From Planctomycetota bacterium (GTDB lineage Bacteria; Planctomycetota; UBA1135; GCA-002686595): DNA of 64,000 nucleotides. A program made the position numbers and the translations under genes. The stretch lies in contig JAJDEV010000107.1 in NCBI GenBank assembly GCA_029259605.1, positions 1 through 64,000 of the forward strand. The letters are read 5' to 3'. Of the stretch, positions 1 through 64,000 are shown piece after piece. The first letter of the stretch is position 1. Each line of letters opens with the position of its first letter. The notes beneath the pieces are model-generated. The model ran no database searches, was not told the origin of the DNA, and worked only from the letters and a program-made list of their open reading frames with translations.

Positions 1-90
1 CGTTCGCAAAGTGCCGGCAGGGGCCGAGAGACCGGCGTAGCCGGTCGATTGCAGCTCTTGGCGTGCATGCTCATGAATGATCCGGGCTAG
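1..90 (-). repeat. Family A palindromic repeat, truncated by window edge
   Basis: Read on the minus strand, this stretch begins with TAGCCCGGATCATTCATGAG and matches 18578-18667 at all but one of 90 positions, in opposite orientation. Bases 87-90 are the terminal CTAG. The rest of the element lies outside the window. The same terminal sequence recurs at 60513-60695 and 62458-62639, so this is a dispersed family. It encodes nothing visible. A miniature inverted-repeat element (MITE) or REP-like unit is the likeliest nature; no transposase is present to confirm it. Confidence 0.85.
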
Positions 91-144
91 TCGCCGGCGC
101 GACTTGTGGAGCGGGGTCGAATCGGCCGATAGGGTGCGCTGCGG

Positions 145-1182
145 ATGGAAGTCCTCATCATCAAGACGGGCGCGCTCGGTGACGTGCTGCGCACCACGTC
201 GATCCTGCCCGGCCTCGCGGCGCGCCATCCGGACCTGCGCGTGACGTGGCTCACCGCGCGCGCCGCGCGCGACCTCGTGCGTCTGCATCCGCGCGTCGAC
301 GAGACGTTGTGCGTCGATCCGAACGATCCGGCGTCGGTCGACGAGGTGCGCGGCGTGCTCGCGGCGACGGATTGGGACCGCGTGCTCTCGTTCGACGACG
401 AGGAGCCGCTGTGCGCGCTCGCGTCGTCGCTCGTCGGTGACGCCGTGCTCACGGGCGCCTACCTCGACGCGGAGGGCGAGCGCCGCTACTCGCCCGACTG
501 CGCGCCGTGGTTCGACATGGGGCTGCTCTCGACCTTCGGCAAGGAGGAGGCGGACCGGCGCAAGATCGCGAACAGGGAGACGCACCCGGCGATCCTCGCG
601 CGCATGCTCGGCGTCGAGGTCGGCGAGCCCGAGCTGCCCTTGCCGAGCGCTGCGGTCGAGTTCGGCCGCGCCTTCGTCGAGCGCACCGGGCTGCGCGGCG
701 CGGGCCCGGCGATCGGCCTCAACACGGGCTCGGGTGGGCGCTGGGAGTCGAAGAAGCTCCCGATCGAGCGCACCGTCGCGCTCGTGCGCGAGCTCGAGCG
801 CCGCTTCGATCAACCGCGATTCCTCGTGCTCGGCGGGCGTGACGAAGCGGAGCGCAACGCGGCGCTCGTCTCCGAGCTCGGCGGCACGAACGTCATCGAC
901 GCCGGCGTCGACAACTCGCTGCTCGACTTCGCGGCGCTCGTCTCGAACCTCGACCTGCTCGTGACGAGCGACAGCCTCGCGCTCCACATCGGCGTCGCCC
1001 AGCGCATTCCGATCGTGGCGTTCTTCGCGCCGACGTCCGCGGCCGAGATCGAGCTCTACGGCCGGGGCGAGAAGGTCGCGAGCACGGCGCCCGACTACTG
1101 CACCTACCGACCGGATGTCGACACGTCGACGCTGACGGTCGCGCGCCTCGCCGACGCGGTGTCGCGAGTCCTCGCGCGCTGA
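145..1182 (+). CDS. Glycosyltransferase family 9 (heptosyltransferase-like)
   Basis: 345-aa GT9 family protein, expected to transfer heptose or a related sugar from an ADP-activated donor to lipopolysaccharide core on the cytoplasmic side of the inner membrane. The N-terminus KTGALGDVLRTTSILPGL is the family's acceptor-side Rossmann start. The C-terminal half has the donor-side pattern: GLNTGSGGRW near residue 190, a GGRDEAERN stretch, then TSDSLALHIG and the FFAPTSAAE segment. Length is normal for WaaC/WaaF-type enzymes (about 320-350 aa). It starts at ATG 145, just downstream of a family A repeat, and nothing shows it to be in an operon. Two further GT9 genes lie at 45656 and 46711. The specific acceptor cannot be told from sequence. 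Confidence 0.85.
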   Translation: MEVLIIKTGALGDVLRTTSILPGLAARHPDLRVTWLTARAARDLVRLHPRVDETLCVDPNDPASVDEVRGVLAATDWDRVLSFDDEEPLCALASSLVGDAVLTGAYLDAEGERRYSPDCAPWFDMGLLSTFGKEEADRRKIANRETHPAILARMLGVEVGEPELPLPSAAVEFGRAFVERTGLRGAGPAIGLNTGSGGRWESKKLPIERTVALVRELERRFDQPRFLVLGGRDEAERNAALVSELGGTNVIDAGVDNSLLDFAALVSNLDLLVTSDSLALHIGVAQRIPIVAFFAPTSAAEIELYGRGEKVASTAPDYCTYRPDVDTSTLTVARLADAVSRVLAR

Positions 1183-1220
1183 GCGCGACGCGCGCGCGGT
1201 GGGACGCTATCCTCCCGCGC

Positions 1221-1433
1221 GTGCAGAAGGACTGGATCTACTACCTCGCGAAGGGCCTCCAGGGTCTCGGGCTGATCGTCGTCCTGGTCGGCGTCGTGAT
1301 TTCGATCCAGCTCGGCATCGGCGAAGAGGAAGGCCTCGAGTCGATGAAGGCGGAGAGCTACGGCCTGGCCATCGGCGGCGTGCTCTTCTTCGCCGGCTGG
1401 CTGCTCGAGCGCTCGTTGGCCAAGCGCGGATAG
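1221..1433 (+). CDS. Small two-helix membrane protein, unknown function
   Basis: 70-aa protein starting at GTG 1221. It has two clear hydrophobic segments, about residues 13-30 (GLGLIVVLVGVVISI) and 48-62 (LAIGGVLFFAGWLLE), separated by an acidic loop, and a short basic C-terminus, so it is probably an integral membrane hairpin. It lies 38 bp after the GT9 gene and may be cotranscribed with it. It converges on the ABC exporter gene with only 11 bp between stops. I do not recognise the family. Small proteins of this form occur widely next to envelope genes, and no function is inferred. Confidence 0.6.
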   Translation: MQKDWIYYLAKGLQGLGLIVVLVGVVISIQLGIGEEEGLESMKAESYGLAIGGVLFFAGWLLERSLAKRG

Positions 1434-1444
1434 GCGCGGCGCGC

Positions 1445-3283
1445 TCAGCCCGCGCGCGACTCGTCGTCCTCGTCGCGGAACTGGAGCGCGTAGAGCCGTG
1501 CGTACACGCCGCCCTGGGCGAGCAGCTCCTCGTGCGTTCCCGACTCGCGCAGGCGACCCTTGTGCATGACGAGGATCGTGTCCGCACGGCGGACGGTCGA
1601 GAGACGGTGCGCGACGACGAGCGCGCTGCGTCCGCGTAGCAGGCGATGTGTCGCAGCCTCGATCTTCGATTCGGTCGCCGAGTCGACGCTCGAAGTGGCC
1701 TCGTCGAAGATGACGAGCGCCGGGTTCGACGCGAGCGCGCGCGCGATCGAGATCAGCTCGCGCTCGCCGGTCGACAGCGTCGCGCCGCGCTCGGCGACCT
1801 GCGAGTCCAATCCGTCGGGCAGGCGCTCGATCACGTCGATCGCGGAACTGGTCTCGAGCGCGAGCGCGATCGTCTCCTCGTTCACACTGGACCGACCGAG
1901 CTCGAGGTTGTCGCGCACGCTCCCGCTGAACAGGAAGTCCTCCTGGAGCACGATGCCGAGCTGGTCCCGGTACGGTTGCATCTCGATGTCGCGCAGGTCG
2001 ACGCCGTCGACGGTGACGCGTCCTCCCGTCGGGTCGTAGTAGCGCAACAACAGGTTGACGAGCGTCGACTTGCCCGCGCCCGTCGCACCGACGACGGCGA
2101 CGGTGTGTCCGGGCGGGATCTCGAACGACACGTCCTCGATCACCTTCGGTCCGTTCCCGTACGCGAACTCGACGTGCTCGAAGCGCACGTGCCCCTTCAT
2201 CGGCGCGTCGTTCCGCACCGGCGACGCCGGCCGGCGCACGTCGGGCTCGGTGTCGAGCACGTGGAAGATGCGCTCGGCCGACGCGAACGCCGACTGGAGC
2301 ACGTTGTAGCGCTCGCCGAGCTCGCGAATCGGACCGACGAGCAGCTGCAGCCAGAACCAGAAGAGGATGAACTCGCCGACCGTCATCGTGCCGGCGTGGA
2401 TCGAGGCTCCTCCGCGCCAGAGCACCGAGCCTTGGATCCCGACCGTCACGAAGGCCAGGATCGGATAGAAGAGCGCGAACAGGAAGATCGTGCGGAAGTT
2501 GGCGGACAGGTACTCCGCGAGGTGTCCGGCGAAGGTCGCGCTGACGCGCTCCTCGCGACGGAAGACCTGTACGACGCGCACGCCCGAGAGGACCTCTTGC
2601 AGGTAGCCGTTCGTGCGCGCGAGCACGGCGCGCACGCGGCGGTGAGCGCGACGTGCGCCGCCGCGGAAGATGAGGCTCACTCCGATCAAGATTGGCGTCA
2701 ACGCGACGACGAGCAGCGCCAAGTCGGCGTCGACCCAGAACAGGAGCCCGATGACCACGGCGATCTTGATCAGGTCGAAGAGCAGCACGATCAGGCCGGA
2801 CGTGAAGAGCTCGTTGAGGTTCTCGATGTCGGTCGTGACGCGCGTCACGAGCGAGCCCGTCGGCGTGCGATCGAACCACGCGAGGTCCATCCGATGGATG
2901 TGGCCGAAGACCGTCGTGCGGAGGTCGTGGATGACGGACTGTCCGGTGCGCGCGAGCTGGCTGACTTCGAGGTAGCGGAACACGGCAGCGAGGAGCACGG
3001 CGCCGAAGTACGCGGCCGCCCACAGGGCGAGCGTCCGCAGGTAGGGCGACGAATCGAACGCGTCGCCCATCGTGACGCTGGCGTCGCGTGCGGCCGCCAC
3101 GGGGCCGTCGATCGCGCCGCGCAACAGCCACGGCGAAAGCAGCTGCAGCGCGAACACGATCACGAGCACGAGGAAGCTCCCGTAGAACTGCTTCTTGTGG
3201 GGGCGTGCGTAGACGAGCAGCCGCCGCACGACCGCCGTGTCCCACACCTTCGTGGCGATGAGGTCTTCGTCGTGCTCGCTCAA
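1445..3283 (-). CDS. ABC exporter half-transporter, MdlB-like
   Basis: About 612-aa ABC transporter with an N-terminal six-helix exporter domain and C-terminal ATPase. Walker A is GATGAGKST, and Walker B with the catalytic glutamate is VIFDEATSSVD, followed by the switch histidine in VVAHRLST. The signature motif is degenerate, LSTGE instead of LSGGQ. The start is placed at TTG 3283, because this codon overlaps the TGA stop of the upstream gene (TTGA) and a GGAAGAG stretch precedes it; longer reading would only run antisense-like sequence from the neighbour. Its partner at 3280-5019 has the complementary defect (Asp for the catalytic Glu), so the two should form one asymmetric heterodimer, as in MdlA/MdlB of E. 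coli. The substrate is unknown. Confidence 0.85.
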   Translation of the reverse strand: MSEHDEDLIATKVWDTAVVRRLLVYARPHKKQFYGSFLVLVIVFALQLLSPWLLRGAIDGPVAAARDASVTMGDAFDSSPYLRTLALWAAAYFGAVLLAAVFRYLEVSQLARTGQSVIHDLRTTVFGHIHRMDLAWFDRTPTGSLVTRVTTDIENLNELFTSGLIVLLFDLIKIAVVIGLLFWVDADLALLVVALTPILIGVSLIFRGGARRAHRRVRAVLARTNGYLQEVLSGVRVVQVFRREERVSATFAGHLAEYLSANFRTIFLFALFYPILAFVTVGIQGSVLWRGGASIHAGTMTVGEFILFWFWLQLLVGPIRELGERYNVLQSAFASAERIFHVLDTEPDVRRPASPVRNDAPMKGHVRFEHVEFAYGNGPKVIEDVSFEIPPGHTVAVVGATGAGKSTLVNLLLRYYDPTGGRVTVDGVDLRDIEMQPYRDQLGIVLQEDFLFSGSVRDNLELGRSSVNEETIALALETSSAIDVIERLPDGLDSQVAERGATLSTGERELISIARALASNPALVIFDEATSSVDSATESKIEAATHRLLRGRSALVVAHRLSTVRRADTILVMHKGRLRESGTHEELLAQGGVYARLYALQFRDEDDESRAG

Positions 3284-5019
3284 AGCTCTTCCAGCTCCTC
3301 TTCCATCTGCTGGCGGCTCCACGTTTCGCGATACCAATCCGAGCGCTCGAGCAGCTCTTCGTGCGTGCCCTGCGCCTCGACGCGGCCCGCGCTCAGCACG
3401 ACGATGTTCTCGGCCGTGCGCACGGAGCCGAGGCGGTGCGCGGCGATGACGACCGTACGCTCGCCGCCGGCGCGCCGCAGTCCGTCGAGCAGCCGAGCCT
3501 CCGTCTCGGTGTCGACCGCGGAGAGCGCATCGTCGAGGATCAGCACGCGCGGGTCCTTGGCCAAGGCGCGCGCGATGCACGAACGCTGGCGCTGGCCGCC
3601 GGAGAGCGTGACTCCGCGCTCGCCGATCATCTGGTCGAGTCCGTCGGGGAAGCGCGATACGTCGTCGGTCATCGCCGCGCGTTCGATGCAACGCTCGATC
3701 TCGGCGTCGTCGATGTCGTCCGTCGCGCCGAACGCGATGTTGTTCCGGTAGGTGTCGGAGAACAGGAAGCTGTCCTGGGGCACGTAGGCGAGCGCGCCGC
3801 GAAGCGTCTCGAGCGACAGGCTGCGCAAGGCGACGCGGTCGAGGCGGATCTCGCCCTCGGCGTCGTAGAGTCGGCCGAGCAGGTTCAGCAGCGTGCTCTT
3901 GCCCGAGCCCGTGGGGCCGACGACGCCGAGCGTGGTGTTCGCGGGCAGCTCGACGCTCACGCCGCTGACCGCCGGTCGCGGCGCGTCCGGGTAGGTGTAC
4001 GACACGTCGCGCAGCGAGAACGCGCCGCGCACTTCGAGCGGAACCGGATCGACCGGGTCCGCGATCTCGAGGTCCTCGTGCAGCAGCTGGTCGATGCGCT
4101 CGGCGCTCACGACCGCGCGCGGATACATGCCGGCGATCCAACCGAGCGCGATGACGGGCCAGAAGACCTTGAAGCCGAGGTCGATGAACTTGAACAGGTC
4201 GCCGACCTCGATCGTGCGATCGATCATCGCCCAACCGCCGACGAACAGGATCGGCAGGAACGCGAGGTCGTAGGCGAGATTGACGAACGCGTGCATCAGG
4301 CCGCGCGCGGACGCCATGCGGATTTGGTGCGTGCGGTTCTCGCTCGAGACGACGCGGAACCCGTCGCGCTCGTGCCGCGCGAGCCCGTACCCGCGCACGA
4401 CGCGAATCCCGGCGAAGCTCTCCTGCGCGCGATGGCTGATGTCGCCGAGGCTCTCCTGCACGGCGACCGATGCGCGATGCAAACGCGGCGTCAGCGCCTT
4501 CATCGCGAACGCGACCAGCACCAACGGAATCGTCATGTAGAGCGTGATCTCGGCGGAGATGCTGAACAGGACGAACAGGCTCGCCGGCAAGAGGAACAGC
4601 GCGCCGAGCACGTACATGCTGCCCGGCCCGAGCAGCATGCGGACGTTCTCGACGTCCGAAGTCAGGCGCGTGACGATGTCACCCGAGCGGCTGCGCGCGT
4701 GGAAGCTGAGCGGCAAGCGCGCGAGCTTGTCGAACAGCTCCTGCTTGAGCTCGACCTCCACGCGCCGCGACACACCGACGATCCACCAGCGTTGCAGGAA
4801 GCGGAAGAAACCCTGCGTCGCCGAGAGCAGGAGCATCAGGCCGAACACCCCGGCGAGGAACTGCGTGTCGTCGCCCTCGCGCAGCTTCGTCAGCGTGTCG
4901 CCGATCAGAATCGTGAGCTGGATGTCGCAGAGCGCGACCGCCGGAATCGCGAGGATGCCCGCGAAGAGCCGGCGCCGGTGCCGCAGGAAGCGGAGGAAGA
5001 AGCCCCAGAGCAGTCGCAC
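3280..5019 (-). CDS. ABC exporter half-transporter, MdlA-like
   Basis: 579-aa ABC exporter half: transmembrane domain (about residues 15-310) then ATPase. Walker A is GPTGSGKST, the signature is canonical LSGGQRQ, but Walker B reads VLILDDALSAVD, so the catalytic glutamate is aspartate. The DDALSAVD form is characteristic of MdlA-type subunits. Paired with the MdlB-like subunit encoded just downstream (4-bp overlap), it gives one consensus ATP site (this LSGGQ with the partner's Glu) and one degenerate site. It starts at GTG 5019, one base after the stop of the M28 peptidase gene, so the three genes look translationally coupled. Export of a lipid, peptide or drug is possible; peptide export would fit the peptidase neighbour, but that is inference. 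Confidence 0.88.
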   Translation of the reverse strand: MRLLWGFFLRFLRHRRRLFAGILAIPAVALCDIQLTILIGDTLTKLREGDDTQFLAGVFGLMLLLSATQGFFRFLQRWWIVGVSRRVEVELKQELFDKLARLPLSFHARSRSGDIVTRLTSDVENVRMLLGPGSMYVLGALFLLPASLFVLFSISAEITLYMTIPLVLVAFAMKALTPRLHRASVAVQESLGDISHRAQESFAGIRVVRGYGLARHERDGFRVVSSENRTHQIRMASARGLMHAFVNLAYDLAFLPILFVGGWAMIDRTIEVGDLFKFIDLGFKVFWPVIALGWIAGMYPRAVVSAERIDQLLHEDLEIADPVDPVPLEVRGAFSLRDVSYTYPDAPRPAVSGVSVELPANTTLGVVGPTGSGKSTLLNLLGRLYDAEGEIRLDRVALRSLSLETLRGALAYVPQDSFLFSDTYRNNIAFGATDDIDDAEIERCIERAAMTDDVSRFPDGLDQMIGERGVTLSGGQRQRSCIARALAKDPRVLILDDALSAVDTETEARLLDGLRRAGGERTVVIAAHRLGSVRTAENIVVLSAGRVEAQGTHEELLERSDWYRETWSRQQMEEELEEL

Positions 5020-5020
5020 G

Positions 5021-7078
5021 CTAGAGCCCTTCGTCCGATCCGAGCGAGCTCTCCGGCCCCGCCGCCAGGCGCGCCGCGAAGCGGTCGACGGTCGCGATCA
5101 ACGCGTCGAGTTCGCGCTCGAACTCTTGGCCCGCTGCCGCCGCGCGCAGGGCGGGAAGCGTCTCGGCCGCGTACCCCGTCTCGACGCCGGGCGCCCACAG
5201 CTGGTTGCGGTACCACGGTCGCGCGCGGAGTCCGCCGTCCGCGAAGAGCTCGCGATAGAACAACGCGTTCGAGGGATGGTTCGCGGCCACCGTGGCGAGC
5301 GCGTCGAAGGCGCGCGCGATGCGCTCCGCTTGTTCGTCGTCGAGCGCGGCGGGTCGGTTCTTGGCGCGCGCCATGCGCGCCATGCCGCGTGCCGCGTCCG
5401 CCGGATCGAACGCCGCGCGGCCGCGCTCGGCGAAGAGCCCGAGCAGCTCGGCGAGCAAGTGTCCCGCGGCCTCGTGCCCCTCCCAGGTCGGATCGAGGAA
5501 GCGATCCATGAGCTCGAAGTCGTCGAAGCGCGTGTGGTACTGGCCGCCGGCGTTTCCGCCGAACGAGACGTCGAGCACCGGCAGTCCGACGTGATGCAGG
5601 AACACGGTGAAGTCGGAGCCCGAGCCCGGCAGGCCGAGCGCGCGTTCCGTTGTTCCGTCGCGCGTCCATTGTTCCCACAGGTTGGCGGGGCCGCGCTCGC
5701 CGTCCGGTTCCGCGGGCGCGGGCACGCGTTCGAGCGCGGTGCGCAGGCTGCCCATGAGGCCCGGCGTTCCGCTCGCGTGGAAGCGCGTCCCACCGACCGC
5801 CGCGTCGGCGTTGACGTATGCGATGGCGTGCTCGACGAGCTCCGCCTCGTGCGCTTCGCCCCACTCCGTGCTGCCGATCAGCCCGAACTCCTCGGCGTCC
5901 CAGAAGCCGAGCACGATGCCGTTCGCCGGCCGCCAACCCGCGGCGAAGCGCGCGCCGAGCCGTTCGGCGGCGCGCAGCAGGGACACGGTTCCGCTGCCCG
6001 CGTCGTGCGCGCCGCGCACCCAGGCGTCGCGGTGGTTGCCGGCGACCACGAAGCCCGGGCCGGTGCCGGGCAGCCGCGCGATGACATTGACGATCCGGCG
6101 CAGCTCGCGCGGGACGGAGAGGTCGAGCAGAACGCGCGCGTCGTCGCCCGCCCCGAGGACGATCGCCGCGTCGTCGGCGCCGATCGGAAGCACCGGAATG
6201 CGCGGGAGCCGTGCAGCGAGCGACTCGGAATCGAGCCGGCGTCCTGCGTCGGGCGTGGACGCCCAACCGGGCGTCGAAGGATCGCCGGGCGCCACGACGA
6301 GCGACGAAATCGCACCGCGCTGGGCCGCCCATCCGGGCTTCCACGGTCCGCTCGGCCACGTCGGTCCGCGGTCCGGACCGTCCTCGGTGGGATCGTTGTA
6401 CAGGAGGAGGCCGACGCAGCCGTGCTCCTCCGCCATCTCTGCCTTGACCCCGCGATAGGCGCCACCGTACGTCGCGAGCGCGATGCGGCCCGCGACGTCG
6501 ACGCCCTGTTCGCGCAGCGCTTCGTAGTCGGCGCGCAGCCCGCGCCCGACCGTCACGACGCCCGCTTCGACACGGCCGCTGGCCGACCACGCGTTGAAGG
6601 TGGGGACGTCTCCCGCGGGGGTGGCGTCCGGGTCGAAGCTCTCGACGCGCTCGATCCGTACCGCGTCCCCGTCGACGCAGCGGAACTCGAGCCGTCGCGG
6701 GAGCGAGAGAAGCACGAGGCGCTCGTCCAAGGTGACCGTGAATCCGGCCCGTTCGAGCTGCGCGGCGACCCAGAGCGCGCCGCGCCGCGAACCGTCGGTC
6801 CCCGCGAGGCGGGGCGCGGCGCAGAGCGCGCGCGACAGCTCACGGGCGCGCGGTTCCGACCCTCGTCCACGCTCGACGCTTCGGTCCGCGACGCCCGCGC
6901 ACGCCGCACCGACGCCGATCGTGAGTGCGATCAGGGCGAGCGTCCGAGGCGCGCGTCGGCGCGAGAAAGCGGGGGGGGCGTCGATCGCGAGTTCGGGGTG
7001 ACGGTCGAGGTCGGAGACGCGCGCGCAAGACGGTGTGCCGCGCGGCGGGAGGGGGAAGGAGAATACGGCGCACTTCAC
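5021..7078 (-). CDS. M28 family metallopeptidase (glutamate carboxypeptidase II-like), exported
   Basis: 685-aa protein with the order seen in glutamate carboxypeptidase II relatives: N-terminal signal/anchor (hydrophobic TLALIALTIGVGAACAG about residues 46-62, possibly a lipoprotein signal), PA-like insert, M28 catalytic core and C-terminal helical dimerisation domain. Metal ligands are visible: H349 in GNHRDAW, D359 in AHDAGSG, the glutamate pair in WDAEEFG near 396, aspartate in YVNADAA, and histidine in QYHTRFDD. All catalytic positions therefore look intact. It should hydrolyse peptides outside the cytoplasmic membrane. It is first in an operon with the MdlA/MdlB-like exporter. The start at 7078 is the longest plausible one; a later start nearer the hydrophobic segment is possible. 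Confidence 0.85.
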   Translation of the reverse strand: MKCAVFSFPLPPRGTPSCARVSDLDRHPELAIDAPPAFSRRRAPRTLALIALTIGVGAACAGVADRSVERGRGSEPRARELSRALCAAPRLAGTDGSRRGALWVAAQLERAGFTVTLDERLVLLSLPRRLEFRCVDGDAVRIERVESFDPDATPAGDVPTFNAWSASGRVEAGVVTVGRGLRADYEALREQGVDVAGRIALATYGGAYRGVKAEMAEEHGCVGLLLYNDPTEDGPDRGPTWPSGPWKPGWAAQRGAISSLVVAPGDPSTPGWASTPDAGRRLDSESLAARLPRIPVLPIGADDAAIVLGAGDDARVLLDLSVPRELRRIVNVIARLPGTGPGFVVAGNHRDAWVRGAHDAGSGTVSLLRAAERLGARFAAGWRPANGIVLGFWDAEEFGLIGSTEWGEAHEAELVEHAIAYVNADAAVGGTRFHASGTPGLMGSLRTALERVPAPAEPDGERGPANLWEQWTRDGTTERALGLPGSGSDFTVFLHHVGLPVLDVSFGGNAGGQYHTRFDDFELMDRFLDPTWEGHEAAGHLLAELLGLFAERGRAAFDPADAARGMARMARAKNRPAALDDEQAERIARAFDALATVAANHPSNALFYRELFADGGLRARPWYRNQLWAPGVETGYAAETLPALRAAAAGQEFERELDALIATVDRFAARLAAGPESSLGSDEGL

Positions 7079-7401
7079 CGGGTTGCATCGGCGCGGGGCG
7101 GCGAATCGACCGGCCGTGGAAGCGCGCCCGTGGCCGGCCCCCCGGGGCGCGCCGACGCGCCGTTTCGGGCGCCCCGGAGGCGGGTATCCCTACGCTCGGA
7201 TCGGAGTGTCGGGCACGACCCCGATCTCGCTCAATGTAAGGGATGCGTAGGGCTGGTCCGAGGAGTGTTGGAAAGGGAGCTTTCGTCGGCGCCGTTCGTC
7301 ACAAGCGCGCTAGAGGGGGACGGAAGCTCACCGCGCCTGCCGATTCCTCTCAGTAGGGGCGTGGAAGCCCCGCTCGCCTCCCTGCCGCCAAGGATCCTCC
7401 C
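7079..7401. other. Divergent intergenic region, no gene seen
   Basis: About 320 bp between the leftward peptidase operon and the rightward gene at 7402. It must hold promoters for both directions. I see no convincing -35/-10 pair, tRNA, repeat copy or riboswitch-like structure. The stretch just before 7402 (AAGGATCCTCCC) could serve as a weak ribosome-binding site. Confidence 0.4.
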
Positions 7402-7818
7402 ATGAACTCGTCGTACGAAGACCAACCGCAGGCGAGCACGCTCGCGTCGGACGGTTGGGCCCGCGCCCGGAGAAGCGCGGATCGACGGCTCGTCTGCCAA
7501 CTCACGACGCTGCACCCCGAGAGAGCCCTCAGCACCGCCCTCGTCCAGCACCTCGCCCAGGAGATGCCGGACATGGAGTTCACGCTCCACGCTCCGACCC
7601 CCGACGTCCTCTGGGTGTGCGGGTTCGAGCCCGGTGCCGAGAACCTCGTCTCGGACCTGCGCGTCGTCCACCCGGACGCCTTCCTCGTCGTTACGGGCAA
7701 AGGTCCGATCAAGCGTTGGGAGAAGGGCGTCCACGACGCCGGCGCCGACTACATCTGCAGCTGGCCGCTGCCGGTCGAAGAGCTCCGGCGCATCTTGCAT
7801 CCGCATCCGGTCGACTGA
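7402..7818 (+). CDS. Receiver-like protein without phospho-acceptor
   Basis: 138-aa protein. Residues about 20-135 follow the alternating strand/helix pattern of CheY-like receiver domains: a strand LWVCGFEPG where the acceptor Asp normally sits, then LRVVHPDAFLVVTGKGP in the position of the conserved Thr strand, then GADYICSWPLPVEELRRIL like the usual GADDYL-KP-EEL end. The phospho-acceptor position reads cysteine, and the conserved lysine of the KP turn is tryptophan, so phosphorylation is not expected. It could be a pseudo-receiver used for protein binding. The resemblance is by pattern only and should be tested with a profile search. It stands alone, with a 117-bp gap to the next gene. 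Confidence 0.5.
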   Translation: MNSSYEDQPQASTLASDGWARARRSADRRLVCQLTTLHPERALSTALVQHLAQEMPDMEFTLHAPTPDVLWVCGFEPGAENLVSDLRVVHPDAFLVVTGKGPIKRWEKGVHDAGADYICSWPLPVEELRRILHPHPVD

Positions 7819-7935
7819 TCGGGCCGCGCGCAGACCTCCACGCATCGTGCTCCTCCCCTCGGAGGGGCACGATGTTTAACGTGGCGCACGAGCGAGGGAG
7901 GCGCAGGGGTCCCGCGCTATGCTCCCGTTCGACCG

Positions 7936-9264
7936 ATGCAGCGACCGCTCCTCTTCGACTCCGTTCTCTTCGATCTCGACGGCACCCTCGTCGCGACGGA
8001 CCGCTTTTGGGTCCAGGCCGCGCGGACCGGCGCGCGACGGGCGTTCGAAGAGCTCGGGATCGAGCGCGACATGCCGACCCGCGCGGCGTGGCTCTCGGTG
8101 ATCGGGCACAGCCTTGCCGACGGCTTCGAGCGCCTCTTCGGCGACCTCGACGAGCCCGTTTGGCGCCGCATTCTCGCCGCTTGTGAGGAAGAGGAGGCCG
8201 CGTTGCTCGCGGCCGGCGGGGCGGCGCTCATGCCGGGCGCGCGCTCCACGCTGACGGAGATCTCCGTGCAAGGCGCGCGGATCGGGATCGCCTCGAACTG
8301 CGCCCAGAGCTACCTCGATCACATGCTGCGCGAGCTCGACCTCGCGTCGTTCTCGGATGCCGCCTACTGCCTCGACACGGCGGGCATCGGGAACAAGGCC
8401 GACATGATCGAGAACCTGCTGCACGACTTCTCGACCCGCAGCGCCGTCATGGTCGGCGACCGCGCCGGGGATCGCGACGCCGCGTGGGCCAACGGTCTCC
8501 CGCATGTGCACTGCGCCTTCGGATTCGCCGGCGGGGACGAACCCGTCGAGGCCGAGGGCGTGATCGAGGACATGGGGGAGCTGCTCACCGTGCTCGACGG
8601 CCGCGGGGCGTGGATCGTGGACGTCCTCGACCGCGTGGGCTTCCTGCCGCCCGCCCGCGACGCGACCGACGAGCCCGATCCGACGGACGACCTCGGCGGT
8701 CCGCGCGTGCTCGGGGTGACCGGGACGATCGGTTCGGGCAAGTCGCTGTGGGCGCGCGATGCCGCGCGTCTCCTGCGCGCGCGCGGGTGCGACGCCGTCG
8801 CGGTGTCGATGGAGGGCTTCCGCTATCGACAGGAGAAGCCGGCTCGGCCGCCGGAGGGCCCGGCCGAGCACTACGACCTCGAGCGGCTCGAGCGCGAGCT
8901 CTTCGAGCCCCTCGCCGCCGGTGCGCAGGTCCGTCTCACCCCGGAGGGCGGCCTGGACGGGATGGAGGGGCGCTTCGTGGGACCCGACGCGATCGTCGTC
9001 CTCGAGGGCCCGTTCCTGCTCGATCCGCGCCTCCAGAGCCGGCTCGATCGATCGATCGCCCTCGAAGTGCGCGAGGACGTGTTCTGGCGCCGGTTGTCGG
9101 GCACGGTGGGGCGCCTGGAGGGGCTCGACGCGCTCGGCGAGCTGCGAAGCGGGATCCTGCGCGACATCGAGACCCACGCCGAGCGCTACGATCCCGCCCG
9201 GCTCGCCGACCTCGTGGTCGAAGCCTCGAATCCCCTCGGGCAGCCCGCCGCTTCGCCCGCGTGA
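7936..9264 (+). CDS. Fusion of HAD phosphatase and uridine-kinase-like P-loop domain
   Basis: 442-aa two-domain protein. The first about 215 residues are a HAD-superfamily hydrolase: motif I FDLDGT with D13 and D15, motif II IASNCAQ, the lysine in GNKADM, and motif IV VMVGDRAGDRDAA, the pattern of phosphoglycolate phosphatase-like enzymes. The last about 185 residues begin with a P-loop GTIGSGKS near residue 260, continue with VSMEGFRYRQ and VVLEGPFLLD, and resemble uridine kinase/phosphoribulokinase-type small-molecule kinases. One protein could thus carry a phosphatase and a kinase active site. No substrate can be assigned. It sits upstream of rpoZ on the same strand, separated by 200 bp. 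Confidence 0.75.
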   Translation: MQRPLLFDSVLFDLDGTLVATDRFWVQAARTGARRAFEELGIERDMPTRAAWLSVIGHSLADGFERLFGDLDEPVWRRILAACEEEEAALLAAGGAALMPGARSTLTEISVQGARIGIASNCAQSYLDHMLRELDLASFSDAAYCLDTAGIGNKADMIENLLHDFSTRSAVMVGDRAGDRDAAWANGLPHVHCAFGFAGGDEPVEAEGVIEDMGELLTVLDGRGAWIVDVLDRVGFLPPARDATDEPDPTDDLGGPRVLGVTGTIGSGKSLWARDAARLLRARGCDAVAVSMEGFRYRQEKPARPPEGPAEHYDLERLERELFEPLAAGAQVRLTPEGGLDGMEGRFVGPDAIVVLEGPFLLDPRLQSRLDRSIALEVREDVFWRRLSGTVGRLEGLDALGELRSGILRDIETHAERYDPARLADLVVEASNPLGQPAASPA

Positions 9265-9465
9265 GTCGGGGCGGCCGGCACGATGCCGCGCTTGCTGGCG
9301 AGGAGCCGCGTCGAGTACCATGCGCGATCCTCCCGGACGCGTTCAACGCTGGGCGACCCATCCTCGCGACGGGCGCCGCCGACGCGCTGGGTTCGGAAGG
9401 AACCCGGGTTCACGCCTCCACGCGGATCGACTCGGACGCGCGACCCCAACCGCCGACGCAACTCC

Positions 9466-9675
9466 ATGGACAAGACTCTGCCCCAGCGGCTTCAGAAATC
9501 CGTCAACGGTTCCTTTCACAAGACCGCGCTGCTTCAGAAGCGCGTGCGTGAGCTGATTCGTGGCGCCTCGCCGCTGATCGAGACGCGCGAGCAGAACCCG
9601 ATCAAGATCGCGTTCCTCGAGATGGAGCGCGGACTCATCGAGCTCATCCCCGAAGAAGAAAAGCCGCTGCTCTAG
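9466..9675 (+). CDS. rpoZ: RNA polymerase omega subunit
   Basis: 69-aa protein. The stretch ALLQKRVRELIRGASPLIE followed by NPIKIAFLEMERGLIELIP matches the omega-subunit core: a helix with KRAR-L-GA-PL and then the P-IA--E-a-G-I block. Omega binds the beta-prime C-terminus and helps RNA polymerase assembly. Start ATG 9466 is chosen because upstream residues in the same frame do not resemble the family. The next gene, lpxK, begins 36 bp after the stop, so cotranscription is likely. Its divergence from model omegas is normal for distant phyla, and the call rests on this motif alone. Confidence 0.72.
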   Translation: MDKTLPQRLQKSVNGSFHKTALLQKRVRELIRGASPLIETREQNPIKIAFLEMERGLIELIPEEEKPLL

Positions 9676-9711
9676 CGGCCCGCGGGCTGCTAGCGGCTTG
9701 CGTGGAACGAC

Positions 9712-10788
9712 GTGAAGCGTCGTCCGGATGAAGTCCTCGCTGGGCGCGGTGGCACGCTCGAACTGTTGCGTGTTCCGGCGGCGTTGTACGGCGTCGTGTC
9801 GGACTTGCGGCGCGGACTCTACGACCGAGGTTGGCTGCCGTCCGCGCGTGTCGAAGTGCCCGTTGTCTCGGTCGGCAATCTGACGGCCGGCGGGACCGGG
9901 AAGACGCCGATGGTGCTCTGGCTCGCGAACGAGCTCCGCGCGCGCGGGCGCCGGCCGGCCGTGCTATCACGCGGGTACGGCGCGGCGAAGGACGCGAACG
10001 GGGAGAACGACGAGGCGCGCATGTTCGCCGAGGCGTTGCCGGACGTGCTGCAGGAGCAGAACCCGGACCGCGTCGAGGGCGCGATCGAGCTGATCGCACG
10101 CGGCGCCGAGGTGATCGTCCTCGACGACGGGTTCCAGCATCGCCGTCTCGCGCGCGACCTCGACATCGTCTTGATCGATGCGACGCGTCCGTGGGGGCTT
10201 CCGTCCACCGAGAGCTCAGCGAGCGTGCGCGCGCTGCTGCCGCGCGGTTTGCTGCGCGAGCGGCCGGCGGCGCTTCGTCGCGCGCACGCGCTCGTGCTCA
10301 CTCGGTCCGATCAGGTCGAGCCCGACGAGCTCGACGCGCTCGAGGCCGAGCTCTTCGAGTTCGCACCGGGGATTCCCGTTCTCCGCGCCGCGCATCGCCC
10401 CGTGGGGTTGCGCGGACCCGACGGAACGCTGCATCCGTCGACGCTGCGCGAGCGCGAGGTCGATCTCGTCAGCGGTCTTGGGAACCCCGCCGGCTTCGAG
10501 CGCACGGTCCGCGCCCTCGGGGCGCATGTGCACGAGCACCGCACGTTTCCGGATCACCACCCGTTCACACCGCGTGACCTCGACGGCCTCGGCGCCGACG
10601 GGCGCTGGGTCGTCACGACGGCCAAGGATGCGGTGAAGCTGAGCGACGCGACGGTTCCGCTCCACGTGCTCGACGTCGAGTTCGCGTTCGCGAGCGGAGC
10701 CGCGGTGCTGACCGCGCTGCTCGATGCGCTTCCGAACGGCCACGCGCGCACGCGGCGTGAGAACCTGCACGAGGGCCTGCATGGATAG
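9712..10788 (+). CDS. lpxK: Tetraacyldisaccharide 4'-kinase (lipid A)
   Basis: 358-aa LpxK, which phosphorylates the 4' position of the lipid A disaccharide at the inner membrane, the sixth Raetz-pathway step. Diagnostic motifs are SVGNLTAGGTGKTP (P-loop, about residues 50-63) and VLDDGFQHRRLARDLD (about 138-153), followed by LIDATRPWG. Length is typical. It overlaps the next gene (lpxL-like) by 8 bp, and the cluster continues with hldD and hldE, so lipid A and core heptose synthesis are grouped. GTG and ATG choices near the N-terminus would change only a few residues. Confidence 0.93.
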   Translation: MKRRPDEVLAGRGGTLELLRVPAALYGVVSDLRRGLYDRGWLPSARVEVPVVSVGNLTAGGTGKTPMVLWLANELRARGRRPAVLSRGYGAAKDANGENDEARMFAEALPDVLQEQNPDRVEGAIELIARGAEVIVLDDGFQHRRLARDLDIVLIDATRPWGLPSTESSASVRALLPRGLLRERPAALRRAHALVLTRSDQVEPDELDALEAELFEFAPGIPVLRAAHRPVGLRGPDGTLHPSTLREREVDLVSGLGNPAGFERTVRALGAHVHEHRTFPDHHPFTPRDLDGLGADGRWVVTTAKDAVKLSDATVPLHVLDVEFAFASGAAVLTALLDALPNGHARTRRENLHEGLHG

Positions 10789-11785
10789 GCCCGAGGACGA
10801 CTGGCCCGTCGAGTGGCAGGCGGTTTGGGGAACCCGGGACGGCTTCACGGCACGCCTCGAGGCGCGCCTCGTCGCCGCGTTCCTCGCTGCGGTCGCGCAT
10901 CTCCCGCGCGGACTGATCGAGCTCGGAATCGGGTGCTTCGCGCATGTGGCGAAGCGGCTCGACAAACGGCACACGGACGCCGCCCGACGCTTCCTGCGCC
11001 AGGCCCTCGGCGATCTCCCGAAGCGCGAACTCGAGGCGCGCGTCGTCGAGTCGTACCGGCACTTCGTGCGCGTTCTCGTTCAATCACGCCGCGTGCCGTT
11101 GCGCTATCCGCCCGCCGCGCGCGAGGCGCGCTTCGACATCGAATGGACCGATGACGCGCACGAGATCGCGAACTCCGAAAAAGGATGCGTGGTCCTGACC
11201 GGGCACCTCGGGAATTGGGAAGCGGGGCTCTGGATCCTGAGCCGCGTCGGCTTCGGCCCGATGTACGCGGTCGCGAAGCCGCCCAAGAACCTGCCGCTCT
11301 CCAAGCTCGCGCAGGAGGAGCGTGAGAAGCACGGCGTCCGGCTCCTGCCGCGGCGTGGCGCGATGACCGACGCGCCGCGCGTCATTCGCGCCGGTGGCAC
11401 CGTCGGCATGCTCCTCGATCAACGCGCGCGCAAGCGGCCCGTGCTCGCCCCGTTCTTCGGTCGTCTCGCGCGCTGCGATCGATCGGCGGGTGTGCTGCTG
11501 CGGCGCTTGCAGGCGCCCGTCCTGGTCGTCGCGTGCACGATGCAGGAAGAAGACATGAGGTTTCGGCTCGAGTTCGTCGATTGTCTGCGTCCGGAGGAGT
11601 TCCGGCGCGCGGATCCGGTCGAGATCGCGACCCGCATCAATCAAGCCTACGAGCGGATGATTCGGGCCTGCCCCGAGCAGTACTTTTGGCTGCACGACCG
11701 TTTCAAGGACACGCCGGAAACCTACCCTGACGCGAGCCCGCCCGGCGCGGACGCGGACCCGATCGAAATGGACGCGAAGACATGA
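10781..11785 (+). CDS. lpxL: Lipid A acyltransferase, LpxL/HtrB family
   Basis: 334-aa member of the lysophospholipid/lipid A acyltransferase family. The catalytic H-X4-E motif is seen in TGHLGNWE (about residue 141), followed by GGTVGMLLDQRARK and the late YFWLHDRFKD block, which corresponds to the WxHrRwK-type end of LpxL/LpxM. It should add a secondary acyl chain to Kdo-lipid A or its precursor. Start ATG 10781 overlaps the lpxK stop by 8 bp; a longer reading from further upstream would run over lpxK. It ends in an ATGA overlap with hldD, giving tight coupling. LpxL versus LpxM specificity cannot be told. Confidence 0.82.
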   Translation: MDRPEDDWPVEWQAVWGTRDGFTARLEARLVAAFLAAVAHLPRGLIELGIGCFAHVAKRLDKRHTDAARRFLRQALGDLPKRELEARVVESYRHFVRVLVQSRRVPLRYPPAAREARFDIEWTDDAHEIANSEKGCVVLTGHLGNWEAGLWILSRVGFGPMYAVAKPPKNLPLSKLAQEEREKHGVRLLPRRGAMTDAPRVIRAGGTVGMLLDQRARKRPVLAPFFGRLARCDRSAGVLLRRLQAPVLVVACTMQEEDMRFRLEFVDCLRPEEFRRADPVEIATRINQAYERMIRACPEQYFWLHDRFKDTPETYPDASPPGADADPIEMDAKT

Positions 11786-12747
11786 TCATCGTCACCGGCG
11801 GCGCCGGCTTCATCGGCAGCAACCTCGTGCGCGGGCTGAACCTGCGCGGCATCGACGACATCCTGGTCGTCGACGATCTCGAGCAGGGCGAGAAGCACCT
11901 CGGGCTCAACGCGCTGCGCTTCCGCGACTTCATCGACTACCGCGACTTCGAGCAGCGCCTCGAGCAGTTCGCGACCGAACCGATCGAGGCCGTGTTTCAC
12001 CAAGGCGCGTGCTCGGACACGATGGAGCGCGACGGGCGCTACATGATGCGCGTCAACTACGAGTACTCGAAGCGGCTGCTCGAGTTCTCGCTCGGCCGTT
12101 GCCCGTTCCTGTACGCGTCGTCGGCCGCGGTCTACGGCAACGGCGACGACGGGTTCCGCGAGGACGCGGCCTGCGAGCGACCGCTCAACGTCTACGCGTT
12201 CTCGAAGTACCTGTTCGATCGGCACGTGCGCGCGATCCTGCCGAAGGCCGAGACGCAGGTCGTCGGGCTGCGCTACTTCAACGTGTACGGACCGCAGGAG
12301 AACCACAAGGGCCGCATGGCCTCGGTGATCTTCAAGTTCCACAACCAGATCGCGGACACGGGCGTGCTGAAGGTCTTCGCCGGCTCCGACGACTTCTTGC
12401 GCGACTTCGTCTACGTCCAGGACGCGGTGGACCTGAACCTGTTCTTCTTCGAAGAGTCGCGGACGAGCGGGATCTTCAACTGCGGAACCGGCCAGGCGGA
12501 GAGCTTCCTGACGCTCGCCAAGCACGTCGCCGGTCACTACGCGGGAGCGCAGATCGTCGAGATCCCGTTCCCCGCGGACCTCGCCGGCAAGTACCAGGCG
12601 TACACGTGCGCCGACCTCGTTCAGCTCCGCGCCGCGGGATACGGGCGCGACTTCACACCGCTCGCCGACGGCGTCGCTTCGTATGTCGAGGTCTTGAAGG
12701 CCTCGGGTGGCTACCATGTGACGGCGCCGCCCTCGGTCGAGCGCTGA
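11782..12747 (+). CDS. hldD: ADP-L-glycero-D-manno-heptose 6-epimerase
   Basis: 321-aa short-chain dehydrogenase-type epimerase. N-terminal NADP-binding motif TGGAGFIGSN, the family-specific FHQGACSDT, the Ser/Tyr/Lys catalytic set in YASSAAVYG and YAFSKYLFD, then LRYFNVYGPQE. This combination is diagnostic for HldD (RfaD), which converts ADP-D-glycero-D-manno-heptose to the L-glycero form used by heptosyltransferases. The gene starts in an ATGA overlap with the acyltransferase and is followed after 5 bp by hldE, the kinase/nucleotidyltransferase of the same pathway. Confidence 0.95.
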   Translation: MIIVTGGAGFIGSNLVRGLNLRGIDDILVVDDLEQGEKHLGLNALRFRDFIDYRDFEQRLEQFATEPIEAVFHQGACSDTMERDGRYMMRVNYEYSKRLLEFSLGRCPFLYASSAAVYGNGDDGFREDAACERPLNVYAFSKYLFDRHVRAILPKAETQVVGLRYFNVYGPQENHKGRMASVIFKFHNQIADTGVLKVFAGSDDFLRDFVYVQDAVDLNLFFFEESRTSGIFNCGTGQAESFLTLAKHVAGHYAGAQIVEIPFPADLAGKYQAYTCADLVQLRAAGYGRDFTPLADGVASYVEVLKASGGYHVTAPPSVER

Positions 12748-12752
12748 GCCCC

Positions 12753-14219
12753 ATGGAAGACCGCGATCTCGTCCGCATCGTCGACGGACTCGAACACCCT
12801 CGCGTGCTGATCATCGGGGATCTGATCCTCGACCGGTACGTCATCGGGGACGTCGGACGGATCTCGCCCGAAGCGCCGATCCCGGTGCTCGCCGCGCGCC
12901 ACGAGGAACTGCGCCTCGGCGGAGCGGGCAACGTCGCCGCGAACCTGCGCTCGATGGAGGCCGACGTCGAGATGCTCGGCGTCGTTGGCGACGACGCGCG
13001 CGGCGAGAGCCTGATCGAGCTGCTCCAGGCGATCGGCATCGACACGTCCGGCGTGTTTCGTTCGCCCGCCCGCCCGACGACCGAGAAGACGCGCCTGGTC
13101 GGAGCGACGCAGCAGATGCTGCGCGTCGACTGGGAGGCGTCGCGACCGCTGTCGAGCGCCACCGAGGCCGAGCTGCTCGACGGCATCGTCGCGCGCGTCG
13201 CCAAGGCGGGCGCCGTCATCCTGTCCGACTACGGCAAGGGAGTCCTGACGAAGGAGCTGATCGGGCGCGTCGTCGACATCGCGCGCGAGGCCGAAGTGCC
13301 CGTGCTCGTCGACCCGAAGGGCACGGACTACTCGCGCTATCTCGGAGCGTCGCTCGTCACCCCGAACAAGAAGGAGGCCGAGGAAGCGCTCGGCCGTTCG
13401 TTGCCCGATCTCGAGGCCTTGCCCGAGGCCGCCGACGAGTTGATGCGCATCGCGGGCCTGGACGCCGCGGTCATCACACTCGGCGCGGACGGCATCTACT
13501 TCCGTGCCGAGGGTGCGCTCGGCGACATGGAGGGGCGCGTCCCGGCGATGGCGCGCGCCGTGTTCGACGTGACCGGCGCAGGGGACACGGTGATCGCGTT
13601 GCTCGCGCTCGGCCTGGCGGCGAAGTTGTCGCTCGCGGAAGCGGTCGGGCTCGCGAATCACGCGGCGAGCATCGTCGTCGGTCGACGCGGCACGGCCACG
13701 GTCACGCGCCAGGAGTTGCGCGCGGCGCTCGGCGAACGCCGGCGTGGATCCGGCGCGATCCTCGCCCCGGACGAACTCTCCGCGCAGCTCGCCGAGTGGC
13801 GCTCCGAGGGCAAGCGCATCGTCTTCACGAACGGTTGCTTCGACGTGTTGCACGCCGGGCACGTCGACTACCTGCGCACCGCGCGCTCGCGTGGGGACGC
13901 GCTCATCGTCGGTGTGAACGACGATGCGAGCGTGCGCCGTCTCAAGGGCGAGACGCGTCCGATCAACACGATCGACGACCGCCTGAGCGTGCTCGCCGCG
14001 CTCGAGATGGTCGACGCCGTCATCGCGTTTTGCGAGGACGACCCCGGCCGCATCATCGAGGCGATCACGCCCGACGTGTTGGTCAAGGGGCAGGACTGGG
14101 AGAAGAAGGGCGTCGTCGGACGCGAATGGGTCGAGGGGCATGGCGGCGAGGTGTTCCTCGCGCCGCTCCTGCCCGGACGCTCGACGACGTCGATCGTCGA
14201 GCGCATGCGCAACGGGTAG
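12753..14219 (+). CDS. hldE: Bifunctional heptose 7-phosphate kinase / heptose 1-phosphate adenylyltransferase
   Basis: 488-aa fused HldE. Residues 1 to about 325 are a PfkB-family kinase (LIIGDLILDRYVIGDV, GGAGNVAANL, and the catalytic FDVTGAGDTV). Residues about 345-488 are a cytidylyltransferase-fold domain with FTNGCFDVLHAGHVDYL, and GRSTTSIVERM near the end. It makes ADP-heptose from heptose 7-phosphate together with a phosphatase (GmhB, not in the window). It is placed directly after hldD. ATG 12753 is the first start that gives the PfkB N-terminus; the frame is open far upstream, but that part lies over hldD. A second, split version of these two enzymes occurs at 37940-39456. Confidence 0.93.
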   Translation: MEDRDLVRIVDGLEHPRVLIIGDLILDRYVIGDVGRISPEAPIPVLAARHEELRLGGAGNVAANLRSMEADVEMLGVVGDDARGESLIELLQAIGIDTSGVFRSPARPTTEKTRLVGATQQMLRVDWEASRPLSSATEAELLDGIVARVAKAGAVILSDYGKGVLTKELIGRVVDIAREAEVPVLVDPKGTDYSRYLGASLVTPNKKEAEEALGRSLPDLEALPEAADELMRIAGLDAAVITLGADGIYFRAEGALGDMEGRVPAMARAVFDVTGAGDTVIALLALGLAAKLSLAEAVGLANHAASIVVGRRGTATVTRQELRAALGERRRGSGAILAPDELSAQLAEWRSEGKRIVFTNGCFDVLHAGHVDYLRTARSRGDALIVGVNDDASVRRLKGETRPINTIDDRLSVLAALEMVDAVIAFCEDDPGRIIEAITPDVLVKGQDWEKKGVVGREWVEGHGGEVFLAPLLPGRSTTSIVERMRNG

Positions 14220-14320
14220 GCGCGCGGAATCGCAGCGCGGTGGCGCGGAATCGAGCGACTGCGCCAGAATCGTGACGGGATCGGCGCGCGCACCGCGTCT
14301 GGTCTCGAGCCCGCCGCGCC

Positions 14321-16846
14321 ATGGAACCCCGCTCGCAACCCTCGCTCGATGTCCTCTTCCGCGAGGCCGCTTGGCTGCGCAGCCTCGCGCGTAGCCTCGT
14401 CGGCCCCGACGATGCTGACGACATCGTGCAGGACGCGTGGGTGCGCGCGCTCGAGTCGACGCGCGATGATGGTGGGGGAGCGCGTCGGACGATTCGCTCC
14501 GCGCGCGCGTGGATGCGGACGGTCGTCTCGAACCTCGGGCGCGACCGCTTGCGGCGCGGCTCGCACCGCGCGCAGCGCGAACGCGACGCGGCGCGATCCG
14601 AGGCGCAACCGTCCAACGAGGACTTGGCCGAGCGCGTCGAACTGCACGAACGCTTGGCGCACGCCGTGCGCTCGCTCGACGAGCCCTACCGATCCACGCT
14701 CGTACTGCGGTACTTCGAGGAGCTCAGCGTACGCGAGATCGCGCAGCGCCAGGGCGTTCCCGTGCGCACGGCGGAGACGCGCATCGCGCGCGGGCTGAAG
14801 CAGCTGCGGACGAAGCTCGATGCGCTCTATGGCGGCGAGCGCGAGCTGTGGTTCGGGATCGCCGCCGTCCTCGCGGGCACGGGCGCCGTCGCGCGCACGA
14901 ACGTCTCGCTCGTCGGTTTCGTGCTGCTGTTGACCGTGACCGCGAGCAGCGTGGCGGTCTGGAGCCTGAGTTCGAGCGGCGGAGCGCGTGGTGCGGGACC
15001 GCTCGAGGTGCCGGTCGACGTCGCGGCCGTTCCGAGTCCGTTGCAGGTGCCGGTGGAGGACACGCGCGTCGCCGCGCCGCCGAGCGCGAGGGCCGACGAA
15101 CTCGTCGTGCAACTGCGCTGCCCGCGCGACGTCGACGCGCAGCAGCTTCGCGTTTCGTTCGAGGGCGCCGGCGGCTCGCTCGTGCTCGCGCCGAATCGCC
15201 TCGGCCAGGCTCGCGTTGCGTGGAATCCCGCGTGGGGAGAGGGCGGCGAGCTCGTCGTCGAAGCGAGCGCGCGATCCGTCCGCGCGCAGACGCGAGTCAC
15301 GGGGCCCGGCAAGTACACGCTGCGCATCGCCGAGCGCAGGGGCACGTTGACCGGTCGGGTCGTCGACGAGCGGCTGCAATCGCTCGCCGACATGAACGTC
15401 GGGTTGTGGCGTGTCGAGAGCGGGGCGGTCGACCTCGACGCACCCGATCTGATGACGCGCTCTGACGCATCGGGGAGCTTCCGATTCGAAGGCGTGGCCG
15501 GCGCCGTGCAAGGGCAACCGGGCGCGTTCACGGTTTTGGCCTTCGACGACGAGCTGCTGTCGTGCTTCGCGATCAGCGGGACGGTCGATGGCAGGCGGGA
15601 CCCGCGTTCGTTCTACGTTCCGGTCGCGACGAGGCGTGCGATCACCGGCACGGTGTCGGCCCGACGCGCGCCGGTCGCGGGCGCGCGCATCGCGGTCCGG
15701 ACATCGGGCGAGATCGCACGCGCGCTGCTCGAACCCGCGGAGACCGGCGACCCGAACGAGGACGCCCTGCTCGCGTCGATCGCGCGCGAGTTCACGCGTG
15801 CGAGCGGGTCGCTCCGCTACGGGCTCCGCGTGGAGCTGAGCACCACGAGCGCGCTCGACGGCTCGTTCGAGACCTTCGGGTTGCGCGGCGACGACGTGGG
15901 GCTGACGGTTCACCACGAGGCGTACGCGCGTTGGACCGGTGCGTTCGGCGCAGCGGAGCGCAGCCCGTTCGTCATCGAGCTGGAGCAAGGCGCGACCCTG
16001 CGCGGCGTCGTGCGCGAGCCGGCTGGCGGGCCGCTCTCCGGCGTGCGCATCACGCTGCGCAACGACGACGCGAAGTCAGATCGCGTCACCAAGGCGGACG
16101 GGCGTTGGATGTTCGAGGGGGTCACGCTCGACGACGGTGCTTTGGTCGTCTTCTCGAAGGTGGGCCGTGCGACCGTCGTCGACGAGGTCCCGCCGAATGC
16201 GGGCGTGGTCATCGATCGCGACATCGTTCTCGAGCCGGGGCTGCGCATCGCGGGCGAAGTCGCCGGGCTGTTCGGCTCCGAAGCGAACCGACGCGTGTAC
16301 CTGCGCGCCGAGCGCGAGTTCGACTTGCCGTTCGCGGCGCGCTTCGCGACGACTCGCGTGTTCGCGAACGAGGCGCTCTTCCACCCGCCGCACTACGGTA
16401 GTGTGCGCGCGGACGCGGAAGGGCGCTTCGCGTTCGACGGGCTGGGCTCGGGCCGTTGGTACGTGTGGATCGTGGACGCGCAGGGAAGGCTCGAAGGCGG
16501 ACGCTGGGTGAACGCGGGGACGGAGGGTTTCCGACTCGCGCGGGGCGGCGCCGTGTTCGATCGCGTGGGCGTCGCGCTGTCCGCGCGCGACGTCGTCGCG
16601 GATGTGCGGCTCGCGAACGCGGCCTATTCGCTCCGCCGGCGAATCGGGGCGCACGGAGACGTCTGGAGCGTGTCGGCGAATGGCCGGTTCGAGGGCGAGA
16701 CCACGCTCCTCGACGGTTTGCTGCCGGGGCAGTATTCGATCGAGTTCTCGACCGACGCCGCGACCTACGAGCCCGCCAGCTTTCCGGTCGTTCCCGGTGA
16801 CAATCGCATCGAACTCGAGGTCGTACCGCTCGCCATGGGCGATTGA
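14321..16846 (+). CDS. ECF sigma factor with membrane anchor and carboxypeptidase-regulatory-like tail
   Basis: 841-aa fusion. Residues about 10-165 are an ECF sigma-70 factor: region 2 with PDDADDIVQDAWVRALE, region 4 with LRYFEELSVREIAQRQ and the helix-turn-helix VRTAETRIARGLKQLR. A hydrophobic region follows (about 175-215: LWFGIAAVLAGTGAV, then VGFVLLLTVTASSVAVW), then about 620 residues with repeated beta-sandwich patterns such as RGTLTGRVVDE, RRAITGTVSARRAPVAGARI and ATLRGVVREPAGGPLSGVRI, typical of CarboxypepD_reg domains. The tail should lie outside the cytoplasmic membrane and the sigma domain inside. Sigma factors with large C-terminal extensions are known in Planctomycetota. No separate anti-sigma gene is adjacent. 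Confidence 0.85.
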   Translation: MEPRSQPSLDVLFREAAWLRSLARSLVGPDDADDIVQDAWVRALESTRDDGGGARRTIRSARAWMRTVVSNLGRDRLRRGSHRAQRERDAARSEAQPSNEDLAERVELHERLAHAVRSLDEPYRSTLVLRYFEELSVREIAQRQGVPVRTAETRIARGLKQLRTKLDALYGGERELWFGIAAVLAGTGAVARTNVSLVGFVLLLTVTASSVAVWSLSSSGGARGAGPLEVPVDVAAVPSPLQVPVEDTRVAAPPSARADELVVQLRCPRDVDAQQLRVSFEGAGGSLVLAPNRLGQARVAWNPAWGEGGELVVEASARSVRAQTRVTGPGKYTLRIAERRGTLTGRVVDERLQSLADMNVGLWRVESGAVDLDAPDLMTRSDASGSFRFEGVAGAVQGQPGAFTVLAFDDELLSCFAISGTVDGRRDPRSFYVPVATRRAITGTVSARRAPVAGARIAVRTSGEIARALLEPAETGDPNEDALLASIAREFTRASGSLRYGLRVELSTTSALDGSFETFGLRGDDVGLTVHHEAYARWTGAFGAAERSPFVIELEQGATLRGVVREPAGGPLSGVRITLRNDDAKSDRVTKADGRWMFEGVTLDDGALVVFSKVGRATVVDEVPPNAGVVIDRDIVLEPGLRIAGEVAGLFGSEANRRVYLRAEREFDLPFAARFATTRVFANEALFHPPHYGSVRADAEGRFAFDGLGSGRWYVWIVDAQGRLEGGRWVNAGTEGFRLARGGAVFDRVGVALSARDVVADVRLANAAYSLRRRIGAHGDVWSVSANGRFEGETTLLDGLLPGQYSIEFSTDAATYEPASFPVVPGDNRIELEVVPLAMGD

Positions 16847-17105
16847 TGCGCCAAAGTGCACCACAACGAGCACGGAGTCGGGGCGCACCGGATCCGGTCG
16901 GTTCGTCGTAAACTACTGAACGACAAAAGGCTTGTGCTCGTACCGGCGCCGAACTGGATGGGCGGGCATCGCGTTTGCGCGCGCTTCGATGCCCATGTTT
17001 CGGGACCAGGCGGAAAGGAACGCGAACAACGCGGCGTCTGCCGGATACAAGTCGCACGCGCGCCCCAGGTCAGGTCGGCGCGCGCATTGCCCCAGGGAGA
17101 GCCAC

Positions 17106-18581
17106 ATGACCCTCAGGTCCCTTGCCAGGACAGCCGTTCTCGTTCTCGCGTTCGCCGGCGCGGCCGGCGCGCAAATCGCCGACTTCGAGACCCAGCGCGA
17201 GGAGGCCCAGTCGGCGCTCGTGACTCGCCTCCACGACTACGCCGACTGGTGCAAGGAGATGCGGCTCTTCCAGAGCCGCGAGTGCGCGTTCCTGAGGTTG
17301 ATCGAGCTCGACCCGGACGACGCGGTCGCGCGCAAAGGGCTCGGCTACTCGAAGAAGGGCGACGGAGTCTGGGTCCCGCCGAAGAAGCCGAAGGAGTACA
17401 AGGACTTCGACCGCGGCGGACTCGAGGAACAACCCGCACGTTTGGCCGCGGCGCTCGACCCCTATCTCGAAACGATGCGCGCGTTCCTCGCGGATCCGCA
17501 GCTCGCCGCCGACCAACGTTTGGTCGTGGTCCAGGGCATCCTCTTCGCGAACCCGGACGATCCGGAGATCCGCGCCGAACGCGGCGAAGTGCATGCGGGC
17601 GACCGGTGGGTTCTGGCGGAGACCGCGACGTCCCTACGACGCCGCGCGTCGCTCGCCGGGGAGGTCCGCGCTGCGCTGTCCTCGGACGAGGGCTTGGAGC
17701 CCGCGCAGGCCGACGAGCGCGAGGCCGCCTTCGGACTCGACTGGACCGCGGTCGTCGCGACGCCGGACGCGCGCGTGTGCGGAACCGTTCCGAGCGAGGA
17801 GGTGTGGAACGCAGCGCGCGTGCTCACCGCGACGATCCGCGTCTTCGGAGCCGCCCTCGGCGAAGCCGGCCTTCCGGAAGGGACGCTCGTCGTGCTGCTC
17901 CAAGGCCCGGACGATCGCAACGCGTTCCTGAACGGTCACGCCGGACTGGACGATGCGACGCGCGATGCGATGCGCAACGGCCCCGGGGGCTGGATCCCCG
18001 GAACGAACGAGGTCGCGTACTGGAGCGACGACCCGGTGAAGCGCATCGATGGGCTCGTGCGCATGGTCATCGCGTACCTCCTCGGCGACGGATTCGGCGT
18101 GACGACCGTGCACCACTGGATCCACGAGGGTTTCGGGCTGTACCTCACCGACGCACTCGTCGGAACGCACATGACCTGGTTCGTTTCGCCCGTGGACGAC
18201 ATCGGTGTGGGCTCGTTGCAGGAGGAGATGATCGAGTCGACCGATTGGCGGCGTCTCGCCTTCGATCGATTCCAGGATGCGGGGCATCCGCAATTCCGCG
18301 AGTTGCTCTCGAAGCCGCCCTCCGAGTACTTGGTCGCCGACGTGCTCTACACGTTCGTCGTCGCCGCGTTCCTGATCGAAGGGCGGCCGGAGGAGACGCG
18401 CGCGGTCCTCGAGGCGCTCGGGAAGGGCGGGGAGTCCCCCGAGGTGTTGCCCGCGGAGATCGGATATCGGCTCGGCGACATCGATGCGCGCATCATGCGT
18501 TGGCTCGACGAGACGACGGCGGTCGCGAAGGGGGAGCTGATCGTGGCGGACGCCTCCGCGCCCGCGCCCGAGGACGACTAG
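17106..18581 (+). CDS. Secreted gluzincin-like protein, zinc site apparently incomplete
   Basis: 491-aa protein with a clean signal peptide (TAVLVLAFAGAAGA, cleavage before QIADFE) and a good Shine-Dalgarno AGGGAGAG before ATG 17106. Around residues 335-350 it has HHWIHEGFGLYLTDALVG, which resembles the W-x-x-EG-x-x-Y segment that follows the HExxH helix in peptidase MA/DUF1570-type proteins. The helix where HExxH would be expected reads VRMVIAYLLGDG, without histidines, so activity is doubtful. The N-terminal part (residues about 30-160) has TPR-like spacing and an LGYSKKGDGVW motif often seen in planctomycete secreted proteins. Its TAG stop is the first three bases of a family A repeat after the C. 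Confidence 0.6.
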   Translation: MTLRSLARTAVLVLAFAGAAGAQIADFETQREEAQSALVTRLHDYADWCKEMRLFQSRECAFLRLIELDPDDAVARKGLGYSKKGDGVWVPPKKPKEYKDFDRGGLEEQPARLAAALDPYLETMRAFLADPQLAADQRLVVVQGILFANPDDPEIRAERGEVHAGDRWVLAETATSLRRRASLAGEVRAALSSDEGLEPAQADEREAAFGLDWTAVVATPDARVCGTVPSEEVWNAARVLTATIRVFGAALGEAGLPEGTLVVLLQGPDDRNAFLNGHAGLDDATRDAMRNGPGGWIPGTNEVAYWSDDPVKRIDGLVRMVIAYLLGDGFGVTTVHHWIHEGFGLYLTDALVGTHMTWFVSPVDDIGVGSLQEEMIESTDWRRLAFDRFQDAGHPQFRELLSKPPSEYLVADVLYTFVVAAFLIEGRPEETRAVLEALGKGGESPEVLPAEIGYRLGDIDARIMRWLDETTAVAKGELIVADASAPAPEDD

Positions 18582-18779
18582 CCCGGATCATTCATGAGCA
18601 TGCACGCCAAGAGCTGCAATCGACCGGCTACGCCGGTCTCTCGGCCCTTGCCGGCACTTTGCGAACGTCGGCGTCCTCGACGACCTGACAAGGTCGCCTC
18701 CGGGGCCACCGCCCGCAAAGCACCGGCAGGAACCGAGTTGCAGCTACTGCCGCACATCCTCATGAATCATCCGGGCTAG
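18578..18779 (+). repeat. Family A palindromic repeat, complete copy
   Basis: A 202-bp element bounded by CTAG on both sides. The left end TAGCCCGGATCATTCATGAG and the right end CTCATGAATCATCCGGGCTA are inverted repeats of 20 bp with one mismatch. Inside, AGCTGCAA and GCCGGCACTTTGC on the left pair with GCAAAGCACCGGC and TTGCAGCT on the right. The left arm carries an extra small hairpin (ACCGGCTACGCCGGT). The middle has GACGACCTGACAAGGTCGCC, related to the middle of the copies at 60513 and 62458. The first TAG is the stop codon of the upstream gene. Confidence 0.88.
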
Positions 18780-18853
18780 GGCGCGGCTGCTACCATGGCG
18801 TTTGACTCGCCGAGCTTCCGCGCCCGTACGCGGTGTCCCCATCGATCCCACGC

Positions 18854-20050
18854 ATGGACCCCAAGACTTCCGCCGATCCGTTCCGACCGTCGCGCGCGGA
18901 TCGTTTCTCGTTCGGACTGTGGACCGTAGGCAACCCGGGCCGCGACCCGTTCGGCGAGGCCACGCGCGCGCGCCTCGATCCGAACCACATCGTGCGCAAG
19001 CTCGCCGAGTGCGGCGCGTGGGGCGTCAACCTGCACGACAACGATCTGGTGCCGTTCGGCGCGAGCGCGACGGACCGCGACCGAATCGTGGCCGAGTTCA
19101 AGGCGACGCTCGAGGATTGCGGGATGGTCGTGCCGATGGCGACGACGAACCTCTTTACGCACCCCGTGTTCAAGGACGGCGCGTTCACCTCGAACGACGC
19201 GCGTGTGCGCGCGTTCGCCGTGCAGAAGACGATGGCGGCCATCGATCTGGGCGTCGAGCTCGGCGCGCGCACGCATGTGTTCTGGGGCGGGCGCGAGGGG
19301 ACGGAGGCGGACGCGTGCCGCGATCCGCGCGACGGACTGAAGCGCTTCCGCGACGCGCTGAACATCCTGACGGGCTACGTCAGGGATCAGGGCTACGACC
19401 TGCGCTTCGCGCTCGAGGCGAAGCCGAACGAACCGCGCGGCGACATCTATCTCTCGACGACAGGGCACATGCTGCACTTCATCGAGACGCTCGACGACGC
19501 GGAGATGGTCGGCGTGAATCCCGAGGTGGCGCACGAGACGATGGCCGGTCTGTCGTTCGTGCACGGCGTCGCCCAAGCGATGGACGCGGGCAAGCTCTTC
19601 CACATCGACCTGAACGCACAGCGCATCGGGCGCTACGACCAGGACCTGCGCTTCGGATCCGAGGACATGAAGCAGGCCTTCCTGCTTGTTCGTTTGCTCG
19701 AAGGCGTCAACGGCTACGCGGCGTACGACGGGCCGCTGCACTTCGACGCGCACGCCTATCGGACCGAGGACGAGGCCGGCGTTTGGGAGTTCGCGGTGGG
19801 TTGCATGCGCACGTACAAGATCCTCGCCGCACGCGCGAGGGCGTTCGATGCGGATCCCGACGTGCGCGAGATCCTCGATACGGAGAGCGACGCCGAAGCC
19901 GAGCGCCTTGTGAGCGGCGGCTTCGACGCGGAGCGCGTGCGCGAGCTGCGCGCGCGCACTTTCGACCCGGACGCGCTCGCCGCGCCGGGGCTGCGCTACG
20001 AACGCCTCGACCAGCTGATGACCGAGCACCTCCTCGGAGTGCGTGGGTGA
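18854..20050 (+). CDS. xylA: Xylose isomerase
   Basis: 398-aa class I xylose isomerase of the short, actinomycete-like type, converting D-xylose to D-xylulose with two divalent metals. Visible active-site stretches are [26 protein letters not shown] (metal glutamate and lysine), [11 protein letters not shown], and [19 protein letters not shown] carrying the metal-binding aspartates. A GTG at 18833 would add seven residues; ATG 18854 is preferred because it fits the family length. The stop overlaps the xylulokinase start (GTGA), so the two genes form a xylose-utilisation pair. No transporter or xylose regulator is present in the window. Confidence 0.94.
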
Positions 20051-21537
20051 GCCGGTTCCTCGGGCTCGACGTCGGAACCCAGGGGACGAAGGGGCTGCTC
20101 ATCGACCTCGAGCGCGGCGAAGTCGTAGCGCGTGCGTCCGCTTCGTACGGGTTGATCGAAGGCTTGCCGGTCGGCGCGGCCGAGCAAGCACCCGAGACGT
20201 GGTGGCGCGCGGTTCGTGACGTGGTGCACGCGCTCGTCGCGACCGCGGGCGCCGACGCGGAACCGATCGCCGGCATCGGTGTGTCGGGACAACAACACGG
20301 CTTCGTCGCGCTCGACGCCGAGCGCGAAGTGCTGCGACCCGCCAAGCTGTGGTGCGACACGTCGACGGCGAAGGAGGCACAGGAGCTATCCGATGCGCTC
20401 GGGCGGTCCGTGCCCGCCGGCTTCACCGCGTCGAAGATCCTCTGGATGAAGCGTTACGAGCCTGAGCGCTTCGCACGCCTGCGCCACGTGCTCCTGCCGC
20501 ACGATTGGATCGACTTGCGGTTGACGGGCGAGCTGTGGGCCGAGTGCGGCGACGCGTCGGGTACGGGCTTCTTCGATGGCGCGGCGCGCGACTACGACCG
20601 CGCGTCGATGGAGGCCATCGACCCATCGCTCGCCGGTTGGATGCCCACGCTCGTCGCGCCGAACGCGCCGGCGTCGACGCTATCGACCGATGCCGCTGCG
20701 GACCTCGGCTTGCCCGCGGGCATTCCGGTCGCGCCCGGCGGCGGCGACAACATGATGAGTGCGATCGGCAGCGGCGCGGTGCGCTCCGGCGAATACGTCG
20801 TGTCGCTCGGAACCTCGGGCACGGTGTTCACGCACTCGTCCGACCCGATCGAGAGCGACGGCCTCATCGCGCCGTTCTGCGACTCGACGGGCGGCTGGCT
20901 CCCGCTCCTCTGCGTGATGAACGCGACCGGCGTGACCGAGGAGGTGCGGCGCGCGTTCGATGCGGATGTCGACGGCTTGACGCAGGCGGCGCGCGACGTG
21001 TCCGCGGGATGCGACGGGCTGTTGTTCGTGCCGTACCTCGCCGGCGAGCGCGTTCCGGACTTGCCCGACGCGACGGGTACGCTGCTCGGAATCCGTTCCG
21101 GCAGCCTCTCGCCCGCGCGCCTCTTCCGCGCGGCGCTCGAGGGCACGAGCCTCAACATCGCGTGGGGCATCGAGCGCATGCGCGCGCTCGGGCTCGAGCC
21201 GGACGCGGTGCGCGTCGTCGGCGGCGGTGCGCGTAACGAGCTGTGGTGCCAGATCCTCGCGGCGCTCCTCGACGTGCACGTCCAGCGCTCGGGCGAACCC
21301 GAAGCGGCGGCGCTCGGTGCGGCGCTGCAAGCCGCGTGGGTCGTGACGGCGCCCGGCGGCAGCCGCGAGCAGCTGATCGAACTCAGCGCCCCGTTCGTCG
21401 CGCACAGCGGTCGGTTGATCGCGCCGGACGAGCTCGGCGGCGACGCGCGCCCGACGTACCGCGCGCTCGCGGAGCGCTTTCCGCGCGAGGTCGCGCGCCT
21501 CTATCCGGCGGACGAACGACGCGCGTCGCGCAGGTAG
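20047..21537 (+). CDS. xylB: Xylulokinase
   Basis: 496-aa FGGY-family sugar kinase that phosphorylates D-xylulose to xylulose 5-phosphate for the pentose phosphate pathway. N-terminal ATPase fold [17 protein letters not shown], the xylulokinase-type [13 protein letters not shown], the [14 protein letters not shown] block, the second phosphate loop [10 protein letters not shown], and [13 protein letters not shown] near the C-terminus support the assignment. The start is GTG 20047, overlapping the xylA stop as GTGA; the frame is open upstream over xylA but lacks homology there. Coupling to xylA makes xylulose the most likely substrate. Confidence 0.93.
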
Positions 21538-21693
21538 CGCGCGAGATCCTCGAATCGGTTCTCTGTCCACGTGTCGCGGCGGTTGTGCACCCGTCCTGAC
21601 GCCCGGCGCGCGCGGCGCACTCGCGCGCGAGTCGACGACGGATCGCGCACCGTTCTTGCCGCGGGGATCCGCCTCGGCTACGACATCGACGCG

Positions 21694-22581
21694 ATGTCTT
21701 CCCCGCGTCTCGGAATCGGTCTGCCCGTACGCAACGGCGAGCGCTTCCTGCGGGATGCGCTCGACGCGCTGCTCGCGCAGACGTTCGGCGACTTCGAGCT
21801 GGTCGTTTGCGACAACGCGTCGGACGACGCGACCGAGGAGATCGCGCGCGATTACGCGAAGCGTGATGCGCGCGTGCGCTACCACCGGGCGGAGGAGAAC
21901 GCGGGTGCGGCGGCGAACTTCAACCGCGCGTTCGAACTCACGCAGGGCGAGTTCTTCAAGTGGGTGGCACACGACGACGTGCACGAGCCGGAGTATCTCG
22001 AGGCGTGCATCGGCGTGCTCGATGCGCAGCCCGACGTCGTGCTCTGCCACTCGCTCGTGCGCTTCATCGACGAGCAGGGCGCCGTCGTGTCCGATCACGA
22101 GCCGCGCTTGCATGCGCTCGACTCGCCGCGGCGCATCGAGCGCTTCCGCGACCTCACGCGCATCGGGCACTGGTGCTTCGACGTCTTCGGCGTCATGCGC
22201 CGCGACGTCGCCGCGCGCACGCCGCGGATCGCGCCGTACGCCGGGTCCGATCGCAACCTGCTGGTCGAGCTCGGCCTCCACGGTCGGCTGTTCCGCGTTC
22301 CGCGCCCGCTCTTCCTCTCGCGCGACCACGGCGCGCGGTCGATCCGCAGCATGACGCACCTGCGCGATCGCACGCCGTGGTTCGACCCCGCTGCGAGCGG
22401 GCGGCGCGTGTATCCGCACTGGCGTCATCTGGTCGAGTATCACCGCTCGTTGAAGCGCGCCGGCGTGCCGTTCTTCGAGCGCGCGCGCTGCAACGTCGCG
22501 CTGCTCTCCTGGATGCGGCACCATCGCAGGTACTTGCTCGATGACCTGCGTTCCCACGCGGGCGGCGGCGCCCCCTCGTGA
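21694..22581 (+). CDS. Glycosyltransferase family 2
   Basis: 295-aa GT-A fold transferase. The N-terminus GIGLPVRNGERFLRDALDAL and ELVVCDNASDD are the nucleotide-sugar binding half. WVAHDDVHEPEYLEAC supplies the DxD-type metal site, here HDD. The C-terminal part contains MRRDVAARTPRIAPYAGSDR and LSRDHGARS. ATG 21694 is chosen over an upstream frame extension without homology. The stop overlaps the start of a second GT2 gene (TGATG). Such pairs usually act on polysaccharide or O-antigen assembly in the cytoplasm; donor and acceptor are not predictable. Confidence 0.85.
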   Translation: MSSPRLGIGLPVRNGERFLRDALDALLAQTFGDFELVVCDNASDDATEEIARDYAKRDARVRYHRAEENAGAAANFNRAFELTQGEFFKWVAHDDVHEPEYLEACIGVLDAQPDVVLCHSLVRFIDEQGAVVSDHEPRLHALDSPRRIERFRDLTRIGHWCFDVFGVMRRDVAARTPRIAPYAGSDRNLLVELGLHGRLFRVPRPLFLSRDHGARSIRSMTHLRDRTPWFDPAASGRRVYPHWRHLVEYHRSLKRAGVPFFERARCNVALLSWMRHHRRYLLDDLRSHAGGGAPS

Positions 22582-23519
22582 TGGAACGCTCGGAACTCAC
22601 GGTCGTGATCCCGACCTTTCGACGCGCGGCTTCGCTGCGGCGCGTGCTGGAGGGGCTCCGCGCGCAACAGGACGCGCCGCCCTTCGATGTCATCGTGGTC
22701 GACAACGCCGAGTGCGAGGAGACGCGCGAGGTGTGTGAAGCGGCGACCGAGCTCGCGCTGCGCTTCGCCGTCGAGCGCGGTCCCGGCAAGAACCGCGCGT
22801 TGAACCGCGCGCTCACCGAGGACCCGCTCGCGCCGCTCGTCGTCTTCACCGACGACGACGTCGACCCGGATCCGAAGTGGCTCGCCGAGGTGCGCGCGTG
22901 TGCCGAGCGTTGGCCGAACGCGTCGGTCTTCGGCGGTCGCATCGACGTCGTCTGGCCCGATGGGGGACCGCCGGCGTGGGCGCGCGACGCGCGCGTGCAG
23001 GAGCTGGGCTTCACGGCGCACGCACCGCTCGAAGCCGAGGGCCCGTATCCGGAGGGGCGCGTCCCGTTCGGCCCGAACTTCTGGATGCGGCGTCAGCTGA
23101 TCGAGGCCGGCCATCGCTTCAACGAGCGCATCGGTCCGAACCCGGACGATCGCATCCTCGGCGACGAGACGCAGTTCCTGCGCGGCTTGCGGCGCGGCGG
23201 GCAGCGCTTCGTTTACAACCCGGCCGCGATCGTCGGGCACCGCGTGACGCGCGAGTCGGTCGCGCCGGGCGTCGTGCGGCGCCGCGCCTACGACCAGGGC
23301 CGTGGCATTCCGCACGAGCGCGGCCTTCCGCGCCGCGACTTGCTCGCCCGTTCGCCGCTGCTCTGGCGCACGTTGCGTCACGCGCTCGTTTTGCGCGACC
23401 GTGCGCGCGCAGCGTCCGCGCGTTGCTTGCCCGGAGTCGCGCCGAGCCTCAATCCGCTGCGCGCGCTCGGTTTCAACCAGGAGAGCCTGCGGCTCGCGCG
23501 CGAGCGCGCACAGGACTGA
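22581..23519 (+). CDS. Glycosyltransferase family 2
   Basis: 312-aa GT2 protein. VVIPTFRRAASLRRVLEGL and VIVVDNAECEET form the N-terminal half, and VFTDDDVDPDPKWLAEV holds the metal-binding DDD. FGPNFWMRRQLIEAGHRFNE and GDETQFLRGLRRGG match the second conserved block with the ED/DE catalytic pair. It is coupled to the upstream GT2 gene by a one-base overlap of stop and start. It converges with the serine hydrolase gene with 6 bp between stops. It is probably part of a surface glycan route together with its neighbour. Confidence 0.87.
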   Translation: MERSELTVVIPTFRRAASLRRVLEGLRAQQDAPPFDVIVVDNAECEETREVCEAATELALRFAVERGPGKNRALNRALTEDPLAPLVVFTDDDVDPDPKWLAEVRACAERWPNASVFGGRIDVVWPDGGPPAWARDARVQELGFTAHAPLEAEGPYPEGRVPFGPNFWMRRQLIEAGHRFNERIGPNPDDRILGDETQFLRGLRRGGQRFVYNPAAIVGHRVTRESVAPGVVRRRAYDQGRGIPHERGLPRRDLLARSPLLWRTLRHALVLRDRARAASARCLPGVAPSLNPLRALGFNQESLRLARERAQD

Positions 23520-23525
23520 ACCCGA

Positions 23526-24596
23526 CTACTCCGCGTCGTCGTAGCTCGGATAGTCGAGGTGGTCGAGCGACGGATGCACGTCGTTCCCCGTTGCCACGCC
23601 GACCACGTCGCGCAGGAAGCGCATGCCGTTGTCGCTGTTCGCGAAGTAGACCGCGGCGAAGTCCCGTTCCGGAACCGCGATCGCGAAGGCGCGATAGCCC
23701 GAGTTGTGACCCCAGTGCCAGAACGCGGCGCCGTCGCCCGACGCCTCGAGCCCGACGCCGAGCCCCCAGGCGACGCCCGGCGACACGTCGATCTGGCGCG
23801 TGAGGAGCGCGGCGTGCGTCGCGTCCTTCAGTCGCGCGCCGCGCAGGAGCGCCGCGAGGAAGCGCGCGTAGTCCGAAGCCGTGGTGAGCAGGCTGTACGC
23901 CGCGTTCGGAACCTGGAGCTGCCGGATCTCGCGGTTTGCGCCGGCCTCGTCGTGCGGAAGCGCGACGTTCTGCGCGAACTCGGGCCTCCAGACAAAGCTC
24001 GACCGCGTCATCCCGAGCGGTTCGAAGACGAGGTCCTGCGCGAGTCCCTGGAGCGTGTCGCCGACGAGCGTTTCGACGACGTGCTGCAACAGCACGAAGC
24101 CCTCGCCCGAGTACCGCCACGCCTGGCCCGGATCCGCCGCGAACTCGAGCGCGCCGCCGCTCGGGCGCCAGTTCGGGAGCCCGGTCGAGTGCGAAAGCAC
24201 CATGCGCGCCGTCAGCTGCGCGTGGCGCGGATCGCTCGCGATGTCGTCGAGCGGCGCGTATTCGACCAGCGCCGTGTCGAGCTCGAGCACGCCCTCGTCG
24301 ACCAGCTGCAATACGGTGTACGCGAACACCGGCTTGCTGAGCGATGCGGCTTCGAACACGGTGTCCGCGTCGACCGCGCCGTCGGCGGACGCATTGCGCT
24401 TGCCGATCGCCGCCTGCCACACGACACCCTCGGCGTTCGCGAGCGCGATCGACACGCCGGGCACGCGCGCGCGCTCGGCCATGCGCGGCAGGTCCTCCGC
24501 GAGCTTCGCCCCGCGGGCGGCGAGGTCATCGCTCGCGCCGTTCGCAGCCGCGCAAAGGAACAGAGTGGCGAGCAGCACGGGCGTGGTGGTTTGCAT
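23526..24596 (-). CDS. Secreted serine hydrolase, class C beta-lactamase-like fold
   Basis: 356-aa protein with a signal peptide (PVLLATLFLCAAANGA). The SxxK nucleophile motif is ASLSKPV (about residue 90). The second motif is YSGEGF where YxN is expected, so the asparagine is replaced, and the third is HWGHNSGYRA in place of KTG. This is the pattern of broad-specificity esterases/D-aminopeptidases and LACTB-like proteins more than of true beta-lactamases. It should act in the periplasm. It is followed on the same strand by nothing close, and preceded by tesA 79 bp upstream, so the two may be cotranscribed. Confidence 0.82.
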   Translation of the reverse strand: MQTTTPVLLATLFLCAAANGASDDLAARGAKLAEDLPRMAERARVPGVSIALANAEGVVWQAAIGKRNASADGAVDADTVFEAASLSKPVFAYTVLQLVDEGVLELDTALVEYAPLDDIASDPRHAQLTARMVLSHSTGLPNWRPSGGALEFAADPGQAWRYSGEGFVLLQHVVETLVGDTLQGLAQDLVFEPLGMTRSSFVWRPEFAQNVALPHDEAGANREIRQLQVPNAAYSLLTTASDYARFLAALLRGARLKDATHAALLTRQIDVSPGVAWGLGVGLEASGDGAAFWHWGHNSGYRAFAIAVPERDFAAVYFANSDNGMRFLRDVVGVATGNDVHPSLDHLDYPSYDDAE

Positions 24597-24675
24597 GCGG
24601 TGTTCGTGGTGGCGAGGACGGGACGCGTGACCGAGCGGCGCGCGCGCGCGGAAAGCTCCGCGCTTGACCGATCCG

Positions 24676-25422
24676 TTACCGCGAAGTCGCGGCGGCTTCG
24701 GCGCCGAGGAGCTCGCGGAACACCGGCACGAGGTTCGCCGCCGCGCGTTCGTGCCCCTCGGTCGTCGGATGAATGCCGTCGGGCAGGTTGAGTTCGGCCA
24801 CGCCGGCGACGCCGTCGAGGAAGAACGGGACGAAGGGCAGTTCGTGGCGTGCGGCGACGCTCGCGAAGGCGGCCTCGAAGGCCGAGGTGTACTCCGCGCC
24901 GTAGTTCGGCGGGAGCTTCATGCCGAGCAGCACGACGCGCGCGCCCTTGGCCTGCGCGCGCTCGACGATCGCGTTCAGGTTGGCTTCGATCGACTCGACC
25001 GGCACGCCGCGCAGGCCGTCGTTGCCGCCGAGCTCGACGACCACCCAGTCGGGCGAGCGCTCGAGCAGCCAGTCGATGCGCCGCAACCCGCCGGCGGTCG
25101 TGTCGCCGCTCGAACCGGCGTTCAGGAGCCGGAACGGGACGCCCTCGTCCGCGAGCGCGCGCTGCAGCACGGCCGGGAACGCCTCGTCCGATGGGAGGTG
25201 CAGGCCGGCGGACAGGCTGTCGCCGAGAAAGAGCACGAGCGGTCCGGCCTCCGCGTCGCGCGCGGGCTCCGGCGCACGCTTCGCGCTCGCTGCGCCGCGC
25301 GGCGCGGGCGCATCGCGCGGCTCGTCGGGTGCGTCTCCGCAAGCGGCGAACGCGACGAGCGCACAGAGGCAGCCCACGACCAGCGTCGGACGGGCGCGCG
25401 GAGATGTCGTGAGTTCAACCAC
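24676..25422 (-). CDS. tesA: SGNH-family arylesterase/lysophospholipase, TesA-like
   Basis: 248-aa SGNH hydrolase with block I FLGDSLSAG (nucleophile Ser), block II NAGSSGDTTAGG (Gly), block III ELGGNDGLRG (Asn) and block V DGIHPTTEGH (Asp, His), so the catalytic set is complete. An N-terminal hydrophobic stretch ending ALVAFAACGD suggests a lipoprotein or secreted protein. GTG 25422 is the furthest start and lies inside a solo family B repeat end. The gene is divergent from ybbA-ybbP, as tesA is in E. coli. It probably hydrolyses acyl esters or thioesters in the periplasm. Confidence 0.88.
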   Translation of the reverse strand: MVELTTSPRARPTLVVGCLCALVAFAACGDAPDEPRDAPAPRGAASAKRAPEPARDAEAGPLVLFLGDSLSAGLHLPSDEAFPAVLQRALADEGVPFRLLNAGSSGDTTAGGLRRIDWLLERSPDWVVVELGGNDGLRGVPVESIEANLNAIVERAQAKGARVVLLGMKLPPNYGAEYTSAFEAAFASVAARHELPFVPFFLDGVAGVAELNLPDGIHPTTEGHERAAANLVPVFRELLGAEAAATSR

Positions 25423-25433
25423 CGCCTGCTAGG
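25403..25433 (+). repeat. Solo end of family B repeat
   Basis: The 31 bases ending CACCGCCTGCTAG match the right end of the 166-bp family B elements at 33092 and 34984, with a few changes. No left end is found nearby. It overlaps the proposed GTG start of tesA, and is followed by an alternating GC run at about 25443-25459 before ybbA. It could be a decayed element that now forms part of the tesA 5' region. Confidence 0.6.
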
Positions 25434-25486
25434 GTACGTCGAGCGCGCGCGCGCGCGCAGCCCCGCTCCGGAGAGAGTACGCAACG

Positions 25487-26164
25487 ATGACGAGTCGAAG
25501 AGTGGAGTGCCGCGGCGTCGGCAAGGTGCTGCCGTCGGGAGGCGAGCAGCTCACGATCCTGCGCGACATCGATCTCGCGATCGACGCCGGCGAGTCCGTG
25601 GCGATCCTCGGCCCGTCGGGCAGCGGCAAGTCGACGCTGCTCGGACTGCTCGCCGGACTCGATCGGCCGACGACGGGCAGCGTGCTGCTCGACGGCGAGG
25701 CGCTCGAGGACAAGGACGAGGACGAGCTCGCGCTGCTCCGCCGCGGCAAGGTCGGCTTCGTGTTCCAGGCCTTCCACCTGTTCGCGAACCTCACCGCGCA
25801 CGAAAACATCCGCGTCCCGCTCGACCTGACCGGCGTCGACGGGTCGGCCGAGCGTGCGACCGAGCTGCTCGAGCGCGTCGGCCTCGCCGCGCGTGCGCAC
25901 CACTATCCGTCGCAGCTCTCCGGCGGCGAGATGCAGCGCGTCGCGCTCGCGCGCGCCTTCGGTCCGAACCCGTCGCTGCTGCTCGCGGACGAGCCCACGG
26001 GCAACCTCGACAGCAAGACGGGCGAGCGCGTGCTCGAGCTCTTGGTCGAGATGCGCGAGCGCGAGAACACGACGCTCGTGCTCGTGACGCACGACCCCGC
26101 GGTGGCCGCTCGCGCCGAGCGCCGCATCGTGCTCGAGGCCGGCGCGATCGTCAGCGAATCGTGA
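25487..26164 (+). CDS. ybbA: ABC transporter ATP-binding protein, YbbA/LolD type
   Basis: 225-aa ATPase of the MacB/LolD/YbbA group: Walker A GPSGSGKST, the group-specific VGFVFQAFHLFANLTAHEN, signature LSGGEMQRVALARAF, Walker B LLLADEPTGNLDS and the VTHD switch. All catalytic residues are present. A good Shine-Dalgarno GGAGAGAG precedes ATG 25487. The permease gene follows after 13 bp. With TesA divergent on the other side, this matches the E. coli tesA/ybbA/ybbP locus. These type VII-like transporters couple ATP use to periplasmic work, here perhaps on lipids or esters. Confidence 0.9.
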   Translation: MTSRRVECRGVGKVLPSGGEQLTILRDIDLAIDAGESVAILGPSGSGKSTLLGLLAGLDRPTTGSVLLDGEALEDKDEDELALLRRGKVGFVFQAFHLFANLTAHENIRVPLDLTGVDGSAERATELLERVGLAARAHHYPSQLSGGEMQRVALARAFGPNPSLLLADEPTGNLDSKTGERVLELLVEMRERENTTLVLVTHDPAVAARAERRIVLEAGAIVSES

Positions 26165-26177
26165 GCGCGTCGTCCCG

Positions 26178-28775
26178 ATGAAGCTCGGCGGCATCCTGCG
26201 CTTCGTGCGCCGCGACTCGCGCGGATCGCGCGGGAGCCTCGTGTTCTTCGTCGCGTGCGTCGCGATCGGCGTGGCCGCGGTCGTCGCGGTCGACGGCGTG
26301 GCGCGCGCGATCGACGCGGGGTTGCGCTCGCGCTCGCGCGAGCTGCTCGCGGCCGACATCGCGGTGCAGGGCAGGCAGCCGCTGCCCGCCGAGCTCGACG
26401 CCGCGATCGCGCGCGTCGCGCCGGACGCCGAGCGCATCGACGTGCGCGAGCTGGCGACGATGGCCGGCGCGTTGTCGGCGGCGGGCGACGTCGAGCGCAG
26501 CCGCCTGTGCGAGCTCAAGGTCGTCGACGCCGCCTACCCGTTCTATGGCGAGCTGACGCTCGAGCCCGCGGGCAGGCTCGCCGACCTGCTCGACGCATCG
26601 ACCGCGGTCGTCGCGCCCGAGCTCATGTCGGGGCTCGGGCTCGCCGTCGGCGACACGGTGCGCGTCGGCGGCGCGGACTTCCGCGTCGCGGCGGTCGTGC
26701 TCGACGAACCGGACCGGCTCGACTTCGCGCTCGTGCTCGGGCCGCGCGTCTTCCTGTCGAGCGCGGGCTTCGACCGTACGTCGTTGCTCGGCGTCGGCAA
26801 CCGCGTCAAGTACCGCGCGCTCCTGCGCCTGCCCGGCAACCCGGTCGAGGACGAGCTCGACCGCGTGAAGGATGAGCTCGACGACAGCATCCCCGCGACC
26901 GTGCGCTTGCGCTTCGAGACGCACTTCGAGGCGCAACCCGGCGTGCGCCGCGGGCTCGAGCGCTTCGCGTCGTTCCTCGGACTGGTCGCGCTCCTGTCGC
27001 TCGTGCTCGGCGGGATCGGCGTGGCCGAGGTCGTGCGCTCGTGGTTGCGCTCGCGAACCATAGGGATCGCGGTGTGGAGGGTGATGGGGTTGCGGCCGCG
27101 CGAGATCCTCGTGTTGCACGTCGCGCACATCGTCGTCTTCGCGCTGATCGGCAGCGTGCTCGGCGCGGTGCTCGGCGGCGCGGTGCCGTTCGCGCTGCCC
27201 GCGCTCATGCCCGACCTGCTGTCCGCCGACCTCGTCGAGAGTTGGCAGCCGCTCGCGCTCCTGCGCGGGATCGGGCTCGGCGTCGGCGTCGCGCTCTTGT
27301 TCGCACTCTCCGCGCTGACCGCCGTGTGGCGCGTCTCGCCCGCGCTCGTTCTGCGCAGCGACGCCGAGCCGCTGCCCGCGCCGCGCCTCGTGCGCATCGG
27401 CGCGCTGCTGCTGCTCGGCGGCGGCCTGTTCGCGAGCGCGTGGATCCAGGGCGGCCGCGCCGACTACGCGGGTTGGTTCACGGGCGGCCTGGCCGTGCTC
27501 GCGCTCCTGCTCTTCCTCGGCGCGCGCGCACTCGTGTGGTGCGCCGGCGTCCTGCCGCGCGGCCGCTTCGGTCCGACGGTCGCGCACGGGATCGCCGCGC
27601 TCGCGCGTCCGGGCGTCGGGACCGTCGGCGCGATCGTGTCGCTCGGCCTCGGCACGCTCGTCGTCACGGGCATGGCGCTGATCGAGCGCCGTCTGCAGTC
27701 CGAGCTGCGCGGCGCGCTTCCGGAGAACGCGCCGAGCGTATTCCTCGTCGACGTGCAGCCGGATCAGTGGGAGGCGGTCGAGCGAGTGCTCGCGGACGGC
27801 GGCGCCGACCGCATCGACATGGTGCCGGTCATCATGGCGAGGCTCGCGGCGATCCGCGGCGACACGGTCGCGTCGCTCGTCGAGGACCGCGGGGACGACG
27901 ACGAGCGTGAGCGCGGCGAGCGGGACGAAGGCGACCGCCGCCCGCGCCGCTGGGCGCTGACGCGCGAGCAGCGTTTGACTTGGCTCGACGAGCTGCCCGA
28001 CTCGAACCGTGTAACGGCGCGCCTCGCAGCGAACGCCGCCGACGACGTGCTGTGGCGCGACCCCGAGCGCGACGAGATCAGTCTCGAGGAGGACTACGCC
28101 GAGAATCTTGGCGTCGGCGTCGGCGACTCGATCGCCTTCGACGTCCAGGGCCTCGAGTTCGAGTTCCTCGTGTCGAGCCTGCGGCAGATCGAGTGGGAAA
28201 GCTTCGACATCAACTTCTTCGTCGTGGTCGAGCCGGGTGCGCTCGACGACGCGCCGCAGATGCTGCTCGCCGCCGCGCGCGTCGCGTCGTCGGCCGAGGA
28301 CGCGATCCAGGACCAGCTCGTCCAGTCCTTCCCGAACGTGACCATGCTGCGCATCCGCCCGATCCTCGAGAAGGTCGCCGACCTGCTCGGCCGCATCGCG
28401 CTCGGCATCCGCGTGCTCGGCGCCTTCACGATCCTGGCCGGCGTCGCGATCCTCGCGGGTTCGGTCGGCGCGTCACGCCTGCGCCGTGGAAACGAGGTCG
28501 CGCTGCTCAAGACGCTCGGCGTCACGCGCCGCGGCGTGCTGCAGCTCTTCGCGATGGAGTTCGCGCTGTCGGGCCTCGTCGCGGGCGCGCTCGGGGCGGC
28601 GGGTGCCTACGCCCTCGCCTGGGGCTTCCTCGAGCACGTGGTCGAGCTCGAGGCGGACCTCCCGCCGCTGGGCTTCGTCCTCGCGATGGGGCTCACCGCC
28701 ACGCTCGCGGTCACCGCAGGCATCGCGGCGAGCCTGCGCGCGCTGCGGGCGCGGCCGATCGAGAGTCTGCGTTAG
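26178..28775 (+). CDS. ybbP: FtsX-like permease, YbbP type
   Basis: 865-aa permease with two FtsX-type units. N-terminal helix LVFFVACVAIGVAAVVAVDG, a large periplasmic domain (about 45-260), helices near 270, 320 and 375, more helices about 405-510, a second extracytoplasmic domain (about 520-745), and three C-terminal helices (VLGAFTILAGVAILAG, LVAGALGAAGAYALAWG, FVLAMGLTATLAVTAGI). A charged run DRGDDDERERGERD lies in the second soluble domain and is probably a local expansion. Length is close to E. coli YbbP. It is partner of the ATPase 13 bp upstream. The stop TAG is immediately followed by a pseudogene remnant. Confidence 0.9.
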   Translation: MKLGGILRFVRRDSRGSRGSLVFFVACVAIGVAAVVAVDGVARAIDAGLRSRSRELLAADIAVQGRQPLPAELDAAIARVAPDAERIDVRELATMAGALSAAGDVERSRLCELKVVDAAYPFYGELTLEPAGRLADLLDASTAVVAPELMSGLGLAVGDTVRVGGADFRVAAVVLDEPDRLDFALVLGPRVFLSSAGFDRTSLLGVGNRVKYRALLRLPGNPVEDELDRVKDELDDSIPATVRLRFETHFEAQPGVRRGLERFASFLGLVALLSLVLGGIGVAEVVRSWLRSRTIGIAVWRVMGLRPREILVLHVAHIVVFALIGSVLGAVLGGAVPFALPALMPDLLSADLVESWQPLALLRGIGLGVGVALLFALSALTAVWRVSPALVLRSDAEPLPAPRLVRIGALLLLGGGLFASAWIQGGRADYAGWFTGGLAVLALLLFLGARALVWCAGVLPRGRFGPTVAHGIAALARPGVGTVGAIVSLGLGTLVVTGMALIERRLQSELRGALPENAPSVFLVDVQPDQWEAVERVLADGGADRIDMVPVIMARLAAIRGDTVASLVEDRGDDDERERGERDEGDRRPRRWALTREQRLTWLDELPDSNRVTARLAANAADDVLWRDPERDEISLEEDYAENLGVGVGDSIAFDVQGLEFEFLVSSLRQIEWESFDINFFVVVEPGALDDAPQMLLAAARVASSAEDAIQDQLVQSFPNVTMLRIRPILEKVADLLGRIALGIRVLGAFTILAGVAILAGSVGASRLRRGNEVALLKTLGVTRRGVLQLFAMEFALSGLVAGALGAAGAYALAWGFLEHVVELEADLPPLGFVLAMGLTATLAVTAGIAASLRALRARPIESLR

Positions 28776-28776
28776 C

Positions 28777-29231
28777 CGGATCGGTCTGTTCGTGCTCCTG
28801 CGCGCGACGAACGCGTACGGCGAACCGCGGCATTCGACCGCGTTCGGTCCCGAGTTCCCGGCTTGGATCGCGTTCCTCAGCACGACCAAGTATCCGGCGT
28901 CGCTCGCCTTCCTCTTTGATGACGCTCGGGCCCTTGCTCTTCGCGCTGCCGTGGCTCGAGCGCGCGCGGCCGCGTCGCCGACGTCGTCGCGCTGTTTGGA
29001 AGTGCGGCGCTGTTCTTCTACCTCCTGCACATCCCGCTCATCCACGGCCTGGCGCTGCTGCTCGCCTTCGTCCGGAGCCCGGCCGCCGTGCCGTGGATGT
29101 TCGACGACCACCCGCTGCCCGTCGCCGGTCCCCCGGACGGCTACGCCTACGGCCTGCCGCTGGTCTACGCCGTGACGGCGGTCGCGCTCGCGCTCGCCTA
29201 CGCGTGCTGTCGCGCCTGCCGCGGCGTGTGA
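28777..29231 (+). pseudogene. Broken C-terminal remnant of a DUF1624/heparan-glucosaminide acetyltransferase-like gene
   Basis: No intact gene is present, but three consecutive frames together give the C-terminus of a DUF1624-type membrane acetyltransferase. The first frame (28777 to about 28915) reads FGPEFPAWIAFLSTTKYPAS. The second (about 28917-28960) reads LMTLGPLLFALPWLER. The third (about 28964-29231) reads LFGSAALFFYLLHIPLIHGL, ending DGYAYGLPLVYAV and helix residues before TGA 29229. Two one-base insertions explain the shifts, the first in a TTT run near 28915. The N-terminal two thirds and a start codon are missing; the remnant starts right at the ybbP stop. Sequencing error could explain the shifts but not the truncation. 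Confidence 0.72.
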
Positions 29232-29428
29232 GGAGCCTCCTGTGACGCGCATCCCAGCGGACTTCGGCGCCGGGCGAGTCCGGGGAGGGGGAGTCTCGGG
29301 GGCGTAGGGGGCCCCGGGGGGCGCCCGCGCATATTAAATGTCGCGCACCTTTTCGACGACATCGTTCGAGTGCCGACAAGAAGAGCACACGTCGGTCTGC
29401 TCGGAACGAGATCGACGCTCCCCCCTCC

Positions 29429-32314
29429 ATGTCCAACGTCCTCCGTGCCGCGCCCGTCCTCCTCGCCGCCGCGCTCGCCGCGTGCTCCGAGGCGGAGCAC
29501 GGCCTGCGCTCGCTCGCGGTCACACCGGCGCAGCCGACGCTCGCAGCCGGGACGGGCACGTCGCTGCGCGCCATGGGTACCTATTGGAGCCACACGACGC
29601 GCGACCTCAGCGAGTCGGTCGCGTGGGCCTCGAGCGACGCTGCAGTGGCGACCGTCGATGACGGCGTGGTCGCGAGCCACGTCGCGGGCAGCGCGACCAT
29701 CACGGCGACGGACCTCGCCTCCGGGCTCGCCGCGTCGGTCGAGCTCACGGTCACGTCCGCGGTCCTGACGTCGCTCGCGCTCACGCCGACGCTGCCGCAG
29801 ATCGCGCGCGGGACCGACGTCGCGTTCACGGCGATGGGGACCTTCAGCGACGGGACCGTTCAGGATCTGAGCGCGTCGGTGCTCTGGAGCTCGTCGAACG
29901 CGACCGTCGCGTTCGTGATCCGCGGTGTGGTCGAGGGCATGGGCGTGGGCGTGGCGACCATCGCCGCGATCGACACGAACACGGGTGTCAGCGGGTGGAC
30001 TCCGGTGCTCGTGACGCCGGCGGAGCTCGTGTCGATCGACGTGCAGCCGGCCGCGTCGTCCGTCGCGCTCGGCACGGCGCAGGTGTTCAGCGCGACGGGG
30101 ACGTTCACCGACAGCACGACCCAGGACCTGACCACGTCGGCCCTGTGGAGTTCGTCGAACGGCGCGGTCGCGACGGTGAGCAACGCGCCCGGATCCGAGG
30201 GGCGCGCGACCACGCTCTCGGTCGGGACGACGACGGTGTCCGCCACCGATCCGTTGAGCGCGATCCAAGGCGCGACGGCGTTCAGCGTGACGCCCGCGGT
30301 CCTGGTCTCGCTCGCCGTTACGCCCGTGTCGCCGTCGCTCGCGCTCGGCACGTCGCAGGAGTTCGTCGCGACCGGGACCTACTCCGACATGACGACCCAG
30401 GACCTGACGACGTCGGTGACGTGGAGCTCGTCGGATCCCGCGGTCGCGAGCGTGAGCAACGCTGCCTCGACCGAGGGCGTCGCGACCAGCCTCGCGGTCG
30501 GAACGACCACGGTGACCGCGATCGATCCCGCGAGCGGCATCGACGACGGGACGCTGCTCACCGTCACGCCGGCCGTGCTCGTCTCCATCGACGTGGCGCC
30601 GACCACGCCGTCGATCGCGCTGGGCACGTCGCAGGCGTTCGTCGCGACGGGGACGTACTCCGACATGACGGCGCAGGACCTGACGGCGTCGGTGACGTGG
30701 AGCTCGTCCGATCCTGGGGTCGCCGCCGTGAGCAACGCGCCCGGGACCGCAGGCCTCGCGACGAGCATGTCGGTGGGGTCGACCACGGTGACGGCGCTCG
30801 ATCCGGCGAGCGCGATCGACGGCGCGACGCTCCTCACGGTGACGCCCGCCGCGCTCGTCTCGCTCGCCGTCACTCCATCCGCGCCGTCCGTCGCGCTCGG
30901 TCGCACGCAGGCCTTCGCGGCGACGGGGACGTACACCGACGGATCGATGCAGGATCTCACGGCCGCGGTGACGTGGAGCTCGTCGAGCCCGGCCGTCGCG
31001 GCGATCAGCAACGCGTCGGGCAGCGAAGGGCGCGCGACGACGCTGTCGACCGGTGCGACGACCGTCACCGCGACGCACGCCGCGACCGGGACGAACGACG
31101 CGGCGACGCTCACGGTGACGCCGGCCGTGCTGGACTCGATCACGCTGAGCCCGACCGACCCGTCGATCGCGCTCGGCACGACGCGCGCGTTCACGGCGAC
31201 GGGCACGTTCAGCGACGGCAGCATGCCGGACCTGACCGACTCCGTGACGTGGAGCTCGTCGAGCCCCGCTGTCGCCACGATCAGCAACGCGGGCGGTAGC
31301 GAAGGGCTCGCGACGTCGGCCGCGGTCGGTGTGACGACGGTGACGGCGACCGACGCCCCCAGCGGGATCGACGCGTCGACGACGCTCACGGTCACGCCGG
31401 CGGCGCTCGTCTCGATCGCGGTGACGCCGCAGGACTGGTCGGTCCCGGTCGGTTCGACGCGGTCGTTCACGGCGCTCGGCACGTACACCGACGCGAGCAC
31501 GCAGGACCTCACGACGACCGTCACGTGGAGCTCGACGCTGCCCGGGGTCGCGACGGTGAGCAACGCGGGCGGCTTCGAGGGCGTCGCCACGGGCGTCTCG
31601 GCCGGCACGACCACGCTCACCGCGACCGACGCGCCGAGCGGGATCGACGGCCCGTCGACGCTCACCGTGATCCCGGAGATCGCCTTGCGCGACGTCGCGT
31701 CCGCGGGCGCCGCGAGCGGCGTGCTCGACGTGGTGATCGCGACGCCCGCCGGCACGCAGCCGGGTGACGTGCTCGTCGCGGCAATCGCCGTGCGCCCGAG
31801 CTCCGCCACGATCACCGCGCCCACCGGATGGAGCCTGGTGCGCCGCATCGACAACGGAGCGGGCAACGCGAACTCGCTCGCGCTCTACACGCGCGTCGCC
31901 GAGGCGAGTGAGCCGTTCGATCACACGTGGTCGTTCTCCGCCTCCACGGGTTCGGCCGGCGCGATCGCTGCCTTCGAGGGCGCGGACCCGACGAACCCGG
32001 TCGACGTCGAGGGCGGCCAGAGCACCGCGTCGTCCGTGTCCCACACCGCGCCGAGCATCACGACGACCGTCGCGCGAACGATGCTCGTCAGCGTGCACGC
32101 GTTCGCGTCGTCGGAGGCGTGGACGCCGCCCGCGGGAATGACGGAAGCGGCCGAGGCGGCGAGCCTCTCGCTCGGCAACGCCGCGGGCATCTCGCTCGAG
32201 CTGAACGTCGAGCTGCAGCCGGCCGCGGGCGCGACCGGGGTTCGAACGGCCACCGCGGCGGACTCGGCGGATACGGGCAACGCCGCGTTGCTCGCGCTCT
32301 CGCCGGGTGCGTAG
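29429..32314 (+). CDS. Lipoprotein with eight Big_2-type Ig-like repeats
   Basis: 961-aa predicted lipoprotein: signal VLLAAALAAC with lipobox LAAC at about residues 16-19. Residues about 27-755 contain eight repeats of roughly 92 aa, each starting like SLAVTPxxPSLALG, then ATGTYSDMTTQDLT, VTWSSSDPAVA and TTVTATDP, the bacterial Ig-like Big_2 pattern. The last about 205 residues form a separate beta-rich domain (PAGTQPGDVLVAAIAV, then PTGWSLVRRID and FSASTGSAGAIAAFEG). It is likely anchored to the outer membrane and used for adhesion or as a stalk. Repeats 3-8 are similar at DNA level, so copy number could vary. An AT-rich island TATTAAAT at 29332-29339 may be part of its promoter. Confidence 0.85.
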   Translation: MSNVLRAAPVLLAAALAACSEAEHGLRSLAVTPAQPTLAAGTGTSLRAMGTYWSHTTRDLSESVAWASSDAAVATVDDGVVASHVAGSATITATDLASGLAASVELTVTSAVLTSLALTPTLPQIARGTDVAFTAMGTFSDGTVQDLSASVLWSSSNATVAFVIRGVVEGMGVGVATIAAIDTNTGVSGWTPVLVTPAELVSIDVQPAASSVALGTAQVFSATGTFTDSTTQDLTTSALWSSSNGAVATVSNAPGSEGRATTLSVGTTTVSATDPLSAIQGATAFSVTPAVLVSLAVTPVSPSLALGTSQEFVATGTYSDMTTQDLTTSVTWSSSDPAVASVSNAASTEGVATSLAVGTTTVTAIDPASGIDDGTLLTVTPAVLVSIDVAPTTPSIALGTSQAFVATGTYSDMTAQDLTASVTWSSSDPGVAAVSNAPGTAGLATSMSVGSTTVTALDPASAIDGATLLTVTPAALVSLAVTPSAPSVALGRTQAFAATGTYTDGSMQDLTAAVTWSSSSPAVAAISNASGSEGRATTLSTGATTVTATHAATGTNDAATLTVTPAVLDSITLSPTDPSIALGTTRAFTATGTFSDGSMPDLTDSVTWSSSSPAVATISNAGGSEGLATSAAVGVTTVTATDAPSGIDASTTLTVTPAALVSIAVTPQDWSVPVGSTRSFTALGTYTDASTQDLTTTVTWSSTLPGVATVSNAGGFEGVATGVSAGTTTLTATDAPSGIDGPSTLTVIPEIALRDVASAGAASGVLDVVIATPAGTQPGDVLVAAIAVRPSSATITAPTGWSLVRRIDNGAGNANSLALYTRVAEASEPFDHTWSFSASTGSAGAIAAFEGADPTNPVDVEGGQSTASSVSHTAPSITTTVARTMLVSVHAFASSEAWTPPAGMTEAAEAASLSLGNAAGISLELNVELQPAAGATGVRTATAADSADTGNAALLALSPGA

Positions 32315-32437
32315 GGCGGATCGACGAGCGCCTCGCCCTCGCCGATGCTGCGGACCGCGCTACGGACTCTCCCGTATGTAGCCGGCCCCGCGAGTTGGTC
32401 GAGAGTGCGTCCGGAGGATCTCCGTGCAGATGCTGAC

Positions 32438-33040
32438 ATGACGCGAATCGAACCACAGCCGCCCGCGACGCTCCGATCGATCGCGATCCTCGAGCGCGAG
32501 CACCGGTGGATCGGATGGATGACCGAGTGCCTCGAGGCGTTGATCGCTCGTGCGCACGTCGACGATCAACTACCCGCGGAGACGTACGAACTCCTGCGAC
32601 TGTTCGAGTCGTTCGCCGATGGGTTGCACCAAGACAAGGAGGAGCACGTCCTGTTCGTCCACTTGCTGGACGTCGCGCGCGGGAACGAACGCGACGCGCT
32701 CACGAAGCTCCTCACCGACCATGAAGCGGAGCGCCGTCACCTCTCGGGCATGCGCGTCAACGTCCTCGGCGCCGTACACGGTGAACCCGGATGCGTGCGC
32801 GAGTTCGTGCGCGAGGCGGAGGGCTACCTGGGCGTGCACCGCGCGCACATGGCGCGTGAGAGCAAGGTGCTCTTCCCCCTGGCAGCGCGCGTGCTGACGC
32901 CCGACGCCGACGCCCAAGTCGTGCGCGGCTTCGGCCAGGTGGACGCGAGCGAGGAGGGTGGGAGCGCGACGGCCGGTTTGCTCGAGCAGATCGTGAGCCT
33001 GCGGCGACGCATCGGATTGCCGAGCCCGCCGGCGGCGTAG
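32438..33040 (+). CDS. Hemerythrin-like cation-binding domain protein
   Basis: About 200-aa all-helical protein of the hemerythrin HHE family. Candidate iron ligands occur in the right order: H in EREHRWIG (helix 1), H and E in FADGLHQDKEEHVLF (helix 2), H and E in LTDHEAERRHLSG (helix 3) and H, H and E in GVHRAHMARESKVLFP (helix 4). The frame is open from ATG 32345, but ATG 32438 is preferred because homology starts just after it. Such proteins bind a di-iron centre and serve in oxygen/NO sensing or iron handling. It stands alone, 123 bp after the Ig-like lipoprotein. Confidence 0.8.
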   Translation: MTRIEPQPPATLRSIAILEREHRWIGWMTECLEALIARAHVDDQLPAETYELLRLFESFADGLHQDKEEHVLFVHLLDVARGNERDALTKLLTDHEAERRHLSGMRVNVLGAVHGEPGCVREFVREAEGYLGVHRAHMARESKVLFPLAARVLTPDADAQVVRGFGQVDASEEGGSATAGLLEQIVSLRRRIGLPSPPAA

Positions 33041-33091
33041 CGGCTTCCAGCGCGCCCGAAGTTCCCGGCGCGGTTCCCCCCGGCGCGCGGC

Positions 33092-33257
33092 CTAGCAGGC
33101 CGTGGTGGAAATCACGGCGTCCTCGAAGGCAGATGAGTTCGTGCTGGCAAGGCGCGGTGACGACGCGTATTCGCTGGAACCTCGGAGGAGGCGCAACGCA
33201 GGCAGCGCCAATTCAGCGCCCTTCGAGGATGTTGTGAGTTTCACCACGGCCTGCTAG
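33092..33257 (+). repeat. Family B 166-bp repeat, copy 1
   Basis: Bounded by CTAG on both sides. The left end CTAGCAGGCCGTGGTGGAAA and the right end TTTCACCACGGCCTGCTAG form terminal inverted repeats that continue into GTCCTCGAAGG / CCTTCGAGGAT. The middle, GACGACGCGTATTCGCTGG with CCTCGGAGGAGGCGCAACGC, is identical in copy 2 at 34984-35149, in the same orientation. Together the two copies bracket the radical SAM gene. No open reading frame of interest. Its small size, inverted ends and dispersed solo ends fit a MITE or IS remnant. Confidence 0.85.
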
Positions 33258-33281
33258 GTACGCTCTCCGGCGAGCGAATCC

Positions 33282-34973
33282 ATGCGCGTGCTCTTCGTCT
33301 ACCCGAACCTCTACACCCAGATGGGGTTCAACCACGGCCTCGCGGCGTTGTCCGCCGTGCTCAAGCAGCGCGGGCACAAGACGCGGCTCGTCAACCTGAA
33401 CGAGAACCTGCCGCCGGTGCCGAGCTACGAGCAGGTGTTCGAGGACGTGCGCGCGTGGGCGCCCGGGTTGATCGCGTTCTCGTGCCTGACGATGCAGTAC
33501 GACGAGGCGGTGCGGCTCGCGCGGTCGCTGCGCGCGCAGGCGCGCGCCGCGGAGTTCGTGCTTCCGCCGCTCGTCGTCGGCGGGATCCATCCGACCATGG
33601 TGCCGACCGAGGTGATGGCCGACGGTGTTTGGGATCACGTCGGGGTGGGGGAGTGCGAGGATGCGCTCGCGCTGCTCGTCGAGCGGACCGAGAAGGGCGA
33701 GCGACCGACGGACATCAAGAACTTCCTGTCGTGGAAGGACGGCGCGCGGCCGGCGTGGATCGACGCGCGCGAGCCGGACGCGAACGGGAAGCTCGAACCT
33801 GTCAGCGCGGAGCACTGGATCCACAACCCGGTCGGCGAGTTCCCCGACTTCGCGGCGCAGCCCTTCCCCGACTACGCGCTCTTCGACACGCAGCGCATCG
33901 TCGACCAGAAGCACGGCTGGTTCGGGTTGATGACCAGCCGCGGTTGCCCGTACCGCTGCACCTACTGCCTCAACCACCGCGTGGTCGACCGCTACAAAGA
34001 CGAGCTCGCGCGGCCGGTCGCCAAGCTCGGCTTCTTCCGCTACCGCACGCCCGCGCAGATGATCGCCGAGATCCGGCACGTGCTCGCCACGTACACCGGC
34101 ATCGACACGTTCATCCTGGACGACGACCTGTTCACGATGAACTTCGAGCACGCGGTCGCGTTCGCAGAGGCGTACAAGGAGTCGGGTCTTACCGTCCCGT
34201 GGGTCGTGAACAGCCACGTGCAGCGCTTGAGCGACGAGCTCGCCTCCGCGCTCGCGGGTGGCGGTTGCCGCATCCTGAAGCTCGGCATCGAGTCCGGCTC
34301 GCACCGCGTGCGGCACGAGGTGCTCAAGCGCTTCATGAGCGACGACGACATCCTCGCCACGGTCGAGACCGCCGAGCGCCACGGCCTGCACACCTCCGGC
34401 TTCGTGATGATCGGCCTGCCGGGCGAGTCGCGCGCCGAGCGCGAGGAGACGATCGACCTGCTCGCCGCCTCGGGTCTCGGCCGCTTCCGCACGTCGCTCT
34501 TCTATCCGTTCCCCGGCACCGAGAGCCACCAGTACGCGATCGACGGCGGCTACGTCGACCCCGCGCGCGCCGGCTCGCTCACCGACTTCACCGAGACGAG
34601 CTGTCTCGACTTCGGCGAGGACGAGAACCTCTACATCGACAAGCTCGCGACGTGCATGCCGTGGTTCGTGAACGCGGGCATGGCGAAGTACGGCGACGCG
34701 CCGGCGGCGCAGCGCTACCAGCCGCTGGTCGACGAGGTGCTCGCGCTCTCGCGTGAGGAGTGGGACGCCTTCCGCCCGCGGGTGCGCGCGATCGACGGAT
34801 CAGTCTCCGAAGCGGCGATGCGCGCTGAGGAGCTGCACTACTCGATCCGCTTCAACGCGTTCATGGGCGTGCGCTCCGACTACTACATGGCGGAGGAGAG
34901 CGGCATCGAGTGGATGACCGCGGCCGCCAAGCCGGTGCCGGATCGGTTGCGCGAGCTCGCGGCGCTGCGCTAA
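33282..34973 (+). CDS. Radical SAM protein with N-terminal B12-binding-like domain
   Basis: 563-aa protein. Residues 1 to about 150 have the cobalamin-binding-domain fold seen in BchE/HpnJ-type enzymes (YPNLYTQMGFNHGLAALSAV, VVGGIHPTMVP), though no DxHxxG motif is visible, so cobalamin may be bound base-on or not at all. The cluster motif is C222-x3-C226-x2-C229 in SRGCPYRCTYC. FILDDDLFTMN, KLGIESGSHRVRHEVLKR and VMIGLPGESRAE follow, as expected for the SAM barrel. The C-terminal about 130 residues are specific. The substrate is unknown; methylation or lipid/cell-wall modification would be typical. It lies as a single gene between two direct family B repeats. Confidence 0.87.
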   Translation: MRVLFVYPNLYTQMGFNHGLAALSAVLKQRGHKTRLVNLNENLPPVPSYEQVFEDVRAWAPGLIAFSCLTMQYDEAVRLARSLRAQARAAEFVLPPLVVGGIHPTMVPTEVMADGVWDHVGVGECEDALALLVERTEKGERPTDIKNFLSWKDGARPAWIDAREPDANGKLEPVSAEHWIHNPVGEFPDFAAQPFPDYALFDTQRIVDQKHGWFGLMTSRGCPYRCTYCLNHRVVDRYKDELARPVAKLGFFRYRTPAQMIAEIRHVLATYTGIDTFILDDDLFTMNFEHAVAFAEAYKESGLTVPWVVNSHVQRLSDELASALAGGGCRILKLGIESGSHRVRHEVLKRFMSDDDILATVETAERHGLHTSGFVMIGLPGESRAEREETIDLLAASGLGRFRTSLFYPFPGTESHQYAIDGGYVDPARAGSLTDFTETSCLDFGEDENLYIDKLATCMPWFVNAGMAKYGDAPAAQRYQPLVDEVLALSREEWDAFRPRVRAIDGSVSEAAMRAEELHYSIRFNAFMGVRSDYYMAEESGIEWMTAAAKPVPDRLRELAALR

Positions 34974-34983
34974 CGGGTTTTCG

Positions 34984-35149
34984 CTAGCGGTCCGTGGTGT
35001 AAAACACGGCGTCCACGAAGGGGGTTGAGTTCGTGGTGTCAAGGCGCGCTGACGACGCGTATTCGCTGGAACCTCGGAGGAGGCGCAACGCGGGCAGCGC
35101 GAGTTCAGCGCCCTTCGAGGATGTCGTGAGTTTCACCACGGCCTGCTAC
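34984..35149 (+). repeat. Family B 166-bp repeat, copy 2
   Basis: Same length, orientation and boundaries as copy 1 at 33092. The right half is almost identical to copy 1. The left arm has diverged more (CTAGCGGTCCGTGGTGTAAA) but keeps the inverted-repeat pairing. Its last bases, CTGCTAC, include the TAG stop codon of the minus-strand subtilase (35146-35148). It lies 11 bp downstream of the radical SAM stop codon. Confidence 0.85.
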
Positions 35150-37584
35150 GGCACGCGGAATTCGAGCGCGTTCGATGCCGAGTACGTCTGCGAGCCGCCG
35201 ACGTCGTGGATCCACACCTGCGCGTACAGCCTCGTGCCCGCCGGGATCCCGCCCGCGTAGAAGCCCGGGAAGGACGTCGTCCCCGACGCGCTCGTCGTGC
35301 CCTCGATCTGGAAGTTCGGGCGCGGCACGAGCTTGCCGCGCGCGAGGGCGTTCTTCAGCTGGGTCGTGCCGAGGAGCAGGACGGCGCGGCTCGACGGCGG
35401 CGCGTTCTCGAGTTCGAACCTCCACGCGGTGTTCGCCGTGAGGTAGCCGCGGAAGGAGAGCTCCGGGCCACCGGTGCTCGGCAGGCTCTCGCCGATGTCC
35501 GCGGCGACGGGCGCGACGGGGCCAACGACGAGTCCGAAGTCGGCGTCGATCGCGGGGCTCTCGAGGCGCGCGTCGGCGACGATCGTGTCGGCGCTCACGT
35601 CGACCTTCCAAACTCCGGACTCGGGATTCTCGAGCCACACCTGCTCGGTCGTGTCGACCGTGTTCGCGGATCCGCCGGCGGTCGACACGTTGCCGACGTC
35701 GAGGCCGTGGTTGCCCCAGTACACGACGCTCGACGGCGACGTGAGGCGCAGCGTCAGATCGTTGAGCGAATTCATCATCGCGCTGCTGCTGCCCGCGGGA
35801 TCGGTGAACACGAGCGTCGCGCGCAGTTCGGTTTGGCCCGGCGCGACGACGACTTCGTAGCTCGCGCTCTGCAGGTTCACGAGCGGTTGCGTCTCGTCGA
35901 CGACCAGCACGCCGTTTCCGCGCTCGTGCATGTCGAACACGTGCGGCCGTCCCCAGTCCTGGTGCGTGCGCGTCAGGTCGTGGCCCGCGCCGGCGAAGTC
36001 GTACGCGCGCGCCGTGTTCGCGACGAACGCGCGCGCGGTGGCGGAGCGCGGTCGGCTCGCGAACACGCTGGCGCCCGGCGCGACGTTGCCGAAGACCTCG
36101 TCGTGCCACATTTGGAAGAAGAGCCCGAAGTGGCCCGCGACGAGCGGCGTCGACGCGCTCGTCCCGCCGAAGTTCGAGTAGAGCCCGTTCTGGTTCGCGG
36201 TGAGCAGCTTGTCGTACCAGAAGCAGATGTCCGGCTTGATGCGACCGTCCTGCGCCGGACCGCGCGTTCCCGCTCCCGCCCAGAAGTCGTCGTCGAGCGT
36301 GGTCGTGTCGAGGTGCCACACCGCGCCGACCGAGACGACGTTCTTGGCCCACGCCTGCTGCGCTCCGGTCGTCCCGCCGCCGTTGCCCATCGACTGCAAC
36401 GTGACGACGTCGTACTGCAGGATCACGTCGTCGAGCTCGAAGGCGAGGCTCGGATAGGACGGCCCGGACGGGCCCGTACCCCAGCTGTTGGACTGGAACA
36501 CGGCGCGGTAGGGCGCGCCGAGCAGCTCGGACGTCGTCGTGTAGCGATCGGCGAGCAGGTTGCTGAAGGCCGTGAAGATCGGCTGTCCGTCCGGGAGGAT
36601 CCCGCGCCCCGCGGGCTGGTTCGTGCCATCGCCGAAGGCGACGCCCATCACCTTCGTGCCGTGGCTCGGGTCGCCGTTGGCCGCGCCGTGGAAGAGGAGC
36701 GGGTTCGACTGGAAGCCGGGATGGCCGGCGAAGATGCCCTCGTCCGCGATCTCGCCGCGCACGCCCTGACCCGTGAAGCCCGTCGCCTGTTCGAGCAGGT
36801 TGGCGCCGCCCACGATGCGCGCCTTGTTCGTGAACGTCATGACGTCCGCCTCACGCTCGATCCAGAAGACCGCGTCGTGGCTCGCGATCGACTCGAGCTG
36901 CGCGCGCGTCAGCTCGGCGCGCAGAAGGAAACCCGTCGCGGTGAGCGCGTCGACGCGCCCGCCGCCCGATCGAATCGCATCGGCGACGGCACGCTTGTCC
37001 GCGAGTCCGCGGCGCATCACCTGGATCAGGTAGCGCGCGCTCCCTCGCAGCTCGTCGCGAACGTACGCGCGCAGCAGCCCGTCCTCGATGCGCTCGTCCG
37101 GGCGGTAGGCGCCGACCCAACGCACGAACGCGAGCGCGCGCACACTGGATTCGGCGTCGCTCGGAATCGTCGCGACGACCGTCGAGCGCGAAACGAAGCG
37201 GTGCACGTCGGCGCCGAGCGTCGCGAGCGCGTCGACGTACTCCTCGAGCGCCTGCGTCTCGAACTGGACGAGACGCGCCGAACCGCTGCCCGGAACGAGC
37301 GACGCGGGCCGCTCGTCGACGAGCGGATCGAACGCGCCGCGGCGCAACCGAATCGTCGGGTCGAGCACGCGCCGTCCGGACGTGCGGCCGTCGGCGGTTC
37401 GGATCGAGTAGCTCTGCGCGCCGGACCGCGCGTCGCCGAAGAGCTCGACCACGGTTCCGGTGGCGAGCGTCATGCGCTCGGACGGATCGCGCTCGGCGCG
37501 TTCGTTGTCGCCGCCGGCGACGAGGGATGCGGCGATCAGGGGGACGAGGGCCAGCCAGTTCGTGGGTTGCATTGGCGTGGGCAT
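35146..37584 (-). CDS. Secreted subtilisin-like serine peptidase (S8) with C-terminal P-domain-like module
   Basis: 812-aa S8 peptidase starting at ATG 37584 with signal WLALVPLIAASLVAGG. A long propeptide-like region (about 30-265) precedes the catalytic domain. The triad is D281 in EIADEGIFAGH, H308 in SHGTKVMGV and S476 in GGTSASTPLVAG, with the oxyanion N366 in SNSWGTG. Residues about 560-680 have a jelly-roll P-domain pattern (LRATLVFTDPAG, NDLTLRLTSPSS, ENPESGVWKVDV), and a further beta-rich tail follows. It should be an active extracellular peptidase. The TAG stop lies inside the end of family B copy 2. It is divergent from hldA, 355 bp away. Confidence 0.88.
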   Translation of the reverse strand: MPTPMQPTNWLALVPLIAASLVAGGDNERAERDPSERMTLATGTVVELFGDARSGAQSYSIRTADGRTSGRRVLDPTIRLRRGAFDPLVDERPASLVPGSGSARLVQFETQALEEYVDALATLGADVHRFVSRSTVVATIPSDAESSVRALAFVRWVGAYRPDERIEDGLLRAYVRDELRGSARYLIQVMRRGLADKRAVADAIRSGGGRVDALTATGFLLRAELTRAQLESIASHDAVFWIEREADVMTFTNKARIVGGANLLEQATGFTGQGVRGEIADEGIFAGHPGFQSNPLLFHGAANGDPSHGTKVMGVAFGDGTNQPAGRGILPDGQPIFTAFSNLLADRYTTTSELLGAPYRAVFQSNSWGTGPSGPSYPSLAFELDDVILQYDVVTLQSMGNGGGTTGAQQAWAKNVVSVGAVWHLDTTTLDDDFWAGAGTRGPAQDGRIKPDICFWYDKLLTANQNGLYSNFGGTSASTPLVAGHFGLFFQMWHDEVFGNVAPGASVFASRPRSATARAFVANTARAYDFAGAGHDLTRTHQDWGRPHVFDMHERGNGVLVVDETQPLVNLQSASYEVVVAPGQTELRATLVFTDPAGSSSAMMNSLNDLTLRLTSPSSVVYWGNHGLDVGNVSTAGGSANTVDTTEQVWLENPESGVWKVDVSADTIVADARLESPAIDADFGLVVGPVAPVAADIGESLPSTGGPELSFRGYLTANTAWRFELENAPPSSRAVLLLGTTQLKNALARGKLVPRPNFQIEGTTSASGTTSFPGFYAGGIPAGTRLYAQVWIHDVGGSQTYSASNALEFRVP

Positions 37585-37720
37585 CGCGCGCTGGGGCGGA
37601 GGTCGGTGGTGGCGAACGAGTGGGGCAGCCCCAGGCGCATCCATCCCTACTGCGGGTGGGGGTCATGCGCGAGGCCGCGACGGAGCGCGGCTTCCGATCC
37701 TATCACCGGGCCGCGGACGT

Positions 37721-37759
37721 GCGCCGGTTCGGCGCGCCCGGCGCACGCCGAACCGGCGC
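37721..37759. promoter_or_regulatory. 14-bp perfect inverted repeat in the subtilase/hldA divergent region
   Basis: GCGCCGGTTCGGCG (37721-37734) and CGCCGAACCGGCGC (37746-37759) are perfect inverted repeats with an 11-base loop. The pair lies in the 355-bp gap 37585-37939 between two divergent genes, so it could be an operator, or an RNA hairpin in the 5' region of one transcript. There is no T-run on either side to make it a plain terminator. Nothing else recognisable was seen in this gap apart from the hldA Shine-Dalgarno AGGAGAAGA at 37924. Confidence 0.4.
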
Positions 37760-37939
37760 TCCCAGCCCCTTCCGAGCCGATTTTGAGGGGTGCGCCCGCG
37801 CACGCCCGGACGCGCTCCGCGGACGCGCGCCGCGCCCCACGGACGTAGGATCGCGTTCACGCCGTCGCTAGGATGACGCACGCCTGCCCGAGCCGCCCCG
37901 TCGCGCGGCTCGCCCCCGCCGCCAGGAGAAGAGCCGTCC

Positions 37940-38971
37940 ATGCTGACCCCGAACGTCGTTCCGGACTTCACGGCGCTGCGCGTCGCCGTCGTCGGCGATC
38001 TCATCGTCGATCACTACGTCTTCGCGCGGCCGACGCGCCTGTCGCGCGAGGCACCGGTCATCGTGATGCGTCACGCGGGTGAGGAGATCGGCGCGGGGGG
38101 AGCGGCGAACGTGGCGCGCAACCTGGCCACGCTCGGCGGCCAGACCATGTTGCTCGGCGCCATCGCGCGCGACGCGACCGGACGCGACCTGCTGCGACTG
38201 CTCGAGGACGAGCACATGGAAGTCGCGGGCGTGCAGACCGTCGTGGACTGGAGGACGCCGACGAAGACGCGCATTCTCGGCGCCGAGCCGGGCCGCGCGA
38301 TGCATCACGTGTTGCGCGTCGATCGCGAACCGGACGGTCCCGTCCCGGCGGCGACGCGCGCGAAGGTCGCGGCGGACCTGCGCTCACTCGCGGGCCGCGT
38401 CGAGGCCGTGCTCGTGTCCGACTACGGCTACGGGCTCATCGACGACGACATCGCCGCGGCGGCGCGCGAGGTGCGCGACGCCGGCGCCGTGGTCGTGCTC
38501 GACCCGCGCCACAACTTCGATCGCTTGCGTGGCGCGACGGCGATCACGCCCAACCTCGCCGAGCTCGCGGCGGCGACCGGCCGTCCGTTCGAACGCATGC
38601 TCGAGTTCCCGGTGATCGTCGAGGCGGCGAACGAGCTGCTCGATCGGTGCGAACCGGAATGGCTGCTCGTGACGATGGGCAACCGCGGGATGGCGCTCTT
38701 CTCCACGGAACACCGGGGCGGCATCTCGATCCGCCCGTCGGGCTCGGAGTCGGTGATCGACGTCAGCGGCGCCGGCGACACCGCGGCGGCCGCGTTCACG
38801 CTCGCGCTCGCCGCGGGACTCGAGGCACCGCGCGCGATGCGCATCGCGAACACGGCCGCGGGCATCGTCGTGATGGAGCACGGCACCGCGGTGTGCCCGC
38901 TGTCGAAGCTGCGCTCCGCGCTGCCGCTCGCGCCGCAGCCGTCGAGCAGCAAAGCGGTCGCGGCCGAATGA
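37940..38971 (+). CDS. hldA: PfkB-family heptose 7-phosphate kinase (HldA-like)
   Basis: 343-aa carbohydrate kinase related to the N-terminal half of Hld[62 protein letters not shown] and the catalytic [13 protein letters not shown] strong Shine-Dalgarno AGGAGAAGA precedes ATG 37940. The stop overlaps the start of the nucleotidyltransferase gene (ATGA). Together the two genes make a split counterpart of the fused hldE at 12753, and could serve a second activated heptose, for example a GDP- or CDP-linked sugar, or work in the same pathway. The gene symbol is given by analogy with split systems. Confidence 0.8.
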
Positions 38972-39456
38972 CCCCCGGCGTGCGAGGCGGACTGCTCGAG
39001 CGCGAAGAACTCGCGCGCCGGCTCGCGAGCGGTCGCGCGTCGGGCGAGTTCGAACGCGTGGTCCTCGCGAACGGTTGCTTCGACCTGCTGCACGTCGGAC
39101 ACGCGCGCTATCTCGCGGATGCGCGGTCGCGCGGCGACGTACTGGTCGTCGCGGTCAACACCGACGAGTCGGTGCGCAACCTCAAGGGGCCGGAGCGTCC
39201 GACGGTGCCGCTCGAAGAACGCGCCGAGCTGCTCTGCGCGTTCGCCGCCGTCGACTTCGTCGTCGCGTTCGACGAGCCCACGCTCGAAGCGACCCTGCGC
39301 GCGCTGCGACCGGATGTGCACGCGAAGGGCACCGACTACTCCGCGGACACGGTCCCCGAGCGCGACGTCGACGCCGAACTCGGCATCGAGATCGCGATCT
39401 GCGGCGATGCGAAGACGCGCTCGTCGACCGCGCTGCTCGAACGAACGCGACGGTGA
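38968..39456 (+). CDS. hldC: Heptose 1-phosphate nucleotidyltransferase (HldC/RfaE2-like)
   Basis: 162-aa cytidylyltransferase-fold protein. [20 protein letters not shown] carries the HxGH nucleotide-binding motif, followed by [17 protein letters not shown], the [12 protein letters not shown] segment and the closing [10 protein letters not shown], equivalent to the GRSTT end of HldE. It is the size of free-standing HldC/RfaE2. ATG 38968 overlaps the hldA-like stop. The stop in turn overlaps the TauE permease start (TGATG). It is expected to activate heptose 1-phosphate with a nucleotide; which nucleotide is not clear. Confidence 0.83.
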
Positions 39457-40256
39457 TGACGAAGGGCGAACGCGCGCCGCTCTGGTTGATCGCCATGGGC
39501 ATCCCGATCGGCTTCGCGTCGAGCCTGTGCGGCATCGGCGGCGGCCTGTTCGCCGGCTCGCTGCTGCACTTTGCGCTCGGCCTCGACCTGAAGCGCTCGA
39601 CGGCAACGGCGCTCGTGCTCGTTTTCGCGACGACGTGCGCGTCCACGGTGACCGAGGTCCTGCGCGCGGATTCGGCCCTCGACCCGACGCTCGTGACCGG
39701 CTTGCTCGTCGGCGTCCTGGTCGGCGCGCAGCTCGGCTTCGTGTTCTCCGAGCGCGTCCCCGAGCGCGCTCTACGACTGATCTTCGTCGTCGTGCTCTTC
39801 TACTCCGCCGCCCGCATCCTCTCGAGCGGCGGGGCAGGCGCGGGCGACGGCGCGGCATTCGGATCCGATACGTCGCGCGCCCTGTTCGCCGGCCTCGTCG
39901 GACTCGGCGGCGGCTTCGCGGCACCGGTCCTCGGCGTCGGCGGCGGCCTCGTCATGGTCCCCGGCCTGTTCCTCGGCCTAGGCGACGTGTCCTTCGACAC
40001 CGCCCGCGCATGCAGCCTGGCCGCCGGCGCGCTCGCCTCGCTGCGCTCGCTCTACTTGAAGCACCGCGCCAGACGCGTGCAGTGGAACGCGGGCCTCCCG
40101 CTCGGCCTAGGCGCCCTCGTCGGCGCGGCCGTCGGCGTCGTTTCGCTCGGCCACTTCGACGGCCTGATCGAGATCGGCCGCACGCTGCTCGGGATCATCC
40201 TCGTCGTCGTCGGCGTGCGCTTCGCGCTCTCGCTAACGAAGCGTGCGCGAGGCTGA
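39456..40256 (+). CDS. TauE/SafE family membrane permease
   Basis: 266-aa integral membrane protein with two homologous halves, each starting with a glycine-rich motif: IPIGFASSLCGIGGGLFAG (about residues 16-34) and FAAPVLGVGGGLVMVPGLF (about 155-173). About eight helices are predicted by eye. This is the TauE/SafE (DUF81) pattern, a family linked with export or uptake of sulfonates, sulfite and other organic anions. Start ATG 39456 overlaps the stop of the nucleotidyltransferase gene. Why it is coupled to heptose genes is unclear, as there is no known functional link. Confidence 0.83.
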   Translation: MTKGERAPLWLIAMGIPIGFASSLCGIGGGLFAGSLLHFALGLDLKRSTATALVLVFATTCASTVTEVLRADSALDPTLVTGLLVGVLVGAQLGFVFSERVPERALRLIFVVVLFYSAARILSSGGAGAGDGAAFGSDTSRALFAGLVGLGGGFAAPVLGVGGGLVMVPGLFLGLGDVSFDTARACSLAAGALASLRSLYLKHRARRVQWNAGLPLGLGALVGAAVGVVSLGHFDGLIEIGRTLLGIILVVVGVRFALSLTKRARG

Positions 40257-40328
40257 CGCTACGGGATCCGGAGCCAGCGCAAGATCCGTCCGGTTCGCCC
40301 TCACCGACTCCGTACCGTCGGTGCGCAA

Positions 40329-41009
40329 CTACGGATCTCGGGCAGCTTGGCGAGCGCGGTACTCGAGGAGCATGGCCCTCTCCATGAGGCGCCCATGCAC
40401 GATCTTGGTGCGATTGAGCTCGGGATACTCGTCCGGTGGGTACAGGGCGAGGTCCACGACCTGTGGCTCGTCGGGCCCGGGTTGATCCGGTCGACCGGCT
40501 ACCGAAATCGGGAACCCGTACTGCTCCTCGAGAGACGTTATCCCCTCGTCGGGTTGGACGACGACCGGGACGAGCCGTCCGGATTCCTCGAGTGCCGCGA
40601 ACGCTTCCTTGCACAGGGCCGAGTGCCGGTCCCACGCGACGCGACTCTTGCTTCGCAGCTGTTCGGCGGAAAGCTCCTCCAACTCGCCCGAACTCTCGAG
40701 CGCGTCGAATTCGGCGAGGTACTCCCGCGCCGCGAGGATCGTCGCGGAGGCGGGCGCGGCCGAAGCCGGCTCTTCCGTGATCGCGGGGCTCTGATCGTCG
40801 GAGGATTCGGGCACGATCGGGGCTTGGACTCGCTCGGGTTGCGTGGCTTCCGCACGGAGGACGGGGGCTTTAGGCGAATCGTTGGGCGTGACGACAGGCC
40901 GTCCTGGGATCGACTCGGACTTGCGGTCCGACACGACGATCAGCGCGACAGCGAACCCGCCGATGGTCAGCGCCCCGAGCACGAGCACGGTCTTGGCGGT
41001 TCGGAACAT
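40329..41009 (-). CDS. Anchored hypothetical protein with charged helical region
   Basis: 226-aa protein starting at ATG 41007-41009; a longer frame exists but the upstream part is basic and without homology. A single N-terminal membrane helix (TVLVLGALTIGGFAVALIVV) is followed by a proline- and glutamate-rich linker (about 30-90), a helical segment (AREYLAEFDALESSGELEEL) and an ending with DLALYPPDEYPELNRTKIVH. The large part after the helix should be periplasmic. I do not recognise the family. It converges with the TauE gene and lies next to the palindrome-rich patch at 41.1-41.9 kb. Confidence 0.55.
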   Translation of the reverse strand: MFRTAKTVLVLGALTIGGFAVALIVVSDRKSESIPGRPVVTPNDSPKAPVLRAEATQPERVQAPIVPESSDDQSPAITEEPASAAPASATILAAREYLAEFDALESSGELEELSAEQLRSKSRVAWDRHSALCKEAFAALEESGRLVPVVVQPDEGITSLEEQYGFPISVAGRPDQPGPDEPQVVDLALYPPDEYPELNRTKIVHGRLMERAMLLEYRARQAARDP

Positions 41010-41139
41010 CCAAGCTGGATGATCGCGCGTCCGGACGCGTCCAGCAAGGTCTGCCTTACGCGAGAGCCGTTCCTGATCACCGCGACGCTCGAGGCCGTCG
41101 TCGCGCAACGCCTCGTGCGGCGCGTCTGCGCCTCGTGGT

Positions 41140-41880
41140 AGGTACGGTGCCTACCGTTCTCGCGCGGGCGTGGCCGCCCGCGCGCTCGCTCCCATGTCGG
41201 CGTGCTCCCGCACCGCGCGCCAGGCTTCGCCTGAGCGCGCGCGCTCCCATACGAGCTGGTCGCTGGCGCAACGGCATGTGTGGGGCTCCGGCAGTTCCAG
41301 CGGGGACAACGTCCGGTTCGGGGACTCGCGTACGTCACCACCTTTATGACGCGCGGCGCTTCGCGCCGCTGCACGGCATACGCCGCTTCGCGGCGTGCCG
41401 TGCGGGCCGCGGCGCCCGTTTAACGCGCGGCGCGAAGCGCGCCGCTGCAGCACAGGCTCGCTTCGCTCGCGTGCTGCGGGGGTACGGACCAAGGGACGAC
41501 TCTGCAGCCCCTACGGCTCCCGGAACTGCAGATGAGTGGCACGGGGACTTGTCAAAGCGCGCTCGGGGCATGCCCAAGCCGCGCCGCGTGCGGGGCGCGG
41601 GGCGTGCAAGCGGCGAGCACGCTGTGACAAGTCCCCGAACGGCTCATTGGCCGTTCCGGGAAGCCGCAACGGCTGCCGTGTAAACCCCTGTTCCGTTGCG
41701 TAACGCAGCACGCGAGCGAAGCGAGCCTGTGCTGCAGCAGCGCGAAGCGCTGCGCGTGAATCGATAGAGAACGACAGCAAGTCCCCGCGACGTTGTTTGC
41801 GCCTCAACGAGCAATGCGAGCGCAGCGAGCAAGCGAGGCGAATTCGAAGACCTCAACGACTCCCCGCCCCGCACACTCCC
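41140..41880. repeat. Gene-free patch of nested palindromes, REP-like
   Basis: About 740 bp without a credible gene, dense in hairpins. A 35-bp perfect inverted repeat, beginning GCTGCAGCACAGGCTCGCTT at 41444-41478, returns inverted at 41704-41738. Between them, CGGGGACTTGTC (41542-41553) faces GACAAGTCCCCG (41626-41637), and a hairpin GAACGGCTCATTGGCCGTTC lies at about 41637-41656. Other small hairpins are GGCGCTTCGCGCC at 41356 and GCCGCTTCGCGGC at 41382. GTCCCC/GGGGAC ends are usual for REP elements mobilised by RAYT transposases, but no transposase is present. The patch may also terminate transcription from both sides. Confidence 0.7.
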
Positions 41881-41881
41881 C

Positions 41882-43189
41882 CTACGCGTAGATCCCGCGC
41901 AGCTGATCCGCCTTGGCCACGCGATCAACCGCCAGCATGTTCGCGGCCATCCTCATCCTCACCCCGTACCGCATCTGCACCTCCGACACCGAGTGCCACG
42001 CTTCGGTCATGAAGCGCGAGAGGCGCTTCTGGATGACCGGCTCGATCCACGCCAGGCCTTGACGGTTTTGGACCCACTCGAAGTAGTCGGAGAGGACGCC
42101 GCCGGCGTTGGCGAGGATGTCGGGGATGACCGGGATGCCGCGTTCGTGGAGGATGCGGTCGGCGCGGGCGGAGACCGGGCCGTGGGCGCCCTCGAGGATG
42201 AGCTTGGCCTGGATGCTGTCGGCGTTGCTGAAGCGGATCGCGTTCGGGACGGCGCAGGGGATGAGGATGTCGCAGCGGCGGGAGAGCATCTCGGCGTTCG
42301 AGATCCACTCGTGCGAGCCCGGCGCGCCGGACAGGCTGCCGTGCTCGTCGAGCCACGCGAGCAGCTTCGGGATGTCGAGGCCGGCTTCGTTGTAGACGGC
42401 GCCGCCGATTTCGGAGAGCGCGCAGATCTTGTGCCCGTCGGCGTGCAGCAGGCGCGAGAGCGTGCTGCCGACCTGGCCCGCGCCCTGGATGTGGATGTGG
42501 AGGCCGCGTTCCTCGAGGCGATAGGCCTCGATGGCGAGGCGCAGCACGACGCGCAGACCGAGCGCGGGCGCCTGGTCGTTGAGCTTCGTGCCGCCGAGCT
42601 CGATCGGCTTGCCGGTGACCACGCCGGACACGGTGTAGCGCTCGTGGGTCGAGACCGTGTCCATGACCCAGGCCATCATCGTCGCGTCTGTGCCGACGTC
42701 TGGTGTGAGGATGTCGCGGTCGGGTCCGATCACGTCGAGCATGCCCGCCGCGTAGCGGCGCACGGCGCGTTCGATCTCGCCGCGGCTGCGCTTGCGCGGG
42801 TTGAGACGAATCCCTCCGGCGGCGCCGCCGAGCGGAATGTCGAGCAGCGCGCACTTCCACGTCATCCAAGCCGCGAGCGCGCGCAGCTCGTCGATCTTCA
42901 GATCGCCGGTGAGGCGCATCGGACCGATGAACGGACCGAGTCCCTGGTTGTGTTGGATGCGGTAGCCGTCGAACACCGTCCACGTTCCGTCGTCGAGCTC
43001 GACGGGGATCGCGACGGCCGTCTCGCGATCCGGCTTGCGCAGGATCGCGTAGTTCGACGGATCGACTCCGAGCATCGCCGCGGCCTCGTCATAGAGGCTC
43101 ATCATCGTGGCGAACGGGGACTCGTCGTCGAGCGCCGGTGTGCTCGGCAGTTCCGTGTCCGCGTCGTCGATTGCGTTGACTTCGTGCAT
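41882..43189 (-). CDS. Glu/Leu/Phe/Val dehydrogenase paralogue lacking active-site lysines
   Basis: 435-aa glutamate dehydrogenase-family protein. Fold markers are intact: [20 protein letters not shown], the aspartate in TPDVGTDATMMAW, the nucleotide motif IQGAGQVGST, and [20 protein letters not shown]. Of three lysines expected in the active site, only K112 remains; the GPCKGG position reads GPFIGP (I88) and the GGGKGG position reads GGAAGG (A124). It should therefore be unable to carry out normal glutamate deamination. It is 14 bp downstream of an intact paralogue at 43204, so a non-catalytic or regulatory subunit of a hetero-oligomer is plausible, as described for Thermus GdhA with GdhB. 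Confidence 0.85.
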   Translation of the reverse strand: MHEVNAIDDADTELPSTPALDDESPFATMMSLYDEAAAMLGVDPSNYAILRKPDRETAVAIPVELDDGTWTVFDGYRIQHNQGLGPFIGPMRLTGDLKIDELRALAAWMTWKCALLDIPLGGAAGGIRLNPRKRSRGEIERAVRRYAAGMLDVIGPDRDILTPDVGTDATMMAWVMDTVSTHERYTVSGVVTGKPIELGGTKLNDQAPALGLRVVLRLAIEAYRLEERGLHIHIQGAGQVGSTLSRLLHADGHKICALSEIGGAVYNEAGLDIPKLLAWLDEHGSLSGAPGSHEWISNAEMLSRRCDILIPCAVPNAIRFSNADSIQAKLILEGAHGPVSARADRILHERGIPVIPDILANAGGVLSDYFEWVQNRQGLAWIEPVIQKRLSRFMTEAWHSVSEVQMRYGVRMRMAANMLAVDRVAKADQLRGIYA

Positions 43190-43203
43190 GACCGTGCTCC
43201 GCC

Positions 43204-44490
<1,287 letters not shown>

Positions 44491-44747
44491 GGTGTTGCGC
44501 GAGGCCGCGGCCCCGTCGTACGCGGGTGGGGGAGGGGAGGGCGCCGTCGCTCGACGCGGGCGCGCTTCGCGGGAGCGACGTCGGCGTTCGGACTCCCGCG
44601 AGGAGCCCGTCCGACGATCCGTGTGGAAGCGCGAATGGGTGGAAGGCCTTATTCGATCCCGGCGGACGCTCCGGGGGAACCCCGAGCCTCCTCTTTTCGT
44701 CTGCCGACGTTGACCGGCGTCCCGGCTCGGGGGTCGAATCAGTGGTG

Positions 44748-45659
44748 ATGGCCACTGGGGAGACGCAACCGATCGACGATGGAGCAGGTCCGTTTCGTCG
44801 TGTGAGCGGATCGGGGGCGACCTCGTGGTCGGGGCTGAAGCTCGGCGAGCCGGCTGACTTGCTCGAGCGCGTGTTCGCGCTCGAGCCCGACGCGTTCCTG
44901 CGGCGGATGCCCGGGCGGGAGACGTTTCGGTGGCCCGGCGAGGCGCGCGTCGTGAAGCGCATGACCGGCGATCCGTCGCGCGACGACTGGTTCGACCGGC
45001 TCCGCGGCCGCGTCCCGTCCCCGGGCCGGCGCGAAGCGGACGCGCTCGCCGGCTTGCGCGACGACGGGCTTCCGGTGCCGGAGGTCCTCGGTTGGGCGGA
45101 GGAATCGACGCCGGGGAGCGCGCGGCGGAGCGTCGTGGTGATGGAGCGCGTCCCGTTCTCCGAGACCCTGCGCCAGCGCCTGGCGCGTACGTCGGGCGAC
45201 GAGGTCCGCCCCTGGACCGACGCGCTGCTCGAGCTGGTCGTGCGCCTCCACGAACGCGGCTGGATTCACCGCGACCTCTACCTCCAGCACATCGTGGTGC
45301 GGAGCGCTCCGTCGGACGGCGGCGCCGGTCCCGAGCTCGTGCTGCTCGACGTCGGACGCGCGCGTCGCCTCACGCTCGCCGGGCCGGACGACGGACAACA
45401 CCGACGCCGCTGGTACGTGAAGGACCTCGCCGCGCTCTTCGCGTCGACGCCCGACAACGTGCCGCCGCGCGAATGCATGCGCTTCCTAGCCAAGTGGTTG
45501 AGCGCGCGCGGGATCCACTCGGCGCGCGCACGGCGAAGGTGGGCGAAGCGCGTCGAGCGCCGCGCGCATCGCATGCGCATGCACACGCCGCGGCACCTCG
45601 ATCCCTCGGACCCCGTCGACGCCGAGTTCCTCGAGCGCGAAGAAGGACAGCGCCCGTGA
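44748..45659 (+). CDS. Lipopolysaccharide core kinase, WaaP/InaA-like
   Basis: 303-aa kinase-like protein. The catalytic loop reads [17 protein letters not shown], matching the HRDxYxxH form of WaaP/KdkA-type lipopolysaccharide kinases, and the metal-binding aspartate is in [25 protein letters not shown] is the hinge. It likely phosphorylates core heptose or Kdo on the cytoplasmic side. ATG 44748 is preceded in frame by two GTG codons, so the true start may be up to two codons earlier. Its stop overlaps the following GT9 gene (GTGA), which itself overlaps a second GT9, so the three genes form a core-assembly operon. Confidence 0.82.
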
Positions 45660-46711
45660 GCGTCGCGCAGCACGATGCTTCGGTCGGGCACCTGCTGATC
45701 CGTGCGCCGAACTGGGTCGGCGACCTGGTGATGGCGACGCCTGTGCTCGAGGCTGCGCTCGTCGATCCGCGCTTCGGGTGCGTTTCGATCGCGGTGCGCG
45801 CGCACCTCGCCGACGTGCTGCGCGGCGGTCCGTGCGAGGAGCGTGTCGTCCCGATTCCCGACCGGCGCAGCGAGGCCGACGTGTTGCGCGCGGCGAACGC
45901 CGATGCCGCGCTCTTGCTCTCGAGCTCGATGGGCGCGGCCTGGCGCAGTTTGCGCGCGGGGATTCCCATGCGCGCCGGCGTCGACCTCGGCGGGCGTCGT
46001 TGGCTCTTGACCCATCGCGTCGTACCGCCGACCTGCGACGGCCGGCGCGTGCCGATCCCGACCGCGCATCTGTTGCGCGACGTCGCCGGGCTGTTCGGCA
46101 TCCAGGTGCCGAGCCTGCACCCGCGCCTGTACGTGCCCGATGGCGAGCGCGTCGCCGCGCGCGAGATGCTCGCGCGCCTCGGTCACGACGGTGCGGGTTA
46201 CGCGCTCTGCGCCCCCGGCGCCGCGTTCGGCGCCGCGAAGCTGTGGCCGCCGGCGTCGCACGCGGCCGTGCTCGATGCGCTCTTCGAGCGCCATGGCTTG
46301 CGCGCCGTCGTGACCGGCGGACCTGGCGAAGAGGACGGGATGCGCGCCGTGGTCGCCGCGTGCAAGCACGACGCGATCGACCTCTCGACCGAGACGCGCA
46401 ACCTCGCGCAGCTCGGCGCGCTCGTCGAGGCCGCGGCGCTGCTGCTCGTCGGCGACTCGGGACCGCGCTGGTACGCGGCGGCGTTCGACGTGCCGTGCGT
46501 CACGATCATGGGGCCGAACTTCCCCGAGCTGACGGCGACGTCGCTCGAGTTGTGCGAGGTCGTGCGCATGGAGGGGCTCGAGTGCGCGCCGTGCCTGCGG
46601 CGCGTCTGTCCGCTCGAGCATCACCGCTGCATGGTCGACCTCGAGCCGGCGCGCGCGATCGAGGCCGCCGAGCGCGTCCTCGCGCTGGCCGTCGGGACGC
46701 AGGAAGCCTGA
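45656..46711 (+). CDS. Glycosyltransferase family 9 (heptosyltransferase II-like)
   Basis: 351-aa GT9 protein. The N-terminus LLIRAPNWVGDLVMATPVL is the WaaF-type signature. The C-terminal half has YALCAPGAAFGAAKLWPPAS, VVTGGPGEEDGM, LLLVGDSGPRWYAAAF and a cysteine-rich ECAPCLRRVCPLEHHRCM, close to WaaF, in which a Cys-rich end is common. It starts at GTG 45656, in a GTGA overlap with the kinase gene, and its stop overlaps the next GT9 start. It should add a heptose to the lipopolysaccharide inner core. Gene order kinase-GT9-GT9 supports this. Confidence 0.88.
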   Translation: MSVAQHDASVGHLLIRAPNWVGDLVMATPVLEAALVDPRFGCVSIAVRAHLADVLRGGPCEERVVPIPDRRSEADVLRAANADAALLLSSSMGAAWRSLRAGIPMRAGVDLGGRRWLLTHRVVPPTCDGRRVPIPTAHLLRDVAGLFGIQVPSLHPRLYVPDGERVAAREMLARLGHDGAGYALCAPGAAFGAAKLWPPASHAAVLDALFERHGLRAVVTGGPGEEDGMRAVVAACKHDAIDLSTETRNLAQLGALVEAAALLLVGDSGPRWYAAAFDVPCVTIMGPNFPELTATSLELCEVVRMEGLECAPCLRRVCPLEHHRCMVDLEPARAIEAAERVLALAVGTQEA

Positions 46712-47763
46712 TGCGTCGCCCGCTCGGAAGGAACGACCGCGTCCTCGTGCGCGTGCCGTCGTGGCTGGGCGATGCGGTGCAGAGCGAGCCGGCGTTGCGT
46801 GCGCTCGTCGCGCACGTGGGCGAGGCGAACCTGACGCTGGCCGCGACCGCGAACGTGCAGCGCCTGTTCGAGGGCGCGTTCCCGGAGGCGCGGCGCGTCG
46901 CCTCCGCCGACGTGGCCGCCTGGCGCGGGCACGACGTCGCGCTCCTTTTAACAGGCTCGTTCCGCAGCGCTTGGACGGCGTTCGCCGCTGGGATTCCGCG
47001 CCGGGTCGGCTGGGCGCGCGACGCGCGCGGGTTCCTGCTCACCGACTGCGCGACGCCGTCCCGCGAGCGCGGCGCCGCACCGCTGGGCATCGGAACCGTG
47101 GGGCGCGGACGGCGCTACCTCCCGCGCCCGTTCGGCGCGAGCTGCAGCGAACTGCTCGGGCTCGTCGGCGTCGGCGTGTCCGATCCGATGCCGCGGCTCA
47201 CGCTGCCGAGCGAGGTTCACTCGCGCGTCAACGCGCGTCTGCGCCAGGTGGGCATCGAGTTGGATCGGCGCTTCGCGCTGGCGAGCGTCGGCGGTCGCGT
47301 GGGATCGGCCAAGGCGTTCCCGGTCGAGTCGTGGAGCCGCGCGCTGGCCGCCTTCGCGGCGCGCGCGAGCACGCCCGTCGTGCTGTGCTGCGGCCCGGGC
47401 GAGGAGACGCGCGTCGCCGCGATCGTCGAGGCGGCGGCGACGACGCGCCTCTATCCGCTCGGTCCGGTCGGGTTGCGCGAGCTCGGCGCGCTCGCGCAGC
47501 AGGCGTCCGTCGTGCTCGTCGCGGACAGCGGCCCGCGCCACATCGCGATCGCGGCGGGCGCGCGCATCGCCACGGTCGCCGGCCCGACGGATCCGCGCCA
47601 CACCGCGGACCAGCTCGCGCGGCAGTCCGTCCTGCGCGTCGAAGTCCCATGCGGTCCGTGCCACGCGGAGACCTGTCGCGTGCGCGGCGAGGGCGAGCTC
47701 GCGTGCATGCGCCGCATCGATCCCGAAGAGTTCGCGCGTCGAGCGCTCGCGCTCGCCGAGTAG
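46711..47763 (+). CDS. Glycosyltransferase family 9 (heptosyltransferase-like)
   Basis: 350-aa GT9 protein, more diverged than its neighbour: VLVRVPSWLGDAVQSEPALRA at the N-terminus, ALASVGGRVGSAKAFPVESW, VVLCCGPGEETR, VVLVADSGPRHIAIAAG, and again a cysteine-rich end VPCGPCHAETCRVRG. ATG 46711 shares its first base with the preceding stop (TGATG). A second core heptosyltransferase acting after the upstream enzyme is the natural reading. The three GT9 proteins of the window, including the one at 145, presumably have different acceptors. Confidence 0.87.
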   Translation: MRRPLGRNDRVLVRVPSWLGDAVQSEPALRALVAHVGEANLTLAATANVQRLFEGAFPEARRVASADVAAWRGHDVALLLTGSFRSAWTAFAAGIPRRVGWARDARGFLLTDCATPSRERGAAPLGIGTVGRGRRYLPRPFGASCSELLGLVGVGVSDPMPRLTLPSEVHSRVNARLRQVGIELDRRFALASVGGRVGSAKAFPVESWSRALAAFAARASTPVVLCCGPGEETRVAAIVEAAATTRLYPLGPVGLRELGALAQQASVVLVADSGPRHIAIAAGARIATVAGPTDPRHTADQLARQSVLRVEVPCGPCHAETCRVRGEGELACMRRIDPEEFARRALALAE

Positions 47764-47814
47764 GATGACGGCGTCCCCTCGCCTCCCGACGCAAGCCCCC
47801 GAACACACGGACCG

Positions 47815-48636
47815 ATGACCGGAGTAGCCGCAGACTTTCCCGCCGACGTTCCCGTCCAACCCGAGCTCGTCACGCTCGAGCGCGAGGGCGACCTCGTGTG
47901 GCTGACGATCGATCGGCCGGACGTCATGAACTGCCTCTCGTTCCCGACGTTGCGCCGCTTCCGGACGCTGCTCGAGGAGCTGCGTGAAGACCTCAGCATC
48001 CGTTGCATCCTGATCCGCGGCGCGGGGACGCGCGCGTTCTGCGCCGGCGCGGACTTGAAGGAGCGCAAGACCATGCCCGACGCGCGCGTGCCGCACTTCG
48101 TGCGCAACATCCGCGCCCTGATGGACGACGTCGAGGCGATGCCGCAACCGACCGTCGCGGTCATCGGCGGCTTCGCGTTCGGCGGCGGAACCGAGCTCGC
48201 GCTCGCCTGCGACCTGCGCGTGGCGTCCGAGCAAGCGACGCTCGGGCTGACCGAGGTCTCGCTCGCGATCATCCCGGGGGCCGGTGGTACGCAGCGCCTG
48301 CCGCGCTTGATCGGCAAGTCGCGCGCCAAGGACCTGGTCCTCACCGGTCGCCGCATCGACGCGAACGAGGCCGAGCGCATCGGGCTCGTGAACCGTGTGG
48401 CGAGCGCCGACGCGCTCGAGGCGGCGGCGCGCGAGCTCGCGGGCGCGATCGCGGCGAACGGCCCGATCGCGGTGCGCGCGGCAAAGGACGCGATCGATCG
48501 TGGGGCCGAGCTGGCGATGCAGGACGGCCTCGCGCACGAGGCGCGTTGCTACGAGCGCGTGCTCGGCACGAGCGACCGCTTGGAAGCGCTCGCCGCCTTC
48601 GCGGAGAAGCGCAAGCCCGTGTTCAAGGGCGAGTAG
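47815..48636 (+). CDS. Enoyl-CoA hydratase/isomerase family protein
   Basis: 273-aa crotonase-fold protein. The oxyanion-hole segments are FCAGADLKER and GFAFGGGTELALACDLRVA, and the catalytic region has TEVSLAIIPGAGGTQRLPRL with one glutamate in the Glu-Val-Ser part. The GAGGTQRLPR stretch is typical of short-chain enoyl-CoA and methylglutaconyl-CoA hydratases. It might act in leucine or fatty-acid breakdown; no other beta-oxidation gene is nearby. It converges with the selenoprotein gene, with a hairpin that covers both stop codons. Confidence 0.88.
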   Translation: MTGVAADFPADVPVQPELVTLEREGDLVWLTIDRPDVMNCLSFPTLRRFRTLLEELREDLSIRCILIRGAGTRAFCAGADLKERKTMPDARVPHFVRNIRALMDDVEAMPQPTVAVIGGFAFGGGTELALACDLRVASEQATLGLTEVSLAIIPGAGGTQRLPRLIGKSRAKDLVLTGRRIDANEAERIGLVNRVASADALEAAARELAGAIAANGPIAVRAAKDAIDRGAELAMQDGLAHEARCYERVLGTSDRLEALAAFAEKRKPVFKGE

Positions 48637-48649
48637 GGCGGCCTACTCG
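48630..48649. terminator. Hairpin over two convergent stop codons
   Basis: CGAGTAGG and CCTACTCG pair perfectly (8 bp) around a GCGG loop. The hairpin contains the TAG of the enoyl-CoA hydratase (48634-48636) and the TAG of the opposite-strand peroxidase-like gene (48643-48645). It has no T-run, so intrinsic termination would be weak; it may act in both directions as a 3'-end stabiliser. Confidence 0.4.
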
Positions 48650-49182
48650 AGCTCGACGCCGAGCCCGTCGACGATGCGGTTCGCGTACGCGTAGTACGCC
48701 GTCGCCTCGACGATGCCGAGGATGTCCGCATCTTCGAAGCCGACGGCGCGCAGGCGGTCGACGTCGCCGCGCTCCATCGCCGACGGCGTGCGCGTCAGCT
48801 TGTCCGCGTAGCGGCACAGCTCGAGGCGGCGCGCATCGAGGCCCGCTGACTCGTAGTCGAGGGCGATGCGTTCGGCGGTCCCGTCGTCCTTCAGCAGTCG
48901 GCGCAGACCGCGCCGATGGTGGGTGATTCAGTAGTGGCAACCGTTCCGCACGCTCACCACGACCGCGATCATCTCGCGCTCGACCTTGCGCAGTCCCTTC
49001 GTTCCGCGCATCGCGGCGCGGTACACCGCCCAGTGCGCCGCCAACCCGTCGGGGTGCAGCGAGTGGACCTTGAGGACGTTGTCGACCCGTCCGGAAACCG
49101 GATCGAGCATCTCGGCGTAGAGCGCCGCCAAGCGACCGTCGTGCTCGGCCTCGTCTTCGCCGATCGTCTCGATCCAGGACAC
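48643..49182 (-). CDS. Selenocysteine-containing AhpD-like peroxidase-related protein (C82xxU85)
   Basis: 179-aa protein if the TGA at 48930-48928 is read as selenocysteine. Residues 1-84 (GTG start 49182) end REMIAVVVSVRNGCHY; the TGA is codon 85; the same frame then continues ITHHRRGLRRLLKDDG, LCRYADKLTRTPSAMERGDV, FEDADILGIVEATAYY and NRIVDGLGVELE to TAG 48643. Both halves belong to one family, the AhpD/carboxymuconolactone-decarboxylase-like peroxidase-related enzymes, in which this place is the second cysteine of CHYC-x2-HH. The motif is thus C82-x-x-U85, with the histidines kept. A SECIS-like hairpin follows the TGA. It is coupled to the FKBP gene (2 bp after its stop). Expected role: thiol/selenol-based peroxide reduction. 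A plain nonsense mutation is the alternative, but both halves show full conservation. Confidence 0.85.
48893..48930 (-). promoter_or_regulatory. Putative bacterial SECIS element
   Basis: Counting the UGA as 1-3 on the minus strand, nucleotides 15-21 (UCGGCGC) pair perfectly with 27-33 (GCGCCGA), and the five-base apical loop 22-26 is GGUCU. The E. coli fdhF SECIS has, from memory, the same GGUCU at the same distance from UGA, where the loop GU contacts SelB. Unlike fdhF there is no bulged U in the stem. The stem lies inside coding sequence, as bacterial SECIS elements do. Confidence 0.8.
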
Positions 49183-49184
49183 GC

Positions 49185-49967
49185 TCAGTCGAGCACGGCC
49201 AGGATCTCGATGTCGTAGACGACGGTCGCGTTCGGCGGGATCGACGTGCCGAAGCCCTTGTCGCCGAAGGCGAGGTCCGGCGGGATGATCAGCTTGCGCT
49301 TGCCACCCTTGCGCGCGCCGGGGAGTCCTTCCATGAGCCCCTTCAGCGGCGCCTCGGACACCTTGAAGGTCTGCGTCTCGTGGTCCTGGTAGGTGCTGAA
49401 GACCAGCGTCCCGTCGAGGGTCGTGGTGAGGAAGTGGACGCGCACGGTCGAGTCCGGGGTCACCCACTTGCCGTCGCCCTCGCGGACGTCGTGCACCTGG
49501 AGGCCGGAAGGACGGACGTCTTGGACTTCGCCGACGACGGGCGTGCCCGGGAACCGCTCGAGCTTGACCCACGTCTTGACGCGCTTGAGCACGACGCCGA
49601 CCTGCACTTCCCAGCGCCGGTAGATGTCCTCGTTCTTCTTCTCGTTGAAGTGGTGGGTGAGGAGCTCGATCCGATAGAACGGCTTCTGGCTCAGGCGCAG
49701 CTCCGCGGAGAGCGTGCGCACCTCGAGGAAGTCGTACTTCTCGTCGGCGTAGGCGTAGGCGATGTCGATCGCCTCCTGCATCGGGAGCGCGATCCCGTTG
49801 GTGCGCTCCCAGTACTGCTTGCCCGACGGCAACGTGGTGACCCAATCGTCGCAGTCCGTGCGGAAGTTCGGCGAGTCGAGGCCGAAGACCGGACCGTCGT
49901 CCTGAACGTGGGTGTTTCCAGCGAGGAAGCAGGTCGCGACGACGGCGGTCAGATTCAGGATGCGCAT
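49185..49967 (-). CDS. Exported FKBP-type peptidyl-prolyl isomerase
   Basis: 260-aa protein with an N-terminal signal (LNLTAVVATCFLAGN). Residues about 25-135 are family-specific and unrecognised (VTTLPSGKQYWERTNG, LLTHHFNEKKNEDIYRRW). The last about 110 residues are an FKBP domain: STVRVHFLTTTLDGTLVFST, GLMEGLPGARKGGKRKLIIP and FGDKGFGTSIPPNATVVYDI. The usual GWEEG segment reads GLMEG. It should help folding of exported proteins. It is upstream of the selenoprotein gene with only 2 bp between them, so the two are probably cotranslated. Confidence 0.88.
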   Translation of the reverse strand: MRILNLTAVVATCFLAGNTHVQDDGPVFGLDSPNFRTDCDDWVTTLPSGKQYWERTNGIALPMQEAIDIAYAYADEKYDFLEVRTLSAELRLSQKPFYRIELLTHHFNEKKNEDIYRRWEVQVGVVLKRVKTWVKLERFPGTPVVGEVQDVRPSGLQVHDVREGDGKWVTPDSTVRVHFLTTTLDGTLVFSTYQDHETQTFKVSEAPLKGLMEGLPGARKGGKRKLIIPPDLAFGDKGFGTSIPPNATVVYDIEILAVLD

Positions 49968-50320
49968 GGCAGGGTTCGGGAGGAGCGGGGTCGGACGACG
50001 GTGGCGGCGGAGAGTATCGAAAGGTACCCCTGATCGCGAAAGCGTGACCGAGGGGGCGCGGGCGGTCGTGGGGCTCGATAGCGAGGCGGAAACGAGTTCC
50101 CGTGCGCGGTGCCTCGGGATACGGAGTCGGAGCGCCTGCGTTGGGGCCCGGGTGGGATCGGATTCGTCGGCGGCCAGGGCGGACCGGCGCGCGAGCCGCG
50201 AAGCGCCGCGCCAAGGCCCGTTCCCCGGGGTTTCGCGGTCAAGCGTTCGCCGTCCGGCGGTCGACGAGTGAGGGGGCTTCTATCGCCGCGCGTTCGAAGC
50301 CGTATCCTTCCGGCCCCTTC
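49968..50320. other. Divergent intergenic region, nothing recognised
   Basis: About 350 bp between the leftward FKBP operon and the rightward GGDEF-like gene. The stretch GAGTATCGAAAGGTACCCC near 50012-50030 is the least GC-rich part and might hold a promoter. No RNA gene, repeat copy or conserved structure was seen. A GTG/ATG frame is open across part of it but has no homology. Confidence 0.35.
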
Positions 50321-51349
50321 ATGAGCGGATTCCCCACAGTCAACTTCAGCGAGACGGACGAGGGTCTGTTCACGCCGACGGAGATCCGTCACCTGATGCG
50401 CGTCGAGTACGACCGCGCGCGCCGCTACGGCTATCCGGCGGCGCTCGTGATGATCGCGGTCGATCGGCTCGAGTACCTCCACGACCTGTACGGATGGGAA
50501 TCGAAGGAGGAGATCCTCCAGGGCGTGATCAAGGCGCTGCGCGCCACGACGCGCGACAGCGACTTCCTCGGCTGCATGCAGGACGACCACATCATGGCCG
50601 TCTTTCCGCACTCGTCCGAGGAGACGATCACGTCGATCGCGACGCGGCTCCTGCGTGTCTGCCGCGACATCGACTTCCGCAGCGATGGTCGTTCGTTGCG
50701 CGCCACGGTCTCGATCGGGATCTCGACGCTCAAGCAGGGTGGCAAGGAGGACTTCGCCGCCTTCCTCTCGACGGCCGAAGAGGCGCTCGAGTTCGCGAGT
50801 CGGTCCGGCGGCGATCGCTACGTTCGGCGCGAGTCCGCGACGGACGTGATCGAGGAGCTGCGCCAGGACATCGCGGAAGAGGCGCAGCGCCTGGTCGAGG
50901 AGCAGACCGCGTCCGAGCCGGCGGTGGCCGTCGACTTCGGCGACATGCCGGAGACCGAGCTCGGGCGGAGCTTGCGCGAGCTCTTCAACGAGCACGCGCA
51001 CACGCACGGAACGCCCGGCATCCTCGGGCTCGAAGAGGACGTCGTGCGGGTCGCCGAACACGCGCTCTTCGTCGCGCGCGAGGAGGCGGTGCAAGCCGCG
51101 TCGACCGAGCGCAAGGAGCAGGTCGACCAACTCGAACGCCGCGTCGCGAAGCTGAAGGAGCTGCTCGACACGACCGAAACCGAGCTCCTCGAAGTGGCGC
51201 GCATGAAAGGCATCGAGAGCGGCGTCGCGTCGATCTATCGCACGGTGCAAGGACTGCGGGACGACGAGGCGGCGTTCGGGCAGAAGAAGGAGATGCTCAG
51301 TCTGATCTTCGAAGCCAACCTCAAGCTCCAGAAGAGGCGCGACGCTTGA
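50321..51349 (+). CDS. Degenerate GGDEF-domain protein with coiled coil
   Basis: 342-aa protein. Residues about 20-180 follow the GGDEF fold (EYDRARRYGYPAALVMIAVD, RATVSIGISTLKQGG, STAEEALEFASRSGGDRYV), but the active-site hairpin reads LGCMQDDHIMAVFP, so GGDEF has become MQDDH and cyclic-di-GMP synthesis is not expected. Residues about 185-342 are rich in E, R, K and L with heptad-like spacing (KEQVDQLERRVAKLKELLDT), suggesting a coiled coil. ATG 50321 follows a long frame without homology. It lies 58 bp upstream of an actin-like gene on the same strand, so a scaffold or regulator of that filament is possible. Confidence 0.7.
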   Translation: MSGFPTVNFSETDEGLFTPTEIRHLMRVEYDRARRYGYPAALVMIAVDRLEYLHDLYGWESKEEILQGVIKALRATTRDSDFLGCMQDDHIMAVFPHSSEETITSIATRLLRVCRDIDFRSDGRSLRATVSIGISTLKQGGKEDFAAFLSTAEEALEFASRSGGDRYVRRESATDVIEELRQDIAEEAQRLVEEQTASEPAVAVDFGDMPETELGRSLRELFNEHAHTHGTPGILGLEEDVVRVAEHALFVAREEAVQAASTERKEQVDQLERRVAKLKELLDTTETELLEVARMKGIESGVASIYRTVQGLRDDEAAFGQKKEMLSLIFEANLKLQKRRDA

Positions 51350-51407
51350 CAGATTCCGAGGCCGCCCGAAGGATTGCGCGGCCTCATTCCCCGGAGAGAC
51401 AGGTTTC

Positions 51408-52457
51408 ATGACGGAAGAGAACAAAGACCACGGCGTCCTCTACATGGGGATCGACCTCGGCACCTCGCGCACCTCGGTGTCCGCGAGCAACGGCATTCGA
51501 GAGACGGTCGCGTCCTACGTCGGCTATCCGAAGGACGTCGTCAGTCAGAAGCTCCTCAAGAAGGATGTCCTCTTCGGCGCCGAGGCCGTCAAGCACCGCC
51601 TCTCGCTGCGCTTCTACCGACCGCTCGAGCACGGCGTGCTCAAGTCGAGCGAGAAGGGCAAGAGCGGCGACTACGAGGAGAACGTGCGCGCCGCGCAGGA
51701 CCTCATCGCCGAGGCCATTCGGCTCGCGAAGCCGCGCAAGGACGAACTCGTCTACGCCGTGATCGGCGCGCCGGCGCAGGCGCAGATCCATAACAAGGAA
51801 GCGATCATCGACGCCGCGCGCGCGACGGTCGACTCGGTGATGCTGTGCTCCGAGCCGTTCGCCGTCGCCTACGGCCTCGACTGGCTCGACGACGTGCTCG
51901 TGATCGACATCGGCGCGGGTACGGTCGACCTGTGCCGGATGCACGGCACGATGCCGGAGGACACCGACCAGATCACGCTCAACACCGCGGGCGACTTCGT
52001 CGACCAGCAGTTCTCCGAGCTCATCGCCGAGAAGCACCCCGAGGCGCAGTTCACGATCCAGATGGTGCGCGGGATCAAGGAGCGCTTCGCGTCGGTCGCC
52101 GCGGAGATGGAGAAATGCGTCGTGGACCTGCCGGTCAAGGGCAAGCCGACGTCGTTCGACCTGACCGATCCGCTGCGCGAGGCGTGCCGACGCATGGTCC
52201 CGCCGATCGTCGAAGGACTGGGCCAGCTCGTCGCGACGTTCGACCCCGAGTTCCAGGGGCGGCTCAAGAACCGCGTCCTGCTCGCGGGCGGCGGTAGCAT
52301 GATCAAGGGCCTCGACTCGGCCATCCAGGAGGAGATGCACGCGCGCCTCGGCGAGGGCACGGTCGTGCGCATCGAGGAGCCGATCTACGGCGGCGCGAAC
52401 GGCGCGCTCAAGATCGCGCACGACATGCCCACGGACTTCTGGGAGCAGTTGAAGTAG
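51408..52457 (+). CDS. Bacterial actin homologue, MamK/MreB-like
   Basis: 349-aa actin-fold ATPase. Phosphate 1 is MGIDLGTSRTSVSASNG, followed by SYVGYPKDVVSQKLLKKDV; phosphate 2 is VLVIDIGAGTVDLCRMHG; the adenosine motif is VLLAGGGSMIKGLD. The GYPKDV block, the GVLKS segment and the ending ALKIAHDMPTDFWEQLK look closer to MamK, the magnetosome-chain actin, than to rod-shape MreB, as far as memory allows. No magnetosome gene is in the window, and MamK-like actins are known outside magnetotactic bacteria. A good Shine-Dalgarno (GGAGAG) precedes ATG 51408. It probably makes filaments that position something in the cell. Confidence 0.8.
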   Translation: MTEENKDHGVLYMGIDLGTSRTSVSASNGIRETVASYVGYPKDVVSQKLLKKDVLFGAEAVKHRLSLRFYRPLEHGVLKSSEKGKSGDYEENVRAAQDLIAEAIRLAKPRKDELVYAVIGAPAQAQIHNKEAIIDAARATVDSVMLCSEPFAVAYGLDWLDDVLVIDIGAGTVDLCRMHGTMPEDTDQITLNTAGDFVDQQFSELIAEKHPEAQFTIQMVRGIKERFASVAAEMEKCVVDLPVKGKPTSFDLTDPLREACRRMVPPIVEGLGQLVATFDPEFQGRLKNRVLLAGGGSMIKGLDSAIQEEMHARLGEGTVVRIEEPIYGGANGALKIAHDMPTDFWEQLK

Positions 52458-52459
52458 AC

Positions 52460-54328
52460 ATCGGATCGAGAGAGCGACGCTGGACTCGCCCGCTGCTCGG
52501 GTGGGTCGCCGTCCTGTTCCTCGTCCTCGTCGGTGCGCGCGCGCGCCCCAACGCCGCGCTCGACCATCCCGCGTTCGAAACGCGCGATGCGGTCGGGCTC
52601 GTTCGTTCCGATCCCGCGCTGCTGCTGTACGCGACCGAGCGGATCGTCGCGAACGGTGGCCGTCCGCCCGCGGACTTCCGCGCGGATCCGCGCATCCAGT
52701 TCCCGGATCGGACCGACGTCCCGGCGGAGTTCACGGTGGGGCAGGAGTTCGTCGTGGCGTGGAGCTACTTGGCGTTCGGCGCGACCGAGTCGTTGCACGT
52801 TTTCGCGGTGCGGGTCATGGCGCTCGTTGCGGCGCTCGCGGTGCTCGGCGTCTTCGGCGTCGTCCTCGCGCGCACGCGGAGTTACGCGTGGGCGCTCGTG
52901 GCGAGCGTGATCTTCTCGTCGCTCGCGGCGAACTACCGCACGATCGGCTTCGTCCTCGTGCGCGAGGATCTGTCGCTCCCGCTCTTCGCGATCCACCTCG
53001 CGCTGCTCGCGCGCGCCGTGTCGCGCCCCGGCCCGCGCGCGTTCCTGCTCGCGGGACTCGCCGCCGCCGCCGCCGCCGCGACGTGGCACGCGATGGGGTT
53101 CTTCCTGAGCGTCGAGCTGCTGGCGCTGCACCTGTGGTTCGTCCGCGGCGGTCCGAGTCCGTTCGAGCTGCGCGGCGCGTGGGCCGTGCTCGTCGCGCCG
53201 ATCGTCGCCGCGGTACTCGTGCCGGCGCTCGCCGTGAGCGGGTTCCTGCTCTCCGCGCCGATGCAGCTCGCGCTCGCGCTGCTCTTCGTCGCCGTCGCGC
53301 GTCGCCGCGCCGCGTCACCCGGGCCGCGGGCCTTCGCGTGGGTCGCCGCGCCGGCGCTCGCGGGGACGTTCGCGCTCGGCCGCTTGCTGGGCCCGGCGCG
53401 TTCGTCGTACGCGCACGTGTTCGAACTCCTCCTGGCGAAGCTCTCGCATCTCGGCGTGCGGCCGGTCGATCCCGGTGAGATCTCGTTCGACGCGCGGCTC
53501 CTCTGGCAGGGCCCGTTCGAGACGCTCCCGTTCGGCGAGCTGTTCGCGTGGATCGGTGCGATCGGCGCCCTGCTCGGCGGTGCATCGGTCGCGCTCGCGT
53601 GCGTCCATCGCCGCCGCATGGCCGGTTTCGAGGCGTTCGTCGTCGCGCTCGCGCTCGTTGCCATTCCGGTCGCGTGGGGGATCGGGCGCACGGTGATCCT
53701 GCTCGGGTTGTGCGTTCCGCTGCTCCTGATCGTCGTGCATCGCGCGCTCGACGAGCGGCGCCGAGCGACGGCGCTCGCCTGCATCGCCGTGCTCGCCCTC
53801 GTGCAGGCCGCGTCGTTCGCGCGCGATCTCGCGCAATGGGAGCTCGACTGGTACATGCCCGTCTGGCGTCAGGACGAGCTCGCGGAAACGGTGCATTGGA
53901 TCGCCGCGAACGTCGCGCCGGGCGAGGCGGTCGCGGCCGACTTCGTGAACTCGCCCGCGATCCTCGCCGGCAGCGGAGCGTCGATCGTGCTGCAGCCGAA
54001 GTACGAGACGGACGCGAGCCGGCGCAAGGCCGAGCTGTTCCTCACGTCGTTCTACACCCAACCGCCCGCCGAGTTCGCGCGCGTGCTGCGCGAGCGCTTC
54101 GGGGCGCGCTACCTCGTCGTCGACACGTTCCTGCTCGGCGAGCCGATGCGTTGGACGGCCGGGCTCACGGATGCGCCGGCCGCGGGCAGCGCGGCGCGGG
54201 CGTTGCTTGGCGACGAGCGCGTACCAGGCTTTGAGGAGGTCTTTCGGACGGGCACCTCCGAGCTGCCGTCGCGCCGCGCCGGGACGCGCGGCGGCGAACG
54301 CCGGATCTACCGCGTCGGCGAGCGCTGA
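52460..54328 (+). CDS. STT3/PMT-like multi-helix membrane glycosyltransferase, unusual start
   Basis: About 620-aa membrane protein. The early part (GWVAVLFLVLVGARARP, then ETRDAVGLVRSDPALLLYAT, GGRPPADFRADPRIQFPD) looks like the N-terminal helix and first loop of STT3/dolichyl-type GT-C transferases, with acidic residues in place. About ten helices follow, then a soluble C-terminal domain (HWIAANVAPGEAVAADFVN). The frame is open from 52457, right after the actin stop, but holds no ATG, GTG or TTG before GTG 52736, which would delete the first helix. ATC 52460 is a placeholder for a non-standard start. Convergent with the cysteine-cluster gene. Substrate unknown. Confidence 0.68.
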   Translation: MGSRERRWTRPLLGWVAVLFLVLVGARARPNAALDHPAFETRDAVGLVRSDPALLLYATERIVANGGRPPADFRADPRIQFPDRTDVPAEFTVGQEFVVAWSYLAFGATESLHVFAVRVMALVAALAVLGVFGVVLARTRSYAWALVASVIFSSLAANYRTIGFVLVREDLSLPLFAIHLALLARAVSRPGPRAFLLAGLAAAAAAATWHAMGFFLSVELLALHLWFVRGGPSPFELRGAWAVLVAPIVAAVLVPALAVSGFLLSAPMQLALALLFVAVARRRAASPGPRAFAWVAAPALAGTFALGRLLGPARSSYAHVFELLLAKLSHLGVRPVDPGEISFDARLLWQGPFETLPFGELFAWIGAIGALLGGASVALACVHRRRMAGFEAFVVALALVAIPVAWGIGRTVILLGLCVPLLLIVVHRALDERRRATALACIAVLALVQAASFARDLAQWELDWYMPVWRQDELAETVHWIAANVAPGEAVAADFVNSPAILAGSGASIVLQPKYETDASRRKAELFLTSFYTQPPAEFARVLRERFGARYLVVDTFLLGEPMRWTAGLTDAPAAGSAARALLGDERVPGFEEVFRTGTSELPSRRAGTRGGERRIYRVGER

Positions 54329-54331
54329 GGG

Positions 54332-54766
54332 CTACTCGTCCTCGTCGTACCAGGCCTCGGTCTCGGCGGCGATGCGTTCGACCTCGGCGGCCGGCGTCAA
54401 GGGGCCCTTGCCGATGCCGGGACAGCACGCCTTGACCGGCCCCTCCCAGGTCTCGCGCGCGAGGTTTTCCTCCCAGAACGGCCACGTGGCGCACTGCTTG
54501 GGCCGCACGGGGTAGATCGCGCAGCGGTTGTCCGCCTCGAGGAAGCGACAGGCCGGCTCGTCCATCCGCAGCGTGACGTAGCCGTCGACGATCTTGCAAT
54601 AGTCGGCGACGAAGGCCTGCGGGGTGAGCTTCAGGTGGTCGGCGATCGCCACCACGTCGTGGGGGGCGAGGTAGACGAAGGTGTAGTCCCCGTGGTTGCG
54701 ACAGCAGTTTCCGCACTGCGTGCACTCGAAGCGCAAGCCGTTGGCATACCAGGGTTTAGAGGACAT
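54332..54766 (-). CDS. YkgJ-family cysteine cluster protein
   Basis: 144-aa protein with eight or more cysteines in the YkgJ (zinc- or iron-chelating) pattern: FECTQCGNCCRNHGDYTF near the N-terminus, YCKIVDGY, PACRFLEADNRCAIYPVRP and KQCATWPFWE, then ACCPGIGKG. The family is annotated as metal-binding, of unknown role, and is frequent in Planctomycetota and Proteobacteria. ATG 54764-54766. It converges with the STT3-like gene, 3 bp apart, and is divergent from the sigma54 regulator at 54979. Confidence 0.85.
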   Translation of the reverse strand: MSSKPWYANGLRFECTQCGNCCRNHGDYTFVYLAPHDVVAIADHLKLTPQAFVADYCKIVDGYVTLRMDEPACRFLEADNRCAIYPVRPKQCATWPFWEENLARETWEGPVKACCPGIGKGPLTPAAEVERIAAETEAWYDEDE

Positions 54767-54978
54767 CGGCGGGGGCTCGTCTGGGGTGCTGGGAGGGGTG
54801 TGCGGTTACCGAACAGGGGTCCGTGATAGAAGAGTGGGCGTGTGCGATTTCACTCAATCGCGCCCGTTGGCCGGCCCCGGACCCACCCCGCGGTCGGCGC
54901 TTTCGGCGCCACGCGCGAGCCGGCCCGCACCGCCGCCCCGCGACCGCGATTCTCTCACCCTGCGCCCGTTCGGACCAA

Positions 54979-57039
54979 ATGAAACTCATCGTCGTCGAGG
55001 AGGGCACTCGCGCCACCCTCGAGTTCTCGCAGGCGGTCATCCGCATCGGGCGGGCGATCGACAACGACATCCGGCTCTCGGGTCCGCTGTCGTCGCGCCA
55101 CCACTGCCGGATCGAAGTGCGCGGACGCGCGGCCTTCGTCATCGACCTCGGCTCCGCGAACGGCACCGAGCTGAACGCCCAGCGCGTCGCGCGTGAGCGC
55201 CTCAGCGAGGGCGACATCGTCGGCGTCGGCGGCGCGCGCATCCACGTCGAGGAGGTCTCGAAGCGTCCGACCGGCGGCGGTGAGACGCAGCGCATCGACG
55301 CCGTGCCCGACGCGAGCGCCGACGGGCTCGAAACCATGGCGGGTGGGGCGCGGCGTGAGTCGCGCGGCCTGCGCGTCTTCGCGCGCATCACGCGCGCGTT
55401 GCTCGAGGAGACCGAGCTCTCCGCGCTCCTGCGCCAGATCGTCGACGCCGCCGTGCAGCTCGTCGGCGGCGAGCGCGGCTTCCTGCTCCTGAACGATCAG
55501 GCTGGCGCGAAGCCACCGCGCGAGTGGAAGGTGCGCGTCGCGCGCGCCTTCGACCAGTCCGACATTCCGATCCCGTCCTCGCGCCTCTCGATGGGCATCG
55601 CCGAGCGCGTCGTCGAGAGCAAGCGCCCGCTCTTGTCCGTCGACGCCGGACGCGACGATCGCTTCCACGGCATGGCGAGCGTCGAGGACCTGAAGCTGCG
55701 CTCGGTCATGTGCCTGCCGATCGGTGGGGACGGCGAGGTCGACGGGTTGCTCTACGTCGACAACCGGCTGCAGAAGGGTGCGTTCACGGAGGACGACCTC
55801 GACCTCGCCGAGCTGATCGCCGACCAGGCCGCCATGGCGATCAAGAACGCGCGCCTCGTATCCGAGCTGCGCGAGCGCAACGAGCGTTTGACGCAGTCGT
55901 CGGGCCAGATCCGCAGCCTGAACGACCAGCTCGGCCGCAAGATCCAGGATCGCGACAACGAGCTCTCGGTCGTCTTGCGCGAGCTCGAACGCGAACGCGG
56001 CCGCTACGACTACAGTGCGATCGTCGGCGCGTCGGACGAAATGAAGCGCGTCTTCGGCGAGGTCGATCGCATCATCGAGACCGAGCTCTCCGTTCTGATC
56101 CACGGCGAGAGCGGCACGGGCAAGGAGCTGATCGCGCGCGCGATCCACTTCAACGGGAGCCGCAAGGAGCGCCCGTTCGTCGCCGAGAACTGCGCCGCGC
56201 TGCCGGACACGCTGCTCGAGTCCGAGCTCTTCGGCCACACGCGCGGTGCGTTCACCGGCGCCGACCGCGCGAAGAAGGGCCTGTTCGAACAGGCCAACAA
56301 CGGCACGCTCTTCCTCGACGAGATCGGCGACATGAGCGTCGAGATGCAGAAGAAGCTCCTGCGCGTCCTGCAGGAGGGCGAGGTGCGCCCGGTCGGTTCC
56401 GGCACGACCGTCAAGGTGGACGTGCGTCTGCTCGCGGCGAGCCACCAGGACCTCGAGCTGCTCGTCAAGGAGGGGCGCTTCCGCGAGGACCTCTTCTATC
56501 GCATCGCCGTGCTGACGCTGCGCCTTCCGCCGCTCCGCGATCGGCGCGACGACATTCCGCTGCTCGCCGAAGCGCTCGTCGGTCGCGCGGCGCGCGAGGC
56601 GGGCCGCGCGATCCCGCACCTACCGCACGAAGTGCTCGCCGAGCTCGCCGCCTACGACTGGCCCGGCAACGTGCGCGAGCTCGAGAACGAGATGCGCCGC
56701 GTGCTCCTGCTCTCCGACGACGAAGTGCGGCTCGAGCACCTCTCCCCGACGATTCGCGAGCGCGCCGACTCGCCGTCGGGCGGCTCGCCGACGCCGGTCA
56801 TCGTGGGCGATCTGCGCGCGGCCGTCGTGCGCTTCGAGCGCCACGCGATCCAGGCCGCGCTCGATCGCAACCATTCGAACAAGAGCCGCGCGGCGAAGGA
56901 ACTCGGGATCAGCCGCTTCGCGCTGCAGCGCAAGCTCGAGAAGTACGGCCTTCTGAACGGCAAGGACGACGGGGACGACGACGATTCCGACGGTACGGAC
57001 GACCCCTCGGGCAAGCCCTCGCGCGCCGAGACGAGCTGA
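54979..57039 (+). CDS. Sigma54-dependent regulator with FHA and GAF domains
   Basis: 686-aa regulator. FHA domain at about 20-85 ([36 protein letters not shown]) reads phosphothreonine. GAF domain at about 125-290. AAA+ domain at about 350-580, with Walker A GESGTGKE, the sigma54-contact loop GAFTGAD, and Walker [11 protein letters not shown]-terminal Fis-type helix-turn-helix ([20 protein letters not shown]). The usual phospho-receiver is absent, so activation probably comes through FHA binding to a phosphoprotein. A Ser/Thr kinase gene lies 70 bp downstream. ATG 54979 is chosen since upstream frame residues lack homology. Acidic end ([13 protein letters not shown]). Confidence 0.92.
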
Positions 57040-57109
57040 CGCACGGGCCGCGGCTCGAAACGACGGGCGCACCGCGGGGTAGAATGGGGGAGCGCGTTCC
57101 GCCTCCCGC

Positions 57110-60100
57110 ATGACCCCCGAACCCACGCCGATCGAACCCACGGGCGATGCTTCCGCGCCGCGGCAGGCGTCGAGGCGCACGCGCCGCTCGTCCCTGAGCG
57201 CCGCCGAGCCGCCGGTCGTTCGCGGCTACGAGGTGGGGGAGGTGATCGGGCGCGGTGCGATGGGCATCGTTTATCGCGCGCGCCAGATGATCGTCGACCG
57301 CGAAGTCGCGCTGAAGGTGCTGCACCCCGAGCACTCGAGCCAAGAGCGGCTCATCCTGCGCCTCAAGCGCGAGGCGCGCATGACCGCGCGGCTGGCGCAC
57401 CCGCACGTCGTGTCGGCGATCGACATGGGCGAGACCGCGACCGGGTCGTGGTGGTACGCGATGGAGTTCGTCGACGGGCCTTCGCTCGCGCTGCGCCTGC
57501 GCCAGGAGGGGCGACTCAAGGAGCGCGAGGCGCTGCGGCTGTTCATCCCGCTCGTCGAGGCGCTCGAGCATCTCTACGAGCACGGCGTCGTGCACCGCGA
57601 CGTCAAGCCGGGCAACATCCTCATCGATCGCGCTGGCGGCGCGCGCCTCGCCGACCTAGGCCTCGCGTTCTCCGACGACGATCCCAAGGTGTCCGGCAGC
57701 GGCGGCACGCTCGGAACGCCGCACTACATCAGCCCCGAGCAAGCCGTCGACTCCGGGTCGGCCGACGTGCGCAGCGACATCTGGTCGCTCGGCGCGACGC
57801 TCTATCACACGGTGTGCGGGCGCCCGCCGTTCCGCGGTGAGAGCGCGGCCGAGATCCTGTCGGCCGTGCTGTACATGCGCGTCGAGGATCCGCGTGCGCT
57901 CGAGCCGTCGCTGTCGAAGGGGCTCGCGCTCGTCCTGCGCAAGTGCCTGACGCACGAGCCCGTCAACCGCTACCAGACGCCGCGCGAGCTCTTGCTCGAC
58001 CTCGAGCGCGTGCGCGAGCGCCGCGCGCCGCGCGTGCACCGTCGCGTGCTCGATCCGGTTCAACGGAGCCAGCGCGTGCAGAGCGGCGTCCTCATCGTCG
58101 CCGCCGCCGTGCTCGTGGTCGCCATCGGCTACTTCGCCTTTGCCGATCCGCTCGGCTTCCAGACGCAGGACTTGCCCGACGGCGCGATCGCGGCGCACGT
58201 ACCGCACACCGAGCTCGAGGGCTTGCTCGAGCGTGCGACCAACGACCCCGAGAACCTGGCCCAGCACATCGAGGACCTCGCGTCGCTGCGCGAAACACTC
58301 GCGCCCGCGTACGAGGGGCGCGCCGACGAGGTCGAGCGCGAGCTCGCGCGCCTCTTGCGCGACATCGTGCGCGGCGTGCAGGACGACACGCTCGCCGCCG
58401 TCGAGACCGCGTTGCGCGCGCGCGACTTCCAGACCGCCCACTCCGCGTTCCACAGCGGCCTTCCGGCGCTGATGTTCGAGCGCTGCGGCTACACGCCCGA
58501 CCAGCTCGAAGCGACCGGCACCTCGATCGGTCCGTGGATGGAGAAGCAAGTTCAACGCCTCGAGCAGAGCCTGATCGCGGCGACGACGCAGCTGCAGGAC
58601 GCGCTCGGCGAATGGAACGGGCGCGTGCGCGACGAGGCCGACCGCTTCCTCGACGTCGGGGACTGGCGGCGCGCGCTGGCGCTCCTCGATCAGACGCCCG
58701 AGTCGATCCTGCGCGAAGCCGGGCACGCCGACGTGCGGCTGCCTCCGTCGTACCTCGCCGAGGCGGTCGAGTTCGGCGCGAAGACGACGCTCTTCCTCAA
58801 GCTGGAGGAGGTCAAGCAGGAATGGCGCGCGCTCGACAAGGAACTGACCGACCGCGTGATCACGCGCGCGCAGACGTTGCGCGACGAGCTCGAACTCGGG
58901 CACCCGCGTGTGCGCGGCGCGGAGATGCTCGTCGATTGGTTCGAGCTCGAGCTCGAGCAGCGCGGTCTCACGCGCGAGAAGATGCCGCTCGGCATGACGG
59001 GCGTCGCCGTCGCGTGTCTCGACATTCTCGAGCGTCGCGCGAACGAGCTCGGGCAGCGCGAGCAGGCGTTGCTCGAGGACGACGCGCGCATCGACGTCGC
59101 CGAAACGGCGCAGTTCTCCGAGCCGCTGTGGCGCGGGCGAAGGTACGAAGAGGTGCGCGAACTGTGGGCCGAGGCGGTCGGCCGCATGCGGTCGCTCGCG
59201 GGGCGCGGGGACGAATCGTGGCGCGCGCCGCTCGAAGCGCTCGTCGAGCGCCGGCGTGTGGAGGCCGAGATGCTCGTCGAACTCCTGCGCACTGCGGCGG
59301 ACCGCGTGCGCGACCTGAACGGCGAGCGCGTGCCCGAGGTCACCGTCGGCGCGATCCGCTATCCGAACCGCCGGATCAGCTCCGGGCCCGATCCGCTGCG
59401 CGAAGGCTTCGCGCTCGAGGGCATGATCGATCGGGTCGACCTGCGCGCGCTCCCGTTCCAGCAGCTCGCCGACTTCGCGGGACTGACCGCGCTCGAGGAG
59501 CTGACCGCCGAGCAGCGACTCGCGTTCGCGGCGTTCGCCCTGCACGACAACCGACTGGAGGATGCGCGCGTCGCCCTGCGTCCCGACCTGTTCCTCGACG
59601 GGCCGCTCGCCGCGCTCGAGACGGATCTCGAGGGACGCGTCTTCGACTCCATCGAGGGAAAGAAGCGCGTTCTCGAGTCGCGCGTCGAGGAGGCCCGCGG
59701 TCACCTCGCGCTCGTGTTCGATCGCGATCGCCAGGGTCGTTCGCGCTCGAACGTCATCGTTCGCATCAACCGTCTGATCGACGACTACTCGGACATCCCC
59801 GATGTGCGCGATCGACTCGTCGAGCTCCGCAGCCTGCGGGACGAACTGCGCGCGCGTCCGACGCGCACCGTCGAGGAGCGCCTGCGCACCGACTACGGGC
59901 CGACGAGCCTCGCGTTCCCGCGCCTCGGACGCGTCGAGCTCGACTTCGCGTTCCAATCGAAGAACGTCGGCTCGTGGCAGCACGGCGATTGGCGCTTCGA
60001 CGGCGCGGGGTGGCTCAACGGACACGAGACGCACGGCTGGGCGAGCTTCGCCGAGCAGCGCAGTCCGCGCCTGATCCTCACCGAACCGCTCGACGCGTCG

Positions 60101-60502
60101 AAGTTCGACTTGCGCGTCGAGTTCGACGAATACGAGGGGCCGCCGCAGCTCGTCGTCGTCTCGATCGCCGGGTTCCACGTCGCGCTCGCCGGTCCGGGCT
60201 TGCCGGGATCGGGCCAGCGCAGCCGCGTCCTGGCGGGGACAGGCGACTTCGACGACTTCCTCGCGGGGCTGCGCAAGGGCGAGGGGACCGTCGTGCCGTC
60301 GCTCCTCCGCTCGAACGAGTCACACGTGCTCGAGCTGTCCGGCTATCGCGCCGGCGGACGTCTGAGCGTCGTGTTCGACGGCCGCGTTCTCGAAGAGGTT
60401 CGCCGGCGCGTGCCCGCCGACCCGAACGTGTCGGTCGACATCCGCGCCTGGGAGCCGATCCGACTGCGTCGCGTCCGGCTCGAGCTCGCCGTCGGCGACT
60501 GA
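57110..60502 (+). CDS. Membrane-anchored Ser/Thr protein kinase with large extracytoplasmic domain
   Basis: 1130-aa protein. Kinase domain at about 40-310: glycine loop IGRGAMGIVY, lysine in VALKVLHPE, catalytic loop VVHRDVKPGNIL, metal loop LADLGLAF (DLG rather than DFG), and TPHYISPEQA. A basic stretch is followed by one membrane helix (SGVLIVAAAVLVVAIGYFAF, about 325-345). The other about 780 residues have long charged helices (about 370-930) and a final beta-rich, jelly-roll-like part (LDFAFQSKNVGSWQHGDWRF). It follows the FHA-sigma54 regulator on the same strand and could phosphorylate it or a shared partner. Tail function unknown. Confidence 0.9.
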   Translation: MTPEPTPIEPTGDASAPRQASRRTRRSSLSAAEPPVVRGYEVGEVIGRGAMGIVYRARQMIVDREVALKVLHPEHSSQERLILRLKREARMTARLAHPHVVSAIDMGETATGSWWYAMEFVDGPSLALRLRQEGRLKEREALRLFIPLVEALEHLYEHGVVHRDVKPGNILIDRAGGARLADLGLAFSDDDPKVSGSGGTLGTPHYISPEQAVDSGSADVRSDIWSLGATLYHTVCGRPPFRGESAAEILSAVLYMRVEDPRALEPSLSKGLALVLRKCLTHEPVNRYQTPRELLLDLERVRERRAPRVHRRVLDPVQRSQRVQSGVLIVAAAVLVVAIGYFAFADPLGFQTQDLPDGAIAAHVPHTELEGLLERATNDPENLAQHIEDLASLRETLAPAYEGRADEVERELARLLRDIVRGVQDDTLAAVETALRARDFQTAHSAFHSGLPALMFERCGYTPDQLEATGTSIGPWMEKQVQRLEQSLIAATTQLQDALGEWNGRVRDEADRFLDVGDWRRALALLDQTPESILREAGHADVRLPPSYLAEAVEFGAKTTLFLKLEEVKQEWRALDKELTDRVITRAQTLRDELELGHPRVRGAEMLVDWFELELEQRGLTREKMPLGMTGVAVACLDILERRANELGQREQALLEDDARIDVAETAQFSEPLWRGRRYEEVRELWAEAVGRMRSLAGRGDESWRAPLEALVERRRVEAEMLVELLRTAADRVRDLNGERVPEVTVGAIRYPNRRISSGPDPLREGFALEGMIDRVDLRALPFQQLADFAGLTALEELTAEQRLAFAAFALHDNRLEDARVALRPDLFLDGPLAALETDLEGRVFDSIEGKKRVLESRVEEARGHLALVFDRDRQGRSRSNVIVRINRLIDDYSDIPDVRDRLVELRSLRDELRARPTRTVEERLRTDYGPTSLAFPRLGRVELDFAFQSKNVGSWQHGDWRFDGAGWLNGHETHGWASFAEQRSPRLILTEPLDASKFDLRVEFDEYEGPPQLVVVSIAGFHVALAGPGLPGSGQRSRVLAGTGDFDDFLAGLRKGEGTVVPSLLRSNESHVLELSGYRAGGRLSVVFDGRVLEEVRRRVPADPNVSVDIRAWEPIRLRRVRLELAVGD

Positions 60503-60512
60503 CCACGGGCTG

Positions 60513-60695
60513 CTAGCCCGGATGATTCATGAGGCTTCACCGAGATCGACGCAGCTACGCGCCATCTCAGCACTTGCCTCCCTCGCCGGGTTCGACGACT
60601 CGTCACGGTCGCCTGCACGCGCTTCGGTCGCGAAGCGCTGATCTGGCGCGCATCTGCGTCGATCTCGGCCAAGCCCCATGAAGAACCCGGGCTAG
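60513..60695 (+). repeat. Family A palindromic repeat, subtype 2
   Basis: 183 bp bounded by CTAG. The left end CTAGCCCGGATGATTCATGA and the right end ATGAAGAACCCGGGCTAG are inverted. Inside, CCGAGATCGACGCAG on the left pairs perfectly with CTGCGTCGATCTCGG on the right. The middle CGACGACTCGTCACGGTCGCC corresponds to the middle of other copies. The left boundary is joined to ACCACGGGCTGCTAG, a probable solo family B end sharing CTAG. The right CTAG contains the stop codon of the minus-strand gene at 60692. Confidence 0.85.
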
Positions 60696-61291
60696 CCGAG
60701 GAAGCGTTCGACCACGCGCGTCGCGCGGCGGTGCGTCTCCTCGCTCACGAAGTCGATCGTGAGCGCGAGCGCCGCGACGACCTCGTCCTTGGTCGCGCCG
60801 CAGTGCACGGCGCCGCGCACGTGCGAAGCGAGTTGGCGATCCTGGTCGAGTGCGGCGAGGCATGCGACGGCGGCGAGTTCGCGCCGGTCGGCGGCGAGTC
60901 CCGGGCGCGCGAGCACGCGGCCGTACGCGTGCCCTTCGATCCAGCGCTCGAGCGTCGGGTGATAGCCCTGGAGCACGGCGCGCACGGCCTCGGCCTTGCC
61001 GCCGTAGATGCGGTCGAACAGCTCGCGCCCGGCGTCGAAGCGATCGCCCTGCGGGATCGTCTCCTCCTCGGACGGCTCGCCGAGTCCGCCGTTGACGCTC
61101 AGCACCTCGCACGCCTCGACCACGCGCGGGAAGCCGGCGAAGAGGTGGCACTGGAGCACGATCTCGCGCCACTCGCGATCGGGTTCGCCGGCCGGTGCGG
61201 CGTTGCGCAGCTCGCGCACCGTGTCCCACTTGCCGAGGCAGATGCCGATCGCGAGCCGGATGAGCCGCGTGTCCTTGTCGGTGAGAGCCAT
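60692..61291 (-). CDS. Carboxymuconolactone decarboxylase/AhpD-fold family protein
   Basis: 199-aa protein with two AhpD-fold halves. EREIVLQ-like WREIVLQCHLFAGFPRVVEA near residue 45-65 and VRGAVHCGATKDEVVAALAL near residue 155-175 resemble the CMD repeat that supplies catalytic residues. There is no CxxC; a single cysteine sits at VHCGAT. It may be a decarboxylase-like or peroxidase-like enzyme, or a non-catalytic relative. The TAG stop falls in the terminal CTAG of a family A repeat. Start ATG 61289-61291 is 11 bp after the psd stop, so it is probably cotranscribed with psd. Confidence 0.75.
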   Translation of the reverse strand: MALTDKDTRLIRLAIGICLGKWDTVRELRNAAPAGEPDREWREIVLQCHLFAGFPRVVEACEVLSVNGGLGEPSEEETIPQGDRFDAGRELFDRIYGGKAEAVRAVLQGYHPTLERWIEGHAYGRVLARPGLAADRRELAAVACLAALDQDRQLASHVRGAVHCGATKDEVVAALALTIDFVSEETHRRATRVVERFLG

Positions 61292-61302
61292 GGGCGCCGA
61301 CT

Positions 61303-62124
61303 CTACTCCCCGGGCGCGCCGGTGCGATGGGGGTCGAGGCATCCCAGCTCGCGTCCGAGGCGGACGGGCTGGCCGGGCGCGGTGTCGGGGAGCGGCGTGC
61401 CGGCCGGAACGACGAGGACGACGGTCGAGCCCATCTCGAAGCGGGCGAGTTCGGCGCCGCGCTCGAAGCGCGCCATGCCGGACGGCGGCCCGCCCGGCTC
61501 CACACCGACGACCCGAATGCGCCCCACGTTGAGCGCCCCGACCATCACCAGGAAGTAGGGGCCGGCGTCCGATTCGAGCCGCAGCACGGCGCGCTCGTTC
61601 GTCGCGAAGACGCGCTCCTTCCGCGCGAGCACCTTCGGGGCGACCGAACGCCGGTCGCCCGGGATCCAGCGCACGTCCGCGAGGCGCCCCGCGATCGGGG
61701 TGTGGACGCGGTGGTAGTCCTTGGGACCGAGGTAGATCGTCCAGGTCCACGCGTCGTCGAGCGGGACGCCCTCGTCGGCGCCGCCGAGCAGCTCGCGCAC
61801 GGAGTAGGAGTGCCCCTTGGCCTGGAGCAGCGTGTCGCCGTCGACTCGGTCCAGGGCTTGGATCGTGCCGTCGCAGGGCGAGACGAAGCGGTCCGCGCGC
61901 TCGTCGATCGGCCGCGCGCCGGCGGCGAGCCGGCGCACGAAGAAGGCTCCCAGGCTCGTGTAGCCGTGGAGGGGGAGCTGCGCTTCGCTCGGATCCGCAC
62001 CCGTGAAGCGCGCGAACGTCCGGTAGACGAAGGGGCGCAGCGGTGTGGGGATCCGCCGGTCGGCGCACCAGCCGGTGGCGTGCGACAGGGCGCGTCGAAG
62101 GGGGGCGGACATCGAGCGGCGCAT
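61303..62124 (-). CDS. psd: Phosphatidylserine decarboxylase
   Basis: 273-aa proenzyme that makes phosphatidylethanolamine at the inner membrane. Conserved blocks are FVSPCDGTIQALDRVDGDTL, LQAKGHSYSVRELLGG and IYLGPKDYHRVHTPIAG (with the active-site histidine), VGALNVGRIRV, and the self-cleavage site FEMGSTVVLV, where Gly-Ser is the cut that forms the pyruvoyl group. LGST is the usual form, here MGST. A start at the second ATG (four codons later) is equally possible. It is upstream of the CMD-like gene, which begins 11 bp after the stop. Confidence 0.93.
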   Translation of the reverse strand: MRRSMSAPLRRALSHATGWCADRRIPTPLRPFVYRTFARFTGADPSEAQLPLHGYTSLGAFFVRRLAAGARPIDERADRFVSPCDGTIQALDRVDGDTLLQAKGHSYSVRELLGGADEGVPLDDAWTWTIYLGPKDYHRVHTPIAGRLADVRWIPGDRRSVAPKVLARKERVFATNERAVLRLESDAGPYFLVMVGALNVGRIRVVGVEPGGPPSGMARFERGAELARFEMGSTVVLVVPAGTPLPDTAPGQPVRLGRELGCLDPHRTGAPGE

Positions 62125-62457
62125 CTTAGCCCGATCGATTCTGAACTGACTGCACTGGTGTTGCGCCTCTCACCTCAGTTCTGGTCTCGCGCGGCAACGG
62201 ACGCCGGTTTGAACCGGATTTCCTCGGAGAACCCCCAACCCGGGGCTCCGCCGAGGAAGACGCAAACCGTGTTTCGGCCCCCGCGAGCTGTCCATGCCTC
62301 GAGTAGAGCAAGGGCCGAGACGTGGAATGCGGGTCCAGCGTCACCGTCGAGCAACACCGAGGCAGTCTGTTCGGATCGATTGCTGACGCTGCACTGCGGA
62401 CGCCGCAACCCAGCAGTCCGTGGTGGAACTCACGATGTCTTCGGAGCGTGATGAATG
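62125..62457. other. Intergenic remnant region with possible decayed coding fragment
   Basis: About 330 bp of somewhat lower GC than neighbours. On the minus strand a TTG-started frame (62408 to 62175, 77 codons) reads LLDGDAGPAFHVSALALLEA and NTVCVFLGGAPGWGFSEEIR, which looks like protein but matches nothing I know; it may be a fragment of a lost gene. A solo family B end follows at 62410-62442, and the family A copy begins at 62458. No RNA gene was seen. Confidence 0.3.
62410..62442 (-). repeat. Solo end of family B repeat
   Basis: AGCAGTCCGTGGTGGAACTC followed by ACGATGTCTTCGG corresponds to the inverted right end of the 166-bp family B elements, with several substitutions. The rest of the element is absent. 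It lies 16 bp before a family A copy; a similar B/A junction occurs at 60502-60516. Confidence 0.6.
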
Positions 62458-62639
62458 CTAGCCCGGATCATTCATGAGCCTTCACCGAGATCGACGCAGC
62501 TGCGCGCCATCTCAACGCTTCCCTTCCTCACCGGGTTCGACGACCCGTCAAGTCGCCTCCACGCGCTTCGGTCGCGAAGCGCTGATCTGACGCACATCTG
62601 CGTCGATCTCGGCAAAGCCTCATGAATCACCCGGGCTAG
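62458..62639 (+). repeat. Family A palindromic repeat, subtype 2
   Basis: 182 bp bounded by CTAG; left end TAGCCCGGATCATTCATGAG, right end CTCATGAATCACCCGGGCTA. It closely resembles the copy at 60513-60695, in the same orientation, including the CCGAGATCGACGCAG / CTGCGTCGATCTCGG arms and the CGCTTCGGTCGCGAAGCG inner hairpin. The right CTAG is shared with a further partial left end, TAGCCCGGGTCCTTCATGG, at 62637. Confidence 0.87.
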
Positions 62640-62863
62640 CCCGGGTCCTTCATGGCGCTTTGCCGTTCACGCGGCGCGCGCCGTGGGGCGTCGAGCGTCA
62701 CGGAACCCGGCGCGCCCTGGACACGGAGCCCTCACCTGTTTAAAAGGGTTCGCCATTTTCGGCCGTCCAGACGGCCCGATTTCGGCCCCTCGGCCATCGG
62801 TGGAGCGCGCCGCGCCTTCCGACTCCTTCCTCTCCCTACCCCTCGCCCCCTCGGTCCAAAGAC
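62636..62863. other. Partial family A end and glmU upstream region
   Basis: Starts with CTAGCCCGGGTCCTTCATGG, a further family A left end without a matching right end. The AT-rich island CCTGTTTAAAAGGG at about 62737-62750 stands out in this GC-rich DNA and may be part of the glmU promoter. No gene is visible; short frames of about 60-76 codons here have no coding look. Confidence 0.45.
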
Positions 62864-64000
62864 GTGCGTGACGGAACCGTAGTCCTCCTTGCCGCCGGGC
62901 AAGGAACGCGCATGCGGAGCGCCGGGCCCAAGGTGCTGCATTCCCTGTGCGGTCGGCCGATGCTCGGCTACGTGCTCGATCAGGCGAAGGCGCTCGAACC
63001 GGCGCGCATCCTGGTCGTCACCGGTCACGGCGGCGAGCAAGTGCGCGAGTGGGTGAACGCGGCCGAGGCGGACGAGCGCATCGTGTTCGTGACCCAGGCC
63101 GAGCAGAAGGGCACCGGGCACGCGGTCCAGATGTGCGCGGACGAGATCCGGAAGTCCGCGGGCGAAGTCGTCGTGCTGTACGGGGACATGCCGTTGCTCT
63201 CGGCCGAGACGCTCGCGCGCCTGTGCGCCGCGCGCGGCGCGTCGAACGCGGCGGCGATCACGGCCATCGCCGAGAAGCCGCGCGGGTTCGGTCGCATCTT
63301 GCGCGACGGCGATGCGTTCCGCGGCATCGTCGAGGAGAAGGACGCGACCGACGAGCAGCGCGCGATTCGCGAGGTGAACGTCGGCGTGTACTGCTTCGAC
63401 CGGGATACGCTGCTCGACGCGCTCCCGCGGCTCTCGAGCGACAACGCGCAGGGCGAGCTCTACCTGACCGACGTGCTCGGGATGGTCGTCGACGGCGGCG
63501 GCGCGGTCGAGACCGTCACGCTCGACGATCCGCGCGAGTCGATCGGGATCAACACGCTCGAACACCTGTCCGAAGCGCGCGCCGGGATCCAGGAGCGCAT
63601 CCTGCTCGGACACATGGCAACCGGCGTCGCGATCGAGGATCCGGCGACGACCTACATCGACCACGGCGTCGAGATCGGCGCCGGATCGCGCATCCTGCCC
63701 TGCACGGTGATCCGCGCGGGCGTGCGGATCGGCGCGGGGTGCGAGGTCGGTCCGTTCACGCACCTGCGCGTCGGAACCGTGCTCGAGGACGGCGCGGAAG
63801 TCGGCAACTTCACGGAAGCCAAGAAGTCGATCATCGGCGCGGGGACCAAGGCCAAGCACCTGACGTACCTCGGCGACGTCACGATCGGCGCCGGCGCGAA
63901 CATCGGCGCGGGAACGATCGTCGCCAACTACGATGGGACGCACAAACACAAGACGACCGTGGGCGACCGCGCCTTCATCGGCAGCGGTTCGATCCTGATC
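62864..64000 (+). CDS. glmU: Bifunctional GlmU (UDP-GlcNAc synthesis), cut by window end
   Basis: 379 codons of GlmU, which acetylates glucosamine 1-phosphate and joins it to UTP, supplying UDP-GlcNAc for peptidoglycan and lipid A. N-terminal uridylyltransferase motif VVLLAAGQGTRMRSAGPKVL, then TQAEQKGTGHAV, LYGDMPLL and EVNVGVYCFD. The left-handed beta-helix starts near 245 with DHGVEIGAGSRILPCTVIRA and includes GNFTEAKKSIIGAGTKAKHL and GTIVANYDGTHKHKT, which carry acetyltransferase residues. The start is taken as GTG 62864, two codons before the first conserved residue; no better ATG exists. The last about 75 residues lie beyond the window. Confidence 0.92.
   Translation, partial: MRDGTVVLLAAGQGTRMRSAGPKVLHSLCGRPMLGYVLDQAKALEPARILVVTGHGGEQVREWVNAAEADERIVFVTQAEQKGTGHAVQMCADEIRKSAGEVVVLYGDMPLLSAETLARLCAARGASNAAAITAIAEKPRGFGRILRDGDAFRGIVEEKDATDEQRAIREVNVGVYCFDRDTLLDALPRLSSDNAQGELYLTDVLGMVVDGGGAVETVTLDDPRESIGINTLEHLSEARAGIQERILLGHMATGVAIEDPATTYIDHGVEIGAGSRILPCTVIRAGVRIGAGCEVGPFTHLRVGTVLEDGAEVGNFTEAKKSIIGAGTKAKHLTYLGDVTIGAGANIGAGTIVANYDGTHKHKTTVGDRAFIGSGSILI

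Follow-up and report, generated by a model that had tools for sequence, protein, structure and literature searches.

AhpD-like selenoproteins have been described before. A Sargasso Sea survey recorded 27 sequences of the CxxU type in COG2128 and has a figure of the SECIS (PMC1088965), and the GOS survey counted 299 sequences of an AhpD-like 1 selenoprotein (PMC2398784). A 2022 review gives COG2128 as CxxU with MCB9421940.1 as its example (PMC9312934), and a 2026 review gives TIGR01926 as CxxU with the same example (PMC13188914). Selenoproteins of planctomycetes were also reported earlier, in a paper whose main text makes no mention of AhpD (PMC4807772). The family itself is not new, then: it was described in 2005 and 2008 and has its place in the 2026 review, in agreement with an earlier note on the present DNA, which held that AhpD-like selenoproteins had been proposed in surveys.

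Among related proteins, an AhpD-like protein of D. radiodurans protects against H2O2 by means of its CxxC, the AhpD of M. tuberculosis receives its electrons from a lipoamide protein and in turn reduces AhpC, and in C. glutamicum AhpD can reduce OsmC (PMC8945050).

The gene studied here lies in a window of 64,000 nucleotides, the whole stretch of DNA that was analysed, from a planctomycete genome of 305 contigs that is 91.5% complete. Since the CxxU selenoproteins of COG2128/TIGR01926 are already described, the window gene joins an established family. Likened by description, not by sequence, it shows no difference in kind from the Sargasso Sea and GOS proteins: the model is the same, Sec occupies the same CxxU position, and the SECIS element reported there directly downstream is predicted likewise in the window gene. 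What sets the window copy apart is that its planctomycete lineage has a further Sec paralogue.

The reading frame and its product

The minus-strand frame opens at GTG 49182, reaches TGA at codon 85 (48930-48928) within the motif NGCHY-U-ITHH, and continues to TAG 48645-48643 for a total of 179 residues, just as the earlier note had read it. The features are collected in Table 1. Read-through frames are common by chance in this G+C-rich window, where a loose scan returned well over a hundred of them across TGA codons. That scan was therefore discarded as evidence, and the case for the AhpD-like gene must rest on homology, conservation and the decoding machinery.

Table 1. Positions of the AhpD-like gene, its active-site codons, the predicted hairpin and the upstream neighbor in the window
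Feature	Position	Strand	Remarks
AhpD-like selenoprotein gene (TIGR01926, PF02627)	48643..49182	(-)	179 aa, GTG start, TAG stop; homologues run from residue 1-2 to residue 179
Sec85 codon (putative), in-frame TGA	48928..48930	(-)	second position of CxxU; aligned to Cys of the solved homologues 2pfx and 3c1l
Cys82 codon (TGC)	48937..48939	(-)	first Cys of CxxU; invariant in 135/135 aligned sequences
Predicted bacterial SECIS hairpin	48898..48916	(-)	covariation, and synonymous constraint at codons 91-93
Upstream gene, FKBP-type C-terminal part	49185..49967	(-)	identified from reading its sequence

Scored against TIGR01926 (peroxidase-related enzyme), the read-through product reaches 141.6 bits, where the cut-off is 81.8, and it also matches the Pfam CMD family. 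Because the TIGR01926 match spans residues 26-176, the segments before and after the TGA are parts of a single known protein, and the peroxidase-related AhpD-like identity claimed earlier is upheld. Two further families of AhpD-type CxxU selenoproteins are distinct from it. For NF041238 (AhpD_rel_CFYUT) the score is 32.8 bits, below the cut-off of 175, which places the window protein outside that family. The distant AhpD homologue COG0599/NF041047, listed as CxxU in the reviews, has a different family model, and the NF041047 profile gave no match to the product up to E 0.001.

A structure prediction, built from the window sequence and those of its relatives, has the all-helical fold of the AhpD superfamily (pLDDT 94.7, pTM 0.89). 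Among solved structures it is matched best by 6k40, the AhpD-like protein of D. radiodurans (DR_1765; TM 0.87), and 2prr aligns at TM 0.90. Together with 2pfx, 3c1l and 2oyo, these proteins share the fold (TM 0.79-0.90) and the position of the CxxC; they differ in being only about 30-35% identical to the window protein and in having Cys for Sec, as seen in the alignments of 2pfx and 3c1l. Those two alignments support the proposal that the TGA falls on the active-site cysteine.

The AhpD catalytic set is Glu, Cys, Cys, His. In M. tuberculosis AhpD, which has Cys and not Sec, the spacing is Glu-x11-Cys-x2-Cys-x3-His, matched by E70, C82, U85 and H89 of the window protein. That enzyme (1knc, 1gu9) is otherwise very distant, with 12% identity and a TM of about 0.5. 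The set is complete in the AhpD-like protein, with C82 and U85 or C85 as the CxxC/CxxU pair and E70 and H89 as the proton-relay residues. Asn80, Tyr84 and His89 are, like Cys82, invariant in the 135 aligned sequences, residue 85 is U or C in all 135, and Glu70 is kept in 133. Both the fold and the active-site layout are thus supported.

The FKBP-like gene upstream ends in a TGA 2 nt before the GTG, and the two genes are possibly co-transcribed. A conserved operon was considered and rejected: the arrangement is not kept in most relatives. Since the FKBP-like neighbor is adjacent in two other genomes only (L024 of G007; L039/L010 of G008), a functional link between the two genes was rejected as well.

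Conservation of the TGA and a hairpin downstream

Of the 101 relative genomes, 89 have homologues, as do 106 of the 294 genomes sampled from the phylum; most of these homologues contain a single internal stop, which is a TGA. The locus of G199, a genome of this phylum, agrees in its match statistics and in the sequence around the UGA with JAJDEQ010000160.1, a Planctomycetota MAG, so the phylum is most likely Planctomycetota. At the codon-85 column of 139 aligned loci, a count that includes a few duplicates of one genome taken from two collections (e.g., L009 and L053), there are 131 TGA and five TGC codons, one degraded copy and two fragments without the site. Neither TAA nor TAG occurs at this column among the 139 loci. 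No related viral contig was found. Plasmid homologues are no more than about 45% identical, and most among the matches listed are annotated as peroxidase-related enzymes.

A tree made by FastTree, the root of which is unreliable, resolves two clades. Clade I, with 39 sequences and a support of 0.998, holds the window copy. Clade II, with 82 sequences and a support of 0.997, includes a second AhpD-like gene of the same genome (L097, C89:21647-22192), about 40-42% identical and likewise CxxU by TGA. Many genomes have a copy from each clade. A third, divergent AhpD-like protein was seen elsewhere (L154, G020:C164:9214-9732), about 29% identical and with CVH-TGA at its active site.

One might read the TGA as a nonsense mutation or a sequencing error in a gene for a cysteine enzyme, that is, as a degraded or misread TGC or TGT. 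The codon is a single base away from TGC, which five homologues have at that site, and one degraded homologue does carry other stops. However, the same TGA is common to 131 loci, in many genera and in independent assemblies, and constraint is equal before and after it: in 37 clade I relatives, identity to the window protein averages 0.60 on each side, and third codon positions vary most on both. The earlier note had likewise claimed conservation on both sides and had named randomly placed stops in relatives as a sign against its reading; the stops found are not random but sit at one column. The exception is the degraded homologue, L156 (G036:C65:17003-17521), which has several stops (TAG and TAA), lacks the CxxU motif and is likely a pseudogene. 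Because the TGA is conserved across independent assemblies, the reading as a mutation or error is refuted, and we give it next to no probability; the Sec machinery and the SECIS element described below stand against it as well.

The mRNA downstream of UGA 85 can form a hairpin with a core stem of 6 bp, CGGCGC/GCGCCG (48915-48910 with 48904-48899), one outer pair, and a loop of 5 nt, GGUCU (48909-48905). The core begins 12 nt past the UGA, and the GG of the loop lies 18 nt past it. In clade I (38 sequences), the cells that pair amount to 92.1%, compared with 21-53% in slid registers; 13 double-change cells are spread over three pairs, and 0 of 1000 shuffles, which are not corrected for relatedness, reach the observed pairing. 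Codons 91-93 (CGC GGT CTG) are almost frozen in this clade, at 36/37, 37/38 and 38/38, respectively. Nowhere else in the gene is synonymous change so restricted; its other synonymous sites vary. The clade I hairpin is missing from the five TGC forms, which is expected, but they are few.

The clade II hairpin occupies nearly the same place with a different sequence, GACCUC...GAGGUC, and, in 76 sequences, five of its pairs show 46 double-change cells between them; the hairpin of the second copy in the window's genome is conserved, and unlike that of the window copy. Folding of the window sequence by itself is non-significant (z = -0.97), so the case for a SECIS element rests on the comparison among relatives. 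An Rfam scan of the gene region gave nothing near the gathering score. On these comparative grounds, the hairpin downstream of UGA 85 is predicted to be the expected SECIS element.

Selenocysteine machinery in the genome and across the phylum

The genome has one tRNA-Sec with the anticodon TCA (UCA), on contig C263 at 75.6 bits. The selA gene is on C13 (495.9 bits), selB is on C46 (two pieces in the same frame, 343.7 bits together), and selD is on C263 (314.4 bits). The earlier note had suggested looking for selA, selB, selC and selD, and all four are there. The selD gene, which shares its contig with tRNA-Sec, appears to be a selenoprotein gene too, with an in-frame TGA in ASCAGUAAK (L020:185-187; L020 is G000:C263, near 155-1102).

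A genome-wide reassignment of UGA to Trp or Gly would also let an in-frame TGA be tolerated. Yet TGA remains an ordinary stop here: the FKBP-like gene, 49967-49185, ends at TGA, so there is no general reassignment in this genome. The internal TGA is, moreover, confined to one column, and the tRNA with anticodon TCA is tRNA-Sec, where reassignment would require a suppressor tRNA-Trp(UCA). We regard reassignment as exceedingly improbable.

Among the 101 relatives, selB is above the cut-off in 93 and tRNA-Sec is present in 95. Over the 294 genomes of the phylum, selB accompanies the TGA gene in 93 of 99 genomes and is found in 98 of 195 without it (Fisher p = 2.4e-15, not corrected for relatedness). 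Six genomes have the TGA gene without selB above the threshold (G024, G159, G247, G312, G323 and G362); gaps in the assemblies, or incomplete assemblies, are the likely cause. Seven genomes have only a stop-free frame, and selB is absent in four of them and present in three. Those three are G181, G198 and G359, and in G359 the site is TGC (L067). They possibly record changes from Sec to Cys or from Cys to Sec.

Decoding of UGA 85 as Sec is strongly supported by these comparisons of sequence. We hold it very nearly certain that the gene specifies a Sec-containing AhpD-like enzyme of TIGR01926/COG2128, in which UGA 85 would be read by way of tRNA-Sec, SelB and the SECIS element and which would work by an AhpD-like redox mechanism.

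Proposed mechanism and the two paralogues

We propose that SelB, recruited by the downstream hairpin, delivers tRNA-Sec to UGA 85. On the model of AhpD, the attack on the substrate, be it a peroxide, a disulfide or another electrophile, would come from Sec85. Sec85 would be oxidized to a selenenic acid, which Cys82 would then resolve to a selenenylsulfide, with Glu70 and His89 serving as the proton relay. A dithiol donor, such as a lipoyl protein or thioredoxin, would reduce the selenenylsulfide. The gene product would thus be a selenocysteine AhpD-like peroxidase or thiol-disulfide oxidoreductase, with both its peroxide substrate and its reductant suggested by the analogy with AhpD.

Sec may instead be inserted into an enzyme that is chiefly a thiol-disulfide or peroxiredoxin reductase, or a reductive dehalogenase like Bmp8, and not a peroxidase. 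The reduction of AhpC and OsmC by other AhpDs would fit such a role, and the debrominase Bmp8 shares the fold (6ohi, TM 0.77), so that other chemistry is possible. In contrast, the nearest characterized relative, 6k40 (34% identity in the fold alignment), guards against H2O2 through its CxxC, a role that fits a peroxidase and leaves a reductase activity compatible. We consider a chiefly non-peroxidase enzyme rather doubtful, if well within the range of serious possibilities, and favor the AhpD-like redox enzyme with Sec85 as the attacking residue.

Standard gene calling halts at UGA 85 and would miss the catalytic residue and the C-terminal half of the protein, as with other unflagged selenoproteins. 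The covarying, synonymously frozen SECIS element provides a clean consensus for annotating more copies.

The CxxU AhpD-like family is, by its predicted sequences, widespread in one planctomycete lineage. What is added here is the presence of two distinct Sec paralogues in this lineage, with a different conserved predicted SECIS element in each; a limited literature search found no earlier description of the two-paralogue pattern. It is tempting to propose that two ancient paralogous Sec-AhpD enzymes have been kept together in a planctomycete order, with two unrelated SECIS sequences near the same register and with Cys forms rare, a proposal that we make tentatively and rate at a little under an even chance. 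If it is true, Sec-based defense against peroxides or through thiols would be ancestral for the family here, and not the product of scattered replacement of Cys. With two Sec paralogues in many related genomes, the lineage is suited to asking why Sec is kept, and it may serve as a test bed for comparing Sec and Cys forms in speed or in resistance to over-oxidation.
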